From Gemmatimonadaceae bacterium (GTDB taxonomy: Bacteria; Gemmatimonadota; Gemmatimonadetes; Gemmatimonadales; Gemmatimonadaceae), in contig DASYSS010000022.1 of assembly GCA_036003045.1 (NCBI GenBank), positions 62,001 through 126,000 of the forward strand: 64,000 bases of DNA. Direction: 5' to 3'. Made by a program: the position numbers and the translations under genes. The number at the start of each line of letters is the position of its first letter. Position 1 is the first letter of the stretch. This document shows positions 1 to 64,000 of this stretch, piece by piece. The notes beneath the pieces are model-generated. The model was not told the origin of the DNA and did no database searches. It saw nothing but the letters and a program-made list of their open reading frames with translations.

Positions 1-333
1 GACGATCTCCGAGTGATACTCGGCGACACCGACGAGCGTCGCGGCGAGCGCGCTGAACGTGAGCGCGATCGCGATTCGCTGCGGCATCGCCGTCATCGGC
101 ACCCACTGGCCCATCGGGTAGCCGATCACCACGCCGAGAACGAGTCCGGCGGCGATCCAGCGGTAGTCGACGAGGGTGTGGTTCAGCAGCGTGCCGACGA
201 TGGCGAACAACATGCCCACCGCCGCCTGCTGCATGCCGCGGCGGGCTCGGTCGGGGCGAGTGAGGCTGCGCAGTCCAAGAATGAACAGCGCGGAGGCGAT
301 GAGGTAGCTCGCCTGGATGAAGAGCTCGCGCAT
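1..333 (-). CDS. pntB: NAD(P) transhydrogenase beta subunit PntB (partial, N-terminal 111 residues)
   Basis: This is the N-terminal membrane part of the beta subunit of the proton-translocating transhydrogenase, which moves hydride between NADH and NADP+ at the cost of the proton gradient. The reading frame is open from the ATG at 333 to the window edge. It shows a start like MRELFIQASYLIASALFILG, then alternating hydrophobic helices and a segment VIGYPMGQWVPMTAMPQ that matches the conserved cytoplasmic loop of PntB (compare the VEMTEMPE region of the E. coli protein). The start ATG shares one base with the TGA of the upstream pntAB gene, so the two are translationally coupled. The C-terminal NADP(H)-binding domain lies outside the window. 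Confidence 0.9.
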   Translation of the reverse strand, partial: MRELFIQASYLIASALFILGLRSLTRPDRARRGMQQAAVGMLFAIVGTLLNHTLVDYRWIAAGLVLGVVIGYPMGQWVPMTAMPQRIAIALTFSALAATLVGVAEYHSEIV

Positions 334-629
334 CAGCGCGGTCCCGCCTTGTTGTCGCTGCCCGACTTGAACATCCGCAGCATGCGGTCGGTGATGAGGA
401 ATCCGCCGACGATGTTGCTCGACGCGGCGACGACGGCGATGAATCCGAGGATCGTCGCCACGTGATCGCGCGCCGAGCCCGCCGCGATCAGCGAACCGAC
501 CAGCGAGATGCCGGAGATGGCGTTCGTCGCCGCCATCAGCGGCGTGTGGAGGAGCGGCGGCACGCGCGAGATGACCATGAAGCCGACGAATGCCGCCAAC
601 ATGAAGACGTACAGTTCGAGAAGATTCAT
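333..629 (-). CDS. pntAB: NAD(P) transhydrogenase alpha subunit, membrane part (PntAB, 98 aa)
   Basis: This small hydrophobic protein carries the transmembrane helices that in E. coli form the C-terminal part of PntA. Three hydrophobic stretches are visible (about residues 3-22, 30-50 and 58-80). The segment RVPPLLHTPLMAATNAISG is the signature of this subunit. The split of alpha into two polypeptides is common outside the enterobacteria. Its ATG overlaps the TGA of pntAA in an ATGA arrangement, and its own stop overlaps the pntB start, so all three genes form one tight operon. Confidence 0.93.
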   Translation of the reverse strand: MNLLELYVFMLAAFVGFMVISRVPPLLHTPLMAATNAISGISLVGSLIAAGSARDHVATILGFIAVVAASSNIVGGFLITDRMLRMFKSGSDNKAGPR

Positions 630-1738
630 TGTTTGAGCACCCGTCCGTCGTGGGTCATCAACATCGCGCCGGTGATCTCGTCCGTCGGGTCGAGTTGGAG
701 AACGCCGTCCTTCACGAGATGCTTGAGCAGCTCGAAGATGTTCCGGCCGAACATCTGGCTGGCGTGGAACGCCACGGTGCTCGGCACGTTGAGCGGCGCG
801 ATGATCGTGACGTCGTGAGCCTCGACTGTTTCGCCGGGCTTCGACAGCACGCAGTTGCCGCCCGTCTCCGCGGCGAGGTCCACGATCACCGAGCCGGCAC
901 GCATCGATGCCACCATCTCGGCCGTGATCAGCTTGGGCGCGGGACGTCCGGGAATCGCCGCGGTGGTGACGACGAGGTCCTGATCCTTGATGTGTCCCGC
1001 GATCGCGGCGAGTGTGCGCGTCTGTTCGTCCGTCGTCTGTGCTCGCGCATACCCGCCCGCGGCTTGCGCGTCTTCGGCGACCAGCTCGTTCGCGACGAAC
1101 GTTGCGCCGAGGCTGAGCACTTGTTCGCGAGCGGCGGGGCGCACGTCGAAGGCCGACACCACGCCGCCCAATCGCCGGCCGGTGGCGATCGCCTGAAGGC
1201 CGGCGACGCCCGCACCGATCACGAAGACCTTCGCCGGCGAAATGTTGCCGGCGGCCGTCGTGAGCATCGGGAGAAACTTTCCCAGCGCCGAGGCGCCGAT
1301 CAGCACGCCTTTGTAGCCGGAGACGGTGCTCTGCGACGAGAGCACATCCATCGACTGGGCGCGTGTGATGCGGGGAACGAGCTCGAGGGCGAGAGCGGAA
1401 ACGCGCCGCTCGGCAAGAGCCTGCACGACGTCGGCGCTCTGACCCGGCCTCAGGAGAGAGATGAGGGTCGACCCCTCGGCGATTCGGGCAATCTCCTGAG
1501 AGTCCGGGGGCTGGACCTTCGCGATCACCGGGGCAGCGGCGAAGGCCGCGGCCGCGTCGGGCACGATGGTCGCGCCGGCCGCCTGATACGCGTCGTCGCG
1601 GAAGCCGGCGCGAATCCCAGCCCCGCGCTGCACGGCGATCTCGAGCTTCAGTTGTTTGACGAGCCGCGCCACGCTGTCAGGCGCGAGTGCGACCCTCTGC
1701 TCGCGGGGAGCGGATTCGGATGGAACGCTGATTTTCAT
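626..1738 (-). CDS. pntAA: NAD(P) transhydrogenase alpha subunit, NAD(H)-binding part (PntAA, 370 aa)
   Basis: This is the soluble NAD(H)-binding domain of the transhydrogenase, related to alanine dehydrogenase. The N-terminus has the typical PREQRVALAP motif. Residues about 122-136 (PRITRAQSMDVLSSQ) form the conserved RQD-type loop. The Rossmann dinucleotide motif GAGVAGLQA lies at about 175-183, followed by an acidic residue in SAFDVRP. The length of about 370 residues fits the split alpha subunit. It is the first gene of the pntAA-pntAB-pntB operon. The 217-base region upstream of it is shared with the divergent M28 peptidase gene. Confidence 0.94.
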   Translation of the reverse strand: MKISVPSESAPREQRVALAPDSVARLVKQLKLEIAVQRGAGIRAGFRDDAYQAAGATIVPDAAAAFAAAPVIAKVQPPDSQEIARIAEGSTLISLLRPGQSADVVQALAERRVSALALELVPRITRAQSMDVLSSQSTVSGYKGVLIGASALGKFLPMLTTAAGNISPAKVFVIGAGVAGLQAIATGRRLGGVVSAFDVRPAAREQVLSLGATFVANELVAEDAQAAGGYARAQTTDEQTRTLAAIAGHIKDQDLVVTTAAIPGRPAPKLITAEMVASMRAGSVIVDLAAETGGNCVLSKPGETVEAHDVTIIAPLNVPSTVAFHASQMFGRNIFELLKHLVKDGVLQLDPTDEITGAMLMTHDGRVLKQ

Positions 1739-1874
1739 GAAGTTGCGGGTGTCGGCACGCGGGCGTCTCGCGTGCTAACGCGCGCCGTCGGGGAAACGCT
1801 GCTGAGCTTGAAGCTACGCGCGCCGGGCGGCGGCGCAAACAGCCGGGCTGGAGGCGTTGGGGCGTCACGACTTG

Positions 1875-1901
1875 CGCGACCCTTACATCTCGAGGGTCGC
1901 G
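1875..1901. promoter_or_regulatory. Inverted repeat in the pntAA / M28 peptidase divergent region
   Basis: A perfect 9-base inverted repeat, CGCGACCCT and AGGGTCGCG, is separated by 9 bases between two divergently transcribed genes. Its position would suit an operator or a leader hairpin. No clear -35/-10 pair was recognised nearby, so the role is open. Confidence 0.3.
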
Positions 1902-1955
1902 TCGCCGTCGCATGAAGTTTGATATTCCGGTGTCGTCACCTCTCGGGAGCCGGCC

Positions 1956-3731
1956 GTGGCCACGTCTCGTTTTGGGTCTCGATTTGGGGGTCGCGTGCGA
2001 TTCGCCGCGTCGGCGGTCGCGACGCTGTCACTCGCCTCACTGCCGGTGGACATCGCGGCGCAGAAGGCGCCCGCTGCTCCGGCGGCGGCCAAATCGTTGC
2101 CTCTCAAGCACACACCCGAGCCGACGACCGCCGCGATCACTGCGGCCGACTTGATGACTCGCCTCTATATCTTCGCCGACGATTCGATGATGGGGCGCGA
2201 ACTCGGCACGCAATACCACCTCAAGGCGACGGCCTACATCGAATCCGAAGTGCGGAGACTCGGCCTGACCCCTGCCGGCGACAGCGGAACCTTCTTCCAG
2301 GATCTCCCGGTCTTCGATCACAAGGTGTCGCCGAAGACTTCCATAAGCATCGAGGGAAAGTCGTTCGCCCTGGGCACCGATTTCGTTCCGCGCGATAACT
2401 CGTTGTTTGGCGGCAAGGTGCGGCCGATCGACAACACACAGGTCATCTTCGGAGGGACGCTCACGCTCCCGGTGGACACGGCGAAGCTCGTCGCGCCGAC
2501 GGCCGCCGAAGGAAAGTTCGTGGTCCTCGCGGTGGCCAACGGGCCCAATGGCAAACCGCTGATCGCCGGCTATCGACAGCCGCTCACCGGCTACTATCTC
2601 AAGTCCGCGGCCGTGGCGGTCGTCTCGCTCGAGGGCTTCGAGCCCGATGAGCGGAAGGCGCTGATGGAGGCGTCCGAGGGGCTCGACGACCCGCCGCCCG
2701 GCGGCATGCCACAGGAAATGCTGCCGGCGTTCTTATACGTCACGCGGGCGATGGGCGCCGCGCTCGCGGGCAAGTCGCTCGACAGCCTCACGCGCGCCGC
2801 GCCGGGTGGGACCATCCACGGCGCGATCGTCTTCGATTCGGTCCGCGCTCCGGCGCGCAACGTAGTCGCGATTCTCAAGGGGAGCGATCCCAAACTTGCC
2901 GGCCAATACGTCGCGATCGGCGCGCATAACGATCATATCGGCTTCAACCACACGCCGGTGGATCACGATTCTCTTCGCGCGTTCGACGCAGTCGTCCGTC
3001 CGCAGGGCGAGGACGATCGCGACCGCCCGGCGACGGCCGAGGAGCAGACGAAAATTCGGCAGATCATCGACAGCCTCCGGAAGAAAAATCCGCCGCGGCT
3101 GGACTCGATCTACAACGGCGCCGACGACGACGGCTCGGGCACCGTGGCCACGCTGGAAATCGCCGAAGCGTTCGCGAAAGGCCCGGCCAAACCGAAGCGC
3201 TCCATTCTCTTCGTCTGGCACGCCGGAGAAGAGAAAGGCCTCTGGGGCTCGCAGTACTTCACCGACCATCCAACGGTCCCGCGCGATTCGATCGTCGCGC
3301 AGCTCAACATGGACATGATCGGGCGCGGCGCGTCATACGACATCAAAGGCGGCGGGCCAACGTACCTGCAACTGATTGGCTCCCGCCGGCTCTCGACCGA
3401 ACTGGGAGACATCGTCGAGGCGGTCAACAAGACGCAGCCGAGGCCGTTCAAGATCGACTATCAGTTCGACGCAAATGGACATCCGCAGCAGTACTACTGC
3501 CGCAGCGACCATTACGAGTACGCGCGATACGGAATTCCGATCGCTTTCTTCTCGACCGGCGGCCACCGCGACTACCACGAGGTGACCGACGAGCCGCAGT
3601 ACATCGACTACGACCATCTCGCGCGTGTCGCGACGCTGGTGTACGACATTGCGCTCAAGGTGGCGAACCTCGAGCATCGGCCGGTGGTCGATCATCCCAA
3701 GCCGGACCCGATGGGTCAGTGTGTACAGTGA
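1956..3731 (+). CDS. Secreted M28-family zinc metallopeptidase (591 aa)
   Basis: This is a probable exported aminopeptidase of family M28. The GTG at 1956 follows a GGGAG ribosome site by about 6 bases and opens a signal peptide (basic start, hydrophobic core, cleavage near IAAQ at 33-36). The middle holds a PA-like insertion. The two-zinc peptidase core shows the expected ligands in order: H324 and D326 in GAHNDHIGF, D391 in NGADDDGSG, the catalytic Glu and ligand in HAGEEKGLWGS (425-426), D453 in LNMDMIGR, and a late His in FFSTGGHRDYHEVTDEP. An insertion rich in charged residues (about 335-385) splits the first two ligand motifs and is longer than usual. No neighbour suggests a specific substrate, so general peptide scavenging is the inference. 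Confidence 0.88.
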   Translation: MATSRFGSRFGGRVRFAASAVATLSLASLPVDIAAQKAPAAPAAAKSLPLKHTPEPTTAAITAADLMTRLYIFADDSMMGRELGTQYHLKATAYIESEVRRLGLTPAGDSGTFFQDLPVFDHKVSPKTSISIEGKSFALGTDFVPRDNSLFGGKVRPIDNTQVIFGGTLTLPVDTAKLVAPTAAEGKFVVLAVANGPNGKPLIAGYRQPLTGYYLKSAAVAVVSLEGFEPDERKALMEASEGLDDPPPGGMPQEMLPAFLYVTRAMGAALAGKSLDSLTRAAPGGTIHGAIVFDSVRAPARNVVAILKGSDPKLAGQYVAIGAHNDHIGFNHTPVDHDSLRAFDAVVRPQGEDDRDRPATAEEQTKIRQIIDSLRKKNPPRLDSIYNGADDDGSGTVATLEIAEAFAKGPAKPKRSILFVWHAGEEKGLWGSQYFTDHPTVPRDSIVAQLNMDMIGRGASYDIKGGGPTYLQLIGSRRLSTELGDIVEAVNKTQPRPFKIDYQFDANGHPQQYYCRSDHYEYARYGIPIAFFSTGGHRDYHEVTDEPQYIDYDHLARVATLVYDIALKVANLEHRPVVDHPKPDPMGQCVQ

Positions 3732-3841
3732 TTTTGCCGGGCTGACAGCTCGGTGAAAGCGTGACGGCCGCCGCGCTGGCGGGGGTCTACCACTTGGCGA
3801 TACCGGACGATTCTCGTCTCGGCGGCGAACGTCGGGGGAGC

Positions 3842-4015
3842 ATGGATCGAGCGCAGCGCATTCTGGGCATCGCGGGCAGCGTGCGGCGGCAATCTTTGAA
3901 CCGGATTCCTTTCCGGGCGGCACAGGAACTAGCGCCGCAGGGAATGGCGATCGAGATTGTCGAGCGGTTGTACGAGATTCCGCCGTACAAGGACGTGCGC
4001 GATCCGTCCCCTGCA
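3842..4015 (+). pseudogene. Truncated NADPH-dependent FMN reductase (N-terminal fragment)
   Basis: The start MDRAQRILGIAGSVRRQSLN followed by FRAAQELAPQGMAIEIV and a YEIPPYKDV segment matches the first 55 or so residues of the NADPH-dependent FMN reductase / chromate reductase family. It includes the phosphate-binding GSxRxxSxN loop of the flavodoxin-like fold. The family is normally about 180 residues. Here the similarity stops near 4015, and the frame runs into unrelated sequence and a stop at 4066. The open frame extends upstream to 3761 without family similarity. I read it as a decayed or truncated gene. A very short functional protein cannot be excluded. Confidence 0.65.
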
Positions 4016-4127
4016 AACCTCACCCCTCGAGAACAAGCCAGCGGCAATCATGAGCGCGAGCACTAGAATCAATGGTGGCATGAGAGCGCAAGCGCACCTG
4101 CGCCAAACCTTCACGGAGTCACCCGCG

Positions 4128-4685
4128 ATGCCGCGGTCCGCAACGTTCGTCGTCTGGACTCGTCGCCTTGCTCCGGTGGCCGCGGCGTGCGTCGCGCTCG
4201 TCGTGACGGCCTGCGGAGGCGGTGGCGCCGGGGGAGGTGCGACCGGAGCTGGTCGCCCGGTGACGACCCCCGCTCCTACGCCGGCGCCGCTCACCACCGG
4301 TGGCCCGCCACCGTCGTTCTCGCGGACCACGGCCGATCTCAAGGTCTCGCGCCTCATCGATGTACGCGAAGGCGTGTCCAAGACGACGCTCTGGCGCGGG
4401 GCGAACGAAGTGCTCTCGTCGAAGTATTCGATCGACGTCAGCGATCAGAAGGCAGGCTTTCTCATGACGCCCTGGCAGGCGAGCTTCTCGCGCGCCGGCA
4501 TGCCCGACCTTCGCTATCGCACGCGTGTGATCATCCGTTTCGTCGGCGAGGATTGGAAGCAGGTCCTCGTGCGCGCCGAGGCGAACTGGCAGCGCGACGA
4601 CGAATGGGACGTTGGAGTCGACAACGCCCTCCTCGACGAAGTCTCGAACGAAGTGAAGACGAAGATCGGCAAGAAAACTCCATAG
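4128..4685 (+). CDS. Predicted lipoprotein of unknown function (185 aa)
   Basis: The ATG at 4128 opens a lipoprotein signal: a basic N-terminus, a hydrophobic run and the lipobox-like VVTAC, followed by a Gly-rich and Pro/Thr-rich linker. The rest (from about residue 70) is a compact domain with KVSRLIDVREGVSKTTLWRG and a WQASFSRAGMPDLRYRTRV segment. It probably forms a beta-rich outer-membrane-anchored domain. I do not recognise the family. An upstream in-frame start at 3957 exists but would place extra charged sequence ahead of the signal, so it was not used. The gene follows the FMN-reductase fragment and converges on the Ser/Thr kinase gene. Confidence 0.7.
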   Translation: MPRSATFVVWTRRLAPVAAACVALVVTACGGGGAGGGATGAGRPVTTPAPTPAPLTTGGPPPSFSRTTADLKVSRLIDVREGVSKTTLWRGANEVLSSKYSIDVSDQKAGFLMTPWQASFSRAGMPDLRYRTRVIIRFVGEDWKQVLVRAEANWQRDDEWDVGVDNALLDEVSNEVKTKIGKKTP

Positions 4686-4833
4686 GACGAAATTGCCGAA
4701 CTCCGAAGTCCTCGAACGAGATTTCCAAAACTCCGACACTTCCAAAACCGAAGCCTCCCAAAAAAAGACGGCGTCAAGAGCGAAAGAACATCGCCTTGAC
4801 GCCGTTGATGTTTCCGGGACTTCCGCTGCTGCT

Positions 4834-6687
4834 CTATTGTCGCGGGAGCAAGGCGACGAGAGCGTATTTCCCGCTCTTGCTCTGGACGAAGACCGCGCCG
4901 TATTTGAGCGCCACCAACGTCGTCGATCCGGTTCCTTTCTGCGTCACAGGGACACGGATTTCGAGCGGCATCTTCGCCGTGTCGCCGGTAAACGTCGCCG
5001 AAGCCCAAACCGCCTTGGTCGCGCCGATCGTCTGATTCGGATTGAAGATGAAGCTCAGGTACTTTCGCTGATCGTCGGTCATTCCCGGGAACTTCTGCGC
5101 CACCTTCTCGATGTCGCCGCTCTTGATTGCGACGACGAGCGCTGAGATCGCGGCGGTGTCGAGAGCCGGTTTTAACGGCTTCGGAGGTGTCGTATCAGCC
5201 TTAGGCGATACCAACGCCCCGGGCCCCTTCGCTGTCCCTGACGTGTCAATCGCGGGATTCGTCGCGGCGACCCCGGGTGGCGCCGCGTGCGCCGAGTCGG
5301 TCTGAACCGTCGTCGGAGGAGTCGCCGCCGGTTGCTTCCCATGCGGCCGGTTCACGAAGAACACGACCGCCGCCGCGATCGCGACCACGCCGATCAACGA
5401 TCCGATCAACGCTCCGCGCCCGCCCTTCTTCGCCGGTGCGACGCTCGTGCCGCCGACCTGTGTGTCCGTCGGCGCCGTGATCACCGCGGCCGGCATAATG
5501 CTCGTCGCGTCGCTGCTGTCGCCCACGCCCTGCGTCATCGTGCGCGGATCCCAGCCGCTCAACGTCAACGCCGGATCCAGCTGATCGCGTGCTTCCGCCG
5601 CCGTCGCCACCCGATCGCTCGGCGAGCGGGCCAGCATGTGCACGATCAGCGTGTCGAGCCGCGCCGGCAACGCCGGTATGAGATCTCGAATGTGCGGCGC
5701 CGGCTCGTGCAGGCGTCGTCGAATCATCTGCTCGCGAGTGTCGGCGGCGAACGCGGCATTGCCCGTCAGACACTGGAAGAGAATGCAGCCGAGCGCGTAC
5801 ACGTCGGTGCGCGCGTCGACCGGATCACCGAGCAGCTGCTCGGGACTCATGTACTCGGGCGTGCCGATCACGAGTCCGCTCTTGGTGAGCGCGTCTTCCT
5901 TCGAGTCGTTTACCGCCTTCGCGATACCGAAGTCGACGACCTTTGCGATCTCTTTGCCCGCGCGATTCCGTGTGACGATGACGTTGTCGGGCTTGAGATC
6001 GCGATGGACGATGCCGAGCTCATGCGCGGCATGGAGTCCGTCGGCGACCTGGCGCGCGAGATCGATCGCGCGGCGCGGATCGAGCGCGCCGTCTTTCTGG
6101 AGGATCGACGACAGCGACTCGCCGTCGACGTACTCCATGACCAGGTAGACGACCTTGTCCGCTTCGCCGTAGTCGAAGACCGCGGCGACGTTCGGGTGCA
6201 AAATGCGCGCGGCGTTCGACGCCTCGCGCGCGAATCGCTGTGACGACTCGGTGTCGTTCACGAGCGACGGGTTCATCACTTTGATCGCGCATTGGCGGTT
6301 CATCTTCACGTGCTCCGCCAGATACACCCGTCCCATCCCGCCTTCGCCGAGGCGTGCCAGAATGAGATAGCGATCGGCGATGACTCGGCCGACGAGCGGA
6401 TCCCCGCCCGTCTTTGGCCGGAGTGGCGAACCGTCTTTTGGACAGAAGCGGTCGGACGTCTCGTATTCGCCGCCGCACTGCGGGCAGACCTTGGTGACCG
6501 CGACCGTTTGATCGGGCGCCGGGGTCGGCTGTTGTGCGATCAGCCCCGAGCCGAGATGGCTATCGAGCAGGGGATGCGGCGAAGCCGCGGGATGCGGGCC
6601 GGTATCGGACGTGCCCGTTCCCCCGGCGCGCTGGCCGGCGGGTCCCGCCGCGGAAGGCTGTTCGTCGTCGTCCTGGTGATCGGCCAT
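4834..6687 (-). CDS. Membrane-anchored Ser/Thr protein kinase with N-terminal zinc ribbon (617 aa)
   Basis: This is a Hanks-type (PknB-like) kinase. Order of parts: a Pro/Gly-rich N-terminus; a small zinc-ribbon-like motif CPQCGGEYETSDRFCPKDG at about 68-86; then the kinase domain with the Gly loop LGEGGMGRVY (113-122), catalytic Lys136 in AIK, Glu155 in the C-helix, HRDLKPDN with D230, DFG at 252-254 and GTPEYMSPEQ. One membrane helix (GALIGSLIGVVAIAAAVVFF) follows at about 420-440. The extracytoplasmic tail has a Pro/Thr linker and a domain of about 100 residues of unknown function. The start at 6687 (MADHQDDD) is preferred over 6726, which adds only a short non-conserved extension. A zinc ribbon in front of the kinase is seen in several soil phyla. 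Confidence 0.93.
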   Translation of the reverse strand: MADHQDDDEQPSAAGPAGQRAGGTGTSDTGPHPAASPHPLLDSHLGSGLIAQQPTPAPDQTVAVTKVCPQCGGEYETSDRFCPKDGSPLRPKTGGDPLVGRVIADRYLILARLGEGGMGRVYLAEHVKMNRQCAIKVMNPSLVNDTESSQRFAREASNAARILHPNVAAVFDYGEADKVVYLVMEYVDGESLSSILQKDGALDPRRAIDLARQVADGLHAAHELGIVHRDLKPDNVIVTRNRAGKEIAKVVDFGIAKAVNDSKEDALTKSGLVIGTPEYMSPEQLLGDPVDARTDVYALGCILFQCLTGNAAFAADTREQMIRRRLHEPAPHIRDLIPALPARLDTLIVHMLARSPSDRVATAAEARDQLDPALTLSGWDPRTMTQGVGDSSDATSIMPAAVITAPTDTQVGGTSVAPAKKGGRGALIGSLIGVVAIAAAVVFFVNRPHGKQPAATPPTTVQTDSAHAAPPGVAATNPAIDTSGTAKGPGALVSPKADTTPPKPLKPALDTAAISALVVAIKSGDIEKVAQKFPGMTDDQRKYLSFIFNPNQTIGATKAVWASATFTGDTAKMPLEIRVPVTQKGTGSTTLVALKYGAVFVQSKSGKYALVALLPRQ

Positions 6688-6777
6688 TTTCTCGGGTCTA
6701 GTCCAAGTCCCGACGCATCGCCCCAAATCTACGCGCCGCAGCGCTTTCGCGCTCGGGGGGAATTAGGCCAATTCGTG

Positions 6778-6815
6778 CCGATGCCCCAGGCTGCTGGGGC
6801 AACCTGGGGCATCGG
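6778..6815. terminator. Perfect 13-bp hairpin between the Arg/Asp-repeat gene and the kinase gene
   Basis: CCGATGCCCCAGG and its exact complement CCTGGGGCATCGG flank a 12-base loop. Both flanking genes are on the minus strand, so the hairpin lies 58 bases after the stop of the repeat protein and about 90 bases before the kinase start. There is no clear T-run, so it may be an unusual terminator or a leader structure of the kinase mRNA. Confidence 0.55.
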
Positions 6816-6873
6816 AAGAGGGGCGTTCGGGGAACCTTGGAACCCGTTCGCCACTCGACCTTCAGCGGCCGCG

Positions 6874-7233
6874 TTACGGCTTCGCGATGCGACGCCGATC
6901 CTGACGAATGTCCCGCCTGTCTGCGCGGATGTCGTGCTTGTCACCCACGACGTCGCGGCGGTCCTGACGGACGTCGCGGAGATCCTGCCGAGCTTCCTTG
7001 TATTCGCCCGATTTGACGTCGTGGCGAACGTCGCGCTTGTCGGCGCGCAGGTCGCGCTCGTCGGTCCGCACGTCGTGGCGATCGCGCACGAGGTCGCGAT
7101 GATCGCGCCTGAGGTCCCGCGCTTCCCGCTTCGTAGTCGGGGTCGGGGTTGTCGTGGTCTGTGCGCCGGCGATTCCCGCCGCGGCGACCGCCATCGCCGC
7201 GCCGAGCACGGCCGTCTTTACGCTCCTGATCAT
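6874..7233 (-). CDS. Secreted Arg/Asp-rich heptad-repeat protein (119 aa)
   Basis: The first 24 residues (MIRSVKTAVLGAAMAVAAAG, then AGAQ) form a typical signal peptide ending in AGAQ. The mature protein starts with a short TTTTPTPTT spacer. The remaining 85 residues are almost only Arg, Asp, His, Lys, Gln and Val in a degenerate seven-residue pattern of the type RDhRxDR (examples: RDLRADKRDVRHDV and RDIRQDRR). Such a pattern should form a long, highly charged helix, perhaps a periplasmic coiled or zipper-like rod. Similar small proteins occur in other environmental bacteria, but I know of no assigned function. No neighbour explains it. Confidence 0.75.
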   Translation of the reverse strand: MIRSVKTAVLGAAMAVAAAGIAGAQTTTTPTPTTKREARDLRRDHRDLVRDRHDVRTDERDLRADKRDVRHDVKSGEYKEARQDLRDVRQDRRDVVGDKHDIRADRRDIRQDRRRIAKP

Positions 7234-7430
7234 GTGCCGCTCCTGTGAACGTTCTTGAGTGTTTCGTCATGCACCGGGTGGTGCCTGCATACACTCAGGA
7301 GACGAGAGCTGCACTTCGATCGTTAAGACCGGGCGTTGCGGGGGCCGCCGTAGGTCAGAAACGGCGGGAACCTATTCTCTCAAATGGTGTTACGCCGACC
7401 GAACAAACGCCGCTCAAGAGTCGGCGCGAA

Positions 7431-7955
7431 TCACCATCCGTTGCGGCTGCGAAGATTCGTTACATGCGCGACGTGGTGCTTCCCATGCCATTCATACAAG
7501 GCGAGCATCTGGTCGAGGTTCATCACGCCGTTCTCGGGATGTTTCAGCGTCCGCGCGAAGTCGGACGCCGACATGGCGCGCAGTACCCGGATCCACCGGT
7601 CATGGACCGCGTCGAGCAGCGCGAGCGACGTCGCGATCGGCGTGGAGCGTGAATCCTCGAGACGCGCCCACTTCGCCTCGTCGTACGGCTTGATGGTCGG
7701 CGTGTCTTCCGTGAGCGCGAGCTTGAAGCGCGTGTATGCGTTCAGGTGGCTGTCGGGTACGTGGTGCACGACTTGCCGGACGGTCCAACCGTCGGGTCGA
7801 TACGGTGTGTCGAGCTGCCGGTCGTCGAGTCCGGAGATCGCGGATCGGAGGAGCGTGGGCGCAGCGGCAATCGCGTCGATGGCGGTGCGCCTTTGATCCG
7901 ACGTCAGCGACTGAGGCCGCTGGTAGCGTCCGACGGGATATCGCAGATCTTCCAT
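7431..7955 (-). CDS. YfiT/BstA-like DinB-family metal-dependent protein (174 aa)
   Basis: This four-helix DinB-superfamily protein resembles YfiT and bacillithiol S-transferase BstA. The diagnostic N-terminus LRYPVGRY is present. So are the metal-ligand His residues in WTVRQVVHHVPDSH and in the late motif YEWHGKHHVAH, and the family segment FKLALTEDTPTIKPYDEAKW. The length of 174 residues matches the family. In Firmicutes such proteins transfer bacillithiol to electrophiles. Here the thiol partner is unknown, so only a role in thiol conjugation or detoxification is inferred. The gene diverges from the Rieske-FAD oxidoreductase gene. Confidence 0.85.
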   Translation of the reverse strand: MEDLRYPVGRYQRPQSLTSDQRRTAIDAIAAAPTLLRSAISGLDDRQLDTPYRPDGWTVRQVVHHVPDSHLNAYTRFKLALTEDTPTIKPYDEAKWARLEDSRSTPIATSLALLDAVHDRWIRVLRAMSASDFARTLKHPENGVMNLDQMLALYEWHGKHHVAHVTNLRSRNGW

Positions 7956-8069
7956 AAGAGGGCCGTGTCGCGGTGAGATGGATGACGGTGTCGGAGCGAG
8001 CGAGGGAACGCTCCATCATCGGAATGTACTGGTGCCGAGCACGTACTTCATTCGAGGATAGAAAAAACA

Positions 8070-9635
8070 ATGGCCGGGTCGAACGAGCTGACGGGTCCTG
8101 ATCTCAGCGAAGGCGTCGACGCAGCGAGTATCGAGCGCGGCGGAGCGCTCCTCGGTCACGCAAGTGGCGAAGCTGTGCTGCTCGTCAGGCCTGCCACGGG
8201 CGGGGGCAGCGACTTCTGCGCGATCGCCGCGACGTGCACGCACTACGGCGGTCCGCTCGCCGAGGGACTGTTCGATGGCGACACAGTTCGGTGTCCGTGG
8301 CACCACGCGTGTTTCAACGTTCGTACGGGCGAAGCGTTGCACGCGCCCGCCCTCTCTCCCGTCGCGCGTTGGGCAACGGAGCTGCGCGACGGCAAAGTCG
8401 TCGTGACCGGCAAGTTCGAGCGAGACCCACTCGCGCCTTCGGGATCCGCGTCGTTCACGCGCGACCCGTCGATCAGGAACGTGGTGATCGTCGGGGCCGG
8501 CGCGGCGGGAAGCGCGGCCGCGGAAATGCTTCGCCGCTGCGGGCACGATGGCGCAATCACGATGGTCGACTCCGATGACGCCGCGCCCTACGACCGGCCC
8601 AATCTCTCGAAGGATTACCTCGCCGGAAACGCCCCGGAAGAATGGATTCCGCTTCGTCCGGACGACTTCTATCGCGGTCACGGCATCGAGGTCGTGCGGA
8701 GCCGAGTCAAGCGAATCGACACGTCGCGGAAGCAAATCGAGCTCGAGAACCGAGAGCCGCTCACGTACGACGCGCTCCTCCTGGCCACGGGCGCCGAACC
8801 GGTCCGACTCGACACGCCGGGAGGGAACCTGCCGCACGTCCGCTACCTGCGAACGCTCGCCGACAGCCGCGCGATCATCGCCGCGGCTGAGAAAGCCAGG
8901 CATGCGGTCGTCGTCGGATCGAGCTTCATCGGTCTCGAAGTCGCTGCGTCGCTGCGCGCGCGAAATGTCGGCGTCGACGTCGTCGCCCCGGAAACGCTTC
9001 CCCTCGGGCGCGTGCTCGGCGATCACCTCGGCACGTTCATCAAAGGGCTGCACGAGGAGCACGGAGTCGTCTTCCATCTCGGACACACCGCGCAGCGAAT
9101 CGAGGAGGACGCGGTCGTGCTCGACGACGGCACCCGGTTGCCGGCGGATCTCGTGGTGTTCGGCGTCGGCGTGAAGCCGCGTCTCGTACTCGCGGAAGAC
9201 GCCGGCCTGAACATGGACAAAGGCGTGGTCGTTGACGAGTTCCTTCGGACGAGCGCGGCGAGCGTGTACGCGGCGGGCGACATCGCGCGATGGCCGGACC
9301 CGCACACGGGCGACCGGATCCGTGTCGAGCATTGGGTCGTGGCGCAGCGGCAGGGACAAGCGGCGGCTCGCAACATGCTCGGCGCGCACGAGCCATTCGA
9401 CGCGGTCCCGTTCTTCTGGAGCGCGCACTACGACATCAGCATCAACTACGTCGGGCACGCCGAAAAGTGGGACAAGGTCGAGGTGTCCGGCAAGGCGGCC
9501 AAGCACGACGTCGCCGTGCGTTTCCTGCGCGGCGGCCAACTGTTGGCCCTGGCGACGTTGTTCCGCGACGAAGAAAGCCTCAAGGGCGAGTTCGACATGG
9601 AGCGGCAGACGGGAGCAGTGGCCGGGGCCCGGTGA
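8070..9635 (+). CDS. Rieske [2Fe-2S]-FAD/NAD(P) oxidoreductase, AIFM3-like (521 aa)
   Basis: This is a fusion of an N-terminal Rieske domain with a pyridine-nucleotide-disulfide-type reductase. The Rieske cluster ligands are in CTH (56-58) and CPWHHACF (C75, H78). The FAD Rossmann motif GAGAAGSAAAEML is at about 142-154, and the NAD(P) motif VVGSSFIGLEVA at about 281-292. A second FAD signature, VYAAGDIARWPD, comes later, and a C-terminal reductase domain starts near 430. The layout matches apoptosis-inducing-factor-3-like and rubredoxin/ferredoxin reductase-like proteins. It probably passes electrons from NAD(P)H through FAD to a Rieske centre, but the final acceptor is unknown. The start ATG follows a GAGGAT site. 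The very long open frame on the opposite strand is a GC shadow. Confidence 0.92.
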   Translation: MAGSNELTGPDLSEGVDAASIERGGALLGHASGEAVLLVRPATGGGSDFCAIAATCTHYGGPLAEGLFDGDTVRCPWHHACFNVRTGEALHAPALSPVARWATELRDGKVVVTGKFERDPLAPSGSASFTRDPSIRNVVIVGAGAAGSAAAEMLRRCGHDGAITMVDSDDAAPYDRPNLSKDYLAGNAPEEWIPLRPDDFYRGHGIEVVRSRVKRIDTSRKQIELENREPLTYDALLLATGAEPVRLDTPGGNLPHVRYLRTLADSRAIIAAAEKARHAVVVGSSFIGLEVAASLRARNVGVDVVAPETLPLGRVLGDHLGTFIKGLHEEHGVVFHLGHTAQRIEEDAVVLDDGTRLPADLVVFGVGVKPRLVLAEDAGLNMDKGVVVDEFLRTSAASVYAAGDIARWPDPHTGDRIRVEHWVVAQRQGQAAARNMLGAHEPFDAVPFFWSAHYDISINYVGHAEKWDKVEVSGKAAKHDVAVRFLRGGQLLALATLFRDEESLKGEFDMERQTGAVAGAR

Positions 9636-9658
9636 CCACCGGGGGCGGCCCGCTACGC

Positions 9659-9708
9659 TTGACATAATGCGGTTCAGCCAAAATATTCTCTCCTTGAGAC
9701 AATATTTT
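9659..9708 (+). promoter_or_regulatory. Promoter with overlapping 13-bp palindromic operator in front of the BlaI-type gene
   Basis: TTGACA at 9659-9664 can serve as -35. After 17 bases, AATATT at 9682-9687 can serve as -10. That -10 lies inside an inverted repeat: AAAATATTCTCTC (9680-9692), a 3-base spacer, and GAGACAATATTTT (9696-9708), with one mismatch. The repressor ATG is only 9 bases further. An AT-rich palindrome over the -10 of a BlaI/MecI family gene is what autorepression would need. Confidence 0.75.
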
Positions 9709-9717
9709 CTCTAGCCG

Positions 9718-10113
9718 ATGCCTCGAACCGCTTCGACTTCGACCAACCTGAGCCGCCGAGAGCGGCAAATCATGGACGTGGTGTATTCTGCCGGTGGCGC
9801 AACGGCGGCGACCATCCACGCGCGTCTTCCCGATCCGCCGGTTGCCGCGGCGGTTCGGACGATGCTGCGCATCCTCGAGAGCAAAGGGCACCTGCGCCAC
9901 GAGAAAGATGGTCCGCGGCACGTCTACTATCCGACCACACCGCGCAACGTCGCCCAAAAGAGCGCCGTGCGTCATCTCATCGGCACGTTTTTCGGCGGGT
10001 CGCGCACGGCAGCCGTGGTCGCGTTGCTCGATGACGCGGATCGCCCCCTCACGGGAGCCGAGCGCAGCGAATTGGCGAACGTCATCAAACGATTACGGGC
10101 CGAGGGGAAATAG
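9718..10113 (+). CDS. BlaI/MecI/CopY-family winged-helix repressor (131 aa)
   Basis: The start LSRRERQIMDVVYSAGGATAATIH and the recognition-helix region VRTMLRILESKGHLRHEKDG, followed by a wing RHVYYPT, are typical of the BlaI/MecI family. The C-terminal half (KSAVRHLIGTFFGGS, then the AVVALLDDADRPLT region) is the usual dimerisation and protease-sensitive part. The length of 131 residues is normal. It stands just downstream of a palindromic operator and 5 bases before an M56 protease gene, the standard sensor-protease partner, so it should repress its own operon until cleaved or released. Confidence 0.93.
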   Translation: MPRTASTSTNLSRRERQIMDVVYSAGGATAATIHARLPDPPVAAAVRTMLRILESKGHLRHEKDGPRHVYYPTTPRNVAQKSAVRHLIGTFFGGSRTAAVVALLDDADRPLTGAERSELANVIKRLRAEGK

Positions 10114-10118
10114 CTCAA

Positions 10119-11351
10119 ATGGTGACGCTCGCCGACTTTCCGGTTTCCGCCGCGGACAGCGCGCGCGCCGCCGCGTCGGTGTACACCGCGTCGCTGTTGG
10201 CCACCGCGCCGATCGTCGGCGCCGCCGTGGGAGCGCTCGCGCTTCGTCGCGCGTCGGCCGAAGGGCGAGTGCTCGTGTGGCGTGCCGCGGCCGTGCTGCT
10301 GCTCGTCGCTTTCGTAGGCCGCGTCCTTCCGCTGCGTCTCGCCGGGTGGTCGGTTCCGTCCGTCGTCGCCGCGCCGCTCGTCGCGCTCGGGCGCATTCGC
10401 GTCGCGGACTTCGCGCCGCATCGGTTGGCGGGTGGACCGGACTGGATTCAATTCGCGTTCGCCGCGTACCTCGCGGGCGTGCTGGTCGCGCTGGTGCCGA
10501 CGGCCGTGGCGTCCAGGCGTGCGCGGAGAATGCTGGCTCGAGCGCGGGCGCTAAACGGCGATCGGTCATGGGCGAGCGACTTGGAGAATTCTCGATCGCG
10601 GCTCGGCGTCCGCCGCGGCGTCCGGTTGTTCCGAAGCGGCGACGTGGCTGTGCCGATGACGTGGGGTGTCCTGCGTCCGGTGATCGTGTTGCCGGCTGCG
10701 GCCGACGGTTGGTCGCGAGCTTCGCGCCGGATGGTGCTTTGTCACGAGCTCGCGCACGTGCGCCGCGGCGACTGGGCGTTCGGGCTCGTCGCTCGCGTCG
10801 CGGGCGCGCTCTACTGGTTCCATCCCGGTGCGTGGTGGATCGGGCGGTCGCTGCGTCGAGACACAGAACGCGCCGCCGATGACCGAGTGATCTCGTCGGG
10901 CGTCGCACGCAGCGACTACGCGGAGCTCCTGATCGCCGTGTCGTCGGCCGGCCCGCCGAGCGTGCAAACGGCGCTCGCGCTCTCGGCCGGAGGCCGCGGG
11001 GAGGGGCCGCTGCGCTCGCGTCTCGCTTTGATTCTCGACGCGCGACATGACGTCCGGCCGCTGGCGAAACGCTGGGTGCTCGCGGTGACCGCCGCGTGCG
11101 CGATCTCGTCGGTGCCTCTGGGAGCGGTGGAGGTCGTGCCGACGCGCGACGTGCTCGCGAGCTTGATGCGCGATTCGCGATGGGAATCGCGCGCGTACGC
11201 CGTGATCGGGTTGGCGCATCACCCGGACACGGTCGCGTTTGCGCGTAGCGCCGCTGAGCGCGACCCGAGTCCGCGCGTGCGGGCGTGGGCGCGCTACGCG
11301 CTCGGCCTGCGCCCCGACAGCGCGTCGGCTTCACCGGCCGCGCTTCGATAG
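10119..11351 (+). CDS. BlaR1-type M56 membrane metalloprotease with C-terminal HEAT-like domain (410 aa)
   Basis: This is an integral-membrane zinc protease of family M56. Hydrophobic helices lie at about 20-42, 52-72 and 112-130. The zinc motif HELAH is at 209-213, with the downstream acidic ligand in the RDTERAADD segment. The helix pair around ALYWFHPGAWWIG is characteristic of the family. In place of the penicillin-binding sensor of true BlaR1, the C-terminus (about 340-405) has a short repeat like RWESRAYAVIGLAHHPDTV and SPRVRAWARYALGL, which looks like HEAT/PBS repeats. It probably cleaves or inactivates the upstream BlaI-type repressor after a membrane signal. The ligand is not obvious. 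Confidence 0.88.
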   Translation: MVTLADFPVSAADSARAAASVYTASLLATAPIVGAAVGALALRRASAEGRVLVWRAAAVLLLVAFVGRVLPLRLAGWSVPSVVAAPLVALGRIRVADFAPHRLAGGPDWIQFAFAAYLAGVLVALVPTAVASRRARRMLARARALNGDRSWASDLENSRSRLGVRRGVRLFRSGDVAVPMTWGVLRPVIVLPAAADGWSRASRRMVLCHELAHVRRGDWAFGLVARVAGALYWFHPGAWWIGRSLRRDTERAADDRVISSGVARSDYAELLIAVSSAGPPSVQTALALSAGGRGEGPLRSRLALILDARHDVRPLAKRWVLAVTAACAISSVPLGAVEVVPTRDVLASLMRDSRWESRAYAVIGLAHHPDTVAFARSAAERDPSPRVRAWARYALGLRPDSASASPAALR

Positions 11352-11374
11352 GAACTTTCACAGTGGAGTAGGTC

Positions 11375-13876
11375 ATGCGGGCTGCCGATTGGCTCAAAGA
11401 GACAAAAAATTATCTATTACTCATTACCGTCGCGGCGTTCGGCGCCGGGTTCGTCGACCTCGTCCGCGGCGGCATCACGGTATCGGCCATCCTTCTCGCG
11501 ATCGCGTACTGCATTCTGGTGCCGCTCGTGATCTGGCATCGGACCAGCGGGGGAGAAACGGGCAACGCGGAAGGGGAGCGGCCGTCGTATCCCGCCGCGG
11601 GAATCGTCTCGGCGTGCGTGCTCGGGCTCTATCTGCTGACGCTGGCGCCGTCCACGGCGATGTGGGACACGAGCGAATACATCGCGGCCGCCTATACGTT
11701 CGGCCTGCCGCATCCACCAGGAAACCCGTTGTTCGTGATCGTCGGCCGGGCGTTCTCGCTGCTGCCGGTCGCGCCATCGGTCGCGTCGCGAATCAACGTG
11801 CTCGCGGCGATCGCGAGCGCGGTGGCGGCAGGGTGCTGGTTCCTGATCACGGAGCACGTGTTGCGCGGCTGGCTTCGGTCGCGAGCGCTGCGGATCGTCG
11901 GCGCCACGGCGGGCGCGTTGATCGGCGCGCTCGCGTTCACGGTGTGGAACCAGTCGGTCGTGAACGAAAAGGTGTACACCGTTTCGCTCGCCGGAATCGC
12001 GATTGTCTCGTGGCTTGCTGTGCGTTGGACGCGCGACCCTGAGGGGCCGTTCGGCGACCGTCGTCTCGTGCTCGCGGCGTATCTGTGCGGCCTCGGGTAC
12101 GCGAACCACATGGCGGGCATGCTTCCGGTCGGCGCGCTGGGCGTCGCGATTCTGGCAATTCGTCCGCGTACGCTGCTCCGCGGGCGGCTCATGTTCGCGT
12201 GCGCCGGCGCCGCTCTCCTCGGATTGAGCCCGTTCGCCACGCAACCGATTCGCGCGGCGTACTTCCCGGCGGTGAACGAAGGCGAGCCCACCGGCTGCCG
12301 CACGAAGCTCGAGCTGTCGTGCACGCTCTCGAAGGCGACGCTCGATTCGTTCCTCTACAACTTCAACCGCGGACAGTACGCCAAGCCTTCGCTCGAGAAC
12401 CGCCAGGCGAGCCTCGGCGAACAGGTCGGCATGTGGTGGCTCTACTTCAAGTGGCAATGGATGCGCGACGCGGACGAGTCGTGGCCGCTCACGCAGTCGC
12501 TGCTTGCGGCGACCTTTCTCGTGCTGGGGCTCGCTGGCGCGCGGGCGCACGCGGCGCGTGACCGGCCGAGCTTCTGGTACTTCAGCGCGCTCATGTTCAC
12601 GATGACGCTGCTGCTGGTCTACTATCTCAACTTCAAGCTTGGGAGCTCCCAGAATCCGACGTCGCCGCAGGACCATGAGGTTCGCGATCGCGACTACTTC
12701 TTCATCTGGAGCTTTTCGGCGTGGGGAGTGTGGGCGGCTCTGGGGCTGGTCTACGTGTGGGAGTCGCTGGCGGCGCTCGTCGGAACTCGCGACGCAAAGA
12801 AGGGAAAACCATCGGAGGCCGAGCCGACCGGGTGGGGGTGGGTGTTGACGTCACCGGCGATGGCGCTCGCGCTGGTTCCGCTGGCGACGAACTGGAGTGC
12901 GGCGCCGCGCTCGCATCATCAGGCGACGCGCAACGTCGCGGCGGACATGCTGAACTCGGTCGAGCCGTACGGCGTGCTCGTCACCGTCGGCGACAACGAC
13001 ACCTTCCCGCTGTGGTACGCGCAGGAAGTCGAGGGAATTCGCCGCGACGTCGTGGTGGCGAACACGTCGCTGCTGAACACCGAGTGGTACGCGCGGCAGA
13101 TCATCAGGCGCCCGATCTACGACTACGATGCGGCGCGGGGTCCGGCGATTTATCGCGACAAGGTCTGGCACAAGCCGACCGCTCCGCCGCTTCACATGAC
13201 GTTCGCCGACGCCGATTCGTATCCAGAATACATTCAGCTCCCGGGGGCGATGGTGTTCAACAGCGGCGCGCTACACGCGACGATCGACCCGCGGCGGTTG
13301 GAGAACGGCGTCCTCATGCGCGCCGACGCTCTCGTGCTGCGGATGATTCAGGATTCGTGGCCGGATCGTCCCATCTATTTCGCGCGATCCGCCGGCGGAT
13401 ATCCGCGGTCGCTCGGACTCGGCGACAACGTGTTGACGCAAGGGTTGGCCTCGAAGCTGTTCGTGCCACCAACCGCGCAGACGCGAGACACCGTCTACAT
13501 CGAAGGCGACGCTTGGCTCGACGTGGCGCGATCGCGGGCGTTGTGGAACGACGTGTTCACGGGGCCGCGCGCGATCGCATCCGAAGGGCGTTGGGTAGAC
13601 CGGCCGTCGGTGAGCATGCCGGCGCTGTACCTGTTCGGCGGTGTCGAGCTGTCCGAGGCGTTGCGCGCCGAGGGCGATTCGAGGGGCGCGAGCGCGGTGT
13701 TGGCGACGACGCGCGACGTGGCGCGCGCGACGCGGCTGGACGACGTCGTTCGCGGGGTGGAGCAGGCGATGCGCCGCCCAGAGACGGCGGACTCCGCCGG
13801 CGTGACGCTCGCGCCGGCCGGGGAGACGCGGCTCAAGACGCAGAGTGCCGAGCCGATCAAGCCGCGCCGCCGTTGA
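11375..13876 (+). CDS. DUF2723 family multi-spanning membrane protein (833 aa)
   Basis: This large membrane protein belongs to the DUF2723 group, which resembles protein O-mannosyltransferases and human TMEM260. The N-terminal 450 residues hold about ten hydrophobic helices. The family signature is the early extracytoplasmic loop with TLAPSTAMWDTSEYIAAAY and GLPHPPGNPLFV, which carries the acidic residue expected for a lipid-linked-sugar glycosyltransferase. After the helices comes a soluble domain with GVLVTVGDNDTFPLWYAQEV, also conserved in DUF2723. The C-terminal 150 residues are less recognisable. The gene starts 23 bases after the M56 gene, so it may be part of the BlaI-controlled operon. 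A role in glycosylation of exported proteins is an inference from the fold. Confidence 0.87.
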   Translation: MRAADWLKETKNYLLLITVAAFGAGFVDLVRGGITVSAILLAIAYCILVPLVIWHRTSGGETGNAEGERPSYPAAGIVSACVLGLYLLTLAPSTAMWDTSEYIAAAYTFGLPHPPGNPLFVIVGRAFSLLPVAPSVASRINVLAAIASAVAAGCWFLITEHVLRGWLRSRALRIVGATAGALIGALAFTVWNQSVVNEKVYTVSLAGIAIVSWLAVRWTRDPEGPFGDRRLVLAAYLCGLGYANHMAGMLPVGALGVAILAIRPRTLLRGRLMFACAGAALLGLSPFATQPIRAAYFPAVNEGEPTGCRTKLELSCTLSKATLDSFLYNFNRGQYAKPSLENRQASLGEQVGMWWLYFKWQWMRDADESWPLTQSLLAATFLVLGLAGARAHAARDRPSFWYFSALMFTMTLLLVYYLNFKLGSSQNPTSPQDHEVRDRDYFFIWSFSAWGVWAALGLVYVWESLAALVGTRDAKKGKPSEAEPTGWGWVLTSPAMALALVPLATNWSAAPRSHHQATRNVAADMLNSVEPYGVLVTVGDNDTFPLWYAQEVEGIRRDVVVANTSLLNTEWYARQIIRRPIYDYDAARGPAIYRDKVWHKPTAPPLHMTFADADSYPEYIQLPGAMVFNSGALHATIDPRRLENGVLMRADALVLRMIQDSWPDRPIYFARSAGGYPRSLGLGDNVLTQGLASKLFVPPTAQTRDTVYIEGDAWLDVARSRALWNDVFTGPRAIASEGRWVDRPSVSMPALYLFGGVELSEALRAEGDSRGASAVLATTRDVARATRLDDVVRGVEQAMRRPETADSAGVTLAPAGETRLKTQSAEPIKPRRR

Positions 13877-14388
13877 AGGCGCTTCGCGCGAGTCGCGTCG
13901 CGCGAAGAAATCGGAACGCGGCCACGCTCGAGTTTGTCGCGAAAGCCGGACACGAAGCGGACTGTTACGTTTGCTAATCAGATAATCGTAATCACGTTCC
14001 GAATTTCGTATTGACCCTCGTGCGACGCCTCCTATATTGTCGGCGTCCCGCGGTGGCCCTGCGCAGTGTCGTCGGCCACCTCGCACGGACGGCGTGGACG
14101 ACGATGGATATGGGTCCGGTGCGCGGCACATCGCGTATCGGACCCACATCATCTCGCCGTCGGCGACGCCCGACGAACACGGCTGTGCCCACCGCCTAAC
14201 GCCGGCGGCGCGGCGGAATCGCGGGGCGTCGTGGTCGCGCCGAGCCGGCGCGCCTTCCGTGATGGCCGATGTCGGTCATCGGTCGGGCGCCGCACCCTTC
14301 GCGAACAATTCACAATCAGCGTCACGCGTCGCGAAAGAATCGACGCGGCCATGAGCTCCCCACTCTCTCCGGTATTGGAGGAGGTCGC
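13877..14388 (+). promoter_or_regulatory. 512-base non-coding region with a sigma-70-like promoter and long leader
   Basis: No convincing gene lies here. A good promoter is visible: TTGACC at 14011-14016, a 16-base spacer, and TATATT at 14033-14038. Transcription from it would give a leader of about 345 bases before the sedolisin start. AT-rich sequence just upstream (13970-14010) could act as an UP element. The short open frames in this stretch have no family features. Confidence 0.6.
14111..14146 (+). other. Leader hairpin upstream of the sedolisin gene
   Basis: TGGGTCCG (14111-14118) pairs perfectly with CGGACCCA (14139-14146) around a 20-base loop that can itself pair in part. It lies in the middle of the long predicted leader. 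It may be part of a regulatory RNA structure or simply chance pairing in GC-rich DNA. Confidence 0.35.
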
Positions 14389-17300
14389 ATGCCGAGTCCC
14401 ACTGCAGTCCGCCCGATCGAGGGCAGCGAGAGACGCCCCGCACCCGGTGCGCGCCGGGTGGCCGCGGAGAATCCGTCGGCCAAGCTTTCCGTCACCATTC
14501 GCGTGCGTCGCCGCACCGACGCGCCAGCCTTACCGGTTCATCACAACGCCGACACGACCACCGGTCACATGTCGCGCGAAGAGTTCGCCGAACGTTTCGG
14601 CGCGTCGAAAGCCGACCTCGACCTCGTCGTGTCGTTCGCGCGCTCGAAGGGGCTCGAGGTCGAAGAGACCAGCACCGCTCGACGCATCGTGAAAGTGTTC
14701 GGCACGGTCGAACAGATGAACCAGGCGTTCGGCGTCGACCTTGGACGCTACGAATCGACCACCGAGACCTATCGCGGCCGTGAAGGCGCCGTGAACATGC
14801 CGCAAGACGTCGCGCAGGTCGTCGAAGGTGTGTTCGGACTCGACAATCGACGGATGGCTCGCCGCGCGGGAACGCGCGTCGCGCCGCGTGCACCGAAAGC
14901 GTTCGCGCCGGCGAGCGGCCGCATCGGCACGGTCGACACTTCAACGGAGCTCGGAGGGGGACCATCGCTCAACGTCAGCGCGCTCACACCGCCGCAGGTC
15001 GCGTCGCTGTACGACTATCCGGTCACGCCCGGAGCAGCCGGACAGACGATCGGCCTCGTCGAATTCGGCGGCGGTTTCGCGCAGACGGACTTGAATCAAT
15101 TCTTCAGCGGTCTCGGCGGAGGATTCACCGCGCCGACACCGGTGGTCGTCGGGATGGATGGTGTGACGAACAACCCCGGGGCCGACATCAACGAAGACGG
15201 CGAAGTCACGCTCGACATCTGCGTCGCATCGTCGGTGGCGGCCAACGCCGGCGTCGCGGTCTACTTCGCGCCGTGGACCGAGCAGGGATGGGTCGACGTC
15301 ATCACGAGCGCCGTGCACGACGCGACCAACAATCCGTCGGTGCTCTCGATCAGCTGGGGATGGCCCGAGTTCGAGGGGATCGAAGGATTCACGTGGACGC
15401 AGCAGGCGATCAACGCCGTGAACCAGACGTTCCAGGACGCGGCCGCGCTCGGCGTCACGGTGTTCGCCGCATCCGGCGACAGCGGTTCGGATTGCGGACA
15501 GGGCGACGGCGCGGCGCACGTGCTGTATCCGGCGTCGGATCCGTTCGTGAGCTCGTGCGGCGGGACGCGCATCAGCGACGTCTCCGGCGCGTCGTTCACG
15601 GAGACGACGTGGTCGCAGTCGTTCGGCACGACCGGCGGCGGCATCAGTGATTTCTTCTCGCTGCCGACCTATCAGATCGGCGCCGGCATTCCGCTGTCGG
15701 CGAACGACGGTCATCAGGGCCGCGGAATTCCCGACATCGCCGGGAACGCCGATCCGGCGAGCGGCTACAACCTCGTCGTCGACGGCTCGAGCTTCCCGGG
15801 GGTTGGCGGCACGAGCGCCACCGCGCCGCTCTATGCGGCTCTGGTCGCTTTGTGCAACGCGCGGCTCGGACGCACCGTCGGATTCTTGAATCCGCTGCTG
15901 TATGCGCTCAACAACACCGGTGTGATTCGCGACATTGCGGACAATGCTAGTAACGCGACCGGTGGTGCGCCCGGCTATACCGCGGGCCCGGGTTGGGACG
16001 CGGCGACCGGACTCGGCGTCGTCGACGGCCAGGGATTGCTCGCGGCGCTGACCGCGCGGTTCATGAAGGAAGTCACGATCATCACCGATCGCAGCACGTT
16101 CGGAAAGGACGAGATCGACGCGATGCTGCAGGTCTCGAATCCGGCCGTGGTCGACGCGGCCTTCTACGTCACGGTAGACGGCTTCACACCCGCAGAACTC
16201 GGCATCACGACGACGAATCCGACGCCGGCGCAGTTGCAGGCGTGGGCGCCGACCTTCACCGAGTCGCCGACGCCGACCGGCTTCACGATTCGTCCGAGCG
16301 CGCTCGTCGCCGAGCTGCCGTCGCTGCCGGCGCAGCCGCAGCGATTCACGTTCGTGTACCAGGTCGTGTTCACGAATACGAACGCGTTCACGGCGGAGGA
16401 CATCCCGGTCTCGCTGACGGCGACGACGCATTCGACGTCGGGCACGGCGGTGATCGATCTGATCACGCAGCCGAACCCGTTCATGGTCGACGGCCCGGTG
16501 TCGTGGCTGAGCACCGACGTTCGTGTGTTCCAGCTGCAGCCGGGGCAGTCGCTGGCGGGTCTGCCGAGCGTGGTGATGGGAACCGGCGCCAACGCGGCGA
16601 ATTCGTTCATCACGAACATCATCGGCGCGTTCAACGCTCACACGCCGTTCGGGCATCCGTTCGACCTCATTTCGACCGACGAAGACACGTCGAAGCTCGA
16701 GCTGTCGGAAAAGGTGAACGGAACGCCGGTGTTCAACTTCGCCGTGGCGCGTGTTCGCTATCGCGCGTTGTCGGTCGACGCGACGCAGGTGCGCGCGTTC
16801 TTCCGCGCGTTCCCCGCCTCGACGACGTCGACGACGTATGACGTGTCGACCACGTACCGCAGCGCGGTGAACGGCACGACGAGAATCCCGTTGCTCGGCA
16901 CCGTGGCCGGCGAGGTGACGACGATTCCATTCTTCGCCGCTCCGCGCGTCGACACGGGCAGTCAGACGATGGACGCGCAGACCGACTTCGCGAACGTGCA
17001 GACGATTCAGCACGACGCGAGCGGCAACGAGCGCGATGCGTATTTCGGCGTCTGGGTCGACATCAATCAGCCGAACCAGCTCCGCTTCCCGGTGAACGTC
17101 ACGTCGGACGGGCCGTTCACGTCTGGGCGGCAGAGCGTTCAGCAGTTGGTGCGCGGCATTCATCAGTGCATGGTCGTCGAGCTCGCGTTCGATCCCGAGC
17201 CGATCACCAACGGCCAGTCGCCGGCGACGTCGGACAAGTTGTCGCAGCGCAACTTGTCGATCGTGTCGTCGGACAATCCGGGCACGGCGGCGTCACACCG

Positions 17301-18303
17301 GATTCCGAACACGTTCGAGATCAAGCCGACCCACGAGATCTTGCCGCCGGGCTGGACGCCCGACGAGATCATGATCGATTGGGGCAATACGCCGGCCGGG
17401 GGCGAAGCGACGATCTACCTGCCGGGCGCGCACACCGGTGAGATTCTCGATCTCGCGGCGAAGATGTACGGCATGACGACGCTGCGCCGGATCGACGACC
17501 ACACGTTGGCGTGCCGCGCCGAAGGCGCCACGTGGATGCCGGTGCCGCCGGGAGCGGGCCCGGGCTACGCGGGTCTGCTCACGATCGATCTGCCGGCGAC
17601 GGTTCGTCGCGGACAGTCGTTCACCGTCGTCGTTCGACAGATCACGTCGAGCGCGACGAAACACGTCGAGCCGCCGACGCCGCAGCCCCGAACGCGGTCG
17701 AAAGGCGCGCGTCCGACGCCTGTACCGACGAAACCGACTTCACGACCCGAGTCGCGTCACACGCTGGGCGCGTTCCAGATTCAGATTCCGGTTCGCACCA
17801 AGCAGACGATCCTCGAACCCGAGGAGCGGACGTACTCGGTTCTGAAGTTCATCGAGCAGACGATCCCGCACGAGAACCGCTGGTATCCGGTCTTCGAGCG
17901 ATACGTCAGCGTGATCGGCGATCGCGTGAAGGCCCTCGGCGGCGATCCGACGCGGATTCGTCCGTCGCCGGACGGAAGCGGCGTGCACCCGGAGCCGCAC
18001 ACGGGCGGGAGCCCGAAGCCGTCGCCGACGCCCGGCAGTGACGTCCGCGTTCGATTTACCGGAAAGGTCGATGGAATCGTTTACGACCGCTTCGGTGATT
18101 TCGAAGGCTTCGTGCTCGAGACGGAAGACGGTCCGCGTCACTTCAAGTGCCGCGAGACCGAGCTGGAACACGTCCTGACGCGTGCATGGAACGGACGCGT
18201 TCGGACGGCGGTCGTCGTCGATGTGGATTCGGAGGAGCGGCCGCAGGAAGTGATCCTGTATGCCCCGCCGGCCCCCTTCCGGAACGGAGACGGCCATCGC
18301 TGA
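14389..18303 (+). CDS. S53-family serine-carboxyl peptidase (sedolisin) with large C-terminal extension (1304 aa)
   Basis: The ATG at 14389 follows a strong GGAGGAGGT site by 2-5 bases. The protein starts with a pro-kumamolisin activation domain (about 25-155; YESTTETYRGREGAVNMP at the end). The peptidase domain follows, with the sedolisin catalytic residues E272 and D276 in GEVTLDIC, the oxyanion Asp364 in ASGDSGSD and the nucleophile S476 in GGTSATAPLYAAL. Kumamolisin-type enzymes end near this point plus 80 residues, but this one continues for about 700 more. The extension contains beta-rich segments with an RTKQTILEPEERTYSV motif, a Pro/Thr linker and a final small domain (about 1215-1300, VRFTGKVDGIVYDRFGDFEG). 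No classical signal peptide is visible, so the export route is unclear. It is the longest gene on the plus strand and has its own promoter. Confidence 0.9.
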   Translation: MPSPTAVRPIEGSERRPAPGARRVAAENPSAKLSVTIRVRRRTDAPALPVHHNADTTTGHMSREEFAERFGASKADLDLVVSFARSKGLEVEETSTARRIVKVFGTVEQMNQAFGVDLGRYESTTETYRGREGAVNMPQDVAQVVEGVFGLDNRRMARRAGTRVAPRAPKAFAPASGRIGTVDTSTELGGGPSLNVSALTPPQVASLYDYPVTPGAAGQTIGLVEFGGGFAQTDLNQFFSGLGGGFTAPTPVVVGMDGVTNNPGADINEDGEVTLDICVASSVAANAGVAVYFAPWTEQGWVDVITSAVHDATNNPSVLSISWGWPEFEGIEGFTWTQQAINAVNQTFQDAAALGVTVFAASGDSGSDCGQGDGAAHVLYPASDPFVSSCGGTRISDVSGASFTETTWSQSFGTTGGGISDFFSLPTYQIGAGIPLSANDGHQGRGIPDIAGNADPASGYNLVVDGSSFPGVGGTSATAPLYAALVALCNARLGRTVGFLNPLLYALNNTGVIRDIADNASNATGGAPGYTAGPGWDAATGLGVVDGQGLLAALTARFMKEVTIITDRSTFGKDEIDAMLQVSNPAVVDAAFYVTVDGFTPAELGITTTNPTPAQLQAWAPTFTESPTPTGFTIRPSALVAELPSLPAQPQRFTFVYQVVFTNTNAFTAEDIPVSLTATTHSTSGTAVIDLITQPNPFMVDGPVSWLSTDVRVFQLQPGQSLAGLPSVVMGTGANAANSFITNIIGAFNAHTPFGHPFDLISTDEDTSKLELSEKVNGTPVFNFAVARVRYRALSVDATQVRAFFRAFPASTTSTTYDVSTTYRSAVNGTTRIPLLGTVAGEVTTIPFFAAPRVDTGSQTMDAQTDFANVQTIQHDASGNERDAYFGVWVDINQPNQLRFPVNVTSDGPFTSGRQSVQQLVRGIHQCMVVELAFDPEPITNGQSPATSDKLSQRNLSIVSSDNPGTAASHRIPNTFEIKPTHEILPPGWTPDEIMIDWGNTPAGGEATIYLPGAHTGEILDLAAKMYGMTTLRRIDDHTLACRAEGATWMPVPPGAGPGYAGLLTIDLPATVRRGQSFTVVVRQITSSATKHVEPPTPQPRTRSKGARPTPVPTKPTSRPESRHTLGAFQIQIPVRTKQTILEPEERTYSVLKFIEQTIPHENRWYPVFERYVSVIGDRVKALGGDPTRIRPSPDGSGVHPEPHTGGSPKPSPTPGSDVRVRFTGKVDGIVYDRFGDFEGFVLETEDGPRHFKCRETELEHVLTRAWNGRVRTAVVVDVDSEERPQEVILYAPPAPFRNGDGHR

Positions 18304-18340
18304 CGCGTGAGCCGATCGTCGTGTAAGTCGCTGGAAAACA

Positions 18341-18378
18341 CTTTGGGTGACCGGCTCAGTCGAGTTGGTCACCCAAAG
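18341..18378 (+). terminator. Perfect 12-bp hairpin after the sedolisin gene
   Basis: CTTTGGGTGACC (18341-18352) and GGTCACCCAAAG (18367-18378) pair fully around a 14-base loop, 38 bases after the sedolisin stop. There is no strong T-run, but the place between two convergent genes fits a bidirectional transcription end. Confidence 0.6.
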
Positions 18379-18418
18379 CGCGAACAGCCGGGAACAACGA
18401 TTTTCACGGATTGGAACA

Positions 18419-18475
18419 GCGATTCACGCGGATGAAAAGGAGGGGTGATCCAAAACGCTCATCCGCGTGAATCGC
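18419..18475. repeat. 17-bp perfect inverted repeat with related half-copies
   Basis: GCGATTCACGCGGATGA (18419-18435) and TCATCCGCGTGAATCGC (18459-18475) are exact complements with a 23-base spacer. A partly matching copy (GATTTTCACGGATTGG) lies just before, and another (CATCCGCGCGAATCGG) just after. This looks like an intergenic repeat family rather than a gene-specific terminator. It sits between the convergent sedolisin and receptor genes. Confidence 0.7.
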
Positions 18476-18521
18476 CGTACACATCCGCGCGAATCGGTGG
18501 TCGGCTGTTGCGGTTTTTCCT

Positions 18522-21500
18522 TCATGGCAGCGACGCCATCGCTCCGCGGAAGATCGCGGGAATGTCCTCGTCCTTGATCTGGGCGAGATTCACGAAGCCG
18601 ATGAGGCCCGGCTTCGCCTCGATGGCCGTCCGTTGCTCCGGCGTCAGAAGCGATACGACGGTGCGCACGTCGTCGATGTAGCCTCGGTAGCTAGCGATGC
18701 CGGCGGCGTGCCAGTGCTCGCGGACTTCCGCGCCGCCGTAGTTGCCTTGGCGGGATACGAGATATCGGGCGACCTCGGTCGCGATCGAATCGCGCCGGAC
18801 TGAGTACCTCTTCGACATCTTCGATGCACTATCGACCTGCTCCTTCGTCAACGGCACGCTGTCCTTCTGCTGCAGGAACTGATCGATCGGGTTGAAGCCG
18901 CGGGCGATGCGGTTTTTGATTTGGTCCACCGTTAGCGCGGCGCCCTCGGAGCCACGTGGGCGGAGCAATGACTCGAGGAACTGCGTCTCGCGGTCCGGAC
19001 CGACCTCGAGCCTGACGTCGAGCGTAATCACGAACGGCGAACGGAACGCGCTGCGGAATTGCGTCGTGCTGCCGAAGAGCGGGTTCACGGTGTAGTTGAA
19101 CCGGTTCGTGGTCGGGTCGAAGCCGCGCACCGTGAGCAACGTCGGATCGGCGAACGCGGACTGTCCCCAGCCGTGCAACTTGTCGGATCTGTGGAGCGCC
19201 TGATCGAGCCCGCTCAAGATGTTCGTGAAGATGAGTGTGACCGATCCGCGGTTGCGAAAGCCGAAGCGGTACGGATCGGGAGAGAGGGTCATGTTCAGCT
19301 GCGGGAACGACCACGGGCCGACGCAGCTGTTTCGGCCGGCGACGCTGCCCACCTGCTTCTGGAGACACGAGCGCGCCCACGACGGCGCGTTCTTGAGCAG
19401 TTGAGCCATGCTCGCCGACGTCGTATCGGCGCCGGAAGGCGAGAAGATGAACGCGCGGTCGTTGGAGTAGCCGTCGCCGTTCACGTCGCCGGCGACGATC
19501 GGCGTGAACGGCGTGCCCGATTGCATGCGCGCCTGGATCGCGACCGTGCCGAGATTGCCCTGATTTCGATTGTACGAGAAGGTCACAACGTGCTTCGCGA
19601 TGCCGCCGCGCGACCATGTGACGTCGCGTGGATCGCCGGCCGTGCTCTGAAAGCCGCGATACTGCTCGCGCGCGTCGTTGTACGTATAGGATATGGACGA
19701 GAACCAGAACGCGCTGTTCGGCCCCGTGAAGAAAATTCGAATCGGCGCGTAGTTGAGCGTGAAGCCGATCGAGCGTACGTCGCTGTGAAGGTCGGAGCGC
19801 GCCTCGGCCACGTGCGCGAAGTCTGACGAGACCCGCGAGTCGGAAAAGGTCTCGGCGCCGGTGGTCGGTACGATGCTCGTCGGCGCGACGTAGATCGGCC
19901 GGTTGGCTTCGTTCGCGAGGCTGAAGCGGGTCGTCGGATTGAAGTTCAGATCATAGTTGCCGGCCACGCTGCGGTTGATCGCCCACGTCGCGTTCATCGA
20001 CACACGGAACATGGTGTTGAGTGTGTAGTTCATGTTGAACGCGGGGCGCCAACTGTCGTACAACGAGTAATTCGGCGCGAAGAGCGCGACCGGCGGCGTC
20101 GTCTGCGCGAGCGGCGTCGACGCGGCTCCGTTGGCGCACTCGCTCGGAATCGATTCGCCGTGCTGATAACCCTGCCAGTCCGGCGTCGGGGCCGCGCCGC
20201 CGATGCAGTACAGCTGTTGAATGGCGCTCGGCAGCCCGGTTTGACGCGTGTACGAATCGACCGAGCGCGTCGACAGGGTACCACGGTACTCGCGAATTCC
20301 GCCGCTGATGTTGCCGCGACGGCCGAAGGGAAGGCCGTTGATCTTGAGGACCGGGAACAACGGCCACATGAACCCGATCATCGGCATCACGCGCACGCCG
20401 TCGGGAACGTGGTCCGTGCGCACGCCGAAGATCGAATCGACCTTGGCATTGTACGCCGGCTCGAAGCCGAAGCGGTTGCCCTCGACGCGCACGCCATACT
20501 GGAAGGTCGGACGCCCGGGCGGCGGCGAACCGATCGTGATGTATCCGGGCGCCGTGTTGTTGGTGTTGAACACGTCGCCGATTCCGATCGCGCCGGTCAT
20601 TCCCGTGCCGCTCGTGTGGAGCGCGGTGAGTGTGCGCGAGAAGCTGGTCGGCGTGCCGTTGGCGAAATCGGTGAGCGAGTTGAACGCGAACGTCCCGAAG
20701 CCCGCGTCCTGCTGGACCGAGTATCCGTCCAGCGTCGCGTCCAACGTGAGCGAGACCGAGTGGTGCCGGTCCCAGGTGTTGTACGTCGTCGCGTTCCGGA
20801 GCTCCGTCGACCACGTCTTGCTGTCGCTCTGCGGGGCGCTGGCTCCGCCCACACGCACGTTCGAGATGCCGACGCCTCCGTCCGGCAACCCGGACGCGAG
20901 GAGGATGTTGGCGGCCGGAAGATCCAGGTAGGGGTTCGTACGATCCTGCGCGCCGCCGAAGCTGATCGTCGTTTCGTTCAGCGTGTTGCGCGGGAGATAC
21001 TTGGCGGCTGTGAACTGCGCCCACCCGTCACGATGTGTGATCTCACCGCCCGACGACGGAATCGACGTTGCGCCCACCATCGCACCGCCGTTGTTCCGCA
21101 CCGTGCCGCCGAACTCGAGGTAATAGTCGTCGAACGTGGCGTCGTTCAGAAAGAAGTTTCCGGGTGCCGGCGGCGGCACGTTCGGCTCGAAGTCGAAGCG
21201 GAACGAGAGGCGGCCCTCCGTGTTCTCCCGGCCGTTTGGCACGCGCGAGGTGCGCTCCGGAATGCCCGTCGTGCCGATGAGGCCCATCAGCCGGTTGACG
21301 GAGTCGCGGTTGATGTGCAGCGCGAGAAGCGATGCATCGTTCGCTGATTCGAGGCTCGTCAGACTGCTCGCGCGACGCGAGAACTGATACGCGGTGGAGT
21401 AGAAGACCTTGTCGACGACTATGGGACCGCCGACCGATCCGCTGGCGATCTGCTGGCCGTAGGTGGTGCCGAGGTTCGACGCGACGGGAGACGTCCACTG

Positions 21501-22274
21501 CAACCCGGGAGCGTCGAACGTGACGTGCGTGGATCGGGAGATCGTATTGTTGCCAGGCTGCATTCGCAGCGACTGCTGCACGCCGGCAAAGCCGCCGCGG
21601 CCGGGATCGTACGAGGCCGACACGACCGCGACGCGGAATCCGTCGCGCGGCACGGCTGCCCCGAAGTTCATTCCATTGAGCACCAGGCCGTTCTGGTCGC
21701 TGCCGATCCCAAACGCTGAGATGCTGAGCGATCCGTCGATGTTGGGCGTCACCGAGATGCCCGGCAGTGTCGCCATGAGGGCTGAGAGGTCTCCGGTGAC
21801 GTCGCCGCTGAGGCCGCTCGATGGATTCTGATACGACGTGGTCCCGCCCACGCTGAAGTCTCCATTCGCGTCCGAGCGAGCCGCCTTGGGACGCTCACCG
21901 ACAGACTTTACGGCGTCGAGCTGGGCAGCCACCGGCGACATCTTGAAGTCCACCTCGGGCATCGTGCCATCGGGGCGGCGCGATACCGTCCGTCGCTGCG
22001 GCGCCTGGCCGAGCATCGTGACGGCCACGATGTACGTGCCACCGCCGTTCTCGATCGTGACTGAGTAGCGGCCCGTCGAATCGGTGCGGGTCGGGTGCGG
22101 CACCTTGGCCGCGGTATCGACCACCATCACCACCGCGTTCTGAAGGGCCGAACTGTCCGCGGCGACCACTCTGCCGCGAATGACGTCCGTTCGCTGCTGC
22201 GCGAGCGCGGCTCGGCCGAAGAGGGACAGCGCGGCTACCACGATGGTGCCGCGGATCAACGGGCGGATAGGCAT
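18522..22274 (-). CDS. TonB-dependent receptor-like outer-membrane protein with N-terminal carboxypeptidase-regulatory domain (1250 aa)
   Basis: The signal peptide (MPIRPLIRGTIVVAALSLFG then AALAQQ) targets the protein for export. Residues about 28-110 form a carboxypeptidase-regulatory-like beta sandwich (GRVVAADSSALQNAVVMVVD, then GRYSVTIENGGGTYIVAV). A plug-like region follows (about 155-240) with LMATLPGISVTPNIDGSLS and GLVLNGMNFG. The rest is a large beta-barrel rich in aromatic and polar strands, ending with a helical tail of about 130 residues (ALTVDQIKNRIARGFNPIDQ onward), unusual for a barrel that should end in an outer-membrane insertion strand. It probably imports or binds a large substrate, such as a peptide or oligosaccharide. 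No substrate is evident. Confidence 0.85.
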   Translation of the reverse strand: MPIRPLIRGTIVVAALSLFGRAALAQQRTDVIRGRVVAADSSALQNAVVMVVDTAAKVPHPTRTDSTGRYSVTIENGGGTYIVAVTMLGQAPQRRTVSRRPDGTMPEVDFKMSPVAAQLDAVKSVGERPKAARSDANGDFSVGGTTSYQNPSSGLSGDVTGDLSALMATLPGISVTPNIDGSLSISAFGIGSDQNGLVLNGMNFGAAVPRDGFRVAVVSASYDPGRGGFAGVQQSLRMQPGNNTISRSTHVTFDAPGLQWTSPVASNLGTTYGQQIASGSVGGPIVVDKVFYSTAYQFSRRASSLTSLESANDASLLALHINRDSVNRLMGLIGTTGIPERTSRVPNGRENTEGRLSFRFDFEPNVPPPAPGNFFLNDATFDDYYLEFGGTVRNNGGAMVGATSIPSSGGEITHRDGWAQFTAAKYLPRNTLNETTISFGGAQDRTNPYLDLPAANILLASGLPDGGVGISNVRVGGASAPQSDSKTWSTELRNATTYNTWDRHHSVSLTLDATLDGYSVQQDAGFGTFAFNSLTDFANGTPTSFSRTLTALHTSGTGMTGAIGIGDVFNTNNTAPGYITIGSPPPGRPTFQYGVRVEGNRFGFEPAYNAKVDSIFGVRTDHVPDGVRVMPMIGFMWPLFPVLKINGLPFGRRGNISGGIREYRGTLSTRSVDSYTRQTGLPSAIQQLYCIGGAAPTPDWQGYQHGESIPSECANGAASTPLAQTTPPVALFAPNYSLYDSWRPAFNMNYTLNTMFRVSMNATWAINRSVAGNYDLNFNPTTRFSLANEANRPIYVAPTSIVPTTGAETFSDSRVSSDFAHVAEARSDLHSDVRSIGFTLNYAPIRIFFTGPNSAFWFSSISYTYNDAREQYRGFQSTAGDPRDVTWSRGGIAKHVVTFSYNRNQGNLGTVAIQARMQSGTPFTPIVAGDVNGDGYSNDRAFIFSPSGADTTSASMAQLLKNAPSWARSCLQKQVGSVAGRNSCVGPWSFPQLNMTLSPDPYRFGFRNRGSVTLIFTNILSGLDQALHRSDKLHGWGQSAFADPTLLTVRGFDPTTNRFNYTVNPLFGSTTQFRSAFRSPFVITLDVRLEVGPDRETQFLESLLRPRGSEGAALTVDQIKNRIARGFNPIDQFLQQKDSVPLTKEQVDSASKMSKRYSVRRDSIATEVARYLVSRQGNYGGAEVREHWHAAGIASYRGYIDDVRTVVSLLTPEQRTAIEAKPGLIGFVNLAQIKDEDIPAIFRGAMASLP

Positions 22275-22424
22275 CGGGGAGTTTGGTGTTGAACCCGAGT
22301 ACTACGCATGGATATGGACGGGCGTTTCACGCCTGTGTCCGGGCATTGAAACGGTCTCGACAGGATCTTGATTCTAATTCAAGTAAGCCGGTAGACCGGT
22401 GGACTGGAAAACCAACCCCGCGTA

Positions 22425-25400
22425 TCAGCGCGTCGGACGCAGATACCTGAGGTCAGTTCGCCCTCGCCTGAATCCCGCTTTCTCGAAGGCCGCCGCGTGC
22501 GGACTGGCCGCCGCCGGCTGGCCGTCGATCGTTTCGAGCACGAGATCACGGCGCAAACGGCTCGAGAGATGTCCGATCAACCCCTCCGCCGCGCGTGTCA
22601 CGATCGCCTCATCCGACCCAGGGCGGACGACGACTCGTGATCCTCGGCGCTCCGCGATAAGAATCACGCGGCCGCCGATCGCGACCAGCAGTGCGCTCGA
22701 GCTGCGCGGCCGAACGAAGGGATCGCGCGCCGGGTCGCCGGCGATGGGAAGCGAAAACACGTTCGCCGGATCGGCCGCCGCGAGTACGACGGATTCGTCG
22801 TCGCCGGCGTCATCGGCGCGGAGCGCCTCGACCGCTTCGGGGAGCGCGAACTGCGCGCCGGAAAGACCGCGCACGAAGTATCCGCGCCGCACGTCGCCGC
22901 GAAACTCGAGACGCTTCAGCTCGCGGTAGATCGAGCGCCAAGGGATCATCGGGCGTTCGCGGCGCCACATCTCGCGCGCCACCACGCCATAGCGATCCAG
23001 CCACTGTCGCGCGACGGCCTCGGCGAACGACGACTCGTCGTTCGGCGTACCAAGGACTCGCGGCGACGCGATGAGCGACCAACGGCCCGGCCACGCGTCG
23101 GATTCGCCGCCGGGGAGATCGGGACGCTGCCAGCGCGGGAGTCGGCGCAGGTTCGGTCGCCGTTGCACGACGTACCGATTTGCCGACGGCGTGTAGTCCG
23201 CTGGAAGCCATCGCGTGGGATCCGGGCGCGAACGTTCGCGCGGCGAGACGAGCGGCCGCCAGCGTACGACCGCGCGCATCGCGTCGATCGTGTCGTTCGT
23301 CGCGAGGCCGGCGCCGACCAGCTCTCGCAGCGCGTCTCTCAACTTCCGCGACGAGAACGAGGTTTCGGCCAGCAGCTCGTCGAAGAACACGGCGCCAAGT
23401 CGGGTCATCGCCTCGAGCGTCGCCGTCGCCGCTTCGCCGATCGGCGGATGCGATTCGGGCAGCCACGCGCGACCGGTGCCTCGACGAATCATTCGGATGT
23501 TCGCGAGTACGGGCGCCTCGTCGTGCGCCGACGGCGCGCCGCCGCCAACCCACACCATCTCGCCGGCGGCGATGAGTCTGGCTACGGCGCTCGAGTCGTA
23601 CGAGGCTACGCGGCTCGGGAACAGCTCGCGTTCCCACAGCTCGGCGGGACGCGACACGCCGTACAGCTGCCGGGCGATTTGCGTGGTTGCGTCGTCGCCC
23701 GCGCGTCGGGTGGACGGCGCGACGTTCTGCCAGCGGAACATGAACCGCGAAAAGCGCTCGAGGTCCACTGCTTGGATCTGCTTTCGTGCCTGCGACAGCT
23801 CGCGCCGGCGCGCTCGTTCCAAGAGACGGCGAGAGCACCAACGTTCAGTCGTGTCGCTGCCTCCCCCGAAGGCGCCGCGAACGAGCCGTCCGCCGCGCGT
23901 CCATTCGTCGAATCGTTGACGCACCCAATCCGCGTCGAAGGCATATCGGCGGAGGACGTCGTCGACCGACACGACGCCGGCGAGTGAAATGAAGCGCACG
24001 AGGATCTCACGCCGCGCGGCGACGCGCGTCGGCGATGCCGCGCCGAACGCCGCGGCGTATCGCGGCGCCGTCTCGGCGAGCACGTAGCGACTGTCCCTCG
24101 TTCCTGATTCCCGTGGCACCTCGACCGCCACGATGCGCCCGCGTTCGCGCAGCTCGCCGAGCGGGTCACCGAGCCGACCTTCGGCTTCTTGGGCGGTTCG
24201 CTCGCGCAGCTCGTCCAGCGACAGATCGCCCGCGCGGTCGAGGAGAATCGCGAGCTCGTCGGCGGTTCGGGCGCGCGAGCCGGGCGCGACTCCCCTCCGC
24301 CGCGCGAGCATCTGCTCGAGCACGACGAGCGTTTCGGCGTCGGCGCCCTCGGTACCGAGCAACTCGTCGAGCAGCGCTCGATCTAGTGAGAGCAGAGCGG
24401 CCCGTTGCTCGGCATGCGGCGTATCGTCGGCGTACATCCAGGCCATCACGAAGCCAAACTGGAAGGACAACGCGAACGGCGACGGCATTTCCGTCTGCGC
24501 GGACCGCATGGCGATCGCGCCGCTCGTGAGGTCGTCGAGCATCCGCGCGAGCGCCGGCATGTCGAACGCGTCCTGCAAAACGTCGCGGTACGTCTCGACG
24601 AGAATCGGGAACGATGGATACTCGCGGACCGCGTCGAGCAGATCGCGCGCTTTGAGACGCTGGAGCCAAAGCGGCATTCGCCGTCGGGCCGTGCCGCGCG
24701 GGAGAAGCAGGGCTCGCGCCGCGTTGACGCGAAAGCGCGCGCCGAACAGCGACGACGAACCGACTTCCTCGAGCATGCGGCGTTCGGCTTCGCCCGCCGT
24801 CATGTCCGACACGAGCGAGAGTGGCACCCATTCGCGCAGATCGGGAAATCGGAGCATCACGCCGTCGTCGGTCGTCTGCACTTGGACGACGCTGCCGCGC
24901 CCGAAGATCTCGCGCGCTCGGTGCGCGAGCGCCATTCCCCACGGTGCGTTCACGCGCCCGCCGAAGGGCGCGTGAATGACGACGCGAACAGCGTTCGTCT
25001 CGTCGCGGAACTGCTCGACGATCAGTGAGCGTTCGTCGGGCACGGCGCCGGTCGCCGCGCGCTGTTCGTGCACGTACTCGACGAGCGACTGCGCGGTCGC
25101 CTTGTCGCTGTTGTATCGGCCGGCGAGCTCGTCGATCGCCGCGGGCGTTCGCGCGGCGTCCAACTCGCGACGCAACGCGCCGATGGACGACGCCAAGTGC
25201 GACGACCGGGCCGAGTACTCGCCGTGCCAGAAGGGCATTCGCGCGGGCGCGCCGGGGGCGGGCGTGACGATCACACGATCGTGCTCGATCGTGTTTACCC
25301 GCCAGGTCGACGACCCGAGCTGAAAGACGTCGCCGACGCGCGTCTCGTGCACGAACTCTTCGTCGAGCTCGCCGAGCCGTGTGCGGTCGGGAAGGTTGAC

Positions 25401-26951
25401 GGTGTAGAGTCCGCGGTCGGGAATCGTGCCGCCAGAGATGATGGCGACCATGCGCGAGCTGCGCGCCGCCGTGAGGGTATCGCCGACGCGGTCCCACGAA
25501 AGCCGCGCATCCAGCTCGGCGGCGACGTCGGCGGGATATTTCCCGGACAGCATCTCGAGCACTTCGTCGAACGCCGAGCGGGTCAACGCGTGGTACGGGT
25601 AGGATCGCCGCACGAGATCGAACAGGTCGGCACTCGTCCAGTCGTCGTCGACCGACACCGCGGCAACGATCACCTGCGCGAGCACGTCGAGCGCGTTCTG
25701 GACGACGCGCGTCGGCTCGACGTCGCCGCCGCGCATCGCTCGCACGATCGCGAGCATCTCGAGGGCGTCGTCACGGAAGGTCGGGACGAACACGCCGCGA
25801 CTCACCGCGGCGAGCGAGTGTCCCGCGCGGCCCACGCGCTGAAGACCGTTTGCCACTCGCTTGGGCGACTGGAGCTGGAGCACGAGGTCGACCGAGCCGA
25901 TGTCGATTCCCAGCTCGAGGGCGCTCGTGCTGACCAGGGCGCGAAGCCGTCCCGCCTTCAACGATTGCTCGAGAACGAGGCGCCGCTCGCGTGAGAGCGA
26001 TCCGTGGTAGGGCAGCGCGATTTCTTCGCCGGCGAGCGCGTTCACGCGCGCGGCCATTTTTTCGGCCTGCGCGCGGTTGTTGACGAAGATGAGCGTCGTG
26101 CGGGCTTCGGCCATGTGGCGCAGGACGAGCGGCGTGACCGACGTCCAAATCGTGCCGCCGACGTGCGCGAGGTCGTCCACCGGCGACTCGACGTTCAGCT
26201 CGATTCGCTTGACGAGCCCGCAGTCGACGATGGTGCACGGACGGGGCGTCGGATCGCCGCCGCGTTGGACGTCCTGGCCGACGAGAAAGCGCGCGATCTC
26301 GTCGAGCGGACGCTGCGTCGCCGACAGCCCGATGCGCTGCGGCTGATCGTCGCACAGGCGATCCAATCGTTCGAGCGTCAGCGCGAGGTGTGCGCCGCGC
26401 TTGCTGCCCGCGATCGCGTGGATCTCGTCCACGATCACCGCGCGCACGCCGCTGAACATGCCGCGCCCGCGGACTGTGGTCAGCATGATGTGCAGCGACT
26501 CGGGCGTCGTGATCAGGATGTGCGGCGATTTCCGAATCATCCGCGCCCGCGCCGACTGCGGCGTGTCGCCCGTGCGAACGGCGACCCGAATCTCCGGGAA
26601 CGACTCGCCCGCCGCCTCGAATCGTTCGCGCAGCTCGGTCAGCGGCTGCTCGAGGTTTCGCTGGATGTCGTTGTTGAGCGCCTTGAGCGGCGAGACGTAG
26701 AGGATCTGCACGGCGTTGGGCAGCGGGGCCGTCGCGCCGTCGACGATGAGCTGGTTCAGTTCCCAAAGGAACGCGGTGAGCGTTTTCCCGGTGCCCGTGG
26801 GGGCCAGGATGAGCGTGTGTGCGCCGCTCGCAATCGCTGGCCACCCCTCGCGCTGCGGCGCGCTAGGCACGCCGAGGGATTCCTCGAACCAAACGCGGAC
26901 GAGGGGATGGAGTTCGACGGGGAAGGGCGCTGCTTTGGGCAACTCAGTCAC
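22425..26951 (-). CDS. Lhr-family ATP-dependent helicase (1508 aa)
   Basis: This is a large superfamily-2 helicase of the Lhr type, which unwinds DNA:RNA or DNA duplexes and is linked to repair. The first RecA domain has Walker A APTGTGKT (50-57), the VSPLKALNND motif, the TTPESLH motif and the DEIHAIAGSKRGAH box (175-188). The second RecA domain shows VLQLQSPKRVANGLQRVGRAGH. After the helicase core come the winged-helix and Lhr-specific domains, then the long C-terminal half typical of full-length Lhr (E. coli Lhr is about 1538 residues). The start codon is GTG at 26951 without a strong ribosome site. It stands alone, with no nuclease or phosphoesterase partner nearby. Confidence 0.93.
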   Translation of the reverse strand: MTELPKAAPFPVELHPLVRVWFEESLGVPSAPQREGWPAIASGAHTLILAPTGTGKTLTAFLWELNQLIVDGATAPLPNAVQILYVSPLKALNNDIQRNLEQPLTELRERFEAAGESFPEIRVAVRTGDTPQSARARMIRKSPHILITTPESLHIMLTTVRGRGMFSGVRAVIVDEIHAIAGSKRGAHLALTLERLDRLCDDQPQRIGLSATQRPLDEIARFLVGQDVQRGGDPTPRPCTIVDCGLVKRIELNVESPVDDLAHVGGTIWTSVTPLVLRHMAEARTTLIFVNNRAQAEKMAARVNALAGEEIALPYHGSLSRERRLVLEQSLKAGRLRALVSTSALELGIDIGSVDLVLQLQSPKRVANGLQRVGRAGHSLAAVSRGVFVPTFRDDALEMLAIVRAMRGGDVEPTRVVQNALDVLAQVIVAAVSVDDDWTSADLFDLVRRSYPYHALTRSAFDEVLEMLSGKYPADVAAELDARLSWDRVGDTLTAARSSRMVAIISGGTIPDRGLYTVNLPDRTRLGELDEEFVHETRVGDVFQLGSSTWRVNTIEHDRVIVTPAPGAPARMPFWHGEYSARSSHLASSIGALRRELDAARTPAAIDELAGRYNSDKATAQSLVEYVHEQRAATGAVPDERSLIVEQFRDETNAVRVVIHAPFGGRVNAPWGMALAHRAREIFGRGSVVQVQTTDDGVMLRFPDLREWVPLSLVSDMTAGEAERRMLEEVGSSSLFGARFRVNAARALLLPRGTARRRMPLWLQRLKARDLLDAVREYPSFPILVETYRDVLQDAFDMPALARMLDDLTSGAIAMRSAQTEMPSPFALSFQFGFVMAWMYADDTPHAEQRAALLSLDRALLDELLGTEGADAETLVVLEQMLARRRGVAPGSRARTADELAILLDRAGDLSLDELRERTAQEAEGRLGDPLGELRERGRIVAVEVPRESGTRDSRYVLAETAPRYAAAFGAASPTRVAARREILVRFISLAGVVSVDDVLRRYAFDADWVRQRFDEWTRGGRLVRGAFGGGSDTTERWCSRRLLERARRRELSQARKQIQAVDLERFSRFMFRWQNVAPSTRRAGDDATTQIARQLYGVSRPAELWERELFPSRVASYDSSAVARLIAAGEMVWVGGGAPSAHDEAPVLANIRMIRRGTGRAWLPESHPPIGEAATATLEAMTRLGAVFFDELLAETSFSSRKLRDALRELVGAGLATNDTIDAMRAVVRWRPLVSPRERSRPDPTRWLPADYTPSANRYVVQRRPNLRRLPRWQRPDLPGGESDAWPGRWSLIASPRVLGTPNDESSFAEAVARQWLDRYGVVAREMWRRERPMIPWRSIYRELKRLEFRGDVRRGYFVRGLSGAQFALPEAVEALRADDAGDDESVVLAAADPANVFSLPIAGDPARDPFVRPRSSSALLVAIGGRVILIAERRGSRVVVRPGSDEAIVTRAAEGLIGHLSSRLRRDLVLETIDGQPAAASPHAAAFEKAGFRRGRTDLRYLRPTR

Positions 26952-27336
26952 TCGCGGCGGATAGGGAAAGCTACGGCGGGATGGCGGTCCCGACGCCTGC
27001 CATCTGAGATCTGAGTTTCTCAGGACGGATCGCGCCGATTGGGCGGTTTGTCTCGCGACGCGCGCCCCGATCTTGGGCTCGAAATCGGAGGTCTGAAATC
27101 TGACATCCCCCGTCAGCCAGCTCTCGCCGGGCCGCGCTCGACTCAGCGAGGAAAGGTGACTTGGCTTCCATCCCGTCGCCGAACGGCCAGGGCTGGTGGA
27201 CGTGAGACGTCAGATTTTCAGACGTCCGACATCCCACAAGACCGTGGCCCACTCGGCGGATCGCCAATGGCGAGCAGTCAAACGGCTCGACCGACACCGT
27301 CAGCCGAGCCGTTCGCCGCTACCAGGGCCTCAAGCG
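26952..27336. other. 385-base region without a gene, with short inverted repeats
   Basis: No convincing coding sequence is present. Two related near-palindromes, GTCTGAAATCTGAC (27091-27104) and GTCAGATTTTCAGAC (27209-27223), are inverted copies of each other apart from one extra T. CTGAG/CTCAG and ATCTGAG copies lie near 27005-27022. The region separates the Lhr start from the end of the lipoprotein gene, so it should hold the lhr promoter, which I could not define. Confidence 0.5.
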
Positions 27337-28245
27337 CTACATGACGATCGGCGACGAGAGCGTCAATCGAAGCGGAGCGCCAGCGGGCAGACACGCCGCG
27401 TACTGTTCGCTCGTGTGACCGACTGCCGCGCCGGTGGCGGCGCCTGCGGCGGCCCCGATCAGAGTGCCCTTCGTGTTGTGCCCGATCATCTGGCCGAGGA
27501 TCGCGCCGGCGATCGCGCCGCCGACGACTTTGGTCTTGTCCGTTCCGCCGTCGGCGATCTTGGTCTTGTCGAGCGGAGCGAGCGGTGTGACGTCGCCGGC
27601 GACCGAGTACGTCTTGTCGTTCACCACGACGTTCTTCACGCGGAGCGCGATCTTCGGGTCGGCGCCATTCTCGCCGGGCGTCGTCGACGCCACCTCGAGC
27701 ACGACCGTCGAGCCAGATGGAATCACCGCGCCGTTCGAGCCAGTGACCGATTCGTTCAGGGTCGCGACGATTTTGTCGCCGGGGACGTTCGACGTGCACA
27801 CCTTGGTGCCGTTGGTGAGCGCGAAGGTCGAGCCGGAGCCGATCTCACCACGCGCCGGCGCAGGTGTGGCTGCCGGGATCGCCGCGGGCGCCGGGGCGGG
27901 CATTACCGGGGGCGGCTGCACGGTCGGCGGCGGCGCCGCGTGCGACTGCTGAGGCGGCTGCTCGACCTGAGGTCTTCGCGCCGTGTGTGTACGGACGGGC
28001 GCCGGACGATCTTCGCGTTGCTCACGGCGCGCGGGAGCCGGAGCGGGTGCGGTCGCCGTATCGCGCAACTGCGGGCTGGCGGTCGTTTGCGCGTTCGCCA
28101 AAGCCAGATCGCGAGAGAGCGACGAATCCGCCGCTGCACGCGACGACGCTTCTTTATCCGAGCATGCCGCGCTGAACGCGAGCGCCAGGCCAACGGCGGT
28201 CCAGCGCATTGCGGACCCGCGCGCCAGGGTTGTCGAGCCGAACAT
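27337..28245 (-). CDS. Glycine-zipper lipoprotein with beta domain (302 aa)
   Basis: The likely start is the ATG at 28245, nine bases after GGAG. A GTG at 28251 and an ATG at 28209 are alternatives. The N-terminus holds a lipoprotein signal with the lipobox FSAAC. A long Pro/Ala/Gln/Arg-rich linker (about 45-135) follows, long enough to span part of the periplasm. Then comes a beta-rich domain of about 95 residues (GSTFALTNGTKVCTSNVPGD through KIALRVKNVVVNDKTYSV). A glycine-zipper segment (GGAIAGAILGQMIGHNTKG, then IGAAAGAATGAAVGH) may insert into a membrane. This resembles outer-membrane glycine-zipper (SlyB/Rick_17kDa-like) proteins with an added domain. It probably has an envelope-stability role. 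Confidence 0.75.
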   Translation of the reverse strand: MFGSTTLARGSAMRWTAVGLALAFSAACSDKEASSRAAADSSLSRDLALANAQTTASPQLRDTATAPAPAPARREQREDRPAPVRTHTARRPQVEQPPQQSHAAPPPTVQPPPVMPAPAPAAIPAATPAPARGEIGSGSTFALTNGTKVCTSNVPGDKIVATLNESVTGSNGAVIPSGSTVVLEVASTTPGENGADPKIALRVKNVVVNDKTYSVAGDVTPLAPLDKTKIADGGTDKTKVVGGAIAGAILGQMIGHNTKGTLIGAAAGAATGAAVGHTSEQYAACLPAGAPLRLTLSSPIVM

Positions 28246-28323
28246 GGGCACTATCTCCAGAGCAGGTTCACACTATGGACGGAATCAAGTACCCCAGTGT
28301 TACGAGGCGGTTCGCGGGAAGGA

Positions 28324-28385
28324 GTGCGGCGCGGAGTGCGGGGACCTGGAACGGGTGCGGCGCGGGGTGCGGAGACCTGGAACGC
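28324..28385. repeat. Two tandem copies of a 31-base unit
   Basis: Units beginning GTGCGGCGCGG at 28324 and 28355 share nearly all of their 31 bases and both end in ACCTGGAACG. They lie between the lipoprotein start and the end of the histidine kinase gene. The second unit also pairs with a downstream inverted copy (see the hairpin entry). Confidence 0.65.
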
Positions 28386-28452
28386 GCGAGGGGTGGTGCG
28401 ACGAGGAGTTCTAGCCACCGCACTCTGCCGCCGTGCCCGTTCCAGGTCTCCC
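28371..28452 (-). terminator. Possible end-of-operon hairpin after the PAS kinase
   Basis: CGTTCCAGGTCTCC (28439-28452) and GGAGACCTGGAACG (28371-28384) are perfect 14-base complements separated by 54 bases. On the minus strand they follow the stop of the histidine kinase by 26 bases. This could close the gas vesicle transcription unit. The long loop and the lack of a T-run make a simple intrinsic terminator uncertain. Confidence 0.4.
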
Positions 28453-28478
28453 CACGCCGCCTCCTCCCCGGTGCCTCT

Positions 28479-30713
28479 TTACCCCGACACCTCTATCACG
28501 GAATACTCTGACGCCGCGGCCGGCAGCCGGAGGGGAAGGTAAACGGAGAAAGTGCTCCCCTCGCCGTACGTGCTCCTGACGTCCACCGACCCACCGAGTC
28601 GGTCGAGGAGCTTTCGGGTGATGCTGAGACCGAGTCCCGTCCCCCCGAATTCGCGGGTCCGCGATTGGTCGACCTGGCGGAAGTCTTCCCAGATGGCCTG
28701 GAGGTCCGATGCGCGAATCCCGATGCCCGTGTCGACCACGTCGACGCGCACCCCATCCACCGCGCGGTGGGCCTCGACCGTGACGCGTCCGCGATTGGTG
28801 AACTTCACCGCGTTCGACAGGAGATTCAGAAGAATTTGCTTGATCTTGGTGCGGTCGGAGTAGATCGGAGGGCAGTCCGGCGCGATGTCGATCGTGAACT
28901 GCAGTTGTTTCTTCCGCACCATCGGCTCGACCTGCTGCGTCACCTCGAGCGTGACCTCGCGCAACGACACCTCTTCGAGACGGAGCGGCATCTTGCCGGC
29001 TTCGATCTTGGCGAGGTCGAGGATGTCGTTGATGAGCGCGAGCAGATGTTCGGCCGCGGCGCGCCCGCGCATGAGGGCGTCGCGCTGGCGACCGTTCACA
29101 TCGCCCAGCACGCCGTCGAGCAGAAGCGCGGTATAGCCGATGAGCGCGTTGATCGGCGTGCGCAACTCGTGCGACATACTGGCGAGGAATTCCGACTTGA
29201 GTTTGTTGGCGCGCTCGACTTCCTGCGATTGCCACTGGAGCCGCGCGTTCTGCTCGGCGAGGTCGGCGGTCGCGTCGCGGATGCGCCGTTCCAGCTCACT
29301 ATTGAGCTTTTTCAACGCGTCGTAGAGGCGCTCGTTCTCGACCTGCTTCGTCAGGTCGTGCAGCACCGAGACGACGGCGATCGGCTCGCCGCGCTCGTTC
29401 TTGACCTTACCCGACACGACCTCGACCGGCAGGTTCGTTCCCGAACGCGGATAGACGAGCGTCATCCGCTCGCGGCGCGAGTCGTCGTCGAGCATCGCGA
29501 ATTCGGAGATGAACGACGTGAACTTCGTGTCGTTCCCACGCACGTTTGCCAACTCGCGGCGCGTGCGAGGCTCCGACTCGCTTTCCTGGAACAGCACCTC
29601 GGCCTGATCGTTCATCAGAATGATGTTCGACCGCTCGTCGGTGACGAGAATCGGATCAGCGACGTTTTCGAGGACGAGGTTCAGGCGGTCGCGCTCACCG
29701 CGCGCACTGATCTCACCCTGGCGAACGCGTTGTACTTGCCGTTCCAACTCGTTCGCCGCACGTCGCAGGTCGGTGACGTCGCGGAGCACGGAGAGAACGG
29801 AATCCTCTTGACCGGATCGTTCGCCGAGCGGGTGGGCGAGGACTTCGAAGAGCAGATCGTTGCCCTCGTCCGGGTCGACGAGGTTCAGCTCTCGCGGGCC
29901 GTGCTGCACGCCGCCGCTCATGGCCGCCTTCGAGAGGAAGGCCGTGAGCAGAAGGTTGTTCAACTCCACCGCGCGCCGCCGTCCGACGGAGTCGTCGTCG
30001 CGCGCCTGGAGTAGGCGCTCGGCCCGATGGTTCTGGACGATGATGTCGTTCGACGCGTTCGTGATGACGACCGGATCGGGAAGCGAATCGACGACGAGCG
30101 TCAGCCGCTCGCGATGCTGCGAGAGCCGGTTGGTCAACTCATTCGCCTCGTGCAGCGCCGCGAGGCGCGCGACGATGGGGCTTGCCAAGGCGATCAGCTG
30201 GATGGCCGAATCGGCGGCTGACGCGTCGATGTCGCCGGCCAGCAGGATGACGCCAGCCGGGGAAGTCGCGACGCGATGATCGAACGGCGAGAGCATCGTC
30301 ATCGATCGCGACGAGATCAGCTCCGCCGCGCGCTCCTGTCTCATCACCTCGAGCGCGCCGCGCTGCAGCGGTTGTGACATCGGGACGCCGACCCACGGCG
30401 TCATCGCGTCGAACGCCCGCGGCCCCAACTCGGACAAGCCGCGAATGGGAAGCAGACTGAGCGCGCTGATGACGAGCGGGCTCGAAAGATCGCCGAGCGA
30501 CACGCTGAACGGCGGCGGCGGAGAATCGAAGCCGTTACTCGCGATGGCAACCAGGCTGTGCTGTGCTGGGTCGACCTTGAGCATCACCGCTCGCCGCGCC
30601 GCGGTGATCTCCGCGAGCTGGGCGAGCAAATGCGAGGTCGCCGTCGGATAATCCGGCGCCTCGGCGATCGAAGAGAGGAGACCGGCGAGTTCGCGGTCTC
30701 CGAGCACAGCCAT
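28479..30713 (-). CDS. Cytoplasmic sensor histidine kinase with GAF-like and two PAS domains (744 aa)
   Basis: No membrane helix is visible, so it should sense a cytoplasmic signal. Order: an N-terminal GAF-like domain (about 10-190); a first PAS domain (RLTLVVDSLPDPVVITNA, about 203-320); a second PAS domain (RLNLVLENVADPILVTDE, about 343-460); a coiled segment; HisKA with H515 in SMSHELRTPINALIGY; then HATPase with the N box LLNLLSNAVKFTNRG, DTGIGI and GTGLGLSI. No receiver domain is attached and no response regulator is adjacent. The start lies only 21 bases after gvpA with its own ribosome site (GGAGAAGG), so it is probably the last gene of the gas vesicle operon. This suggests that vesicle expression and a redox, light or energy signal are linked. 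Confidence 0.9.
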   Translation of the reverse strand: MAVLGDRELAGLLSSIAEAPDYPTATSHLLAQLAEITAARRAVMLKVDPAQHSLVAIASNGFDSPPPPFSVSLGDLSSPLVISALSLLPIRGLSELGPRAFDAMTPWVGVPMSQPLQRGALEVMRQERAAELISSRSMTMLSPFDHRVATSPAGVILLAGDIDASAADSAIQLIALASPIVARLAALHEANELTNRLSQHRERLTLVVDSLPDPVVITNASNDIIVQNHRAERLLQARDDDSVGRRRAVELNNLLLTAFLSKAAMSGGVQHGPRELNLVDPDEGNDLLFEVLAHPLGERSGQEDSVLSVLRDVTDLRRAANELERQVQRVRQGEISARGERDRLNLVLENVADPILVTDERSNIILMNDQAEVLFQESESEPRTRRELANVRGNDTKFTSFISEFAMLDDDSRRERMTLVYPRSGTNLPVEVVSGKVKNERGEPIAVVSVLHDLTKQVENERLYDALKKLNSELERRIRDATADLAEQNARLQWQSQEVERANKLKSEFLASMSHELRTPINALIGYTALLLDGVLGDVNGRQRDALMRGRAAAEHLLALINDILDLAKIEAGKMPLRLEEVSLREVTLEVTQQVEPMVRKKQLQFTIDIAPDCPPIYSDRTKIKQILLNLLSNAVKFTNRGRVTVEAHRAVDGVRVDVVDTGIGIRASDLQAIWEDFRQVDQSRTREFGGTGLGLSITRKLLDRLGGSVDVRSTYGEGSTFSVYLPLRLPAAASEYSVIEVSG

Positions 30714-30734
30714 CTTAGGACCTTCTCCGGCGAG

Positions 30735-31034
30735 CTATTTGGCCTTCCGTTCCTCGAGTTGGCGGCGGAGCTCGGCGTTTTCACGCTGCACCCGCTCCAA
30801 CTCGTCGCCGGCGGCGATCTCTCGCGGTCTCGACACCGGCGTCGTTATTCCAACCGCTTCCGAGTATTTCAGGTACGTATCGATCGAAGCCACGACGACG
30901 CGAGCCTCGACCGTAACAAGATCGATTCCAACCAGCGAAACTCGCACCCAGGCATCGATGACAATGCCTTTGTCCAACACGCGATCGAGGACATCGATGA
31001 GTGAACTGCCGCTCGGGGTGCGTTCGACGGCCAT
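30735..31034 (-). CDS. gvpA: Gas vesicle structural protein GvpA (99 aa)
   Basis: This is the main shell protein of gas vesicles. It shows the classical GvpA core: [39 protein letters not shown] and [12 protein letters not shown], covering the two helices and the beta-hairpin of the rib. The core is about 70 residues, and a charged helical tail ([20 protein letters not shown]) is added after residue 72. Such tails are absent from most primary GvpA proteins, which makes this one slightly unusual. A strong ribosome site (GAGGAAAAGG) precedes the ATG, as expected for a highly expressed shell protein. Confidence 0.95.
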
Positions 31035-31088
31035 GTTATCCTTTTCCTCGTTGCTAAAGCGCCGGACTGCTCAGGGTGCTGATCATGT

Positions 31089-31442
31089 CTATGACCGTCT
31101 CGGCGGCTTCGACCGCACGCTCGACGAGCCGCTGCTCACGCCGGACGACTGTGCGAGGCGTGTGAGCTGTTCCTCGATTCGCGCCAGTCGAGCCTCTACC
31201 GCAGGTGTCGTCGCGGCCACGCCGACGGAAGTCGTCAGGCGCGGGTCGGTCCGCCACCAGTTCAAGCCGATCTGTTCTGCTTTGTCGATCGAGCAGACGA
31301 GCAGGCGAACCTGAATCGTCAGCAGCTCGACGTTCGCGAGATTGATCTTGATGTCGCCCGCGATGACGAGTCCCTTGTCGAGGACGCGGTCGAGGATGTC
31401 GACCAAGCCGTGCGTTCTCGAGGGGCTGACGAGCTCTGGCAT
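31089..31442 (-). CDS. GvpA-family minor gas vesicle protein, GvpJ-like (117 aa)
   Basis: The core [47 protein letters not shown] is a GvpA-superfamily sequence. AGDIKI with LANVELL in place of the DAWVRV/LVGIDLV pair is typical of the minor GvpJ/GvpM-type proteins that seed vesicle tips. A C-terminal coiled segment (AVEARLARIEEQLTRLAQSS) and a Ser-rich tail follow. It lies between gvpK and gvpA in the same operon. The exact letter (J, M or S) cannot be fixed by eye. Confidence 0.88.
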   Translation of the reverse strand: MPELVSPSRTHGLVDILDRVLDKGLVIAGDIKINLANVELLTIQVRLLVCSIDKAEQIGLNWWRTDPRLTTSVGVAATTPAVEARLARIEEQLTRLAQSSGVSSGSSSVRSKPPRRS

Positions 31443-31475
31443 GCAGTAGCCGTGAAGTGAGTGTTCGTACTGCGG

Positions 31476-31838
31476 TTACCGCAGCCGGCCCAACGGACCG
31501 AGATCGATGTTCAGATCCTCATCCGTCAGCCCGAAGATGCCTTTCAGCTCGTCCATCCGGTGATTCAGCTTGAGCAGCGCCAATCCGAGCTGCTCCACCT
31601 GCTCCTCGCTCAGCGTCCCGCCGTCCATCCGTCGAACAGCCTGGTGCTCGAGCACCTCGCGCAGCAGTTCTATCACGGTCAAGACAAGTCGCGCAAGCCC
31701 TTGCTCAACTCGCTCGGGGTCGGCGTTTATTCGCTCAGGAAGCGCTCGAGCCACCGCGGTCAATTCGGCCTCGAGCTGCCCACCGGCCATCGCCGCCTCT
31801 CCGCTCGGAGAGCCGGGCGCCGACTCCGATTTGGTCAT
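31476..31838 (-). CDS. gvpK: Gas vesicle protein GvpK (120 aa)
   Basis: GvpK is a conserved accessory protein required for gas vesicle formation. The characteristic helical motif RINADPERVEQGLARLVLTV, then IELLREVLEHQAVRRMDGG and LSEEQVEQLGLALLKLNHRM, is clear. The frame is open further upstream, but the ATG at 31838 (MTKSESAP), just after the stop of the gvpL/F gene at 31841, gives the usual length and was chosen. The protein is helical and soluble. Confidence 0.93.
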   Translation of the reverse strand: MTKSESAPGSPSGEAAMAGGQLEAELTAVARALPERINADPERVEQGLARLVLTVIELLREVLEHQAVRRMDGGTLSEEQVEQLGLALLKLNHRMDELKGIFGLTDEDLNIDLGPLGRLR

Positions 31839-31840
31839 GC

Positions 31841-32593
31841 TCAGTCCGCCAGTTTCATGCCGTGCGTCCCGACGGGTTCCCCCGTGAGGGAGCAGAAACT
31901 GTAGGGCGCGCGCGGCCCGATCAGGAGAAACCGGAACTCGCCGTCCGGCCTTACCTCGCCGAGCGCCCGCCGGTACTGAGGGATCGATTCGCGCGCGATG
32001 AGATGCGAGATCGTCCGGAGCGGGAGGCGGGTCACCTGATCGTGGACGGCGGAGCGCACGACCCAATCGCTGGTCGCGGCATCCAGTTGCGCCCCGAGGT
32101 GGTCCAAAGCGGACCGAACCGCGCCGGTAGCGTCCTCGCGCGCCCGTAGCGCCTCGAGGTAACGCCGGCCGGTCCCCGAAGAATCGAGATCGAACATCTC
32201 CGGAAGCACCGGCTGCAGATCCCGCAGCATCCGGCGCGTCGATGGAGTGAGCACGAGGGTCATTTCGACGAGACCCTGCACGGTCGTGACGAGCCGCTCG
32301 ACCGACGCGGCCCGGCTAGAAAGCGCATCCCGGCAGGCCGCGTCGTCCGCGAAACGCTGCCCGAAGCGCGCCGGGACCGGCGTCGATCCCATCTCGAGCG
32401 CCGCCTCGACAACCGCGTCGTGGGCACGCACGCCTTCCACCGACACGGGTACGTCGCGTTCGACGTCGCTCACCCACGCGACGACGCCGTCGACGGGAAT
32501 CGCTCGGACGCGCGCGCCGGCGACGCCGCTCAATCCGGTCGGCATCTCGATCCGATCGTCCTGCGGGAGGACACAATAGAGGTGCGTCTTCAT
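31841..32593 (-). CDS. Gas vesicle protein of the GvpL/GvpF family (250 aa)
   Basis: The start THLYCVLPQ and the alpha+beta layout with GMKLAD at the end are typical of the GvpF/GvpL family, whose members contact GvpA during shell assembly. The motif GSTPVPARFGQRFADDAACRDAL in the first domain and the closing GEFRFLLIGPRAPYSFCSL are the best-conserved landmarks. Its start overlaps the stop of the short gvpA-family gene by four bases (ATGA). It is the second of two GvpF/L paralogues in the operon. Confidence 0.92.
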   Translation of the reverse strand: MKTHLYCVLPQDDRIEMPTGLSGVAGARVRAIPVDGVVAWVSDVERDVPVSVEGVRAHDAVVEAALEMGSTPVPARFGQRFADDAACRDALSSRAASVERLVTTVQGLVEMTLVLTPSTRRMLRDLQPVLPEMFDLDSSGTGRRYLEALRAREDATGAVRSALDHLGAQLDAATSDWVVRSAVHDQVTRLPLRTISHLIARESIPQYRRALGEVRPDGEFRFLLIGPRAPYSFCSLTGEPVGTHGMKLAD

Positions 32594-32820
32594 CGCGGGT
32601 TGGCGAGAGGCGTGAGAGCGGGGCCGCTGCGCTCGATGCCGCGGCGCGTGATCGTCTCGACCGACGTAAGGAGCACGCGAAGATCGACCAGGAGGAGGTC
32701 GATGTCCGCGACCGAGATCGTGACCGTCCCGCCGATCACGAGACCCTTGTCCAGCACGTGGTTGAGCAAATCGCCGAGAGCCAGTTGACGGTTGTCGATT
32801 TCATCATCATCGGTCGTCAT
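32590..32820 (-). CDS. Short GvpA-family protein (76 aa), GvpJ/M/S-like
   Basis: A short frame, MTTDDDEIDNRQLALGDLLN followed by HVLDKGLVIGGTVTISVADI and DLLLVDLRVLLTSVETI, carries the GvpA fold with the minor-protein pattern GGTVTI/VADIDLL. The ATG at 32820 overlaps the TGA of the upstream GvpF/L gene by four bases, and its stop overlaps the next start likewise, which fixes both ends. The longer frame on this strand up to 33525 is a shadow of the GvpF/L gene. It is probably a minor vesicle component. Confidence 0.88.
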   Translation of the reverse strand: MTTDDDEIDNRQLALGDLLNHVLDKGLVIGGTVTISVADIDLLLVDLRVLLTSVETITRRGIERSGPALTPLANPR

Positions 32821-33629
32821 GTGTTGACACCGGCGCCGGCGAAGTGATAAGGCGGCCAGGGTCCGGTGAAGTCGAAGCGAAAGCCGCGCGCCCCATGCTG
32901 CTCGACGAGCGACGTGAGTGTCTGTTGAAACGCGTTCAAGCGGTCGGGTGCGACGAGAAACGCGGCGTTGAGAACCATCGGCCCGCGGCCCGCCGCGTCG
33001 GTGACGCGCGGAATCGGCGATTTCACCGTGTCGACGGCGTGAACGGCGAGCGCGCCGACGATCGCGTCGGCGATCTCCATCGTGACGCCGCGCATTTCTT
33101 CGCGCTTCGCGTCGGCGAGCTTCCGCTCGAGCAGATACCGCTGCCCCGGCGTCGCGGCCGCCGCCTTGCTCGCGAGCTCGCCCAGATGCGGGCTGAACCC
33201 GGTCATCGCGTCCATCAACTCCGCGTCGACCCGATACACTCGCAGCGCGTACTCCCGTCCTAGCGCGACGCGCCGCAGTGTGTCCCCCAACTGCGACGAT
33301 CGCTCGCGCAACATTCGCTGGACGGCGTCGGCGCCCGTGAAGAGCGAGAACATCGGCATCGGCACGACGGCGCCTGAACCGCGGTCGCTCGCCCAGGTCA
33401 GGACGCGGTCGTGCGCGACGGCACGCGGGCTCATCCACTCCACGTCGGCCGTGCTCTGCTCCAGCGCCGCCGGCGCGTAGACGTCGCCGTCCACCGCCGA
33501 CATCAACGCCGCTACGCCGTCGCACCGTTCGAGCGCGACGCGCGCGTCATCGACACCCGCCGGAGCCGACGCGAGGTCGATCGCCGATGGGACGACGCCG
33601 TAAACGTAGCAGACGGATGTGGAGGGCAT
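32817..33629 (-). CDS. Gas vesicle protein of the GvpF/GvpL family (270 aa)
   Basis: The start STSVCYVYGVVPSAIDL and the end GFRFDFTGPWPPYHFAGAG are hallmarks of GvpF/GvpL proteins; the FDFTGPWPPYHF segment is especially typical. The first domain has PMPMFSLFTGADAVQRML, where other members have the P-x-R-F-G-T region. The gene starts 10 bases after the ArsA-like gene. Two different GvpF/L genes in one cluster are common. Confidence 0.93.
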   Translation of the reverse strand: MPSTSVCYVYGVVPSAIDLASAPAGVDDARVALERCDGVAALMSAVDGDVYAPAALEQSTADVEWMSPRAVAHDRVLTWASDRGSGAVVPMPMFSLFTGADAVQRMLRERSSQLGDTLRRVALGREYALRVYRVDAELMDAMTGFSPHLGELASKAAAATPGQRYLLERKLADAKREEMRGVTMEIADAIVGALAVHAVDTVKSPIPRVTDAAGRGPMVLNAAFLVAPDRLNAFQQTLTSLVEQHGARGFRFDFTGPWPPYHFAGAGVNT

Positions 33630-33639
33630 TCGAGAACAC

Positions 33640-35508
33640 TCAACCCGTGGAGCGTACCTCGCGCCATGAGCGCGACCATCTTCGCAGCGCCGCGACGCCG
33701 ACCGGCGGCGGGCGTGTCTCTGCGGCGCAAACTTGGCGCGCGGCCACGAACTGAGGAAGAGGGTCGACCGCGCGCCTGCTTCGATTCCAAACCAGTGCGA
33801 TCACGTCACAGTCGCGTTGCCGCACCGACCGGGCAAGACGGCGCGTCTGTGCACGGACCACGGGCTCGTCGAGCGTGACGAGCATCACTCCCGCGCGCGC
33901 CGGATCGCGGAGCAGGGCGTCGAGCGCACGCGTTCGCTTGGAGAATTCGAGAAGCTCGGCCGCCGCGTCGCCGAGACCGACGACGTCGCGATACTCGAGC
34001 ATCAACCGCATCAGGCGGTGGCTCCAATCGAGCGCGGTCGCCGGCATCTCGAGCAAGCGGAGCAAATGTCCGGTCGGCGCGGGATCGACGACGATGCGCG
34101 TGAACCGCCCGGCCGCGAGCTCGTCGCCGAGAAGCGAGAGCGCGAACAGCTCGTCCACCCCCGGCGGAGCGAGCGCGAGCAAATCGCGCATCACCGCGCG
34201 GTCGCGCGCCGCGTCCGCGCCGCGCGCGACCACGGCGCCGAACATCGAATCGATCTGCGACTGATAGCGGTCTCGCGATGCCGCGAATGCCGCTGATGCG
34301 TCAAGCTGTCGCGCGGAGAGACCTTTCACGCCGGTTACGCGCCGCTCCTCGCGCCACCGCAACTGATCGGAATCGCCGAGCGCGTCGGCGATGGACGGCG
34401 CCGGATCGGTGGACACGAGCAGCACGGGCCCGCCCTCGGCATCGGCGGCGGCGATCGCCAGCGCGCACGACACCGTCGATTTTCCGACGCCGCCCTTGCC
34501 GCCGACGATCGTCAGCGGCCGGACGAGACTCGCTAGCTCCAGGCCGCGTGCCGGCCGCGGCGACGCTTTCGCGGCCCGTCGCCGCGCGGGTCGCCGCGGC
34601 GCAGTGGTCGCCGACTGCGCGATCGTCGCGCTTACGTCGGCGACGCCCCGTGGCGGCGTCGCACGACGCGGAACAACCCACCGGGGAATCGTGGTGTCGA
34701 TCGAGCGAAAGCCGCCGAGCGGATCGCCATCCGCCGCCGCGGCGTTCACGACAAGGGCGGCGACGCCGACGCCCAGCGCTCGAAGCGCGTCGACGTAGCG
34801 TTCAGTCTCGAGCGCGACGACCGGCTCGGCCCGTGTGATCACGACAGCCGCGACGGAGCCGTGGTCGGCGAGCGCTCGCTTCAGCGCGTCGACGCGCGAC
34901 CGCATTTCGTCGATGAACGCGTCGGCCGCGTCGCGCTTGTACCGGTGTGTGAGCGCGCTCACGACGAAGCGATGCTTGTCCTGCATCGTGTCAAGGACGT
35001 CGAGCAGCGCGCGGAACGTGTCGGGCAGCGCGAGCAGGCGAAGTGTGTGTCCCGTCGGCGCCGTATCGACGACGATCCTCGCCGGGCCGTCTTGGTTCAC
35101 GATCAGATCGGCGAGGGCCAGCAGCGCGAAAATCTCGTCGGCGCCGGGGAGCGCGGCGTCCACCAATCCATCCACCTCGGCGCGGGCGAGGTACGTGCCG
35201 CGGTCGACGATCTCCGCGATCACCGCGCGCCATCGCGCGAGGAATTCACGACGCAGTTCGGTCGAGTCGAGTTGACGCGCCTGCAGGCGCGGCGCTCCGC
35301 GAACGCTTCGCGCGACGTCGCCAACCGGCGCGCCGATCACGTCACCCAGTGCGGCGGCCGGATCCGTCGAAACGACGAGCGTCTTTTCGCCGCGGCGCGC
35401 GAACGCGGCGCCGAGCCCTACCGCGAAGGTCGTCTTGCCGACACCGCCTTTGCCGGCGACGAGGACGATGCGTGGAAGTCGGTCGAGCAGCGGGTCGAGC
35501 GCGCTCAC
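33640..35508 (-). CDS. Tandem ArsA/Get3-like ATPase encoded inside the gas vesicle operon (622 aa)
   Basis: Two ArsA-type ATPase domains are fused. Domain 1 has the deviant Walker A GKGGVGKTT (19-27), VVSTDPAAALGD, PGADEIFALL and VVDTAPTGHTLRLL. Domain 2 (from about 330) has GKGGVGKST, LVSTDPAPSIADALG, PGVDELFALSLLG and VVDPAPTGHLLRLL. Known relatives are the bacterial arsenite-efflux ATPase ArsA and the eukaryotic Get3, which shields tail-anchored membrane helices. The few Cys residues do not match the metal-binding triad of ArsA or the CxxC of Get3, and no arsB, arsD or arsR is nearby. The start overlaps the gvpG stop by four bases (ATGA), so it is firmly inside the operon. I infer a role in vesicle assembly, perhaps handling hydrophobic Gvp subunits. 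Confidence 0.9.
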   Translation of the reverse strand: MSALDPLLDRLPRIVLVAGKGGVGKTTFAVGLGAAFARRGEKTLVVSTDPAAALGDVIGAPVGDVARSVRGAPRLQARQLDSTELRREFLARWRAVIAEIVDRGTYLARAEVDGLVDAALPGADEIFALLALADLIVNQDGPARIVVDTAPTGHTLRLLALPDTFRALLDVLDTMQDKHRFVVSALTHRYKRDAADAFIDEMRSRVDALKRALADHGSVAAVVITRAEPVVALETERYVDALRALGVGVAALVVNAAAADGDPLGGFRSIDTTIPRWVVPRRATPPRGVADVSATIAQSATTAPRRPARRRAAKASPRPARGLELASLVRPLTIVGGKGGVGKSTVSCALAIAAADAEGGPVLLVSTDPAPSIADALGDSDQLRWREERRVTGVKGLSARQLDASAAFAASRDRYQSQIDSMFGAVVARGADAARDRAVMRDLLALAPPGVDELFALSLLGDELAAGRFTRIVVDPAPTGHLLRLLEMPATALDWSHRLMRLMLEYRDVVGLGDAAAELLEFSKRTRALDALLRDPARAGVMLVTLDEPVVRAQTRRLARSVRQRDCDVIALVWNRSRRAVDPLPQFVAARQVCAAETRPPPVGVAALRRWSRSWREVRSTG

Positions 35509-35816
35509 TCCGTTCGGTCGTCGGTGTCGTGGCGCGCGACGCGCACCGGGCCGCCGCTCGTTCCCTTGCCGAAGTGTTCGCGCCAGTGACGAACTTCGCG
35601 CAGTCGCGCCATCAACTCGGACTCGCGCCGCACGTACTCGGCGTCGTCGATGTCCCCCAACTCGAGACGGAGCTGAAGCTCCATCAACTCCTGCTTCACA
35701 GGCGCGTCGTCGGTGAGTTCTTCTTCGACGACCGTCTGGACTTTACCGAGCGACCACTTGATCCCGGCGACGGGACCCGAGATGGGAAAGAGAAGAATCT
35801 TCGACAGGAGTCCCAT
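35505..35816 (-). CDS. gvpG: Gas vesicle protein GvpG (103 aa)
   Basis: The start MGLLSKILLFPISGPVAGIK with WSLGKVQTVVEEEL is the well-conserved GvpG N-terminus. The rest is a charged helical segment (VKQELMELQLRLELGDIDDA, then EYVRRESELMARLREVRH) typical of the family. A polar tail follows. GvpG is an accessory protein needed for vesicle formation. It is the first gvp gene, 15 bases after the kinase gene, and overlaps the ArsA-like ATPase. Confidence 0.93.
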   Translation of the reverse strand: MGLLSKILLFPISGPVAGIKWSLGKVQTVVEEELTDDAPVKQELMELQLRLELGDIDDAEYVRRESELMARLREVRHWREHFGKGTSGGPVRVARHDTDDRTE

Positions 35817-35831
35817 CGAACGCTCGACGCC

Positions 35832-36512
35832 TCACGCGAATGCGACGCGGCGCGACACCGCCGGCCACAGCTCCGTCTGCGGCAGCTCGCCCTCGAGCTG
35901 TTGCCGCACGCGCGCCGAGATCTCGTCCACCGCCGAACCGTCGGCAACGAGGTCGTAGTCGCGCACGTCGATGGCGAGCACGGGACAATGGCGGAAGTGC
36001 GCGATCCACCGCTCGTACCGCTCGTGCAGCGATCGCCAATATTCCGCCGCGACTTCCTTTTCGCTCGGTCGCCCGCGCGTCGCGATGCGCTCGGCGATCA
36101 CGTCGAGCGGCCCGTAGAGATAGATCAGGAGCCGAGGCGGACGCGCCGCGGGTGAGTGCAGCAGCTCGCCGTACAGGCGGCGATACAGCGTCCACTCGTC
36201 GGACGTCATGTAGCCCTGCTCGAACAGGCCGCGCGCGAAGATCTCGGCATCCTCGTACCACGTGCGGTCGAGCACCCAACTGCCGCCGAGGCCGCGCATG
36301 CGTCGCATGGACGCGAAACGCGTCGCGAGGAAGTGGAGCTGGAGATGCATCGCGTACGTGTGCATCTCCTCTTCGCCGGCGTAGAAGCTCTCGAGCCACG
36401 GGTTGTCCGCGTCGACGCTCTCGAGGGCCATCTGCAAACCGAACCGCGACGCCAGCGCGCGAGAAAGCGTTGTCTTTCCAGTGCCGACCATCCCCGCGAC
36501 GCCGAGAAGCAT
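35832..36512 (-). CDS. Deoxynucleoside kinase, dGK/dAK type (226 aa)
   Basis: This kinase phosphorylates deoxynucleosides for salvage. The P-loop GMVGTGKTT is at about 7-15, the acidic VDADNPWLESFY motif matches the substrate-binding E/NP.L..FY element, and DRTWYEDAEIFARGL matches the DRS-type catalytic motif. The lid region (RIATRGRPSEKEVAAEYW) follows. The length is normal. The gene ends 15 bases before gvpG, so it can be co-transcribed with the gas vesicle genes, but a metabolic link is not obvious. It may simply carry the operon promoter upstream. Confidence 0.88.
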   Translation of the reverse strand: MLLGVAGMVGTGKTTLSRALASRFGLQMALESVDADNPWLESFYAGEEEMHTYAMHLQLHFLATRFASMRRMRGLGGSWVLDRTWYEDAEIFARGLFEQGYMTSDEWTLYRRLYGELLHSPAARPPRLLIYLYGPLDVIAERIATRGRPSEKEVAAEYWRSLHERYERWIAHFRHCPVLAIDVRDYDLVADGSAVDEISARVRQQLEGELPQTELWPAVSRRVAFA

Positions 36513-36566
36513 TCGCCAACTTACAGCGAAATCCCGGCGGGTTCAAACGTCGAAAACGTTACGAGG

Positions 36567-37016
36567 TCATTCGACGGTTAGCGTGCCCGCGGCTTGATCG
36601 AACGTCGTGGCGAGTTGGAAGAGCGGCTCGGTCGCGGGCCCGCGAATCACAGCGCCGCTCGCCGAGAAGAGTGATCCGTGGCACGGACAGTTGAAGATGT
36701 TATTCACGACGTCCGCGTCGCACTGTTCGTGGGTGCAGATTCGGGAAAGGCCGAGAAACGTCGTCGCGCTCTGCCGCACGACCGCGCGCTCGTGGCCGAT
36801 GTCGACGATCGCGCCGACGGTGGCCAATCCTGGAAACTGCGAGACAGTGATCGTAACCGGACCGCCGACCGGGGCGTTCGGATTGCCGCCGGCTCCGCCG
36901 TGCGACGGAGGACCGATCTGCCCGTCGCCGCATCCCTCCGCGGCGACCAGCGCGGCCGCGGCGAGCGCGCTCCGCGCGAGGAATTCACGTCGATTGAAAC
37001 AGTCGCTGCACGGCAT
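36567..37016 (-). CDS. Tat-exported Rieske [2Fe-2S] protein (149 aa)
   Basis: The N-terminus has a twin-arginine signal (FNRREFLARSALAAAALVAA) with a Cys soon after that could also allow lipidation (AAEGC). The Rieske cluster ligands are in CTHEQCDA and CPCHGSLF, with the usual spacing. The hinge is a Gly/Pro-rich stretch (GPPSHGGAGGNPNAPVGG). The protein should be a periplasmic electron carrier. It follows a second Rieske gene in the same direction. Confidence 0.92.
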   Translation of the reverse strand: MPCSDCFNRREFLARSALAAAALVAAEGCGDGQIGPPSHGGAGGNPNAPVGGPVTITVSQFPGLATVGAIVDIGHERAVVRQSATTFLGLSRICTHEQCDADVVNNIFNCPCHGSLFSASGAVIRGPATEPLFQLATTFDQAAGTLTVE

Positions 37017-37042
37017 GTCAGGTCCGGTTCACGTTCGCGCGG

Positions 37043-37597
37043 TCAGGCGAGAGCGACGAACGCCGTTTTCCAGTTTGCCTCGTCGTCGTCTTCCTGAAAG
37101 AGCTTGTCCACGTTGACGACGACGTTGTTCCCGTCTTTCCGAATGGCCAGCCGATCGAGCCCTCGTGTCGCGCGCCCGCTGTCCTTGATGTAGACGCCCT
37201 GCATGTCGAAGCGCGAGTGATGCTTGGGGCACTCGAACTGCTGATCCTTGTCCTGCCAGTGGAGCGCGGTGTTCTGGTGCGGGCAGGCCAGCGCGAACGC
37301 ATAGACCTTGTTCTGCCACCGCGTCAGCATCACCTCGGCGTCCTTGTCGATCTGTACGCCATCCTGTGCCGGGATGGGATACGTCTTGTCCTCACGCCCG
37401 TCGCGTGTCGCCGAGATGAACTCGATGGGGGTCGCGAATGCGCGCGACGGCGCCGCACCGAGAGCGACCAACACTCCGGCCGCGAACAGTCCCGCCTCGC
37501 GCAAGAAGTCGCGGCGCGGAATGGCCGCGCACCGGGCGCATGGATCCTCGGATGCCCCGCTGCCGTCCATGCCATGATCGTTCGTACGTGAAGACAT
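37043..37597 (-). CDS. Tat-exported Rieske [2Fe-2S] protein, second copy (184 aa)
   Basis: The twin-arginine signal is IPRRDFLREAGLFAAGVLVA, preceded by a Cys pair CARC of unknown role. The mature domain has the Rieske ligands in CPHQNTALHW and CPKHHSRFD. This variant is close to arsenite-oxidase- and nitrite-reductase-type small Rieske subunits and differs from its neighbour in length and motif, so the two are not recent duplicates. No catalytic large subunit is next to it. It lies 11 bases after the four-helix membrane protein gene. Confidence 0.92.
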   Translation of the reverse strand: MSSRTNDHGMDGSGASEDPCARCAAIPRRDFLREAGLFAAGVLVALGAAPSRAFATPIEFISATRDGREDKTYPIPAQDGVQIDKDAEVMLTRWQNKVYAFALACPHQNTALHWQDKDQQFECPKHHSRFDMQGVYIKDSGRATRGLDRLAIRKDGNNVVVNVDKLFQEDDDEANWKTAFVALA

Positions 37598-37608
37598 CAG
37601 CTACTGAC

Positions 37609-38109
37609 TCAAGACAGGTTGACGAGTGATACACCGAGCACGGTGATGACGAACCACAGCGCGATGCTCGTGACCGCGCGAAGCCGCAAACGAGCCCAAT
37701 GCGGTGAGTCCTCGTGCGGGTTGGCTCGAAGTTCCGCCTCGGTGCGCACGATCACGAGCCCGTTCACCAGTAATACGACGACCAGGGCCATCTTGGTCCA
37801 ATAAATCCACGATCCGAAGAAGGTCTCGATGTCGGCCGCGAGCATGCCGAGCCCGCTGATCACCACGATCGTGAGGCCCGTCAGCACCCACCGGTGCACG
37901 GCGGCGAGCTCGCGCATCGGAAACGCGCGGTCCGGAGCCGGCGTGCGCAAAGCGCGCAACGTCCCCCGGTCGGCCGCGATGGCCAGTCCACCCGCCATCA
38001 AGACGCCGCCGATGTGCAGGGACTGCACGACCGTCTCGGCCATCTTCGAGTGACTGTAGAAATGGTTCCACGGCTTGAACAAATGAACGATGAATTCTGG
38101 GACGATCAT
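37609..38109 (-). CDS. Four-helix membrane protein with conserved His residues (166 aa)
   Basis: Hydrophobic segments lie at about 27-47, 72-92, 100-120 and 145-163. His residues at the edges of helices (SLHIGGVLMAGGL and VHRWVLTGLTIVV) are placed as in small di-heme b-type or CopD-like proteins. I do not recognise a named family. The gene is tightly packed between the b561-like gene and two Rieske genes, which suggests a membrane partner for their electron transfer. Confidence 0.7.
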   Translation of the reverse strand: MIVPEFIVHLFKPWNHFYSHSKMAETVVQSLHIGGVLMAGGLAIAADRGTLRALRTPAPDRAFPMRELAAVHRWVLTGLTIVVISGLGMLAADIETFFGSWIYWTKMALVVVLLVNGLVIVRTEAELRANPHEDSPHWARLRLRAVTSIALWFVITVLGVSLVNLS

Positions 38110-38119
38110 GTCGGACGGA

Positions 38120-38740
38120 TTATTTGTTCCAAATCTTCATTGCTGTTCCTGACAGCGCAGTGACACCCATGGAGATTAGCGCCACCCTGTGATGCAGAGT
38201 CCGCGCCGACTGACTCGTCTCCGCGTCGTTCGACAGTTTCGCTCCCGTATATGAGAACGCGGCATCACAGGCGATCATCGTGAACGCATGTATGGTGCGT
38301 AGTGCCCGGTGTTGCGGCACCGCGCGTGTGTCCCACCAGTTCCAAACGCCGGTCACCGTATTTACGGTGAACATCCCCGCGAGCGCTGTCGCGCCTGCTC
38401 GATGCGTGAACTTTGCCCACTCCGGCGCTGCCCGGCTCTCCTTGAGCAGCTGGTTCCCCGCGATCCACTGCACGGCGAAAACCGGAATCGTCGAATACGC
38501 GACGTACCGGTGGATCGTGAGCCGCCGCGAGTACCAGTCGCTCAGCTGAATGGCGCGCGGCCGGGTCCTCGGGGTCGGCGTATCGATCGGGATTCGCAGA
38601 AAGCGCAGCAGCCCCGTATCCGCCGGCGCCGGCTGTGCGACCGCAAAGGCCGCGGTCGACGAGTCGGTCACCCTCGGGGCAGGGACGGGGGCCGCTGTCG
38701 AGGCGATCGCGCCGCCGATGAGCAACAGTTCGAGCACCAT
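38120..38740 (-). CDS. Cytochrome b561-like membrane protein (206 aa)
   Basis: The likely start is the ATG at 38740, which begins the hydrophobic MVLELLLIGGAIASTAA. The frame is open upstream to 38809 but that part is polar. After a Pro-rich linker come four or five helices with regularly placed His: TIHRYVAYSTIPVF, FTHRAGATALAGMF, RTIHAFTMIACD and LHHRVALISMGVT. This spacing is like cytochrome b561-type or DUF4405-type di-heme proteins. Heme binding is an inference. It is the first gene of the Rieske block. Confidence 0.7.
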   Translation of the reverse strand: MVLELLLIGGAIASTAAPVPAPRVTDSSTAAFAVAQPAPADTGLLRFLRIPIDTPTPRTRPRAIQLSDWYSRRLTIHRYVAYSTIPVFAVQWIAGNQLLKESRAAPEWAKFTHRAGATALAGMFTVNTVTGVWNWWDTRAVPQHRALRTIHAFTMIACDAAFSYTGAKLSNDAETSQSARTLHHRVALISMGVTALSGTAMKIWNK

Positions 38741-38943
38741 CAATGGCTTTCCGGACCAGGGTTCGGAGGGGTCGGGAAGGAGTATCGCCGGCCCCGGTAG
38801 TCCAATCAACCAACTTCACCGTTCTCACGTTCCCACGACCGCGATCAGGGCCCAAAGTTCAATCTCCGCATTAGCTTTCCGCGCGCTCCCAACGTCGCAC
38901 GTGCTCGCGCTCCTCCCCGGTTTCCCGTTTCGAAGAGCCCAAA

Positions 38944-39678
38944 ATGACGCATGCGAGCGCACACCCCCTCCCGCAGGATCCCAATTCAGCGCTGAGGGTC
39001 GCCCCACAGCCCACAGCAACCGTGCTGGACGGCCTCGGGGCTGGAGCCGACGAATGGCTCACGCTCGTGGATCACGTGTGCCACGGTATTCATCACGCAC
39101 TAAACAACCGAATCGGGTCATTGTCGGCGCTGCTCGAACTGACGCGACTCGGCGACCTTCCGCCGAACGATCCGGCGTTCTCCAGCCTCGCCACCGAATT
39201 GACACGCCTCGAGGACTGTTCCCGGGTCGTGAGACTGCTCCCTCGAGCTGTCGGTGTCGGTGAGGAGCCTCTCATCATCGACGATGTCCTCGCCGACGTG
39301 CTCGTCGTGCACGCGTTTCTTCACGATCTGCGAGACACGCCATTCACGATCGCCCCGGCGCGTTTCGTCGAGCCCGTGCGGGCAGAGCGATGGGCGCTCG
39401 TTCGCGTGCTCGTATTGATTCTCGCCGACGCAAAGCGGCTCGCCAAACAAAACCGCGCCGCGGTCCACGCGACGATCGAGTCCGACGATCGATGGGTGCG
39501 AATCGAGTTTCGCGTGACCACGCCGCCTGTCAGCGAAATCCCGACACCGGCACACGAACCGTACGCCGAGCGGCTGTCGACGTCGTTGGGTGGAAGCCTC
39601 GAGCGGCGGGAAGGCTGCGTGGAGCTCCGCGTTCCGACGCTCAAGATGCGCCGGTCCGCGGACCAGCGCTCAGCTTGA
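38944..39678 (+). CDS. Histidine-phosphotransferase / degenerate histidine kinase-like protein (244 aa)
   Basis: The segment LVDHVCHGIHHALNNRIGSLSALLELTRL looks like the phospho-acceptor helix of HisKA-type or ChpT-type proteins. The following part (IDDVLADVLVVHAFLHD, then RAERWALVRVLVLILADAKR) resembles a HATPase-like fold, but the G1/G2 ATP motifs are missing. This pattern fits a phosphotransfer protein or a kinase that has lost ATP binding. It is divergent from the b561-like gene and converges on the FlgN-like gene with a 9-base overlap. A link to the nearby CheY-like and NtrC-like proteins is possible. Confidence 0.55.
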   Translation: MTHASAHPLPQDPNSALRVAPQPTATVLDGLGAGADEWLTLVDHVCHGIHHALNNRIGSLSALLELTRLGDLPPNDPAFSSLATELTRLEDCSRVVRLLPRAVGVGEEPLIIDDVLADVLVVHAFLHDLRDTPFTIAPARFVEPVRAERWALVRVLVLILADAKRLAKQNRAAVHATIESDDRWVRIEFRVTTPPVSEIPTPAHEPYAERLSTSLGGSLERREGCVELRVPTLKMRRSADQRSA

Positions 39679-40080
39679 GGCGACGCGATTTCGCGAGGCG
39701 GCCACCTCGCGCGCGAGCGCCCGCGCCGCGGCATGCAGCTCGTCGCGCGCGGCGCGAATGGCCGGCGTCATCCGGGCGCCGAGCGCGCGCTCGAGCGAAT
39801 CGGTCCCGCCGTCCGAGCCCACGCCTCCGGGGAGTCCGATCAGCGCGCCGATCGTGCGACGGTGCGAACGCGCCTCGCGAAGCGTGACCAGCATGCGGTG
39901 CGTCGCGAACACGCAGTCGCCGACGGCGTCGAGGTCGTCGGTGGCCACGGCGGTGCGTTGGCGGCGGACGACGATGCTCAACGCGTCGAGCAGCCGGCGC
40001 TCCAAAAGGAGCGCTTCGGCGAGCGAATCGATTGGCGAGGAGAGGGACGGGGAGGGGGAGGACGCGACGGCCGTCGACAT
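39670..40080 (-). CDS. FlgN-like helical protein (136 aa)
   Basis: The protein is mostly helical, with LAEALLLERRLLDALSIVV and FATHRMLVTLREARSHRRT in the positions seen in FlgN, the chaperone for the hook-filament junction proteins FlgK and FlgL. The ATG at 40080 (MSTAVASS) was chosen over an in-frame start at 40176. No ribosome site is evident. The similarity is weak, and FlgN is a poorly conserved family. The nearby FliA- and FlgM-type genes support the call. Confidence 0.5.
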   Translation of the reverse strand: MSTAVASSPSPSLSSPIDSLAEALLLERRLLDALSIVVRRQRTAVATDDLDAVGDCVFATHRMLVTLREARSHRRTIGALIGLPGGVGSDGGTDSLERALGARMTPAIRAARDELHAAARALAREVAASRNRVASS

Positions 40081-40287
40081 GGCTGGGCGGGGGGAAACAG
40101 CGGGTCTTTCAAAAGCAATCGAGATGCCGTTCAGTATCGGAGTCGGCCGCCTCGATATGACGTTTCTCATCAACATGTTACCATTTCGCGCGTGTTGCGG
40201 CGGCGGATTCCTCGGCGGGAATTCCTTGCCGACGTGGAGGAAGTTGCCGGGCGTCGGGTCGACGCAACTCGCGTAACTTTTCGTTCC

Positions 40288-41448
40288 ATGCCCTCATCAA
40301 AACGCACGGCGGACGTCGTAATCATCGGCGGCGGCATCATGGGCGCGAGCATCGCCTACCATCTCGCCCGACGCGGGTGCACGAACGTCGTCGTCGTGGA
40401 GCGCGCCGAGATGTTCGGCCTCGGCTCGACGGGCCTCAACGCGGGCGGCGTGCGGCACCAGTTCGCGACCGCGGTCAACGTCGAGCTGTCGAAGGCGAGC
40501 ATCGCGACCATGGAGCGCTTTTCCGCCGACATGGACCAAGCGGTCGGCCTGCGCCGCTGCGGGTACCTGTTCCTGCTCGACAACGAAGCGGATCTCGCGC
40601 AGTTCCGCGCGAACGTCGCGCTTCAGAACCGGCTCGGTGTGCCGAGCTGTCTCGTGGATCGCGGCGAGATCGCCGGGCTGGCGCCTGAGATCGATCTCGA
40701 CGGAATCATCGGCGGTTCGTGGTGTCCGGCGGACGGTCTTGTCGACCCGCACGGACTTCTCCAGGGATACCTGAGCCAGGCGCGCCGACTGGGCGCGACG
40801 CTCGAGACGATCGCTCCCGTCACGGCGATCGACGTTTCGAACGATCGGGTTCACAGCGTCCGGACGCCGCGAGACACGATCGAGACGCCGTGCGTGGTGA
40901 TCGCCGCCGGCCCGTGGTCGGCGGACGTCGGCGCGCTCGCCGGCGTGGATCTGCCGATTCAGCCCATTCGACGACAGATCGCCGTCACGAACGCGATTCC
41001 GGCGCTGCGCGCCGATTTCCCGTTCGTGATCGATTTTGCGCGCGCTCTCTATTTCCATCGCGAAGGAGACGGCATTCTCACGGGGATGTCGAATCGCGCC
41101 GAACCGCCGGGCTTCGACACTCGCGTGGACGAGAGCTGGCGGCTGGAGCACTTTCAGCGCGCGATCGAACGGATGCCGCTGCTCGCCGACGCCGAGATCG
41201 CCGCCGAGTGGGCGGGTCTCTACGAGGTCACGCCCGACGACCAACCGATTCTTGGCGCGTTGCCCGACGTGGAAGGACTCTTCGTGTGCGCGGGTTTCAG
41301 CGGCCACGGACTGATGCACGGTCCCGCGGCCGGAATGCTCATGGCCGAAGAGATTCTCGACGGCCGCGCGACGACGATCGACATCGATCCACTGCGCATC
41401 GCGCGCTTCTCGACGGGCGGCGTCGTCGGCGAATACAACGTGGTGTAG
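40288..41448 (+). CDS. FAD-dependent amine/amino-acid oxidoreductase, DAO family (386 aa)
   Basis: This is a sarcosine-oxidase-beta or D-amino-acid-oxidase-like flavoenzyme. The FAD motif VVIIGGGIMGASIAYHLARR opens the protein (residues 9-28), with VVVVERAEMFGLGSTGLNAG next, the latter being typical of the DAO family. The C-terminus has GLYEVTPDDQPILGALPDVE and GFSGHGLMHGPAAGMLMAE, the conserved FAD-pyrophosphate region. The start at 40288 gives a normal length. The frame is open far upstream without similarity. The substrate is unknown. Confidence 0.92.
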   Translation: MPSSKRTADVVIIGGGIMGASIAYHLARRGCTNVVVVERAEMFGLGSTGLNAGGVRHQFATAVNVELSKASIATMERFSADMDQAVGLRRCGYLFLLDNEADLAQFRANVALQNRLGVPSCLVDRGEIAGLAPEIDLDGIIGGSWCPADGLVDPHGLLQGYLSQARRLGATLETIAPVTAIDVSNDRVHSVRTPRDTIETPCVVIAAGPWSADVGALAGVDLPIQPIRRQIAVTNAIPALRADFPFVIDFARALYFHREGDGILTGMSNRAEPPGFDTRVDESWRLEHFQRAIERMPLLADAEIAAEWAGLYEVTPDDQPILGALPDVEGLFVCAGFSGHGLMHGPAAGMLMAEEILDGRATTIDIDPLRIARFSTGGVVGEYNVV

Positions 41449-41463
41449 CCGGTGACCGGTGAC

Positions 41464-42216
41464 CTAGGATGCCAGCGACATCCCCACTTGCTCGCGGAGT
41501 CTCGCCAGCGCCTTCGATCTGACCTGCGAGACTCGCGACTCGGTGAGCCCGAGGATTTCCGCGATCTCGTGGAGCTTGAGCTCCTCGAAGTAGTACAACG
41601 CGAGCACCGTGCGCTCCTGCTCTTTGAGCCGCATGATCGCTTCGCGAAGGATCGCGACTTCCTGCTCTTTCCCGAGCTGTTCGTCGACGGCGTCCGACGG
41701 ATCGGTGTGCAGTAGGTCGAGCAGCGAGGACTGCGTTTCGCCGCGCTCGTTGGCAGGGCGGTCGATCGGGACGCGGATAGCGCCTTCGACGTCGGATTCC
41801 CACTTCCACAAAGTCTGAACGTCGACGCCGAGTGCCTGCGCGACTTCGGAATCTTCCGGCGCTCGGCCCACCCGCGCGGCGACGGCGGAGCTGGCGGCCT
41901 GGATGTCGCGTGTCTTGCGGCGCACGGAACGCGGCACGTGGTCCTGTCGGCGAAGCTCGTCGAGGATCGCGCCGCGGATGCGCGGGACGGCGAATGTGCT
42001 GAACGCGAGGCCGCGTTCCGGGTCGAACGCGTTCATCGCGGCCATGAGGCCGAGCGTTCCTGCGCTCACCAGCTCGTCGTGATCGAGCTCGTTGCTCAGC
42101 TTGCGCTCGAGCTGACGCGCGACGTGATGCACGAGACTGAGATTCTCTATCAGAAGAGCATCGCGGGCGGCCAGATCGCCGGCGGCGTAGGCCTTCCACG
42201 TGAGACGCGATTCCAT
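41464..42216 (-). CDS. fliA: FliA/WhiG-type sigma factor (250 aa)
   Basis: This is a sigma-70 class factor of the sigma-28 type, which usually directs late flagellar and chemotaxis genes. Region 2 is clear (LIENLSLVHHVARQLERKLS, DELVSAGTLGLMAAMNAFDP and FSTFAVPRIRGAILDELRRQ, with DHVPRSVRRK). Regions 3 and 4 follow (GRAPEDSEVAQALGV; LKEQERTVLALYYFEELKLH, then EIAEILGLTESRVSQVRSKA). The ATG at 42216 follows a GGGAG site. A matching anti-sigma factor (FlgM) is encoded 3.7 kb away. The gene symbol reflects family resemblance. Confidence 0.9.
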   Translation of the reverse strand: MESRLTWKAYAAGDLAARDALLIENLSLVHHVARQLERKLSNELDHDELVSAGTLGLMAAMNAFDPERGLAFSTFAVPRIRGAILDELRRQDHVPRSVRRKTRDIQAASSAVAARVGRAPEDSEVAQALGVDVQTLWKWESDVEGAIRVPIDRPANERGETQSSLLDLLHTDPSDAVDEQLGKEQEVAILREAIMRLKEQERTVLALYYFEELKLHEIAEILGLTESRVSQVRSKALARLREQVGMSLAS

Positions 42217-42651
42217 GTTGTTCGACTCCCGGCAGGTTGGCGGTCGGGGTAGCAGTCCAGCGGGGGGGGAGGGCGGTCCAACGGGTGGGAACAGCGTGCG
42301 GCCAAACGTGATGCGCGTCTCATCATTGGCACGCCGTGGACCAGTTCGCTCCACTTGCTTCAGTGCAAAACGCCAGAGAGCCTGGAGAAGCTAAATTGCT
42401 TGTGCCAAAAGATTTACCACATTGGCAGGCAGGGTGGTCTCGCGACTTGAGCGAAGTGCCAGACCCGGCAAAAAACGTTTGAACGGCAGGATTTGCCGGT
42501 GAGGTCGGCGGAAATGATCCACCCGCCGATCGGGAACGCGCGGAAGCGGGGGTTAAATGAATCGGGCGGAGCGACTTTGTCGCCCCGCCCGATGAGAACC
42601 TCAGCCGCGAAAAACTGAAGTGCGCCCGCGGAAGCGGAACGCTGAAACGAA
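42217..42651 (-). promoter_or_regulatory. 435-base non-coding region upstream of the FliA-type gene
   Basis: No coding sequence was recognised. The region must hold the promoter of the sigma factor gene, but I could not define -35/-10 elements. Its distal part carries the hairpin at 42561-42593. Confidence 0.4.
42561..42593 (-). terminator. Strong hairpin after the acetamidase/formamidase gene
   Basis: ATCGGGCGGAGCGAC (42561-42575) and GTCGCCCCGCCCGAT (42579-42593) pair at 14 of 15 positions around a 3-base TTT loop, 58 bases after the stop of the minus-strand formamidase gene. The strand then runs into CATTTAA. This is the best intrinsic-terminator candidate in the window. Confidence 0.72.
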
Positions 42652-43776
42652 TTAGCGCATGTTGGTGAAGATCGCCTTCGGGATCATCACGTGTACGCCG
42701 ACCGTGCCGTCCACCAATTGGGTGATGTCGACGTCGCTGGACACGCTCACCAGCTGGTAGGCGTCCGCCCGGGATAGGTGCTTCACGTCCACGAGAAGCT
42801 CGATTGCCTGGCGGACCGCGGTCTTGGTCGCCTTCACGAGCGCGGAGTCCGTGCCCATCGCGATGTAGTGCGTCGGCGTTTCGGCGCGCGGCCACGAAAG
42901 GTGCATGTCCTTGCGCACGACGAGCTGCATGCGAGAAATGAGTGACGTCTCCATCGCCGTGATGTCCACCTCGCCGTTCCCCTGGCCGGCGTGTCCGTCG
43001 CCGACCTCGAGCAGCGCGCCCTTGGTCCACACCGGGATGTAGAGCGTCGTGCCCTCGACCAACTCCTTGTTGTCGAGGTTCCCGGCATGTATGCCGGGCG
43101 GGGCACTGTTCACCTTCCCCATCGACGCCGGCGGTGCGACGCCGACGCTGCCGAAGAACGGATGCAGCGGAATCACGATTCCCGGACCGAAGTGACCGAG
43201 CATCTTCACCGTGTCGAGCTCGATGATCTTCGAGTGCGATTCACCCGGAAAATCCTCCGGCAGGAAACCGCTCCGCGGGCCGAAGGAGTTGCAAGCGTAG
43301 TTGATCGCCGGCCGGATGGACTTGAAACGCACCTCGAGCACGTCGCCGGAATCCGCGCCCTCGACGTAGATCGGGCCGGTGAGAATGTGTCCGCCGGGAC
43401 CCGTCTTCATCGTCGAACGCGCCGCGTAGATGTCCTTTGCTTGCTGCTCGACGCGGTTCGAGTCGAGTCCGGCGCGGATGAGCGAGGCGGGAGCGCACGT
43501 GGAAAGCGCACGCAGAATGACCTCGTCACCGGATGCGACGCGCAATACCGGCTCGCCGGCGGCGTCATACCATCCCCAGGCGACGGTCTTGGGCGTTGGC
43601 ATCAGCGTGTACGTCTTGCCGGGGGCCGGCGCCGGCCACGACGCGTTGGACAGCTGCGCCGTCGACGCTGACAAGCCGCTGCTTGGCGTCGCTGAAACCG
43701 AAGACGGGGTGTGGCAGCCTGTCGCCGCCAACACCCCGATCGAAAGCACCGATGTGAAAACCGCGCGATTCGTCAT
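42652..43776 (-). CDS. Exported acetamidase/formamidase-family protein (374 aa)
   Basis: This belongs to the FmdA/AmdA family, which hydrolyses formamide or short amides to ammonia. It carries a lipoprotein signal (SIGVLAATGC), which is unusual, as the family is mostly cytosolic. Family landmarks are GHILTGPIYVEGADSGDVLE, GPRSGFLPEDFPGE, IPLHPFFGSVGVAPP, PPGIHAGNLDNKEL and the metal-site segment GDGHAGQGNGEVDITAMET. Both the length and motif order are normal. It lies 3 bases after the sigma-54 regulator gene, so the two are co-transcribed. Confidence 0.9.
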   Translation of the reverse strand: MTNRAVFTSVLSIGVLAATGCHTPSSVSATPSSGLSASTAQLSNASWPAPAPGKTYTLMPTPKTVAWGWYDAAGEPVLRVASGDEVILRALSTCAPASLIRAGLDSNRVEQQAKDIYAARSTMKTGPGGHILTGPIYVEGADSGDVLEVRFKSIRPAINYACNSFGPRSGFLPEDFPGESHSKIIELDTVKMLGHFGPGIVIPLHPFFGSVGVAPPASMGKVNSAPPGIHAGNLDNKELVEGTTLYIPVWTKGALLEVGDGHAGQGNGEVDITAMETSLISRMQLVVRKDMHLSWPRAETPTHYIAMGTDSALVKATKTAVRQAIELLVDVKHLSRADAYQLVSVSSDVDITQLVDGTVGVHVMIPKAIFTNMR

Positions 43777-43779
43777 GCC

Positions 43780-45231
43780 CTAACTCCCTCCGTCGCTGTC
43801 CGCCTTCGTCCCATTCAACTTGTTGCGCAGCGTCCTCACGCTGATGCCGAGCAAATCCGCCGCGCGAGTCCGGTTGCCGTTCGCCACTTCCAGCGCGCGT
43901 TCGATGAGCTTCGCCTCGGCACGATTTACGTTGAGCGACGTGATCACGACGGCACCGTCCGGAATCGCCGGCGCTGCCGCCGATGATCCGTTGCCGTTCG
44001 AGTGAACCAGGCCGTTGGAGATCCTTGCCGGCGTCGGTCCGCTCCACGCGCCGCTCAAACCGAATCGCTGCCCGTCGAACGCGTGCAGCGGGATCACCGA
44101 CTCGGTGCTGAGAATCACCGCCCGCTCCACCGCGTGCTGCAACTCGCGGACATTACCCGGCCAATCGTATTGCTGCAACAGTTCGGCTGCATCGGGAGAG
44201 ATCCCCTTGATCTCCTTGCCGATCTCCTGCCCATAGTGCGCCGCGAATCGGTACGACAGGAGCGGAATGTCTTCCTTCCGTTCGCGAAGCGGGGGCAAGC
44301 GGACGGGGATCACGCCCAACCTATAGTACAGATCCTGGCGAAAATTCCCGGCGGCGGCGAACGCCGCCAAATCCCGGTTCGTCGTCGCGACGATGCGGAC
44401 GTCGACCTTGATCGCCGTCGACCCGCCGACGCGCTCGAACTCCTGTTCCTGCAGGACGCGGAGCAGCTTGGCCTGAAGGTCCAGGCGCATTTCCGAGATC
44501 TCGTCGAGCAGCAGCGTCCCGCCGTGCGCCCGCTCGAATGCCCCCTCGACTCGGCGAATCGCTCCGGTGAACGCGCCCTTCTCGTGGCCGAACAGCGCGC
44601 TCTCGACGAGTCCCTCGGGGAGCGCAGCGCAGTTGAGCTGGATGAACGGACCGTCGCGTCGATCGCTCTGGGCGTGGATCGCGCGCGCGAACAGCTCCTT
44701 GCCGGTGCCGGACTCGCCCTCGAGCAATACGGTCGCGCGCGTGGGAGCAGCGGTCGACACGGTCTGAAGCACCCGGCGAATCGGCGCACTGTTTCCGATG
44801 ATCTGCCGCTCGTTGCGGAACTCGGTCACCTCGCGGCGAAGACGCTCGTTCTCCCGCCGAAGCCGAACGACCTCCAACGCCTGATTCACCGCGAGCTCGA
44901 GCTGTTCGGGGCGAACGGGCTTGGTGATGTAGTCGATCGCACCCGCTTTGATGGCCGACACCGCGTGCTCGATGCTGCCGTAGCCGGTCAGCATGATGAG
45001 TGGCGTGTCGTGCCCTTCCTGCCGCAGCAACGCCAGAAACTCGAGGCCGGTGAGGCCCGGCATGCGGTAGTCGGAGATGATCAGATCGATCGAGCCGCCG
45101 TTTCCCGCCAACGCCTGGAGGGCCTGCGGGACGTTGTGAGCCGCCACGGCGCGATGGCCGGCACGCTCCAGCGTATCCTGGAGGATCAGGCCGATTGCCG
45201 GTTCGTCGTCGAGGCAGAGAATCGTCGCCAT
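43780..45231 (-). CDS. Sigma-54-dependent response regulator, NtrC family (483 aa)
   Basis: Order: a receiver domain with the acidic pocket DDE and the phospho-acceptor D54 in [12 protein letters not shown]; an AAA+ domain with Walker A GESGTGKE (172-179), the sigma-54 contact loop GAFTGA (219-224) and Walker [10 protein letters not shown]; and a Fis-type DNA-binding helix pair ([20 protein letters not shown], then [11 protein letters not shown]). All key residues for activating sigma-54 promoters are present. The partner kinase is not adjacent. The next gene on this strand is the formamidase, so it may control nitrogen use. Alternatively it could be an FlrC-like motility regulator, given the nearby fliA and flgM genes. 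Confidence 0.95.
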
Positions 45232-45543
45232 GGTGCGATTTGAGGGGCGCGCTCAACTATCGGCGCTGATACGCCGATACTCCTCCAAGACGCTCTGCGT
45301 CTTCCGGCTGTAACCCCGATGGACCGGCGAACCTGGTGGACTGGTGGACAGGATGTGGCTGCAGCGCGAGACCGCGACCTCAGACGCCGACCTTCCAGCT
45401 GTCCACCCGTCCACCCGTCCACCCGCCGGTCAAACGGTCCTCGCAAAGTGCAAACTGCAACGCTCTGGGAGGGGGAGAGGCTCAACTGTTTACAGCACAA
45501 GGGGCTCGCTAAGCCGTCAGAACGCCCGCCCGATACCAGAGGC
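45232..45543. repeat. 312-base intergenic region with GTCCACC-type repeats
   Basis: Three tandem copies of GTCCACCC lie at 45401-45424. A reverse-complement pair GGTGGACTGGTGGACA lies at 45335-45350, which could form a hairpin with the first set. No gene and no clear promoter were found. The region separates the divergent sigma-54 regulator and FliS-like genes. Confidence 0.6.
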
Positions 45544-45765
45544 ATGAGCGATTCGCACCTTGCCACACACGACGACGCTGCTGAGCCGTACAACTGCCTG
45601 GTGGATGCGTCGAGCATGGTCCTGCAAGCGATCCGGAATCTGGACTTCAAGCGGGGTGGAGACGTCGCACCGCGCCTGGCCAGCCTGTACGGCTACGTTG
45701 CCGGCGAGCTGCTCAGCGTGAACAGCCAGGCGCGCAATCGACCTGATCCGGTACTGAAAGCGTAA
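45544..45765 (+). CDS. Short FliS-like protein (73 aa)
   Basis: The segment MVLQAIRNLDFKRGGDVAPR with LASLYGYVAGELLSVN aligns with the central helices of FliS, the flagellin export chaperone (family pattern: LDxxxGGEIAxNLxxLYxYMxRxL). FliS is normally 120-140 residues. This protein lacks the N-terminal helix and the last helix, so it is either truncated or a distinct short relative. The ATG at 45544 follows an AGAGG site. FlgM is encoded 100 bases downstream. Confidence 0.45.
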   Translation: MSDSHLATHDDAAEPYNCLVDASSMVLQAIRNLDFKRGGDVAPRLASLYGYVAGELLSVNSQARNRPDPVLKA

Positions 45766-45865
45766 GTCTGGAACGTCGTGTTGCCCCGGGTCGGCCCCTT
45801 TTATTGTGGCCACCCCCTCAACCGCGCACTTCTCTCGTCGATACTCAGGTCGGAGGCTCAAAGCT

Positions 45866-46174
45866 GTGCAGATCGATCCGAACACCCAGGCGCCCACTTC
45901 CGAAGGCACGTTGTCCGAGGACCTTCACGCGCCTGCTCCGGTCGCGGCGGACCCTCGGAACAAGAAAGGGCGGAAACCGGCGACGGCGCGACGCAACATG
46001 GTCGCCGATCTCGCCGACGTCGATGTGACTGAGCGGGTCGCCGACGCTTCGTCGGCGGTGCTCGAGGGAACCGACTTGGAAGCGGTGAAGGATCGTTTGC
46101 GCAGTGGGACGTACAACACGCGCGAAGTAGCCGAGGTGATTGCGCGTCGGCTGCTCGCCAGCGGGGATCTCTGA
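45866..46174 (+). CDS. flgM: FlgM-like anti-sigma-28 factor (102 aa)
   Basis: The C-terminal part (VADASSAVLEGTDLEAVKDR, then LRSGTYNTREVAEVIARRLL) shows the FlgM pattern of two helices that bind sigma-28. The N-terminal half is polar and disordered, with a basic stretch (RNKKGRKPATARRN), as usual. The chosen start is the GTG at 45866, nine bases after GGAGG; an upstream ATG at 45806 has no ribosome site. Together with the FliA-type sigma factor it would form the classical export-controlled switch. Confidence 0.7.
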   Translation: MQIDPNTQAPTSEGTLSEDLHAPAPVAADPRNKKGRKPATARRNMVADLADVDVTERVADASSAVLEGTDLEAVKDRLRSGTYNTREVAEVIARRLLASGDL

Positions 46175-46208
46175 TCCTCGCTTCACGCGAGATCAGAGGT
46201 CAGCGGGC

Positions 46209-46586
46209 ATGAAGGTCCTGGTTGTCGACGACTCTCCGACCATGCGGCGCATGGTCGTCAACGCGCTCAGACGCATCGGCTTCGCCGATACGATCGAAGC
46301 GGCCGACGGTCTCATCGCGTTGAGCCATCTGTCGGCCGGCGTCGGCCTCATCATCACCGACTGGAACATGCCCGAGATGAGCGGCCCGGACTTCACCCGC
46401 GCGGTGCGCGCCCACCCGGTTGGAAAGTCGGTGCCGATTCTGATGGTCACGACGCGCGGTGCGCGCGATGAAATCGTGGCCGCGGTCGACGCCGGCGTGA
46501 CTAGCTACATCCACAAGCCCTTCACGCCACCGGCGCTCAAGGAAAAGATCGAGCGCGTCCTCGCCGGCGTCGGCGCGGCGGCGTGA
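46209..46586 (+). CDS. CheY-like single-domain response regulator (125 aa)
   Basis: This is a stand-alone receiver domain. The acidic pair is in VLVVDDSPTMRRMV, the phospho-acceptor Asp in TDWNMPEMSG (about residue 54), the conserved Thr in MVTTRG and the Lys in IHKPF. The DDSPTMRRMV start and DWNMPEMSG are very close to chemotaxis CheY. There is no output domain. It follows flgM by 34 bases and probably carries signals in a motility or phosphorelay pathway. Confidence 0.92.
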   Translation: MKVLVVDDSPTMRRMVVNALRRIGFADTIEAADGLIALSHLSAGVGLIITDWNMPEMSGPDFTRAVRAHPVGKSVPILMVTTRGARDEIVAAVDAGVTSYIHKPFTPPALKEKIERVLAGVGAAA

Positions 46587-46587
46587 C

Positions 46588-46770
46588 ATGAGCTCGTCGG
46601 CACGGCGTGACGAGCTCCTCTACGAGTCGGACGCGGCGCTCCGACTCGTCGATCGCGCGATCCAGGAAATGCGCGTGTCGGAAGAATCCGAAGACGCGTC
46701 CGCGGAGGCGGTTTCGGTCGCCGCGGGCGATGCACCGGTCGAAGATCAGCGGCTGAACGCAGCAGACTAG
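46588..46770 (+). CDS. Small acidic protein of unknown function (60 aa)
   Basis: A short frame begins one base after the CheY-like stop (TGACATGAGC), indicating coupling. The sequence (LYESDAALRLVDRAIQEMRV, then Glu/Ala-rich) suggests one amphipathic helix followed by a disordered acidic tail. No family is recognised. It may be a small partner of the CheY-like protein. Confidence 0.5.
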   Translation: MSSSARRDELLYESDAALRLVDRAIQEMRVSEESEDASAEAVSVAAGDAPVEDQRLNAAD

Positions 46771-46791
46771 ACCGGTCACGCCCGCGGCAAC

Positions 46792-46806
46792 TTCCCCTTA
46801 GGGGAA
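46792..46806. terminator. Short hairpin after the CheY operon
   Basis: TTCCCC and GGGGAA (46792-46806) form a 6-bp stem with a 3-base loop, 22 bases after the small acidic gene. It may end the flgM-cheY transcript, but the short stem and missing T-run keep this weak. Confidence 0.3.
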
Positions 46807-46867
46807 CACAACTCAGGACCCGTCGCTGTTATTCTGTGACTAGCGACTCCGCGACCTGAGAACTCAC

Positions 46868-47788
46868 TTGCTCATCGCCGTCACCGGCTCCAGCGGCATG
46901 ATCGGATCGGCGCTCGTTCGCGCGCTCGTCGCGGACGGCCATTCGATTCGACGCCTCGTTCGGCGCCCGACGCGCGCGCGTGACGAAGTCGCGTGGAATC
47001 CGGGGCGAGACGAGATCGACGCCAAGGCGCTCTCCGGCATCGACGCCGTCGTCAACCTCGCCGGCGAAAACATCGCGCAGCGTTGGACGCGCGAGTCGAT
47101 GCGTCGCATCCGCGAAAGCCGTGTGCGCGGTACGACGCTCGTCGCCACGGCCATGGCGTCGCTCACGCCTCGGCCGCGCGTGCTCGTGAGCGGCTCCGCG
47201 GTCGGCTACTACGGCGAGCGCGGCGACGAAATCCTCGACGAGACGAGCCGCGCCGGCGACGATTTCCTCGCGTCAGTGTGCAAGGACTGGGAAGCGGCCA
47301 CGTTGCCGGCGCGCGACGCGGGCATTCGCGTCGCGATCAGCCGCACCGGCATCGTGCTCGATCGGCGCGGCGGGGCGTTGGCGAAAATGCTCACCCCGTT
47401 CCGTCTCGGCGTTGGCGGCCACCTCGGGAACGGACGTCACTGGATGAGTTGGATCGCCATCTCGGACATGGTTCGCGCGCTGCGCTTTCTCCTCGAGCAC
47501 GACGGCGCTGAAGGTCCATTCGACCTGACAGCGCCCACGCCGGTGGACAACGCCGAGTTCACGCGGGTGCTGGCGTCCGTGCTGCATCGTCCCGCGATCT
47601 TTCCGGTGCCGCGGCTGGCCCTCGAGCTGTTGTACGGACCAATGGCAAAGGGAGCGGCGCTGGCCAGCCAGCGCGCGCTCCCTCGTCAACTGCTCGCGGA
47701 CGGGTTCGAGTTCGCCCTGCCCGATTTACGGGAGGCGCTCGAGTCGGTCGTGCGCCCGCGCCCCCACCCCCATCCGGCCGCCGCCTGA
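46868..47788 (+). CDS. TIGR01777-family NAD(P)-dependent epimerase (306 aa)
   Basis: This SDR-family protein resembles YfcH. The Rossmann motif TGSSGMIGSALVRALVADGH is at residues 6-25, and the family landmarks DAVVNLAGENIAQRWT, VLVSGSAVGYYGERGDE and SRTGIVLDRRGGALAKM are all present. The C-terminal GPFDLTAPTPVDNAEFTRVL and ALPRQLLADGFEFALPDLRE complete the family pattern. The start is a TTG at 46868 with a weak GAGA site. The substrate of the family is unknown. The gene converges on the LytTR regulator. Confidence 0.9.
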   Translation: MLIAVTGSSGMIGSALVRALVADGHSIRRLVRRPTRARDEVAWNPGRDEIDAKALSGIDAVVNLAGENIAQRWTRESMRRIRESRVRGTTLVATAMASLTPRPRVLVSGSAVGYYGERGDEILDETSRAGDDFLASVCKDWEAATLPARDAGIRVAISRTGIVLDRRGGALAKMLTPFRLGVGGHLGNGRHWMSWIAISDMVRALRFLLEHDGAEGPFDLTAPTPVDNAEFTRVLASVLHRPAIFPVPRLALELLYGPMAKGAALASQRALPRQLLADGFEFALPDLREALESVVRPRPHPHPAAA

Positions 47789-47797
47789 ACGATACGA

Positions 47798-48592
47798 TCA
47801 GGCGATCGCGGCGCTCAACCGGTCGCTGAATACGCGGCTCGCCGTGAGCCGCGTTCCGTCGCGCAGGATCACGACGTATTCGCCGTGGAACCACGGCTCC
47901 AGCTCCTTGATGCGGTCGATGTTCACGATCGCCGAGCGATGGATGCGCACGAAGGTCTTGGGGTCGAGCTTTGCCTCCATGTTCTTCATGCTCTCGCGAA
48001 GCAGGTGGCCTTCGTTCTTGGTGTGAATCTTCACGTAGTTGCCCGCGGCTTCGACCCAATCGATGTCCTCGGCGCGGACGAAGAACACGCGACCGCTGGA
48101 CTTCACGATGAGACGCTCCGGGTATTTGCGTTCGTCGCGCAGCTCCTCGAGGAGCGACACGAGGCGCGAGTCGATTGACGACGACTTGTCGTGCGCGAGG
48201 TGCTCGCGCGCCCGCTCGAGCGCCTTCTCGAAGCGCGCCTGGTCGAACGGCTTGAGGAGGAAGTCGAGCGCGTGGATCTCGAACGCGCGAATGGCGTGCG
48301 CGTCGTGCGCGGTCACGAAAACGATCGCCGGCACGTGGTCGCGGTCGAGATTCTCGACGACGTCGAAGCCGTCCATGCCGGGCATTTGCACGTCGAGGAA
48401 CACGAGGTCAGGCTGTTCGCGCTCGATCATCTCGACGGCGCTCGCGCCGTCGGCGCAAGTGCCGACGACTTCGACGTCGGGCTGCTCGGCGAGCAACGAC
48501 GCGACGCGGTCGCGCGCCAGCTCTTCATCGTCGACGATGAGTGCTCGGATTTTCGTGGTGCCGTCGGTCGGGAGGGAGGGGGGAGGAGTCAT
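47798..48592 (-). CDS. LytTR-family response regulator (264 aa)
   Basis: The receiver domain has the acidic pair in LIVDDEELARDRV, phospho-acceptor D67 in LVFLDVQMPGMDGF and Lys in LLKPF. The C-terminal LytTR DNA-binding domain (about 160-260) has FFVRAEDIDWVEAAGNYVKI, HLLRESMKNMEAKLDP and FVRIHRSAIVNIDRIKEL. The start overlaps the stop of the sensor kinase by one base (TGATG), so the pair is one operon. LytTR regulators often control extracellular or cell-wall functions. Confidence 0.95.
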   Translation of the reverse strand: MTPPPSLPTDGTTKIRALIVDDEELARDRVASLLAEQPDVEVVGTCADGASAVEMIEREQPDLVFLDVQMPGMDGFDVVENLDRDHVPAIVFVTAHDAHAIRAFEIHALDFLLKPFDQARFEKALERAREHLAHDKSSSIDSRLVSLLEELRDERKYPERLIVKSSGRVFFVRAEDIDWVEAAGNYVKIHTKNEGHLLRESMKNMEAKLDPKTFVRIHRSAIVNIDRIKELEPWFHGEYVVILRDGTRLTASRVFSDRLSAAIA

Positions 48593-49821
48593 CAGTCTGC
48601 CGCCGTGAGGTCAGGTTCTGAAGGTTGAAACGGAATCGCCATCGTGACGTGGACACCCTGTCCGGGTGCGCCGCGGAGTGAGAACGTGTGCCGGTCGCCG
48701 TACAGATGCGCGAGTCGCTGGCGCGTGCTCGCGAGGCCGAGTCCTTCCTTGTGGCCGGCGCGCAGTCCGCGGCCATCGTCCTGGACGTCGCAACAGAGCA
48801 TGTCGCCCTCGCGGCGCACCGAGATCGCGATCGCGCCTTGCCCGAGGTCGCTGAAGCCGTGCCGGAAGGAATTCTCGACGAGCGGCTGCAGGAAGAGGTT
48901 GGGCACGCGCGCGTCGCGCGTCTCCGGGTCGACGTCGATCGAGACGCGCAGCCGGTCGCCGAAGCGCAGGCTCATGATCTCGACGTACCGCTGAAGGAAG
49001 TCGAGCTCCGATTGGAGCGGCACTTCCTGCGCGCCGATGTTCTGGAGCGACATGCGCAGCAGATCGCTCAGCGCCGCGACCATCGAGTCGGCGCGCCGCA
49101 CGTCTTTGTGCATGAGGGCCGAGATCGAGTGCAACGTGTTGAAGAGGAAGTGCGGTTGGAGCTGCATGCGCAGCATGTGGAGCTGCGTCTGCGCGAGACG
49201 CGCCTCGAGCTGCGACGCGCGCAACGCGCGGTCCTTCGAGACGCGGTAATAGACGACCGCGTGGTGCACCGTCACGAGCGCGCAGAAGACGATCGAATCG
49301 ACGACCGTCCACGAGAGTACGGTATTCCCGAACAGCGCCGGGAACTGCCGCAGCGTCGTTCCGGGCGCGATCGCGGCCATCACCAGTGAGCAAAGCGCCG
49401 CGTGCGTCACGACGAACGCCGCGAGCGCGCCCACCTGCACGCCCCAATTGCGAAGGCGCGGCGAGTGTCCCCACACCGGGAATCGCTTGGCGATCATCAT
49501 CACCGGCGGCGTGAGCAGAGCCCACGCATACGTGAAAATCAGCTCGGCCGGCAGAAGGTTCCGCAGCGAGATCGCTTCACCGACGAATCGGCTGTAGGCG
49601 AATCGCTCCGCGGAGTAGAGGACGGCGATGATCGTGGCGACGCCAAAGAGAATCAGCGTGAAGCTGATGCGCCGCCCGCGCATCACCGATTCGTCCACGG
49701 AGCGCGCGAGCCCAAAAATCGTGTACTCGCCGGTCTGCGCGATGGAGTCCTGCGGGACGGCGGGCGTTCGCGTGGCGAACGGATTGCGCTTGGAGGCCGT
49801 GCGGGCGGACGAGGCTGTCAT
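48592..49821 (-). CDS. LytS-type sensor histidine kinase (409 aa)
   Basis: Four membrane segments (about 52-70, 92-112, 128-150 and 165-188) form the input domain. The LytS-type phospho-acceptor motif MQLQPHFLFNTLHSISALMH (H224) and the HATPase part (LFLQPLVENSFRHGFSD, then DDGRGL and GLGLASTRQRL) follow. No extra sensory domain is visible. It pairs with the LytTR regulator that overlaps its stop. Confidence 0.94.
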   Translation of the reverse strand: MTASSARTASKRNPFATRTPAVPQDSIAQTGEYTIFGLARSVDESVMRGRRISFTLILFGVATIIAVLYSAERFAYSRFVGEAISLRNLLPAELIFTYAWALLTPPVMMIAKRFPVWGHSPRLRNWGVQVGALAAFVVTHAALCSLVMAAIAPGTTLRQFPALFGNTVLSWTVVDSIVFCALVTVHHAVVYYRVSKDRALRASQLEARLAQTQLHMLRMQLQPHFLFNTLHSISALMHKDVRRADSMVAALSDLLRMSLQNIGAQEVPLQSELDFLQRYVEIMSLRFGDRLRVSIDVDPETRDARVPNLFLQPLVENSFRHGFSDLGQGAIAISVRREGDMLCCDVQDDGRGLRAGHKEGLGLASTRQRLAHLYGDRHTFSLRGAPGQGVHVTMAIPFQPSEPDLTAAD

Positions 49822-49962
49822 CGACGGGAGATCAGGGAGCGCGACGGCGTCTCAGCACTACTACAGAAAACGGTCGGCGGCGGTTTCATCCCCGCCGCCG
49901 ACCAATTAGACACCCGGTCGCGAGAAAGTGTTTTCCCAGCCTGTAGCGTTCTTGTAAAACTC

Positions 49963-51795
49963 TCAGGCGAACTGCGGCGGACGCTTCGTGTGGAAGTCCG
50001 TGGCCTGCTGGAACGCGTGGGCGACGAGCAGATTCTTTTCGTCCTGAAAGATGGGGCCCATGATGTACATGCCCGTGGGCAGCGGAATCGTCGGTGGCGG
50101 GGGTCCTGCGGGCGCAGCCGCGGAGTCGCCGCGCCCCCCACCCGGCGCCGCGCCACCACCCCGGCCACCTCGACCGCCGCCGCCCCCCCCGCCGCCCCCG
50201 CCGCCCCCACGCCCGAATTGCGGGATGGCGAATCCGGTGGGCACGACGATCGAGGGCGTTCCGGTGATGTTCGTGACCGAGGTGTTCTCACGCGGAGTAA
50301 GGAGAACGTCATACTTCGAGAACAGGTCCCACATCTGCTCCATGGCGCGCATGCGGACGCGGTTGGCATTCACGTAGTCCACCGCCGGCATGAAGGCCGC
50401 CGTGCGGAACGTGTTCGGCCAACTGCTGTACGACTCCAGCTCCTTGATCCGGCCATTTAGCGTGTCGACCTGGAAAGCGGCGCCGCATTCCGCGTCCAGG
50501 ATGATCGAATCGAGGTAGCCGTAATTCGGCGTCGGCGCATCTATCGGTTCTGGTTTGGCGCCCAGTGACCGCATTACTTCGAGGAAGTTCGACGCCTCTG
50601 GAATTGCCGTGGTTTGGCCATTCACCGTGCGCTCGAAGTCCGCTTTGACGTACGCGATCTTGAGCGACGAGAGCTTCTTGTTCGCGTTCCAGTTGAACGG
50701 ATACGCCTTGATCGAGCGATCCATGCCGTCGGGGCCCTGGATCGCCTCGAAGACCAGCGCGCAATCCTCGGCCGACCGGCAGATTGGGCCGAGCTTGTCG
50801 GTCGTCCACGAGAGCGCCATCGCGCCGCTGCGCGGCACGCGGCCGAACGACGGACGAAATCCGGCGACGCCGCACGTACGCGACGGCGAGGTGATCGAGC
50901 CGTTCGTTTCCGACCCGATGCTGAAGCCGACGCAGCCCGCCGCGGTCGCTGAAGCCGGTCCCGCCGACGAGCCGCTCGATCCGGTTTCGGGGTTCCACGG
51001 GTTGCGCGTGCGCTCTTTCCACCAGCGGTCTCCCTGCGCCAGCGAGCCGAGCGTGAGCTTCGCGACGAGCACGGCGCCGGCGTCGTCGAGGCGCTTCACC
51101 ACCGTCGCGTCATAGTCGAACTTCTGATCCTGATACAAGCCCGCGCCCCACGTCGTTGGGTAGTCGCGCACGGCGAGCAGATCTTTTGCGCCCCACGGGA
51201 TGCCGTGCAGCGGGCCGCGATAGTGGCCATGAGCAATCTCTGAATCGAGGTCGGCCGCCTGCTTGCGCGCGCGCTCCTCGGTCAGGTTGATCACGAAGTG
51301 GAGCTGCGGGTCGTAGCGCTTGAGCCGCGACAGGTACATGTCGGTGAGCTCCGACGGCTTCACCTTGCGCGTCTTCACGAGCTCCGACAGTTGCGTCACC
51401 GGCTGGTACGCGAGCTCGTCGAGGCTTCCCGGCCGCGCCATCACCGGCACCTTGGCGCGCACGGCGGGTTCCTTGGTCTTCTTGGGAAGCTCCTTGCCCA
51501 CCGGCAGCGGGTCGAAGACGATCGTCGGGAACATGCTCATGTCGAGCGGTTCCTTGTGCAGTTGGCCGATGGAGTCGCGCGCGCGGCTCAATCCGTTCGC
51601 CATCGCCGTGCGCTCCGCGTCCGAGAATTTGAGCCCCGCCACTTCCTCGGCGGCCGCGATCTGCTCGGCCGTGATGGCGGCGCCTTGCTGCTGGGCCGCC
51701 TGCGCCCAGAGCACTCCGGGCAAGAGCGTGCTTCCAAGCCCGATCGAGCCGAAATAGGCCATGAACGCGCGCCGATCGTACGTTGTCGTGGACAT
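49963..51795 (-). CDS. Tat-exported amidase-signature hydrolase with poly-Gly insert (610 aa)
   Basis: The twin-arginine signal is YDRRAFMAYFGSIGLGSTLL. The amidase-signature catalytic set is visible: K204 in PWGAKDLLAV, the cis-Ser in GSSGSSAG (about 272-279) and the nucleophile S300 in GSETNGSI. A Gly/Arg-rich low-complexity stretch (a run of 12 Gly and neighbouring Gly-Arg repeats, about residues 540-565) interrupts the C-terminal part and lies just before the conserved end PTGMYIMGPIFQDEKNLL. This insert is unusual and may reflect slippage in a G/C run. The substrate is not known. Confidence 0.9.
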   Translation of the reverse strand: MSTTTYDRRAFMAYFGSIGLGSTLLPGVLWAQAAQQQGAAITAEQIAAAEEVAGLKFSDAERTAMANGLSRARDSIGQLHKEPLDMSMFPTIVFDPLPVGKELPKKTKEPAVRAKVPVMARPGSLDELAYQPVTQLSELVKTRKVKPSELTDMYLSRLKRYDPQLHFVINLTEERARKQAADLDSEIAHGHYRGPLHGIPWGAKDLLAVRDYPTTWGAGLYQDQKFDYDATVVKRLDDAGAVLVAKLTLGSLAQGDRWWKERTRNPWNPETGSSGSSAGPASATAAGCVGFSIGSETNGSITSPSRTCGVAGFRPSFGRVPRSGAMALSWTTDKLGPICRSAEDCALVFEAIQGPDGMDRSIKAYPFNWNANKKLSSLKIAYVKADFERTVNGQTTAIPEASNFLEVMRSLGAKPEPIDAPTPNYGYLDSIILDAECGAAFQVDTLNGRIKELESYSSWPNTFRTAAFMPAVDYVNANRVRMRAMEQMWDLFSKYDVLLTPRENTSVTNITGTPSIVVPTGFAIPQFGRGGGGGGGGGGGGRGGRGGGAAPGGGRGDSAAAPAGPPPPTIPLPTGMYIMGPIFQDEKNLLVAHAFQQATDFHTKRPPQFA

Positions 51796-51979
51796 GAGGT
51801 GTGCGGAGGTGGCGAAGGTATCGTGAGGAGCGCGAGACTAATCCCTAGCTCGGGGCCAACGCGCCAGCAAGGGATTTCGTTGCCGAAACCTTCGCGATGC
51901 TCGGATCTTGCCCGTGGCGCTCGCCGGAGACATGCTAGGCACGGACGGAGCGCCTCTTGCTCGTTACGAGGGAGAGAAC

Positions 51980-52924
51980 GTGGGAACGGAACCGAGAAGC
52001 TCGATGAAAGTCGCCGAGATGTTCACCACGAACGTGAATCGGAGTCAGCGCGTTCGGAACGACGAAATCGACCTCTTCGGGCTGACCCACCCTGGCAAGA
52101 AGCGCGCGGAGAACGAGGACCACTTTCTCGCGTGCACCGTCCATCCGGAAGTGATCGTCCACGCGACCAGCCTGCCGAATGTGGATCTGCTCCCACTGCG
52201 CGGCGAGTGGCGAGCGACGATCATGTTGGTCGCCGACGGCGTCGGCGGCAACGCCGACGGCGGGGACGCTTCGCGGATCACGACCGAGACGATCATGCGG
52301 TACGTCTCGTCGAGCCTCCAGTCGTATCACGACACCGGCTCGTTGGAAGAAGACGTCTTCCTCGAATCGCTGCGCGTCGCCGTGATGGAAGCGCACCAGG
52401 CCGTGCGCACCGAGGCCAAGCAGCGCGGCGGCCCGAAGCCGATGGCGACCACTCTCACGCTCGGCATCGTGATTTGGCCGTGGCTCTACGTGGTGCAGTT
52501 GGGCGACAGCCGCGCGTACTACTACTGGGACGGCAAGATCACACAGGTGACGCGCGATCAGACAGTCGCGCAGGAATTGGTCGATCAGGGCGTGATGCCG
52601 CGCGAGCGCCTTGCCTCGTCGCCGTATCGACACGTGCTGTCGCGCGCCGTCGGCGGCGAGGCGGAGGAGGCGATTCCCGAAGTCACACGCGTGCGGATCG
52701 ATCGGTTCGGTTCCGTGCTTCTCTTCTGCAGTGACGGCCTCACCAAACACGTGTCCGACGACGAGATCGCGAAAGAGATCAGCAAGAATTCGGCGTCAGA
52801 GGACGTCTGCAAATCACTCCTCGACCTGGCGCTCGAGCGCGGTGGCAGCGACAACATCACGATCGTCGTGGTGCGGCGCCGCATAATGACGCCCCCGATG
52901 GGCACGCCGGTGCCCAACGTCTGA
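51980..52924 (+). CDS. PP2C-family Ser/Thr protein phosphatase (314 aa)
   Basis: The metal-ligand motifs of PP2C (PPM) phosphatases are clear: FGLTHPGKKRAENEDHFL, VADGVGGNADGGDAS, VVQLGDSRAYYYWDGKI, LLFCSDGLTKHVSDDEI and the end GGSDNITIVVVRR. The start is uncertain. A GTG at 51980 follows GGAG by five bases; an ATG at 52004 (MKVAEMF) and an in-frame ATG at 51932 are alternatives. It may reverse the action of Ser/Thr kinases such as the one at 4.8-6.7 kb. It has no membrane helix. Confidence 0.9.
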   Translation: MGTEPRSSMKVAEMFTTNVNRSQRVRNDEIDLFGLTHPGKKRAENEDHFLACTVHPEVIVHATSLPNVDLLPLRGEWRATIMLVADGVGGNADGGDASRITTETIMRYVSSSLQSYHDTGSLEEDVFLESLRVAVMEAHQAVRTEAKQRGGPKPMATTLTLGIVIWPWLYVVQLGDSRAYYYWDGKITQVTRDQTVAQELVDQGVMPRERLASSPYRHVLSRAVGGEAEEAIPEVTRVRIDRFGSVLLFCSDGLTKHVSDDEIAKEISKNSASEDVCKSLLDLALERGGSDNITIVVVRRRIMTPPMGTPVPNV

Positions 52925-53076
52925 TCGTTGCTCGCAGATCGCCTTGGTCCGTGCGCCGAATGACCGTCGATTGGCTTGGCTGGCCCCGGATCGCTTGGTA
53001 GCGGCTCACCGGGCGCGACGAACCAAGAGTTCCAGGCAAGACGGCCGCCGTGCAACCCCGCCTATCTTTCAAGACG

Positions 53077-53565
53077 ATGCCAATCGTTCCATTTGAAACG
53101 CTGCCGGATTCCGCTCGCCTCTGGGTTTTTGCCAGCGACCGCGAGCTGACCGGCGACGCCGAGGCGGCGGTGCTCGGCGCGGTCGACCATTTTCTCGCTG
53201 CCTGGAAAGCCCATGGCGTGCCGCTGGTGTGTGCGCGCGATTGGCGCGATCACCGGTTTCTCGCGATCGGCGTGGACGTGAACGCCGAGAATGCGTCGGG
53301 ATGCTCGATCGACGGGCTGTTTCGCGCGTTGCAGCAGCTCGAGCGGAGCGTGGACTCTCGCCTCGTCGGCGGCGGCCGCGTCTTTTATCGAACGGCGAAC
53401 GGGATCGCGACGACGTCGCGCGATCAGTTCGTGGAGCAAGTAAAGCGCGGCGATGTCCCGAAGACCACACCGGTGTTCGACACCGGCGTGAGCGCGGCAT
53501 CGGCCTGGCGCACGCGCTTCGAGCAGCCGGCGGAATCCGGGTGGACGGCGAGATACTTCGGTTGA
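53077..53565 (+). CDS. Conserved protein of a family often misnamed 'ABC transporter ATPase' (162 aa)
   Basis: The sequence (VPFETLPDSARLWVFASDRE, FLAIGVDVNAENASGCSIDG, then PKTTPVFDTGV and SGWTARYFG) matches a family of about 160-residue proteins, common in Bacteroidota, that carry the database label ABC transporter ATPase. No Walker motif is present, so that label is not supported. The conserved ASGCSID with its Cys suggests a binding or active site. The ATG at 53077 was chosen because it is followed directly by the family start. Confidence 0.75.
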   Translation: MPIVPFETLPDSARLWVFASDRELTGDAEAAVLGAVDHFLAAWKAHGVPLVCARDWRDHRFLAIGVDVNAENASGCSIDGLFRALQQLERSVDSRLVGGGRVFYRTANGIATTSRDQFVEQVKRGDVPKTTPVFDTGVSAASAWRTRFEQPAESGWTARYFG

Positions 53566-53596
53566 CCGGGAGATCCGACAGCGCTATTAAGCAGTG

Positions 53597-53615
53597 ACCG
53601 GTCCACCGGTCCACC
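53597..53615. repeat. ACCGGTCC tandem repeat between convergent genes
   Basis: ACCGGTCCACCGGTCCACC consists of tandem GGTCCACC units, lying between the stops of two convergent genes. Related tracts occur at 22391-22407 and 45335-45424. They look like an intergenic simple-repeat family. Confidence 0.55.
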
Positions 53616-53622
53616 GTCCCCC

Positions 53623-54414
53623 CTACATCAACGCTCGAATCCACCCACCGTCGACCGCGATCGACTGGCCCGTGATATAGCTCGCGCGTTCCGACGCGAT
53701 GAAGGCGGCGAGGGCGGCAAACTCGCGAGGCTCGGCGAGTCGGTGCATCGGAATCTCGCGCTCGAAGCGCGCCATGACGGCGGCCGGCGTGGTGCTCTCT
53801 TTCGTCGCGTTCGCGACGGCCAGCTCTTCGACGCGTTCCGTGCGAGTGTAGCCTGGAATGAGCGTGTTCACCGTCACGCCGTCGGCGGCCACCTCGTTGG
53901 CGAGGGTCCGTGAAAATCCGGTGACCGCGGCGCGGATGCTGTTCGACAACATCAGATTGTCGACCGGCTGCTTGGCCGCGATGGACGTGATGTGGATGAC
54001 GCGTCCCCAACGCCGCTGACGCATTCCGGGGAGCACGACGCGCGTGACTTCGACGGCGCTGCGCAGCGTGAGATCGACGGCGCGCTGCCACGTCGCCCAG
54101 TCGTGCATCTCGAAGATGCCGGCTGGAGGACCGCCGGCATTCGTGACGACGATGTCCACCCGTCCGAACGCGCTCAGCGCCGCGCTCGTGACGGCGGTAA
54201 TCCCGTCCGCCTGCGACACGTCGGCGGCGACCGCACGCACGTCGGCGCCGGTCGACTTGGCGATCTCGTCGCGCGCGGATTCCAGCGCCTCGCGGTTGCG
54301 CGCACAGATCATGAGGTTCGCGCCTTCGGCCGCGAGCTCCTCGGCGACGGCGCGACCCAATCCCTTGCTCGCCGCGACGACGAGCGCGGCCTTGTTCTTG
54401 AGCCCGAGGTCCAT
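53623..54414 (-). CDS. SDR-family oxidoreductase with altered catalytic motif (263 aa)
   Basis: This is a short-chain dehydrogenase fold with the cofactor motif VVAASKGLGRAVAEELAAEG, DVS in the adenine loop and NAGGPPAGIF. The active-site Ser is kept in HITSIAAKQP, but the usual YxxxK is replaced by SNSIR in LMLSNSIRAAVTGF. A known subgroup annotated as 3-oxoacyl-ACP reductase-like shares this change, so the gene is likely intact, but the standard proton relay cannot operate. The C-terminal YITGQSIAVDGG is normal. It is next to a cupin gene in the same direction. Confidence 0.9.
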   Translation of the reverse strand: MDLGLKNKAALVVAASKGLGRAVAEELAAEGANLMICARNREALESARDEIAKSTGADVRAVAADVSQADGITAVTSAALSAFGRVDIVVTNAGGPPAGIFEMHDWATWQRAVDLTLRSAVEVTRVVLPGMRQRRWGRVIHITSIAAKQPVDNLMLSNSIRAAVTGFSRTLANEVAADGVTVNTLIPGYTRTERVEELAVANATKESTTPAAVMARFEREIPMHRLAEPREFAALAAFIASERASYITGQSIAVDGGWIRALM

Positions 54415-54429
54415 GTTTGAGGCGGCGCG

Positions 54430-54810
54430 CTATTTCCGGAGGTACGCGTCCGTCTTGTTGAGCCAGTCCTGGCGCGGCGGATCGAAGATGTCCACGTCGA
54501 GCGTGTCTTCGAGCGCCTCGGCTTTGTGCGGCACCATCGACGGGATGTGCAGCACTTGCCCCGCGCTCACCACGAGGGTCTGTGACTCGTCTTCGCCGAT
54601 CCAGAAGCGAAGCGCGCCCTCGAGGATGTAGGTGAGCTGTTCGTTCTCGTGCGTGTGCTTAGGGACGATGCAGCCTTTTTTCAGATAGACGTGGGCGAGC
54701 ATCATCTTGTCGCCGGTGATCAGCTTCCGGTCGAGGAGGGGCGACACGTTCTCGCGGGGGATCTCGTCCCACTTGTAGTAGGTGACGCTGCGTTCGGCAG
54801 TGGTAGACAT
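54430..54810 (-). CDS. Single-domain cupin protein (126 aa)
   Basis: The cupin metal-binding motifs are present: GCIVPKHTHENEQLTYILEG (His-His-Glu) and VLHIPSMVPHKAEAL with the final His. The start MSTTAERSV at 54810 is preferred over the ATG at 54870, which adds a non-conserved extension. The stop lies 15 bases before the SDR start, so both are probably one operon. The role may be binding or converting a small carboxylated substrate. Confidence 0.85.
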   Translation of the reverse strand: MSTTAERSVTYYKWDEIPRENVSPLLDRKLITGDKMMLAHVYLKKGCIVPKHTHENEQLTYILEGALRFWIGEDESQTLVVSAGQVLHIPSMVPHKAEALEDTLDVDIFDPPRQDWLNKTDAYLRK

Positions 54811-54897
54811 GGGTTCAGCGGTAGGTGTGTGAGTGAGGCTCGCGTAACGCTGCGGCACAACGCGGCGCATGGCAAGCGATTCCCCGATCCCCCATGG

Positions 54898-55326
54898 TCA
54901 CGACGCGAGCGTGGCCTTGAGCTGGATGTCGACGTTGCCCTTGAGGGCGCGCGAAACGGGGCAGGTGTCGCGCGCCGTTGCGGCAATCTTCTGAAAGGTC
55001 GCGTCGTCGATCGATGGCACGACGCCGTTCACCTCGAGCTCGATCCGCGTGATCGTGAATGCGTCGTTCACCCGCTCGACGGTGCACTTGGCCGAGGTCT
55101 CGACCCTCGTTGCGGGCGTTCCGTTCCGCTCGAGCGCGCCGCTGAACGCCATGCTGTAGCAGGCCGCTTCGGCCGCGGCGAGCATTTCTTCGGGGTTCGA
55201 GCCCGCGCCGGACTCGAACCGAGAGCTAAACGAGTAATCGGCGCTCAGACCGGTGGCCGTGCTGAACGTTCCCGTGCCGCCCTTGAGCCCACCTTCCCAA
55301 CGCGCCTTCGCATCCCGTGTCGGCAT
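54898..55326 (-). CDS. OsmC-type peroxiredoxin (142 aa)
   Basis: This is a thiol-dependent hydroperoxide reductase of the OsmC group, which protects from organic peroxides. The first catalytic Cys is C56 in EAACYSMAFSGAL, and the second is C122 in DTCPVSRAL. The start ARWEGGLKGGTGTFSTATG is typical. The ATG at 55326 follows GAGGAA. An upstream extension to 55410 is not conserved. The length matches OsmC (about 140). Confidence 0.94.
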   Translation of the reverse strand: MPTRDAKARWEGGLKGGTGTFSTATGLSADYSFSSRFESGAGSNPEEMLAAAEAACYSMAFSGALERNGTPATRVETSAKCTVERVNDAFTITRIELEVNGVVPSIDDATFQKIAATARDTCPVSRALKGNVDIQLKATLAS

Positions 55327-55422
55327 CTCAGGTTCCTCTATCGTGTATGCGGCTGTTGAATCGCGCCGACTGACCTCCGACGCGCCTTGACGCCGTTCAA
55401 CGCCGGCCATTGAATCCGAGCG

Positions 55423-55902
55423 ATGAGCGACGTTCCTCCTCGGCCTCTTCCCGCGTCAGCGCAGCGCGTGCCGCCCAGCATCGAGCGCGTGCTGTCGCGC
55501 TTCCGCGCGATGAGCCGGGAAGAAAAGATGCAGACCCTGGTCTACTACTCCAAGAAGCTCGAGCCCGTCCCGCAGCGGTTCAGGGATTTGGATCGGGCGC
55601 AGTTCGCGGTACCGGAGTGCCAGACCGCGGTGGAGCTCTACCCGGAATTCCACGACGGCAAGCTTCACTTCTACGCCGAGCTCGACGTCAAGCAATCGCC
55701 AACGGTGGCCGCGTTTCTTGCCATTCTCTTTTCCGCGATCAACGAGCAGCCACCGGCCACGACCTTGGCCATTCCGAACGATTTCGTGCACCACGTGATG
55801 GAAGGGATCGGGCTCTCGGGGCGAGAGGTGGGCCTCAACGCGATGGTCGCGCGCATCAAGCGACACGCTGAGCGCGCGTCGGCGGAACGAGGCGCCGCGT
55901 AA
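55423..55902 (+). CDS. sufE: SufE-family sulfur acceptor protein (159 aa)
   Basis: SufE takes sulfur from the cysteine desulfurase SufS for iron-sulfur cluster assembly. The active Cys is C66 in FAVPECQTAVEL, the counterpart of VPGCQS in known SufE. Other landmarks are REEKMQTLVYYSKKLEPVP and the C-terminal VGLNAMVARIKRHA. The first 20 residues are a Pro-rich extension. No other suf gene is in the window. Confidence 0.92.
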   Translation: MSDVPPRPLPASAQRVPPSIERVLSRFRAMSREEKMQTLVYYSKKLEPVPQRFRDLDRAQFAVPECQTAVELYPEFHDGKLHFYAELDVKQSPTVAAFLAILFSAINEQPPATTLAIPNDFVHHVMEGIGLSGREVGLNAMVARIKRHAERASAERGAA

Positions 55903-55906
55903 CCAC

Positions 55907-56911
55907 ATGACCGAAGCCGAGCTCGACGACGCACTGTCGTCACCGCGACCTGAGACCGAGGCGGCGCTTGCCGCCTGCCCGGGCGACGTCATCGTGCTCG
56001 GCGCGGGTGGGAAGATGGGTCCGTCGCTCGCCCGCATGGCTCGCCGCGCCGCGCGCGACTCGCGCCGCGTGATGGCCGTGTCGCGCTGGTCGTCGGCCGC
56101 AGCGAGGCGGCAACTCGACGACGCCGGTATCGAGACGGTTTCGGCGGATCTTCTCGACCGCCATGCGGTGACGAAGCTTCCCGATGCGCCGAACGTGATC
56201 TTCATGGCGGGACAGAAATTCGGGACGACGGGCAGCCCGGAGCTGACATGGGGAATGAACACCCTCGTGCCGGCGTACTGCGCCGATCGGTATCGCGAGT
56301 CGCGCATCGTCGCGTTCTCGACGGGCAACGTGTATGCGCTCACGCCGGTTGAATCCGGCGGATCGCACGAGACCGACGTGCTCGCGCCGGTCGGCGAGTA
56401 CGCGGCGTCGTGCCTCGGGCGAGAGCGCCTGTTCGAGATGGCGTCGCGCGCGAACGGGACGCGCATGGCGATCCTGCGCCTCAACTACGCGATCGATTTG
56501 CGCTACGGCGTGCTCGTCGACATCGCGCTCAAGGTATTTCGCTCGGAACCGATCTCGGTGGACATGGGTTACGTGAACGTCATTTGGCAGGGCGACGCCA
56601 ACCGAGTGGCCATCGAATCGCTGCCGCTCACCAGCTCGCCGCCGTTCGTCGTGAACCTCACCGGCAGTGAGACGCTTTCGGTTCGAGAGCTGGCGACGTG
56701 GTTCGGCGAACGTTTCAAGAAAGCGCCGCGCTTCACCGGCACGGAGCGGCCCGACGCGCTGCTGAGCAACACGAGCAAGCTTCGCTCGTCGTTCGCGCCA
56801 ATGTCGGTGCCGCTCGAAGAGCTTCGCGGCTGGGTCGCCGACTGGGTCGAAAACGGCGGGCCGTTACTCGGCAAACCGACCAAATTCGAGACTCGCGATG
56901 GCAAGTTCTAA
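55907..56911 (+). CDS. NAD-dependent epimerase/dehydratase family protein (334 aa)
   Basis: The Rossmann motif VIVLGAGGKMGPSLARMARR is near residues 28-47, followed by the characteristic FSTGNVY and an active-site YAASCLGRE segment with Tyr-x-x-x but no following Lys. The C-terminal half resembles sugar epimerases. The gene lies 4 bases after sufE and overlaps the next gene by 14 bases, so it is co-expressed with the DHDPS-like enzyme. A joint role in sugar-acid or keto-acid metabolism is inferred. Confidence 0.85.
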   Translation: MTEAELDDALSSPRPETEAALAACPGDVIVLGAGGKMGPSLARMARRAARDSRRVMAVSRWSSAAARRQLDDAGIETVSADLLDRHAVTKLPDAPNVIFMAGQKFGTTGSPELTWGMNTLVPAYCADRYRESRIVAFSTGNVYALTPVESGGSHETDVLAPVGEYAASCLGRERLFEMASRANGTRMAILRLNYAIDLRYGVLVDIALKVFRSEPISVDMGYVNVIWQGDANRVAIESLPLTSSPPFVVNLTGSETLSVRELATWFGERFKKAPRFTGTERPDALLSNTSKLRSSFAPMSVPLEELRGWVADWVENGGPLLGKPTKFETRDGKF

Positions 56912-57971
56912 GAGCGCCGTGAGCCCCGCCGCCGCCGGCGCGCCGGCGCGGAGCGTTCGCGAACATCTGCGGCTCGGCCAGGTGATCCCCGCGCATCCGC
57001 TCGCGCTCACCGAATCGCGCGCGCTCGACGAAACGCGCCAGCGAGGTCTCACGCGTTATTACATCGATGCCGGCGCGGGCGGCGTCGCGGTGGGCGTGCA
57101 CACCACGCAGTTCGCGATCCGCGACTCGGGTGTCGGTCTCCTCCACCCGGTCCTCGAGCTGGCGATGGACGAAGCCCGCGCCAAGGTCGAACACGGGCGG
57201 ATCTTCGCGATGATCGCCGGCGTTTGTGGTCCGACGGCGCAAGCGGCCGGCGAAGCCGAGCTGGCGGCGGCGGTCGGCTACGACGCCGGCCTGCTCAGCC
57301 TCGGTGGGCTCGGCGCGGCGAGCGACGACGAGTTGCTCGCACATTGCCGCACGATCGCCGAGATCATTCCGCTCTTCGGTTTCTATCTGCAGCCCGCGGT
57401 CGGCGGCCGCGTCCTGTCGTATCGATTCTGGCGTGAATTCGCCGAAATCCCGAACGTGTGGGCGATCAAGATCGCGCCGTTCAACCGGTATCAGACGATC
57501 GATGTGGTGCGAGCTGTCGTCGAGGCCGGCCGGGACGACATCGCGCTGTACACGGGCAACGACGACAACATCGTCGCCGATCTCCTCACGCCGTTTCCGA
57601 TCGGCGTCGGCGGGACGACCGTGCTGCGATGGATCGACGGCGGCCTGCTCGGACAGTGGGCGGTATGGACGCGCGGCGCCGTGGCGCTCCTCGCGGCGAT
57701 CAAGGACGCGCGCGCCTCCGGCGAGTTCGGGCCGACGCTTCTCTCACACGGCGCCGCGCTCACCGACGCCAATGCCGCCGTTTTCGACTCGGCCAACGGC
57801 TTCGCCGGCTGCATTCCCGGAATTCACGAAGTGCTGCGCCGCCAAGGCCTGCTCGACGGCATTTGGTGCCTCGATCCGGACGAAGTGCTGTCGCCCGGGC
57901 AGTCGGACGAGATCACGCGCGTCGAGCGCAGCTACCCTGAGGTCACGGACGCAGGGCTGATCGTCGACTGA
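56898..57971 (+). CDS. DHDPS/NAL-family aldolase (357 aa)
   Basis: This is a class I aldolase of the dihydrodipicolinate synthase / N-acetylneuraminate lyase family. The Schiff-base Lys is K191 in VWAIKIAPFNRYQ, and the Tyr in LFGFYLQPAVGG (about 163) is the catalytic partner. ALYTGNDDNI and IGVGGTTVLRW are further landmarks. The N-terminal 25 residues are an extension. It overlaps the epimerase gene. The family is broad, so the substrate is unknown; a dedicated lysine-pathway role is unlikely in this context. Confidence 0.88.
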   Translation: MASSKSAVSPAAAGAPARSVREHLRLGQVIPAHPLALTESRALDETRQRGLTRYYIDAGAGGVAVGVHTTQFAIRDSGVGLLHPVLELAMDEARAKVEHGRIFAMIAGVCGPTAQAAGEAELAAAVGYDAGLLSLGGLGAASDDELLAHCRTIAEIIPLFGFYLQPAVGGRVLSYRFWREFAEIPNVWAIKIAPFNRYQTIDVVRAVVEAGRDDIALYTGNDDNIVADLLTPFPIGVGGTTVLRWIDGGLLGQWAVWTRGAVALLAAIKDARASGEFGPTLLSHGAALTDANAAVFDSANGFAGCIPGIHEVLRRQGLLDGIWCLDPDEVLSPGQSDEITRVERSYPEVTDAGLIVD

Positions 57972-57987
57972 TCGTCGCGAGCGACGG

Positions 57988-59109
57988 TCAAATATCGTCG
58001 CTCGGCTCTCGCGGCGACGCGCTCGTCACCGCGAGCTTCGTCGCCATCGGTCCCTGGTGGATCACAGTGCGCGTCGGCAGCGCGAACTGCACCTTCTCGG
58101 TCGCGAAGCGGCGGAGGACCTCGAGGTTGATCGCCTGCTGGATGTCCATGTAGCGCTTGTAGTCCGGGTCCAGCACGTAGTAGACGGCTTCGACGCGGAC
58201 CGACGCGTCCCCAAAGCCGGCGATGTGACAGCGGTCGAATTTCACCGGCGATTGCGCGGTGATGATCTCCTCGACGATCGCCGGCAGCCGCTGCAGCGCG
58301 TCTGGCGGGGTATCGAACGCCATCTCGAGGCGGAACACGACTCGGCGCTGATACATCCGCTTGAAGTTGTGCAGCCGGCTCTTGAGCAGATCCGCGTTCC
58401 CGATGACTACCTGCTCGCCCGAGACGCTGCGAACACGCGTGGTCTTGAGTCCGATGTGCTCGACGGTGCCCGTGACGTCCCCCACGCCGATCGTGTCGCC
58501 CACGTCGAACGGTTTGTCGAAGACGATCGAGAGCGACGCGAGCACGTCGCCGAGGATGTTCTGCACGGCGAGCGCGATCGCGATGCCGCCGATCCCCAGC
58601 CCCGTGATGAGCGTCGTGACGTGCAGGCCGAACGCCCACTCCAGCGCGCCGAGCACGACGAGCGTCCAGAGCATGACCTTCGCGGCGACGCCGATCGCCG
58701 TGATCATCGTGACGCTCGCGCGGTCGTTGCTCGCCGTGCGGTTCATGGAGTAGTACTTGACCCAGAACCCGACGGCCGCGGCGCCCCAGAGCGCCGTCTG
58801 CCAGAGGAAAACGAGCTTGCTGAACGGGCCGACGATCAACTCGATGCGCGGCGGCAGCGTCAGCTGCGCGATGCCCGACATCAACGCGAAGACGGCGATC
58901 ACCCACGCCCGCGTCTTCGCGATCAGCTCGACGACCATGTCGTCGACGTGGTTCGTGGTGCGCTCGGCGAGCGCGCCGACGCGCTTGACGAGCAGCTCGC
59001 GAAGCGCGATGCCCACGACGAACACGACGACGGCGACGATCGCCGCCGTCATCCACTCGCGCAGCGTGTTGTAGTTGTAGAGGTCGGACAGGAATTGAAA
59101 CGCGCGCAT
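57988..59109 (-). CDS. MscS-type mechanosensitive channel (373 aa)
   Basis: Four to five membrane helices (about 20-40, 68-90, 97-117, 133-155 and 160-185) precede the typical pore-lining helix and cap TTLITGLGIGGIAIALAVQN, then ILGDVLASLSIVFDKPFDVG. The beta domain follows with VTGTVEHIGLKTTRVRSVSG and the segment QVVIGNADLLKSRLHNF. These are MscS hallmarks. It should release ions under osmotic downshift. It converges on the DHDPS-like gene. Confidence 0.95.
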   Translation of the reverse strand: MRAFQFLSDLYNYNTLREWMTAAIVAVVVFVVGIALRELLVKRVGALAERTTNHVDDMVVELIAKTRAWVIAVFALMSGIAQLTLPPRIELIVGPFSKLVFLWQTALWGAAAVGFWVKYYSMNRTASNDRASVTMITAIGVAAKVMLWTLVVLGALEWAFGLHVTTLITGLGIGGIAIALAVQNILGDVLASLSIVFDKPFDVGDTIGVGDVTGTVEHIGLKTTRVRSVSGEQVVIGNADLLKSRLHNFKRMYQRRVVFRLEMAFDTPPDALQRLPAIVEEIITAQSPVKFDRCHIAGFGDASVRVEAVYYVLDPDYKRYMDIQQAINLEVLRRFATEKVQFALPTRTVIHQGPMATKLAVTSASPREPSDDI

Positions 59110-59167
59110 TCGGTCGTCTGAGAGACGACCAATGATAATTCAAACCCGCCGCGGTGCGCTCCCGGCG

Positions 59168-59680
59168 TCAGGTCTTGCCGTGCGCCCTCGCCGAGTCGAT
59201 GGTGGCGCCGAGGATGACGACGATCTGCCGCATCGCGTCGGGCATGGTCCCGTCGTCGGCGCGAACCGTTTTCGTGGCGCCGTCGAAGGTGATGCGGAGC
59301 GTGTACTGGAACATGTCCGCCGCATTGTGGGTCGTGCCGTAGTCGTCGTGCAGATTCATCGGCGCCAGGCTCCAAACGACGCTGAACAACGAATCCGCGG
59401 CGGCCGGCGTGAACGCGCCCGAGGCCGAGTCCATCGGCGCGGGGCAGCTCGTGCCGCAGACGTGGCGACGCGCGTAGACGAACGAGCGGTCGTCGTGGTT
59501 GGCCCGCCAGCTCGTAGACAACGCAGCGATTCCGCCTTCGGCGGTGAGCTCGATGTGCGCGCCGTTCAACGTGCCGAACGAATCGACGGGCCGGGACGGC
59601 GCGGCCGGGCCGGAGGAGCTATGGGTGCACGCGCCCGCCGTGATGGCGGCGACGGCAAAGACGACGAATGAAGTTCTCAT
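59168..59680 (-). CDS. Predicted lipoprotein of unknown function (170 aa)
   Basis: The lipoprotein signal ends in ITAGAC. The mature part has a pair of Cys (HVCGTSCPAP) that could form a disulfide, and an FSVVWSLAPMNLHDDYGTTH segment. No family is recognised. Its start is only 18 bases from the divergent methyltransferase start. Confidence 0.7.
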   Translation of the reverse strand: MRTSFVVFAVAAITAGACTHSSSGPAAPSRPVDSFGTLNGAHIELTAEGGIAALSTSWRANHDDRSFVYARRHVCGTSCPAPMDSASGAFTPAAADSLFSVVWSLAPMNLHDDYGTTHNAADMFQYTLRITFDGATKTVRADDGTMPDAMRQIVVILGATIDSARAHGKT

Positions 59681-59698
59681 GCGGTAAGTTGGGTCGTG

Positions 59699-60880
59699 AT
59701 GCTAGTACACCAGCGTAACCACGTCGATGCGTTCGCGGTCACCGCTCCCGGTCTCGAAGCGATCTGCGCGGGTGAGGCCGCGGCTTTGGGTGTGCGCCCA
59801 AAGATTTTCGAGGGCGGGATTGGGTGGCGCGGATCGATGGAATCCGTCGCGCGCGCAAACCTCTGGCTGCGCACGGCGAGCCGGGTGCTCGTGCGAGTCG
59901 CCGAGTTCAAGGCGAGCGCTTTTTTCGAGCTCGAGCTGGCGGCGCGCCGTGTGGCGTGGGAGCGATTCCTGACGTCCGGCTCGACGGTTCGATTTCGCGT
60001 CACGTGCCGGAAGTCGAAGCTCTACCACAGCGCGGCGGTCGCGCAAAGACTCGCCGACGCGGTCGCGCGACGCGTTCCCGGAGTGAAATTCGAAGCGAAG
60101 AAATCCGCGGAGGGAGAAGAGGAAGACTCCGAATCGCCCGGCGGAAACGCGCAGCTGTTCGTCGTGCGACTCTTTCACGACGTGTGCACGGTGAGCGCCG
60201 ACACGTCGGGGGAACTGTTGCACCGCCGCGGATATCGGCAGCAGTTGGCGAAGGCTCCGCTGCGCGAAACGATCGCCGCGGCGATGCTCTTGGCCGCCGA
60301 TTGGGCGGGCGACGCACCGCTCGTCGATCCGATGTGCGGCTCCGGAACGATCGCGATCGAGGCGGCGCGCATCGCTCGGCGAATGGCCCCCGGAGGAGAT
60401 CGTGAATTCGCGTTTCAAGGGTGGCCGGACTTCGACGCGGCCGCCTGGGCCAAGCTCGTCGACGGCGCGCACGCGGGCGAACTTGCGAATGCTCCCGGGC
60501 CGATCATCGCGGCAGATCGCGACCGCGGAGCGATCGACGCCGCGCGGGCGAACGCCGCGCGCGCGGGGGTCGAGAACGACATCGCATTCAACGTCGCGGC
60601 GATTTCAGCGCTCGAAGCGCCGAGCGGTCGCGGATGGCTGGTCTCCAATCCGCCATACGGCGTTCGGGTGGGCGAGCGAGACCGGGTTTGGAATCTCTAC
60701 GCCCAGCTCGGCAACGTCGCGCGCGCGAAGCTCGAGGGGTGGACGGTCGGTTTACTTCTCGCCGACAAACATCTCGCGGGTCAGGTCGGCCTCGAGCTGC
60801 GCGAATGCTTCGCGACGCGGAACGGGGGGATTCCCGTGCGAATGATGGTCGGCAACGTCAGGGGTGATGCGACGCGCTGA
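59699..60880 (+). CDS. THUMP-domain RNA methyltransferase, RlmL/TrmN-like (393 aa)
   Basis: The N-terminal half carries the ferredoxin-like and THUMP domain (ANLWLRTASRVLVRVAEFKA, then STVRFRVTCRKSKLYHSAAV). The C-terminal half is a UPF0020-type SAM methyltransferase with DPMCGSGTIAIEAARIARRM and the target-base motif SNPPYGVRVGERD. This set is typical of enzymes that make N2-methylguanosine in rRNA or tRNA. A GTG at 59696 directly before the ATG is an alternative start. Confidence 0.93.
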   Translation: MLVHQRNHVDAFAVTAPGLEAICAGEAAALGVRPKIFEGGIGWRGSMESVARANLWLRTASRVLVRVAEFKASAFFELELAARRVAWERFLTSGSTVRFRVTCRKSKLYHSAAVAQRLADAVARRVPGVKFEAKKSAEGEEEDSESPGGNAQLFVVRLFHDVCTVSADTSGELLHRRGYRQQLAKAPLRETIAAAMLLAADWAGDAPLVDPMCGSGTIAIEAARIARRMAPGGDREFAFQGWPDFDAAAWAKLVDGAHAGELANAPGPIIAADRDRGAIDAARANAARAGVENDIAFNVAAISALEAPSGRGWLVSNPPYGVRVGERDRVWNLYAQLGNVARAKLEGWTVGLLLADKHLAGQVGLELRECFATRNGGIPVRMMVGNVRGDATR

Positions 60881-60987
60881 CCGACAGGCGTCGCCGGATT
60901 CTTGCAGATCAAAGGCGCTCACGACAGCTTGAATCAAGGCGGCCGCAAACCGGCGGCCGACACCCGGCGTCCACCCGGCCGGAGGCA

Positions 60988-61419
60988 ATGATGCGACAAA
61001 TCGCGCGAATCGCGGTGCTGGCCGCGGCCGTTGTCGTATGCGGCTGCGCCTCCCGTCTCAAGGCGGGAGAGGCTCGTGACCATGGAACGTTGACTAAAGA
61101 GCAGATCGCGGAAAGCCACTTCAACACCGCGTACGACGCGGTGGAGGCTCTGCGGTCGAACTGGTTGAACGCGCGCGGGACGGACAGCTTTCGGACGCCG
61201 AGCGAGGTCTTGGTCTACCTCGACAACACGAAACTCGGCGGGACCGAGACATTGCGCGAGATCGCGGCGAACACCATCGTCTACATGCGGTTTTACGATG
61301 GCATAGCAGCGACTGGGCGATGGGGAATCGGGCATGGCGCGGGGGTGATCTATGTGTCGACGCATCCCGCCGGCACCGATCCAGCGCCTCCTTCAATGGT
61401 GACGGATCTGGTTCGATGA
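60988..61419 (+). CDS. Predicted lipoprotein with TonB-plug-like motif (143 aa)
   Basis: A GGAGG site precedes ATGATG, so the start is 60988 or 60991. The lipoprotein signal ends in VVCGC. The mature part (VYLDNTKLGGTETLREIAAN, then VYMRFYDGIAATGRWGIGHG and AGVIYVST) resembles the plug motif of TonB receptors (name-of-product, then ETLREI, then GxGxxxGxI). Small lipoproteins of this type occur repeatedly in Gemmatimonadota as far as I recall. Its stop overlaps the next start (ATGA). Confidence 0.7.
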   Translation: MMRQIARIAVLAAAVVVCGCASRLKAGEARDHGTLTKEQIAESHFNTAYDAVEALRSNWLNARGTDSFRTPSEVLVYLDNTKLGGTETLREIAANTIVYMRFYDGIAATGRWGIGHGAGVIYVSTHPAGTDPAPPSMVTDLVR

Positions 61420-64000
61420 CAATGAGTTACGGGGTTGTTTGGCGTACCAAAAGACATCTGGTGACCGTATCTCTCTGGCTCGCCGCGGTTGTATGCGCGG
61501 GGCGGGCGATCGAGGCGCAGGGGGCTGCACTTCCATATGTAACGCCCGCGGAAGGCGCGGGACGATTTCCGCTCGTCGCCGCCCACCGCGCCACGCGACT
61601 GGTCGTCAGCCCAGCCGACTTCGTCGGGGTGCAACGCGCCGCGCGCGATCTCGCCGGCGATCTCGGACACGTGAGCGGCGGCGCCCCGGCCATCACCGTC
61701 GACTCGGAAATGCCCGCCAAGACGCGCACCGTGATCGTCGCCGGCACGCTCGGGCACAACGCGTTCATCGACGGGCTCGTTCGCGATCGCAAACTCGACG
61801 TCTCCCGCGTCGCCGGGCGTTGGGAGACATTCCTCATTCAAATCGTCGAAAAGCCGACGGCCGACGTCGATCACGCGCTGATCATCGCGGGAAGCGACAA
61901 GCGCGGTACGATCTACGGACTGTACGACGTATCGTCGTCGATCGGCGTGTCGCCGTGGACGTGGTGGGCGGACGTGCCGGTGCGCCGGCAACCCAGCCTC
62001 TACGTGCTCCCTGGCGCGCACAGCGACGGCGAGCCCGCGGTGAAGTACCGCGGCATTTTCCTCAACGACGAAGCGCCCGCGCTCTCCGGATGGGCGAAGG
62101 AAAAGTTCGGCGGCATCAACCACAAGTTCTACGAGAAGGTCTTCGAGCTGATCCTGCGGCTCAAAGGCAACTACTTGTGGCCCGCGATGTGGGGAAACGC
62201 GTTCAACGACGACGACAAAGTCGATCCGCAGCTCGCCGACGACTACGGCATCGTGATGGGAACGTCGCACCACGAGCCGATGCTCCGCGCGCAGCAGGAA
62301 TGGAAGCGCTACGGCAAGGGCGAGTGGAACTACGAAAAGAACGATTCGACGCTGCGCGCGTTCTGGGCCGACGGCATCAAGAACATGGGGAAACGCGAGA
62401 GCATCGTCACCGTCGGAATGCGCGGCGACGGCGACACGCCGATGACGACCGGGAGCAACATCGATCTCCTCGAGCGAATCGTGCACGATCAGCGCGACAT
62501 CATCGCGTCGGTCACCGACAAGCCCGCGTCGCAGACGCCGCAGGACTGGGCGCTCTACAAGGAAGTGCAGGACTATTACGACAAGGGCATGCGCGTCCCC
62601 GACGACGTGACGCTGCTTTTTTCCGACGACAACTGGGGGAACATCCGGCGTCTTCCCGCGCGCGCGGACACGGCTCGTTCCGGCGGCTTCGGGATCTACT
62701 ACCACTTCGATTACGTCGGCGGCCCGCGGAACTACAAGTGGATCAACACGAACCCGATCGGCCGCGTCTGGGAGCAGATGCACCTCGCCTATGAGTACGG
62801 CGCGCGGCGCATCTGGATCGTGAACGTCGGCGACCTCAAGCCGATGGAGTTCCCAATCTCTTTTTTTCTCACCTACGCCTGGAATCCAAATCGAATTCCG
62901 GCGGCCAGTCTGCCGGCGTTTACGCGTCGCTGGGCCGCGCAGCAGTTCGGGAGCGAGCGCTCGACCGAGATCGGCGAGATCATCACCAAGACGCTGGACT
63001 TCGCGGGCCGTCGCAAGCCGGAGCTCCTCGACACGCTCACCTACAGCCTGCGGAACTATCGCGAGGCCGAGCGCGTCGTCGCCGCCTACGATTCGCTGCT
63101 CTCCGTCGCGACTAAGGTCGAAGCGAAGCTCACCCCGACTCAGCACGACGCGTACTACGAGCTCGTGCTGCACCCGATCGAAGCCGCTGGAAATCTGAAC
63201 AAGCTCTACGTCACCGTCGCGCGGAACCGCATGTACGCCGCCGAGGGACGCGCCGCGACCAACACGCTCGCCGACAGCGCACGGCGGCTGTTCGACCACG
63301 ACGCCGAGATCACGCGCTACTACAACACGAAACTCGCCGGCGGCAAGTGGAACCACATGATGGACCAGACGCACATCGGCTACACGTACTGGCAGGAGCC
63401 GCCGCGCAACACGATGCCGCGCGTCGACTCCATCGTCGTGCCGGCCCGCGCGGAGATGGGCGTCGCCGTCGTGGAACAGAACAGCGCGTCGTCGAACGTT
63501 GGCCAACCGGGCGGCATGACCGTGGCGCAGGCCGGCGCACCCGGAGCGCGCGAGCTCTCGCTCGCCCCGTTCGATGCCTACACTCGGCCGACGTACCACG
63601 TCGACGTGTACGACCGCGGCAAGACGCCGTTCGCGTTCACGGCCAGCGCCGCGCAGCCGTGGGTCAAAGTCTCACCGGCGAAAGGGACGATCACGACCGA
63701 GCGTCGACTTGCGGTCTCCGTCGACTGGAAAAGGGCGCCCGTCGGAACGCACCGCGTCGCGATCACCATCACCGGGCCCAAGGATTCTCGCATCGTCGTG
63801 CAAGCGCCGGTCGAGAATCCGGCGTCACCGACCCGCGACGCCGTGTCGGGATTCATCGAGTCAGGTGGCCTCATTGCGATCGACGCCGAGCACTTTTCGC
63901 GTGAAGTGGCGCCGACGCCGTTCAATTGGCTGCGCGTGCCGAGTCTGGGCAAAACCGGCGCGGCGATCACACCGATCCCAGTCACGTCGGCAAGCGTGAC
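61416..64000 (+). CDS. GH115-family glycoside hydrolase (alpha-glucuronidase type), partial at right edge
   Basis: The ATG at 61416 overlaps the lipoprotein stop; an ATG at 61422 is an alternative. A signal peptide covers about residues 10-35 (SLWLAAVVCAG, cleavage near EAQG). The sequence then matches GH115 glucuronidases of glucuronoxylan degradation: DVSSSIGVSPWTWWADVPVR, RGIFLNDEAPALSGWAKEKF, LILRLKGNYLWPAMWGNAFN, VGMRGDGDTPM, LLFSDDNWGNIRRLP and RIWIVNVGDLKPMEFPISFF. About 861 residues lie in the window, so the family's usual length of roughly 950-1000 suggests 100 or so residues are missing at the right edge. Confidence 0.9.
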   Translation, partial: MTMSYGVVWRTKRHLVTVSLWLAAVVCAGRAIEAQGAALPYVTPAEGAGRFPLVAAHRATRLVVSPADFVGVQRAARDLAGDLGHVSGGAPAITVDSEMPAKTRTVIVAGTLGHNAFIDGLVRDRKLDVSRVAGRWETFLIQIVEKPTADVDHALIIAGSDKRGTIYGLYDVSSSIGVSPWTWWADVPVRRQPSLYVLPGAHSDGEPAVKYRGIFLNDEAPALSGWAKEKFGGINHKFYEKVFELILRLKGNYLWPAMWGNAFNDDDKVDPQLADDYGIVMGTSHHEPMLRAQQEWKRYGKGEWNYEKNDSTLRAFWADGIKNMGKRESIVTVGMRGDGDTPMTTGSNIDLLERIVHDQRDIIASVTDKPASQTPQDWALYKEVQDYYDKGMRVPDDVTLLFSDDNWGNIRRLPARADTARSGGFGIYYHFDYVGGPRNYKWINTNPIGRVWEQMHLAYEYGARRIWIVNVGDLKPMEFPISFFLTYAWNPNRIPAASLPAFTRRWAAQQFGSERSTEIGEIITKTLDFAGRRKPELLDTLTYSLRNYREAERVVAAYDSLLSVATKVEAKLTPTQHDAYYELVLHPIEAAGNLNKLYVTVARNRMYAAEGRAATNTLADSARRLFDHDAEITRYYNTKLAGGKWNHMMDQTHIGYTYWQEPPRNTMPRVDSIVVPARAEMGVAVVEQNSASSNVGQPGGMTVAQAGAPGARELSLAPFDAYTRPTYHVDVYDRGKTPFAFTASAAQPWVKVSPAKGTITTERRLAVSVDWKRAPVGTHRVAITITGPKDSRIVVQAPVENPASPTRDAVSGFIESGGLIAIDAEHFSREVAPTPFNWLRVPSLGKTGAAITPIPVTSASV

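Follow-up and report, generated by a model that had tools for sequence, protein, structure and literature searches.

Arg/Asp heptad proteins of Gemmatimonadota: a probably exported family with a predicted two-helix fold

Antiparallel packing of helices is favoured by attractive charges at the flanking e-e' and g-g' pairs, and Asp at g combined with Arg at e typically gives g-e' attraction between parallel helices. LTxxQ is the motif of Spy/CpxP. The DUF1090 family (PF06476) is that of E. coli YqjC. Salt-bridged single alpha helices need opposite charges at i+3/i+4 and use Glu, Asp being rare (PMC5812594). The Arg-enriched mixed-charge domains of nuclear speckle proteins are composed mainly of Arg and Asp (PMC9324279). 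In this study, we analysed a protein of Arg/Asp heptads encoded in a 64,000-nucleotide stretch of a Gemmatimonadaceae genome (the window; features are listed in Table 1). The sequence-only reading of this locus had placed an open reading frame at 6874-7233 without naming a strand; the match is exact, on the minus strand. A literature search found no report on this Arg/Asp protein family, which seems to be undescribed and unnamed. We conclude that the protein is real, conserved and probably exported, and that its role is likeliest to be structural or protective, not enzymatic. Our preferred explanation, with a probability of about 0.4, is an exported two-helix antiparallel hairpin with an acidic and a basic face, acting by self-association and/or by binding of envelope polyanions.

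Table 1. Coordinates of the Arg/Asp heptad gene, its parts and its neighbours in the window
Feature	Coordinates	Strand	Remark or basis
Arg/Asp heptad protein gene	6874..7233	-	119 codons plus stop; ATG at 7233
25 bases upstream of start with Shine-Dalgarno-like CAGGAG	7234..7258	-	sequence
Signal-like sequence, residues 1-24	7162..7233	-	cleavage expected before Q25, by eye
Helix 1 (predicted), residues 35-75, Arg/Asp heptads	7009..7131	-	AlphaFold2, register table
Turn (predicted), G76-E77	7003..7008	-	AlphaFold2, conservation
Helix 2 (predicted), residues 78-117, Arg/Asp heptads	6883..7002	-	AlphaFold2, register table
RNA hairpin, 17 pairs (one G-U), no U run	6778..6815	-	58 bases after stop
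Ser/Thr kinase gene, downstream	4834-6687	-	Pkinase E 5e-52
DinB-type gene, upstream	7431-7955		
Rieske/FAD reductase gene, upstream	8070-9635	+	

The window's genome (G000) holds one clear copy of the gene, and its three other listed matches have E-values of 0.26-0.93. A search for the same repeats in related genomes had been proposed, and the repeats were found: a single-sequence search matched 53 of 395 genomes of the phylum at E 0.001, and profile A1 matched 61 of 395 at E 1e-5, the window's own genome being included in both counts. The gene is carried by four of the five genomes of the genus (G255 is without it), and the nearest relatives, L034 and L035, belong to Gemmatimonadaceae. Another relative, L037, comes from Gammaproteobacteria; at E 1e-5 its phylum has matches in 22 of 398 genomes, counting G395 itself. 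These matches are a mixture of free-standing copies (L038, L039), RcnB-domain proteins, and sequences that resemble other repeats or chance matches (e.g., L057). No Pfam or NCBIfam model reaches its cut-off for the window protein, and none matches more than 10 of the 31 family members at E 0.01. An archaeal SMC-related protein was matched by 10 of the 31, and Asr, DivIC, CENP-H/F, DUF4148 and DUF533 by one to three each; these scattered hits were taken as charged-helix matching. A TPR_10 match (E 0.00015, 22.1 bits, cut-off 27.5) in one member of the 31 was set aside as composition bias. A sequence search of the PDB returned nothing at E 1. Plasmids and phages gave no match at E 0.001 and PHROGs none at E 0.01, hence there is no sign of a mobile-element origin.

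The signal-like N-terminus, recognised by eye, runs to GIAGA directly before Q25, and A24 and Q25 are conserved in at least 90% of the 31 members; it bears out the earlier description of the protein as secreted. About 85 residues of repeats had been described after the signal, and approximately 83 are there: residues 35-117 are seven-residue units, e.g., RDLRADK RDVRHDV. The 95 residues from Q25 contain 24 Arg, 6 Lys, 19 Asp, and 4 Glu. The mature part has one Tyr and otherwise no aromatic residue except His; the window protein has four His and no Cys. Charges recur with a heptad period far above chance, since like-charge pairs at i+7 number 34 (5 are opposite) against 13.6 ± 2.9 in 300 shuffles. 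Opposite charges prevail at i+2 (32 to 3) and i+5 (29 to 5), and the 31 members pooled have the same spacing.

The turn Gly, present in 28 of 31 members, served as the zero point for the heptad register of these 28. Position d is Leu/Val/Ile, g is Asp, c is Asp/Glu, e and b are Arg/Lys, and f is variable, being the position of greatest entropy for 9 of 12 heptad blocks. Between offsets -42 and +40, 50-100% of members have a hydrophobic residue at d; at +47, 41% do. At offsets -32, -25, -18, -11, and +15, g is Asp/Glu in all 28 members, and at -25, -18, -11, and +15 it is pure Asp in all 28. The constancy of Asp at g, next to the tolerance of Glu at c, hints that the geometry around g is tight. 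Position a is often Arg/Lys (21-89% by position), which is unusual for a core. The heptads are of coiled-coil type: they have a core and, at f, a variable position that is exposed, and the Arg/Lys-rich a is the oddity.

AlphaFold2 was run on monomers with 5-row alignments. In the model of the window protein, block pLDDT is 91-96 over residues 41-110 and pTM is 0.58, the N-terminus being of low confidence. The model of L037 has helices at 38-71 and 75-111 (pTM 0.51). The two proteins are 36-41% identical by alignment, and both models break at the turn; two helices packed around a turn are thus a predicted feature. The sequence-only reading had called the protein helical and heptad-based, and the predicted helices and the register agree with it. 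The turn Gly is present in 28 of 31 members (the window included), followed directly by Asp/Glu in 23 of those 28 and by another Asp/Glu three positions beyond that one in 22 of 28; the other three members have an ADG loop in its place. In L014, L018, L021, and L047, the Gly-Asp turn is replaced by a loop of the form ADG/RDG-x-[VI]-[TS]-x-x-E, which resembles an EF-hand or TerB-type loop. L010, L026, L029, and L033, all in one genus group (g3), carry a WC motif and a second Cys just before or in the first heptad, possibly a disulfide cap.

In a shape search of the PDB with the window model, many of the best matches have names of two-helix hairpins and superpose at 1-2.5 A across 70-90 residues; they include Snf7, Vipp1, the seryl-tRNA synthetase arm, and designed hairpins. 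The best Foldseek E-value was only 0.69, so the match speaks for shape and not for kinship. Across the turn, a and d' fall into antiparallel layers with a single offset (q-p = 2). The 11 core layers of the window protein comprise six of an aliphatic residue with Arg/Lys, three apolar layers, and two with His45 or Glu59. The attractive flank charges expected of antiparallel packing were not found: the e-e' pairs of the hairpin are 546 like and 7 opposite, Arg facing Arg along one edge, and the g-g' pairs are 415 like and 35 opposite, Asp facing Asp along the other. These like charges speak against a lone hairpin being stable and would be in keeping with a parallel pair. At shift 2 of the flank scan, 495 pairs were opposite and 22 like; they are not neighbours in this geometry, though a different geometry could make them so. 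The lengths of helix 1 and helix 2 correlate weakly (Spearman 0.40, p 0.037, n=28, from a crude count uncorrected for kinship).

According to the preferred explanation, the small protein would reach the cell envelope by Sec export, ending up either in the periplasm or outside. Removal of the signal would leave two heptad helices that pack antiparallel about a tight Gly-Asp/Glu turn. One face would then be formed by positions g and c of both helices and the opposite face by e and b, and the molecule would be a plate with one acidic and one basic side. The net charge of the window protein is +19 at e and b and -21 at g and c (family means +19.7 and -21.2, n=28). Strain would be relieved by stacking of the acid face on the basic face of other copies, and/or the basic face would be laid on envelope polyanions (lipid A phosphates, polyphosphate, or exported nucleic acid), the Asp face then carrying cations.

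The electrostatics were estimated with a crude straight-helix Debye-Hueckel toy model, in which charges were placed by hand and sideways shifts were left out. Charges were shuffled as a control for the intra-hairpin energy only, and the stacking cases run were acid-on-base and base-on-base. In this toy model, the intra-hairpin energy of the window protein was +6.7 kcal/mol against 0.2 ± 1.5 for shuffled charges, and the mean of 28 members was +7.8 kcal/mol. A translated acid-on-base stack gave -23.8 kcal/mol for the window protein (family mean -26.0), and a turned-over base-on-base copy was repelled in all 28 members (mean +15.1). Since a lone hairpin is strained and the acid-on-base stack gains energy, self-association and/or polyanion binding would be favoured. 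A narrower version, in which the hairpin self-assembles through in-register, acid-on-base stacks into electrostatically glued filaments or sheets of the envelope in Gemmatimonadota, appears rather unlikely.

The strain of the hairpin is an argument for the main rival as well. This is a kinked rod of two or three parallel coiled-coil chains, in which Asp at g and Arg at e would pair between chains and the Gly would be the kink; we consider it doubtful. It is favoured by the register, with g = Asp and e = Arg, and by the like charges that the hairpin would set face to face, strained in the toy model. However, Arg would meet Arg at many of the a positions if the chains ran parallel, the cross-turn register suits antiparallel a-d' layers, and both AlphaFold2 models break at the turn, that of the window protein matching hairpins in shape. 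The turn itself, Gly followed by the two conserved acidic positions, also speaks against a mere kink, as such a Gly-acid-acid pattern is a helix-stop and helix-cap.

The small, exported, helical, and net basic character of the protein would also be consistent with a holding chaperone in the periplasm, similar to Spy/CpxP or Skp, and 4 of the 31 members gave weak matches to NCBIfam Spy (best E 0.00025). Against this, the window protein, a biased-composition sequence, scores 19.8 bits where the Spy model (NF007769) has a cut-off of 174, neither Spy/CpxP nor Skp is among the six Pfam families matched by the 31 members at E 0.01, the LTxxQ motif is absent, and hydrophobic surface is scarce beyond the seam. 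We regard a chaperone as clearly unlikely. Also improbable is a protectant against desiccation of the hydrophilin or LEA-like type, which would lack order in water and become helical on drying. The phylum is common in dry soils, and the high charge and the near lack of aromatics described above would fit such a protein. The heptad phase is nevertheless fixed, g staying Asp and c Asp or Glu, and the conserved turn and the confidently predicted helices point to a fold rather than mere composition.

Among the L037-phylum profile matches are exported Arg/Asp-repeat proteins with a C-terminal RcnB domain, which raises the idea that the window protein is a free-standing form of the RcnB-type N-terminal part with a role in metal homeostasis. 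This is quite improbable, because the window protein, with its four His, has no RcnB match and the shared part is a low-complexity repeat, which need not mean kinship; moreover, the 12 ORFs scanned were picked by eye, from 11 of the 22 genomes with a match.

A long, very stable, salt-bridged single alpha helix had been put forward in the sequence-only reading, on the strength of Arg-Asp pairs at i+3/i+4. The heptads are rich in charge as such a helix would be, but the spacing is the inverse of what was claimed: pairs at i+3 and i+4 are opposite in 5 and 4 cases against 23 and 26 like. Per residue (35-119), this amounts to 0.11 opposite and 0.58 like pairs, whereas a designed AEEEKKK repeat scores 1.37 and 0, and like pairs exceed opposite ones at these distances in all 31 members. 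With opposite charges at i+2/i+5 and like charges at i+3/i+4, no salt-bridged single helix is to be expected. The use of Asp for Glu (19 vs 4), the aliphatic residue at every seventh position, and the break of the AlphaFold2 model at G76 point the same way. This candidate was therefore rejected on charge spacing and is very improbable; 'zipper', the alternative word used for the same protein, comes closer.

The gene itself was examined through substitution patterns. In the sense frame, dN/dS between the window protein and three same-genus relatives is 0.30, 0.36, and 0.37. Across 21 pairs it is 0.08-0.52, below 1 in every pair and with a third-position excess, although several pairs come close to synonymous saturation (pS up to 0.66). 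The claim of a coding gene would have fallen with evidence that the frame is not translated, and here the sense frame passes. The only plus-strand ORF of at least 60 aa listed over the gene is the antisense ORF 6292-7248 (+). In its codon frame, pN exceeds pS in all 21 pairs (0.35/0.25, 0.37/0.26, and 0.41/0.27 for the window's pairs). A second antisense phase does, like the sense frame, show a pN smaller than pS; the reason is that the third positions of the two fall on the same bases. GGAG-like motifs stand close to the start codon in many of the 31 members (by eye). That codon bias has left an untranslated frame here and that the antisense ORF, or nothing, is the real gene can practically be dismissed: the antisense ORF is long and one antisense phase also has the lower pN, but the sense frame combines a third-position excess with dN/dS below 1 in all 21 pairs, the antisense codon frame has the reverse ratio, and start and ribosome-binding motif recur among members. 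The frame is under selection, and the gene family is real.

None of the flanking genes names a function for the protein. The DinB and Rieske/FAD-reductase genes flank the heptad gene in three other genomes of the genus, which is plain synteny and gives no functional hint. In 3 of 25 regions (the window, L036, and L109), a kinase gene comes directly after the heptad gene in the same orientation; it is a divergent neighbour in L113 and occurs anywhere in the region in 9 of 25, several of these nine sharing synteny. Kinase matches number 28 to 66 per genome across the six genomes searched (58 in the window's). With so many kinases per genome and shared synteny, no functional link was drawn. By eye, the window's kinase resembles a zinc ribbon at its N-terminus, contains one hydrophobic segment, and has additional C-terminal sequence that is not part of the kinase domain. 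In the sister genomes L034 (5296-9296) and L035 (5278-9632), two large genes resembling trehalose/glycogen enzymes (by eye) lie between the heptad gene and the kinase; in the window, no such pair stands there.

Downstream of the gene, a perfect hairpin at 58 bases had been taken as a sign of tight control. Its presence and distance hold; its arms are 94% complementary as DNA and include one G-U pair as RNA, hence it is not perfect. The stretch folds with z = -4.96. Tight control finds no backing: no promoter- or terminator-like consensus was found in 6500-7700, Rfam gave nothing at the gathering score, and stems are common after the family's stop codons. A stem of at least 9 pairs within 120 bases past the stop was found in 20 of 30 members, the window included (19 of 29 relatives), one of the 31 having been left out for too little flank. 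Within the genus, the stem has 12 pairs in L007 and 7 in L005 and L006. The hairpin is therefore strong, yet not conserved even within the genus, and it is perhaps a transcript end or stabiliser. With G-U allowed, the whole window holds 10 stems of at least 13 pairs, three of them of 17; the other two 17-pair stems lie at 18341-18378 (+) and 27279-27315 (-).

The proposed two-faced hairpin offers a simple, testable sequence code (g = Asp, e/b = Arg/Lys, d = aliphatic, and a Gly-Asp/Glu turn) for charge segregation, here without Pfam or NCBIfam coverage and in a little-studied phylum. If hairpins do stack, the protein would be an Arg/Asp-coded helical polymer, its assembly switched by salt, pH, or divalent cations, and a natural charge-driven helical assembly module of use in protein design. 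If they do not, a tempting single-alpha-helix reading is still cleanly corrected.

Of the known systems, DUF1090 has an attractive register. Like the window protein, its members bear a signal and are helical, with a C-terminal half built as helix-Gly-Asp-helix. In L115, hydrophobic residues fall, by eye, at the same offsets from Gly (-14, -7, -3, +5, +12, and +19), and the best profile alignment falls on the shared turn. DUF1090 differs in its mixed Lys/Glu/Ala helices in place of Arg/Asp and in an additional Cys-framed first part; the two framing Cys are absent from the window protein, and two Cys precede the heptads in 4 of 31 members. Membership was rejected, as the statistics fail. PF06476 matches 0 of 31 members at E 0.01 and exceeds the Pfam cut-off in 0 of 200 genomes of the phylum, and hhalign gives a probability of 7.5% over 17 columns. 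The alignment scores 22.7, while 30 shuffled-column decoys reach no more than 12.0 and the reversed profile reaches 14.7; without signal peptides the score falls to 11.3, where decoys reach 10.9.

The RcnB (PF11776) repeat proteins share with the window protein a signal-like sequence followed by Arg/Asp repeats and differ in their C-terminal RcnB domain, which gave no match in the window protein up to E 10. The domain is above the Pfam cut-off in 11 of the 12 scanned L037-phylum ORFs and below it in one (L049). N-terminal Arg/Asp or similar repeats are seen in L041, L042, L043, L045, L047, L049, L050, L052, L053, L055, L056, and L061; L049 and L053 in addition give DUF1090 matches that stay under the family's cut-off.

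Vipp1/PspA and ESCRT-III form a long two-helix hairpin such as is predicted for the window protein, and Snf7 and Vipp1 are among the best shape matches. They differ in that the window protein is probably exported and shows no sign of sequence kinship with them, the shape being a common one; the Z-scores of 9.9-11.8 (rows shown) lie inside the tool's warning range for helical bundles, and the Foldseek E-values are at least 0.69. The mixed-charge domains of nuclear speckle proteins are eukaryotic and nuclear (PMC9324279), whereas the window protein is probably exported, heptad-ordered, and predicted to be folded. SAH/ER/K domains are mostly charged, repeat-like, and helical, as the window protein is or, for the helices, is predicted to be; the window protein is set apart from them by its inverted charge spacing, its Asp in place of Glu, its aliphatic seam, and its predicted break at the turn.
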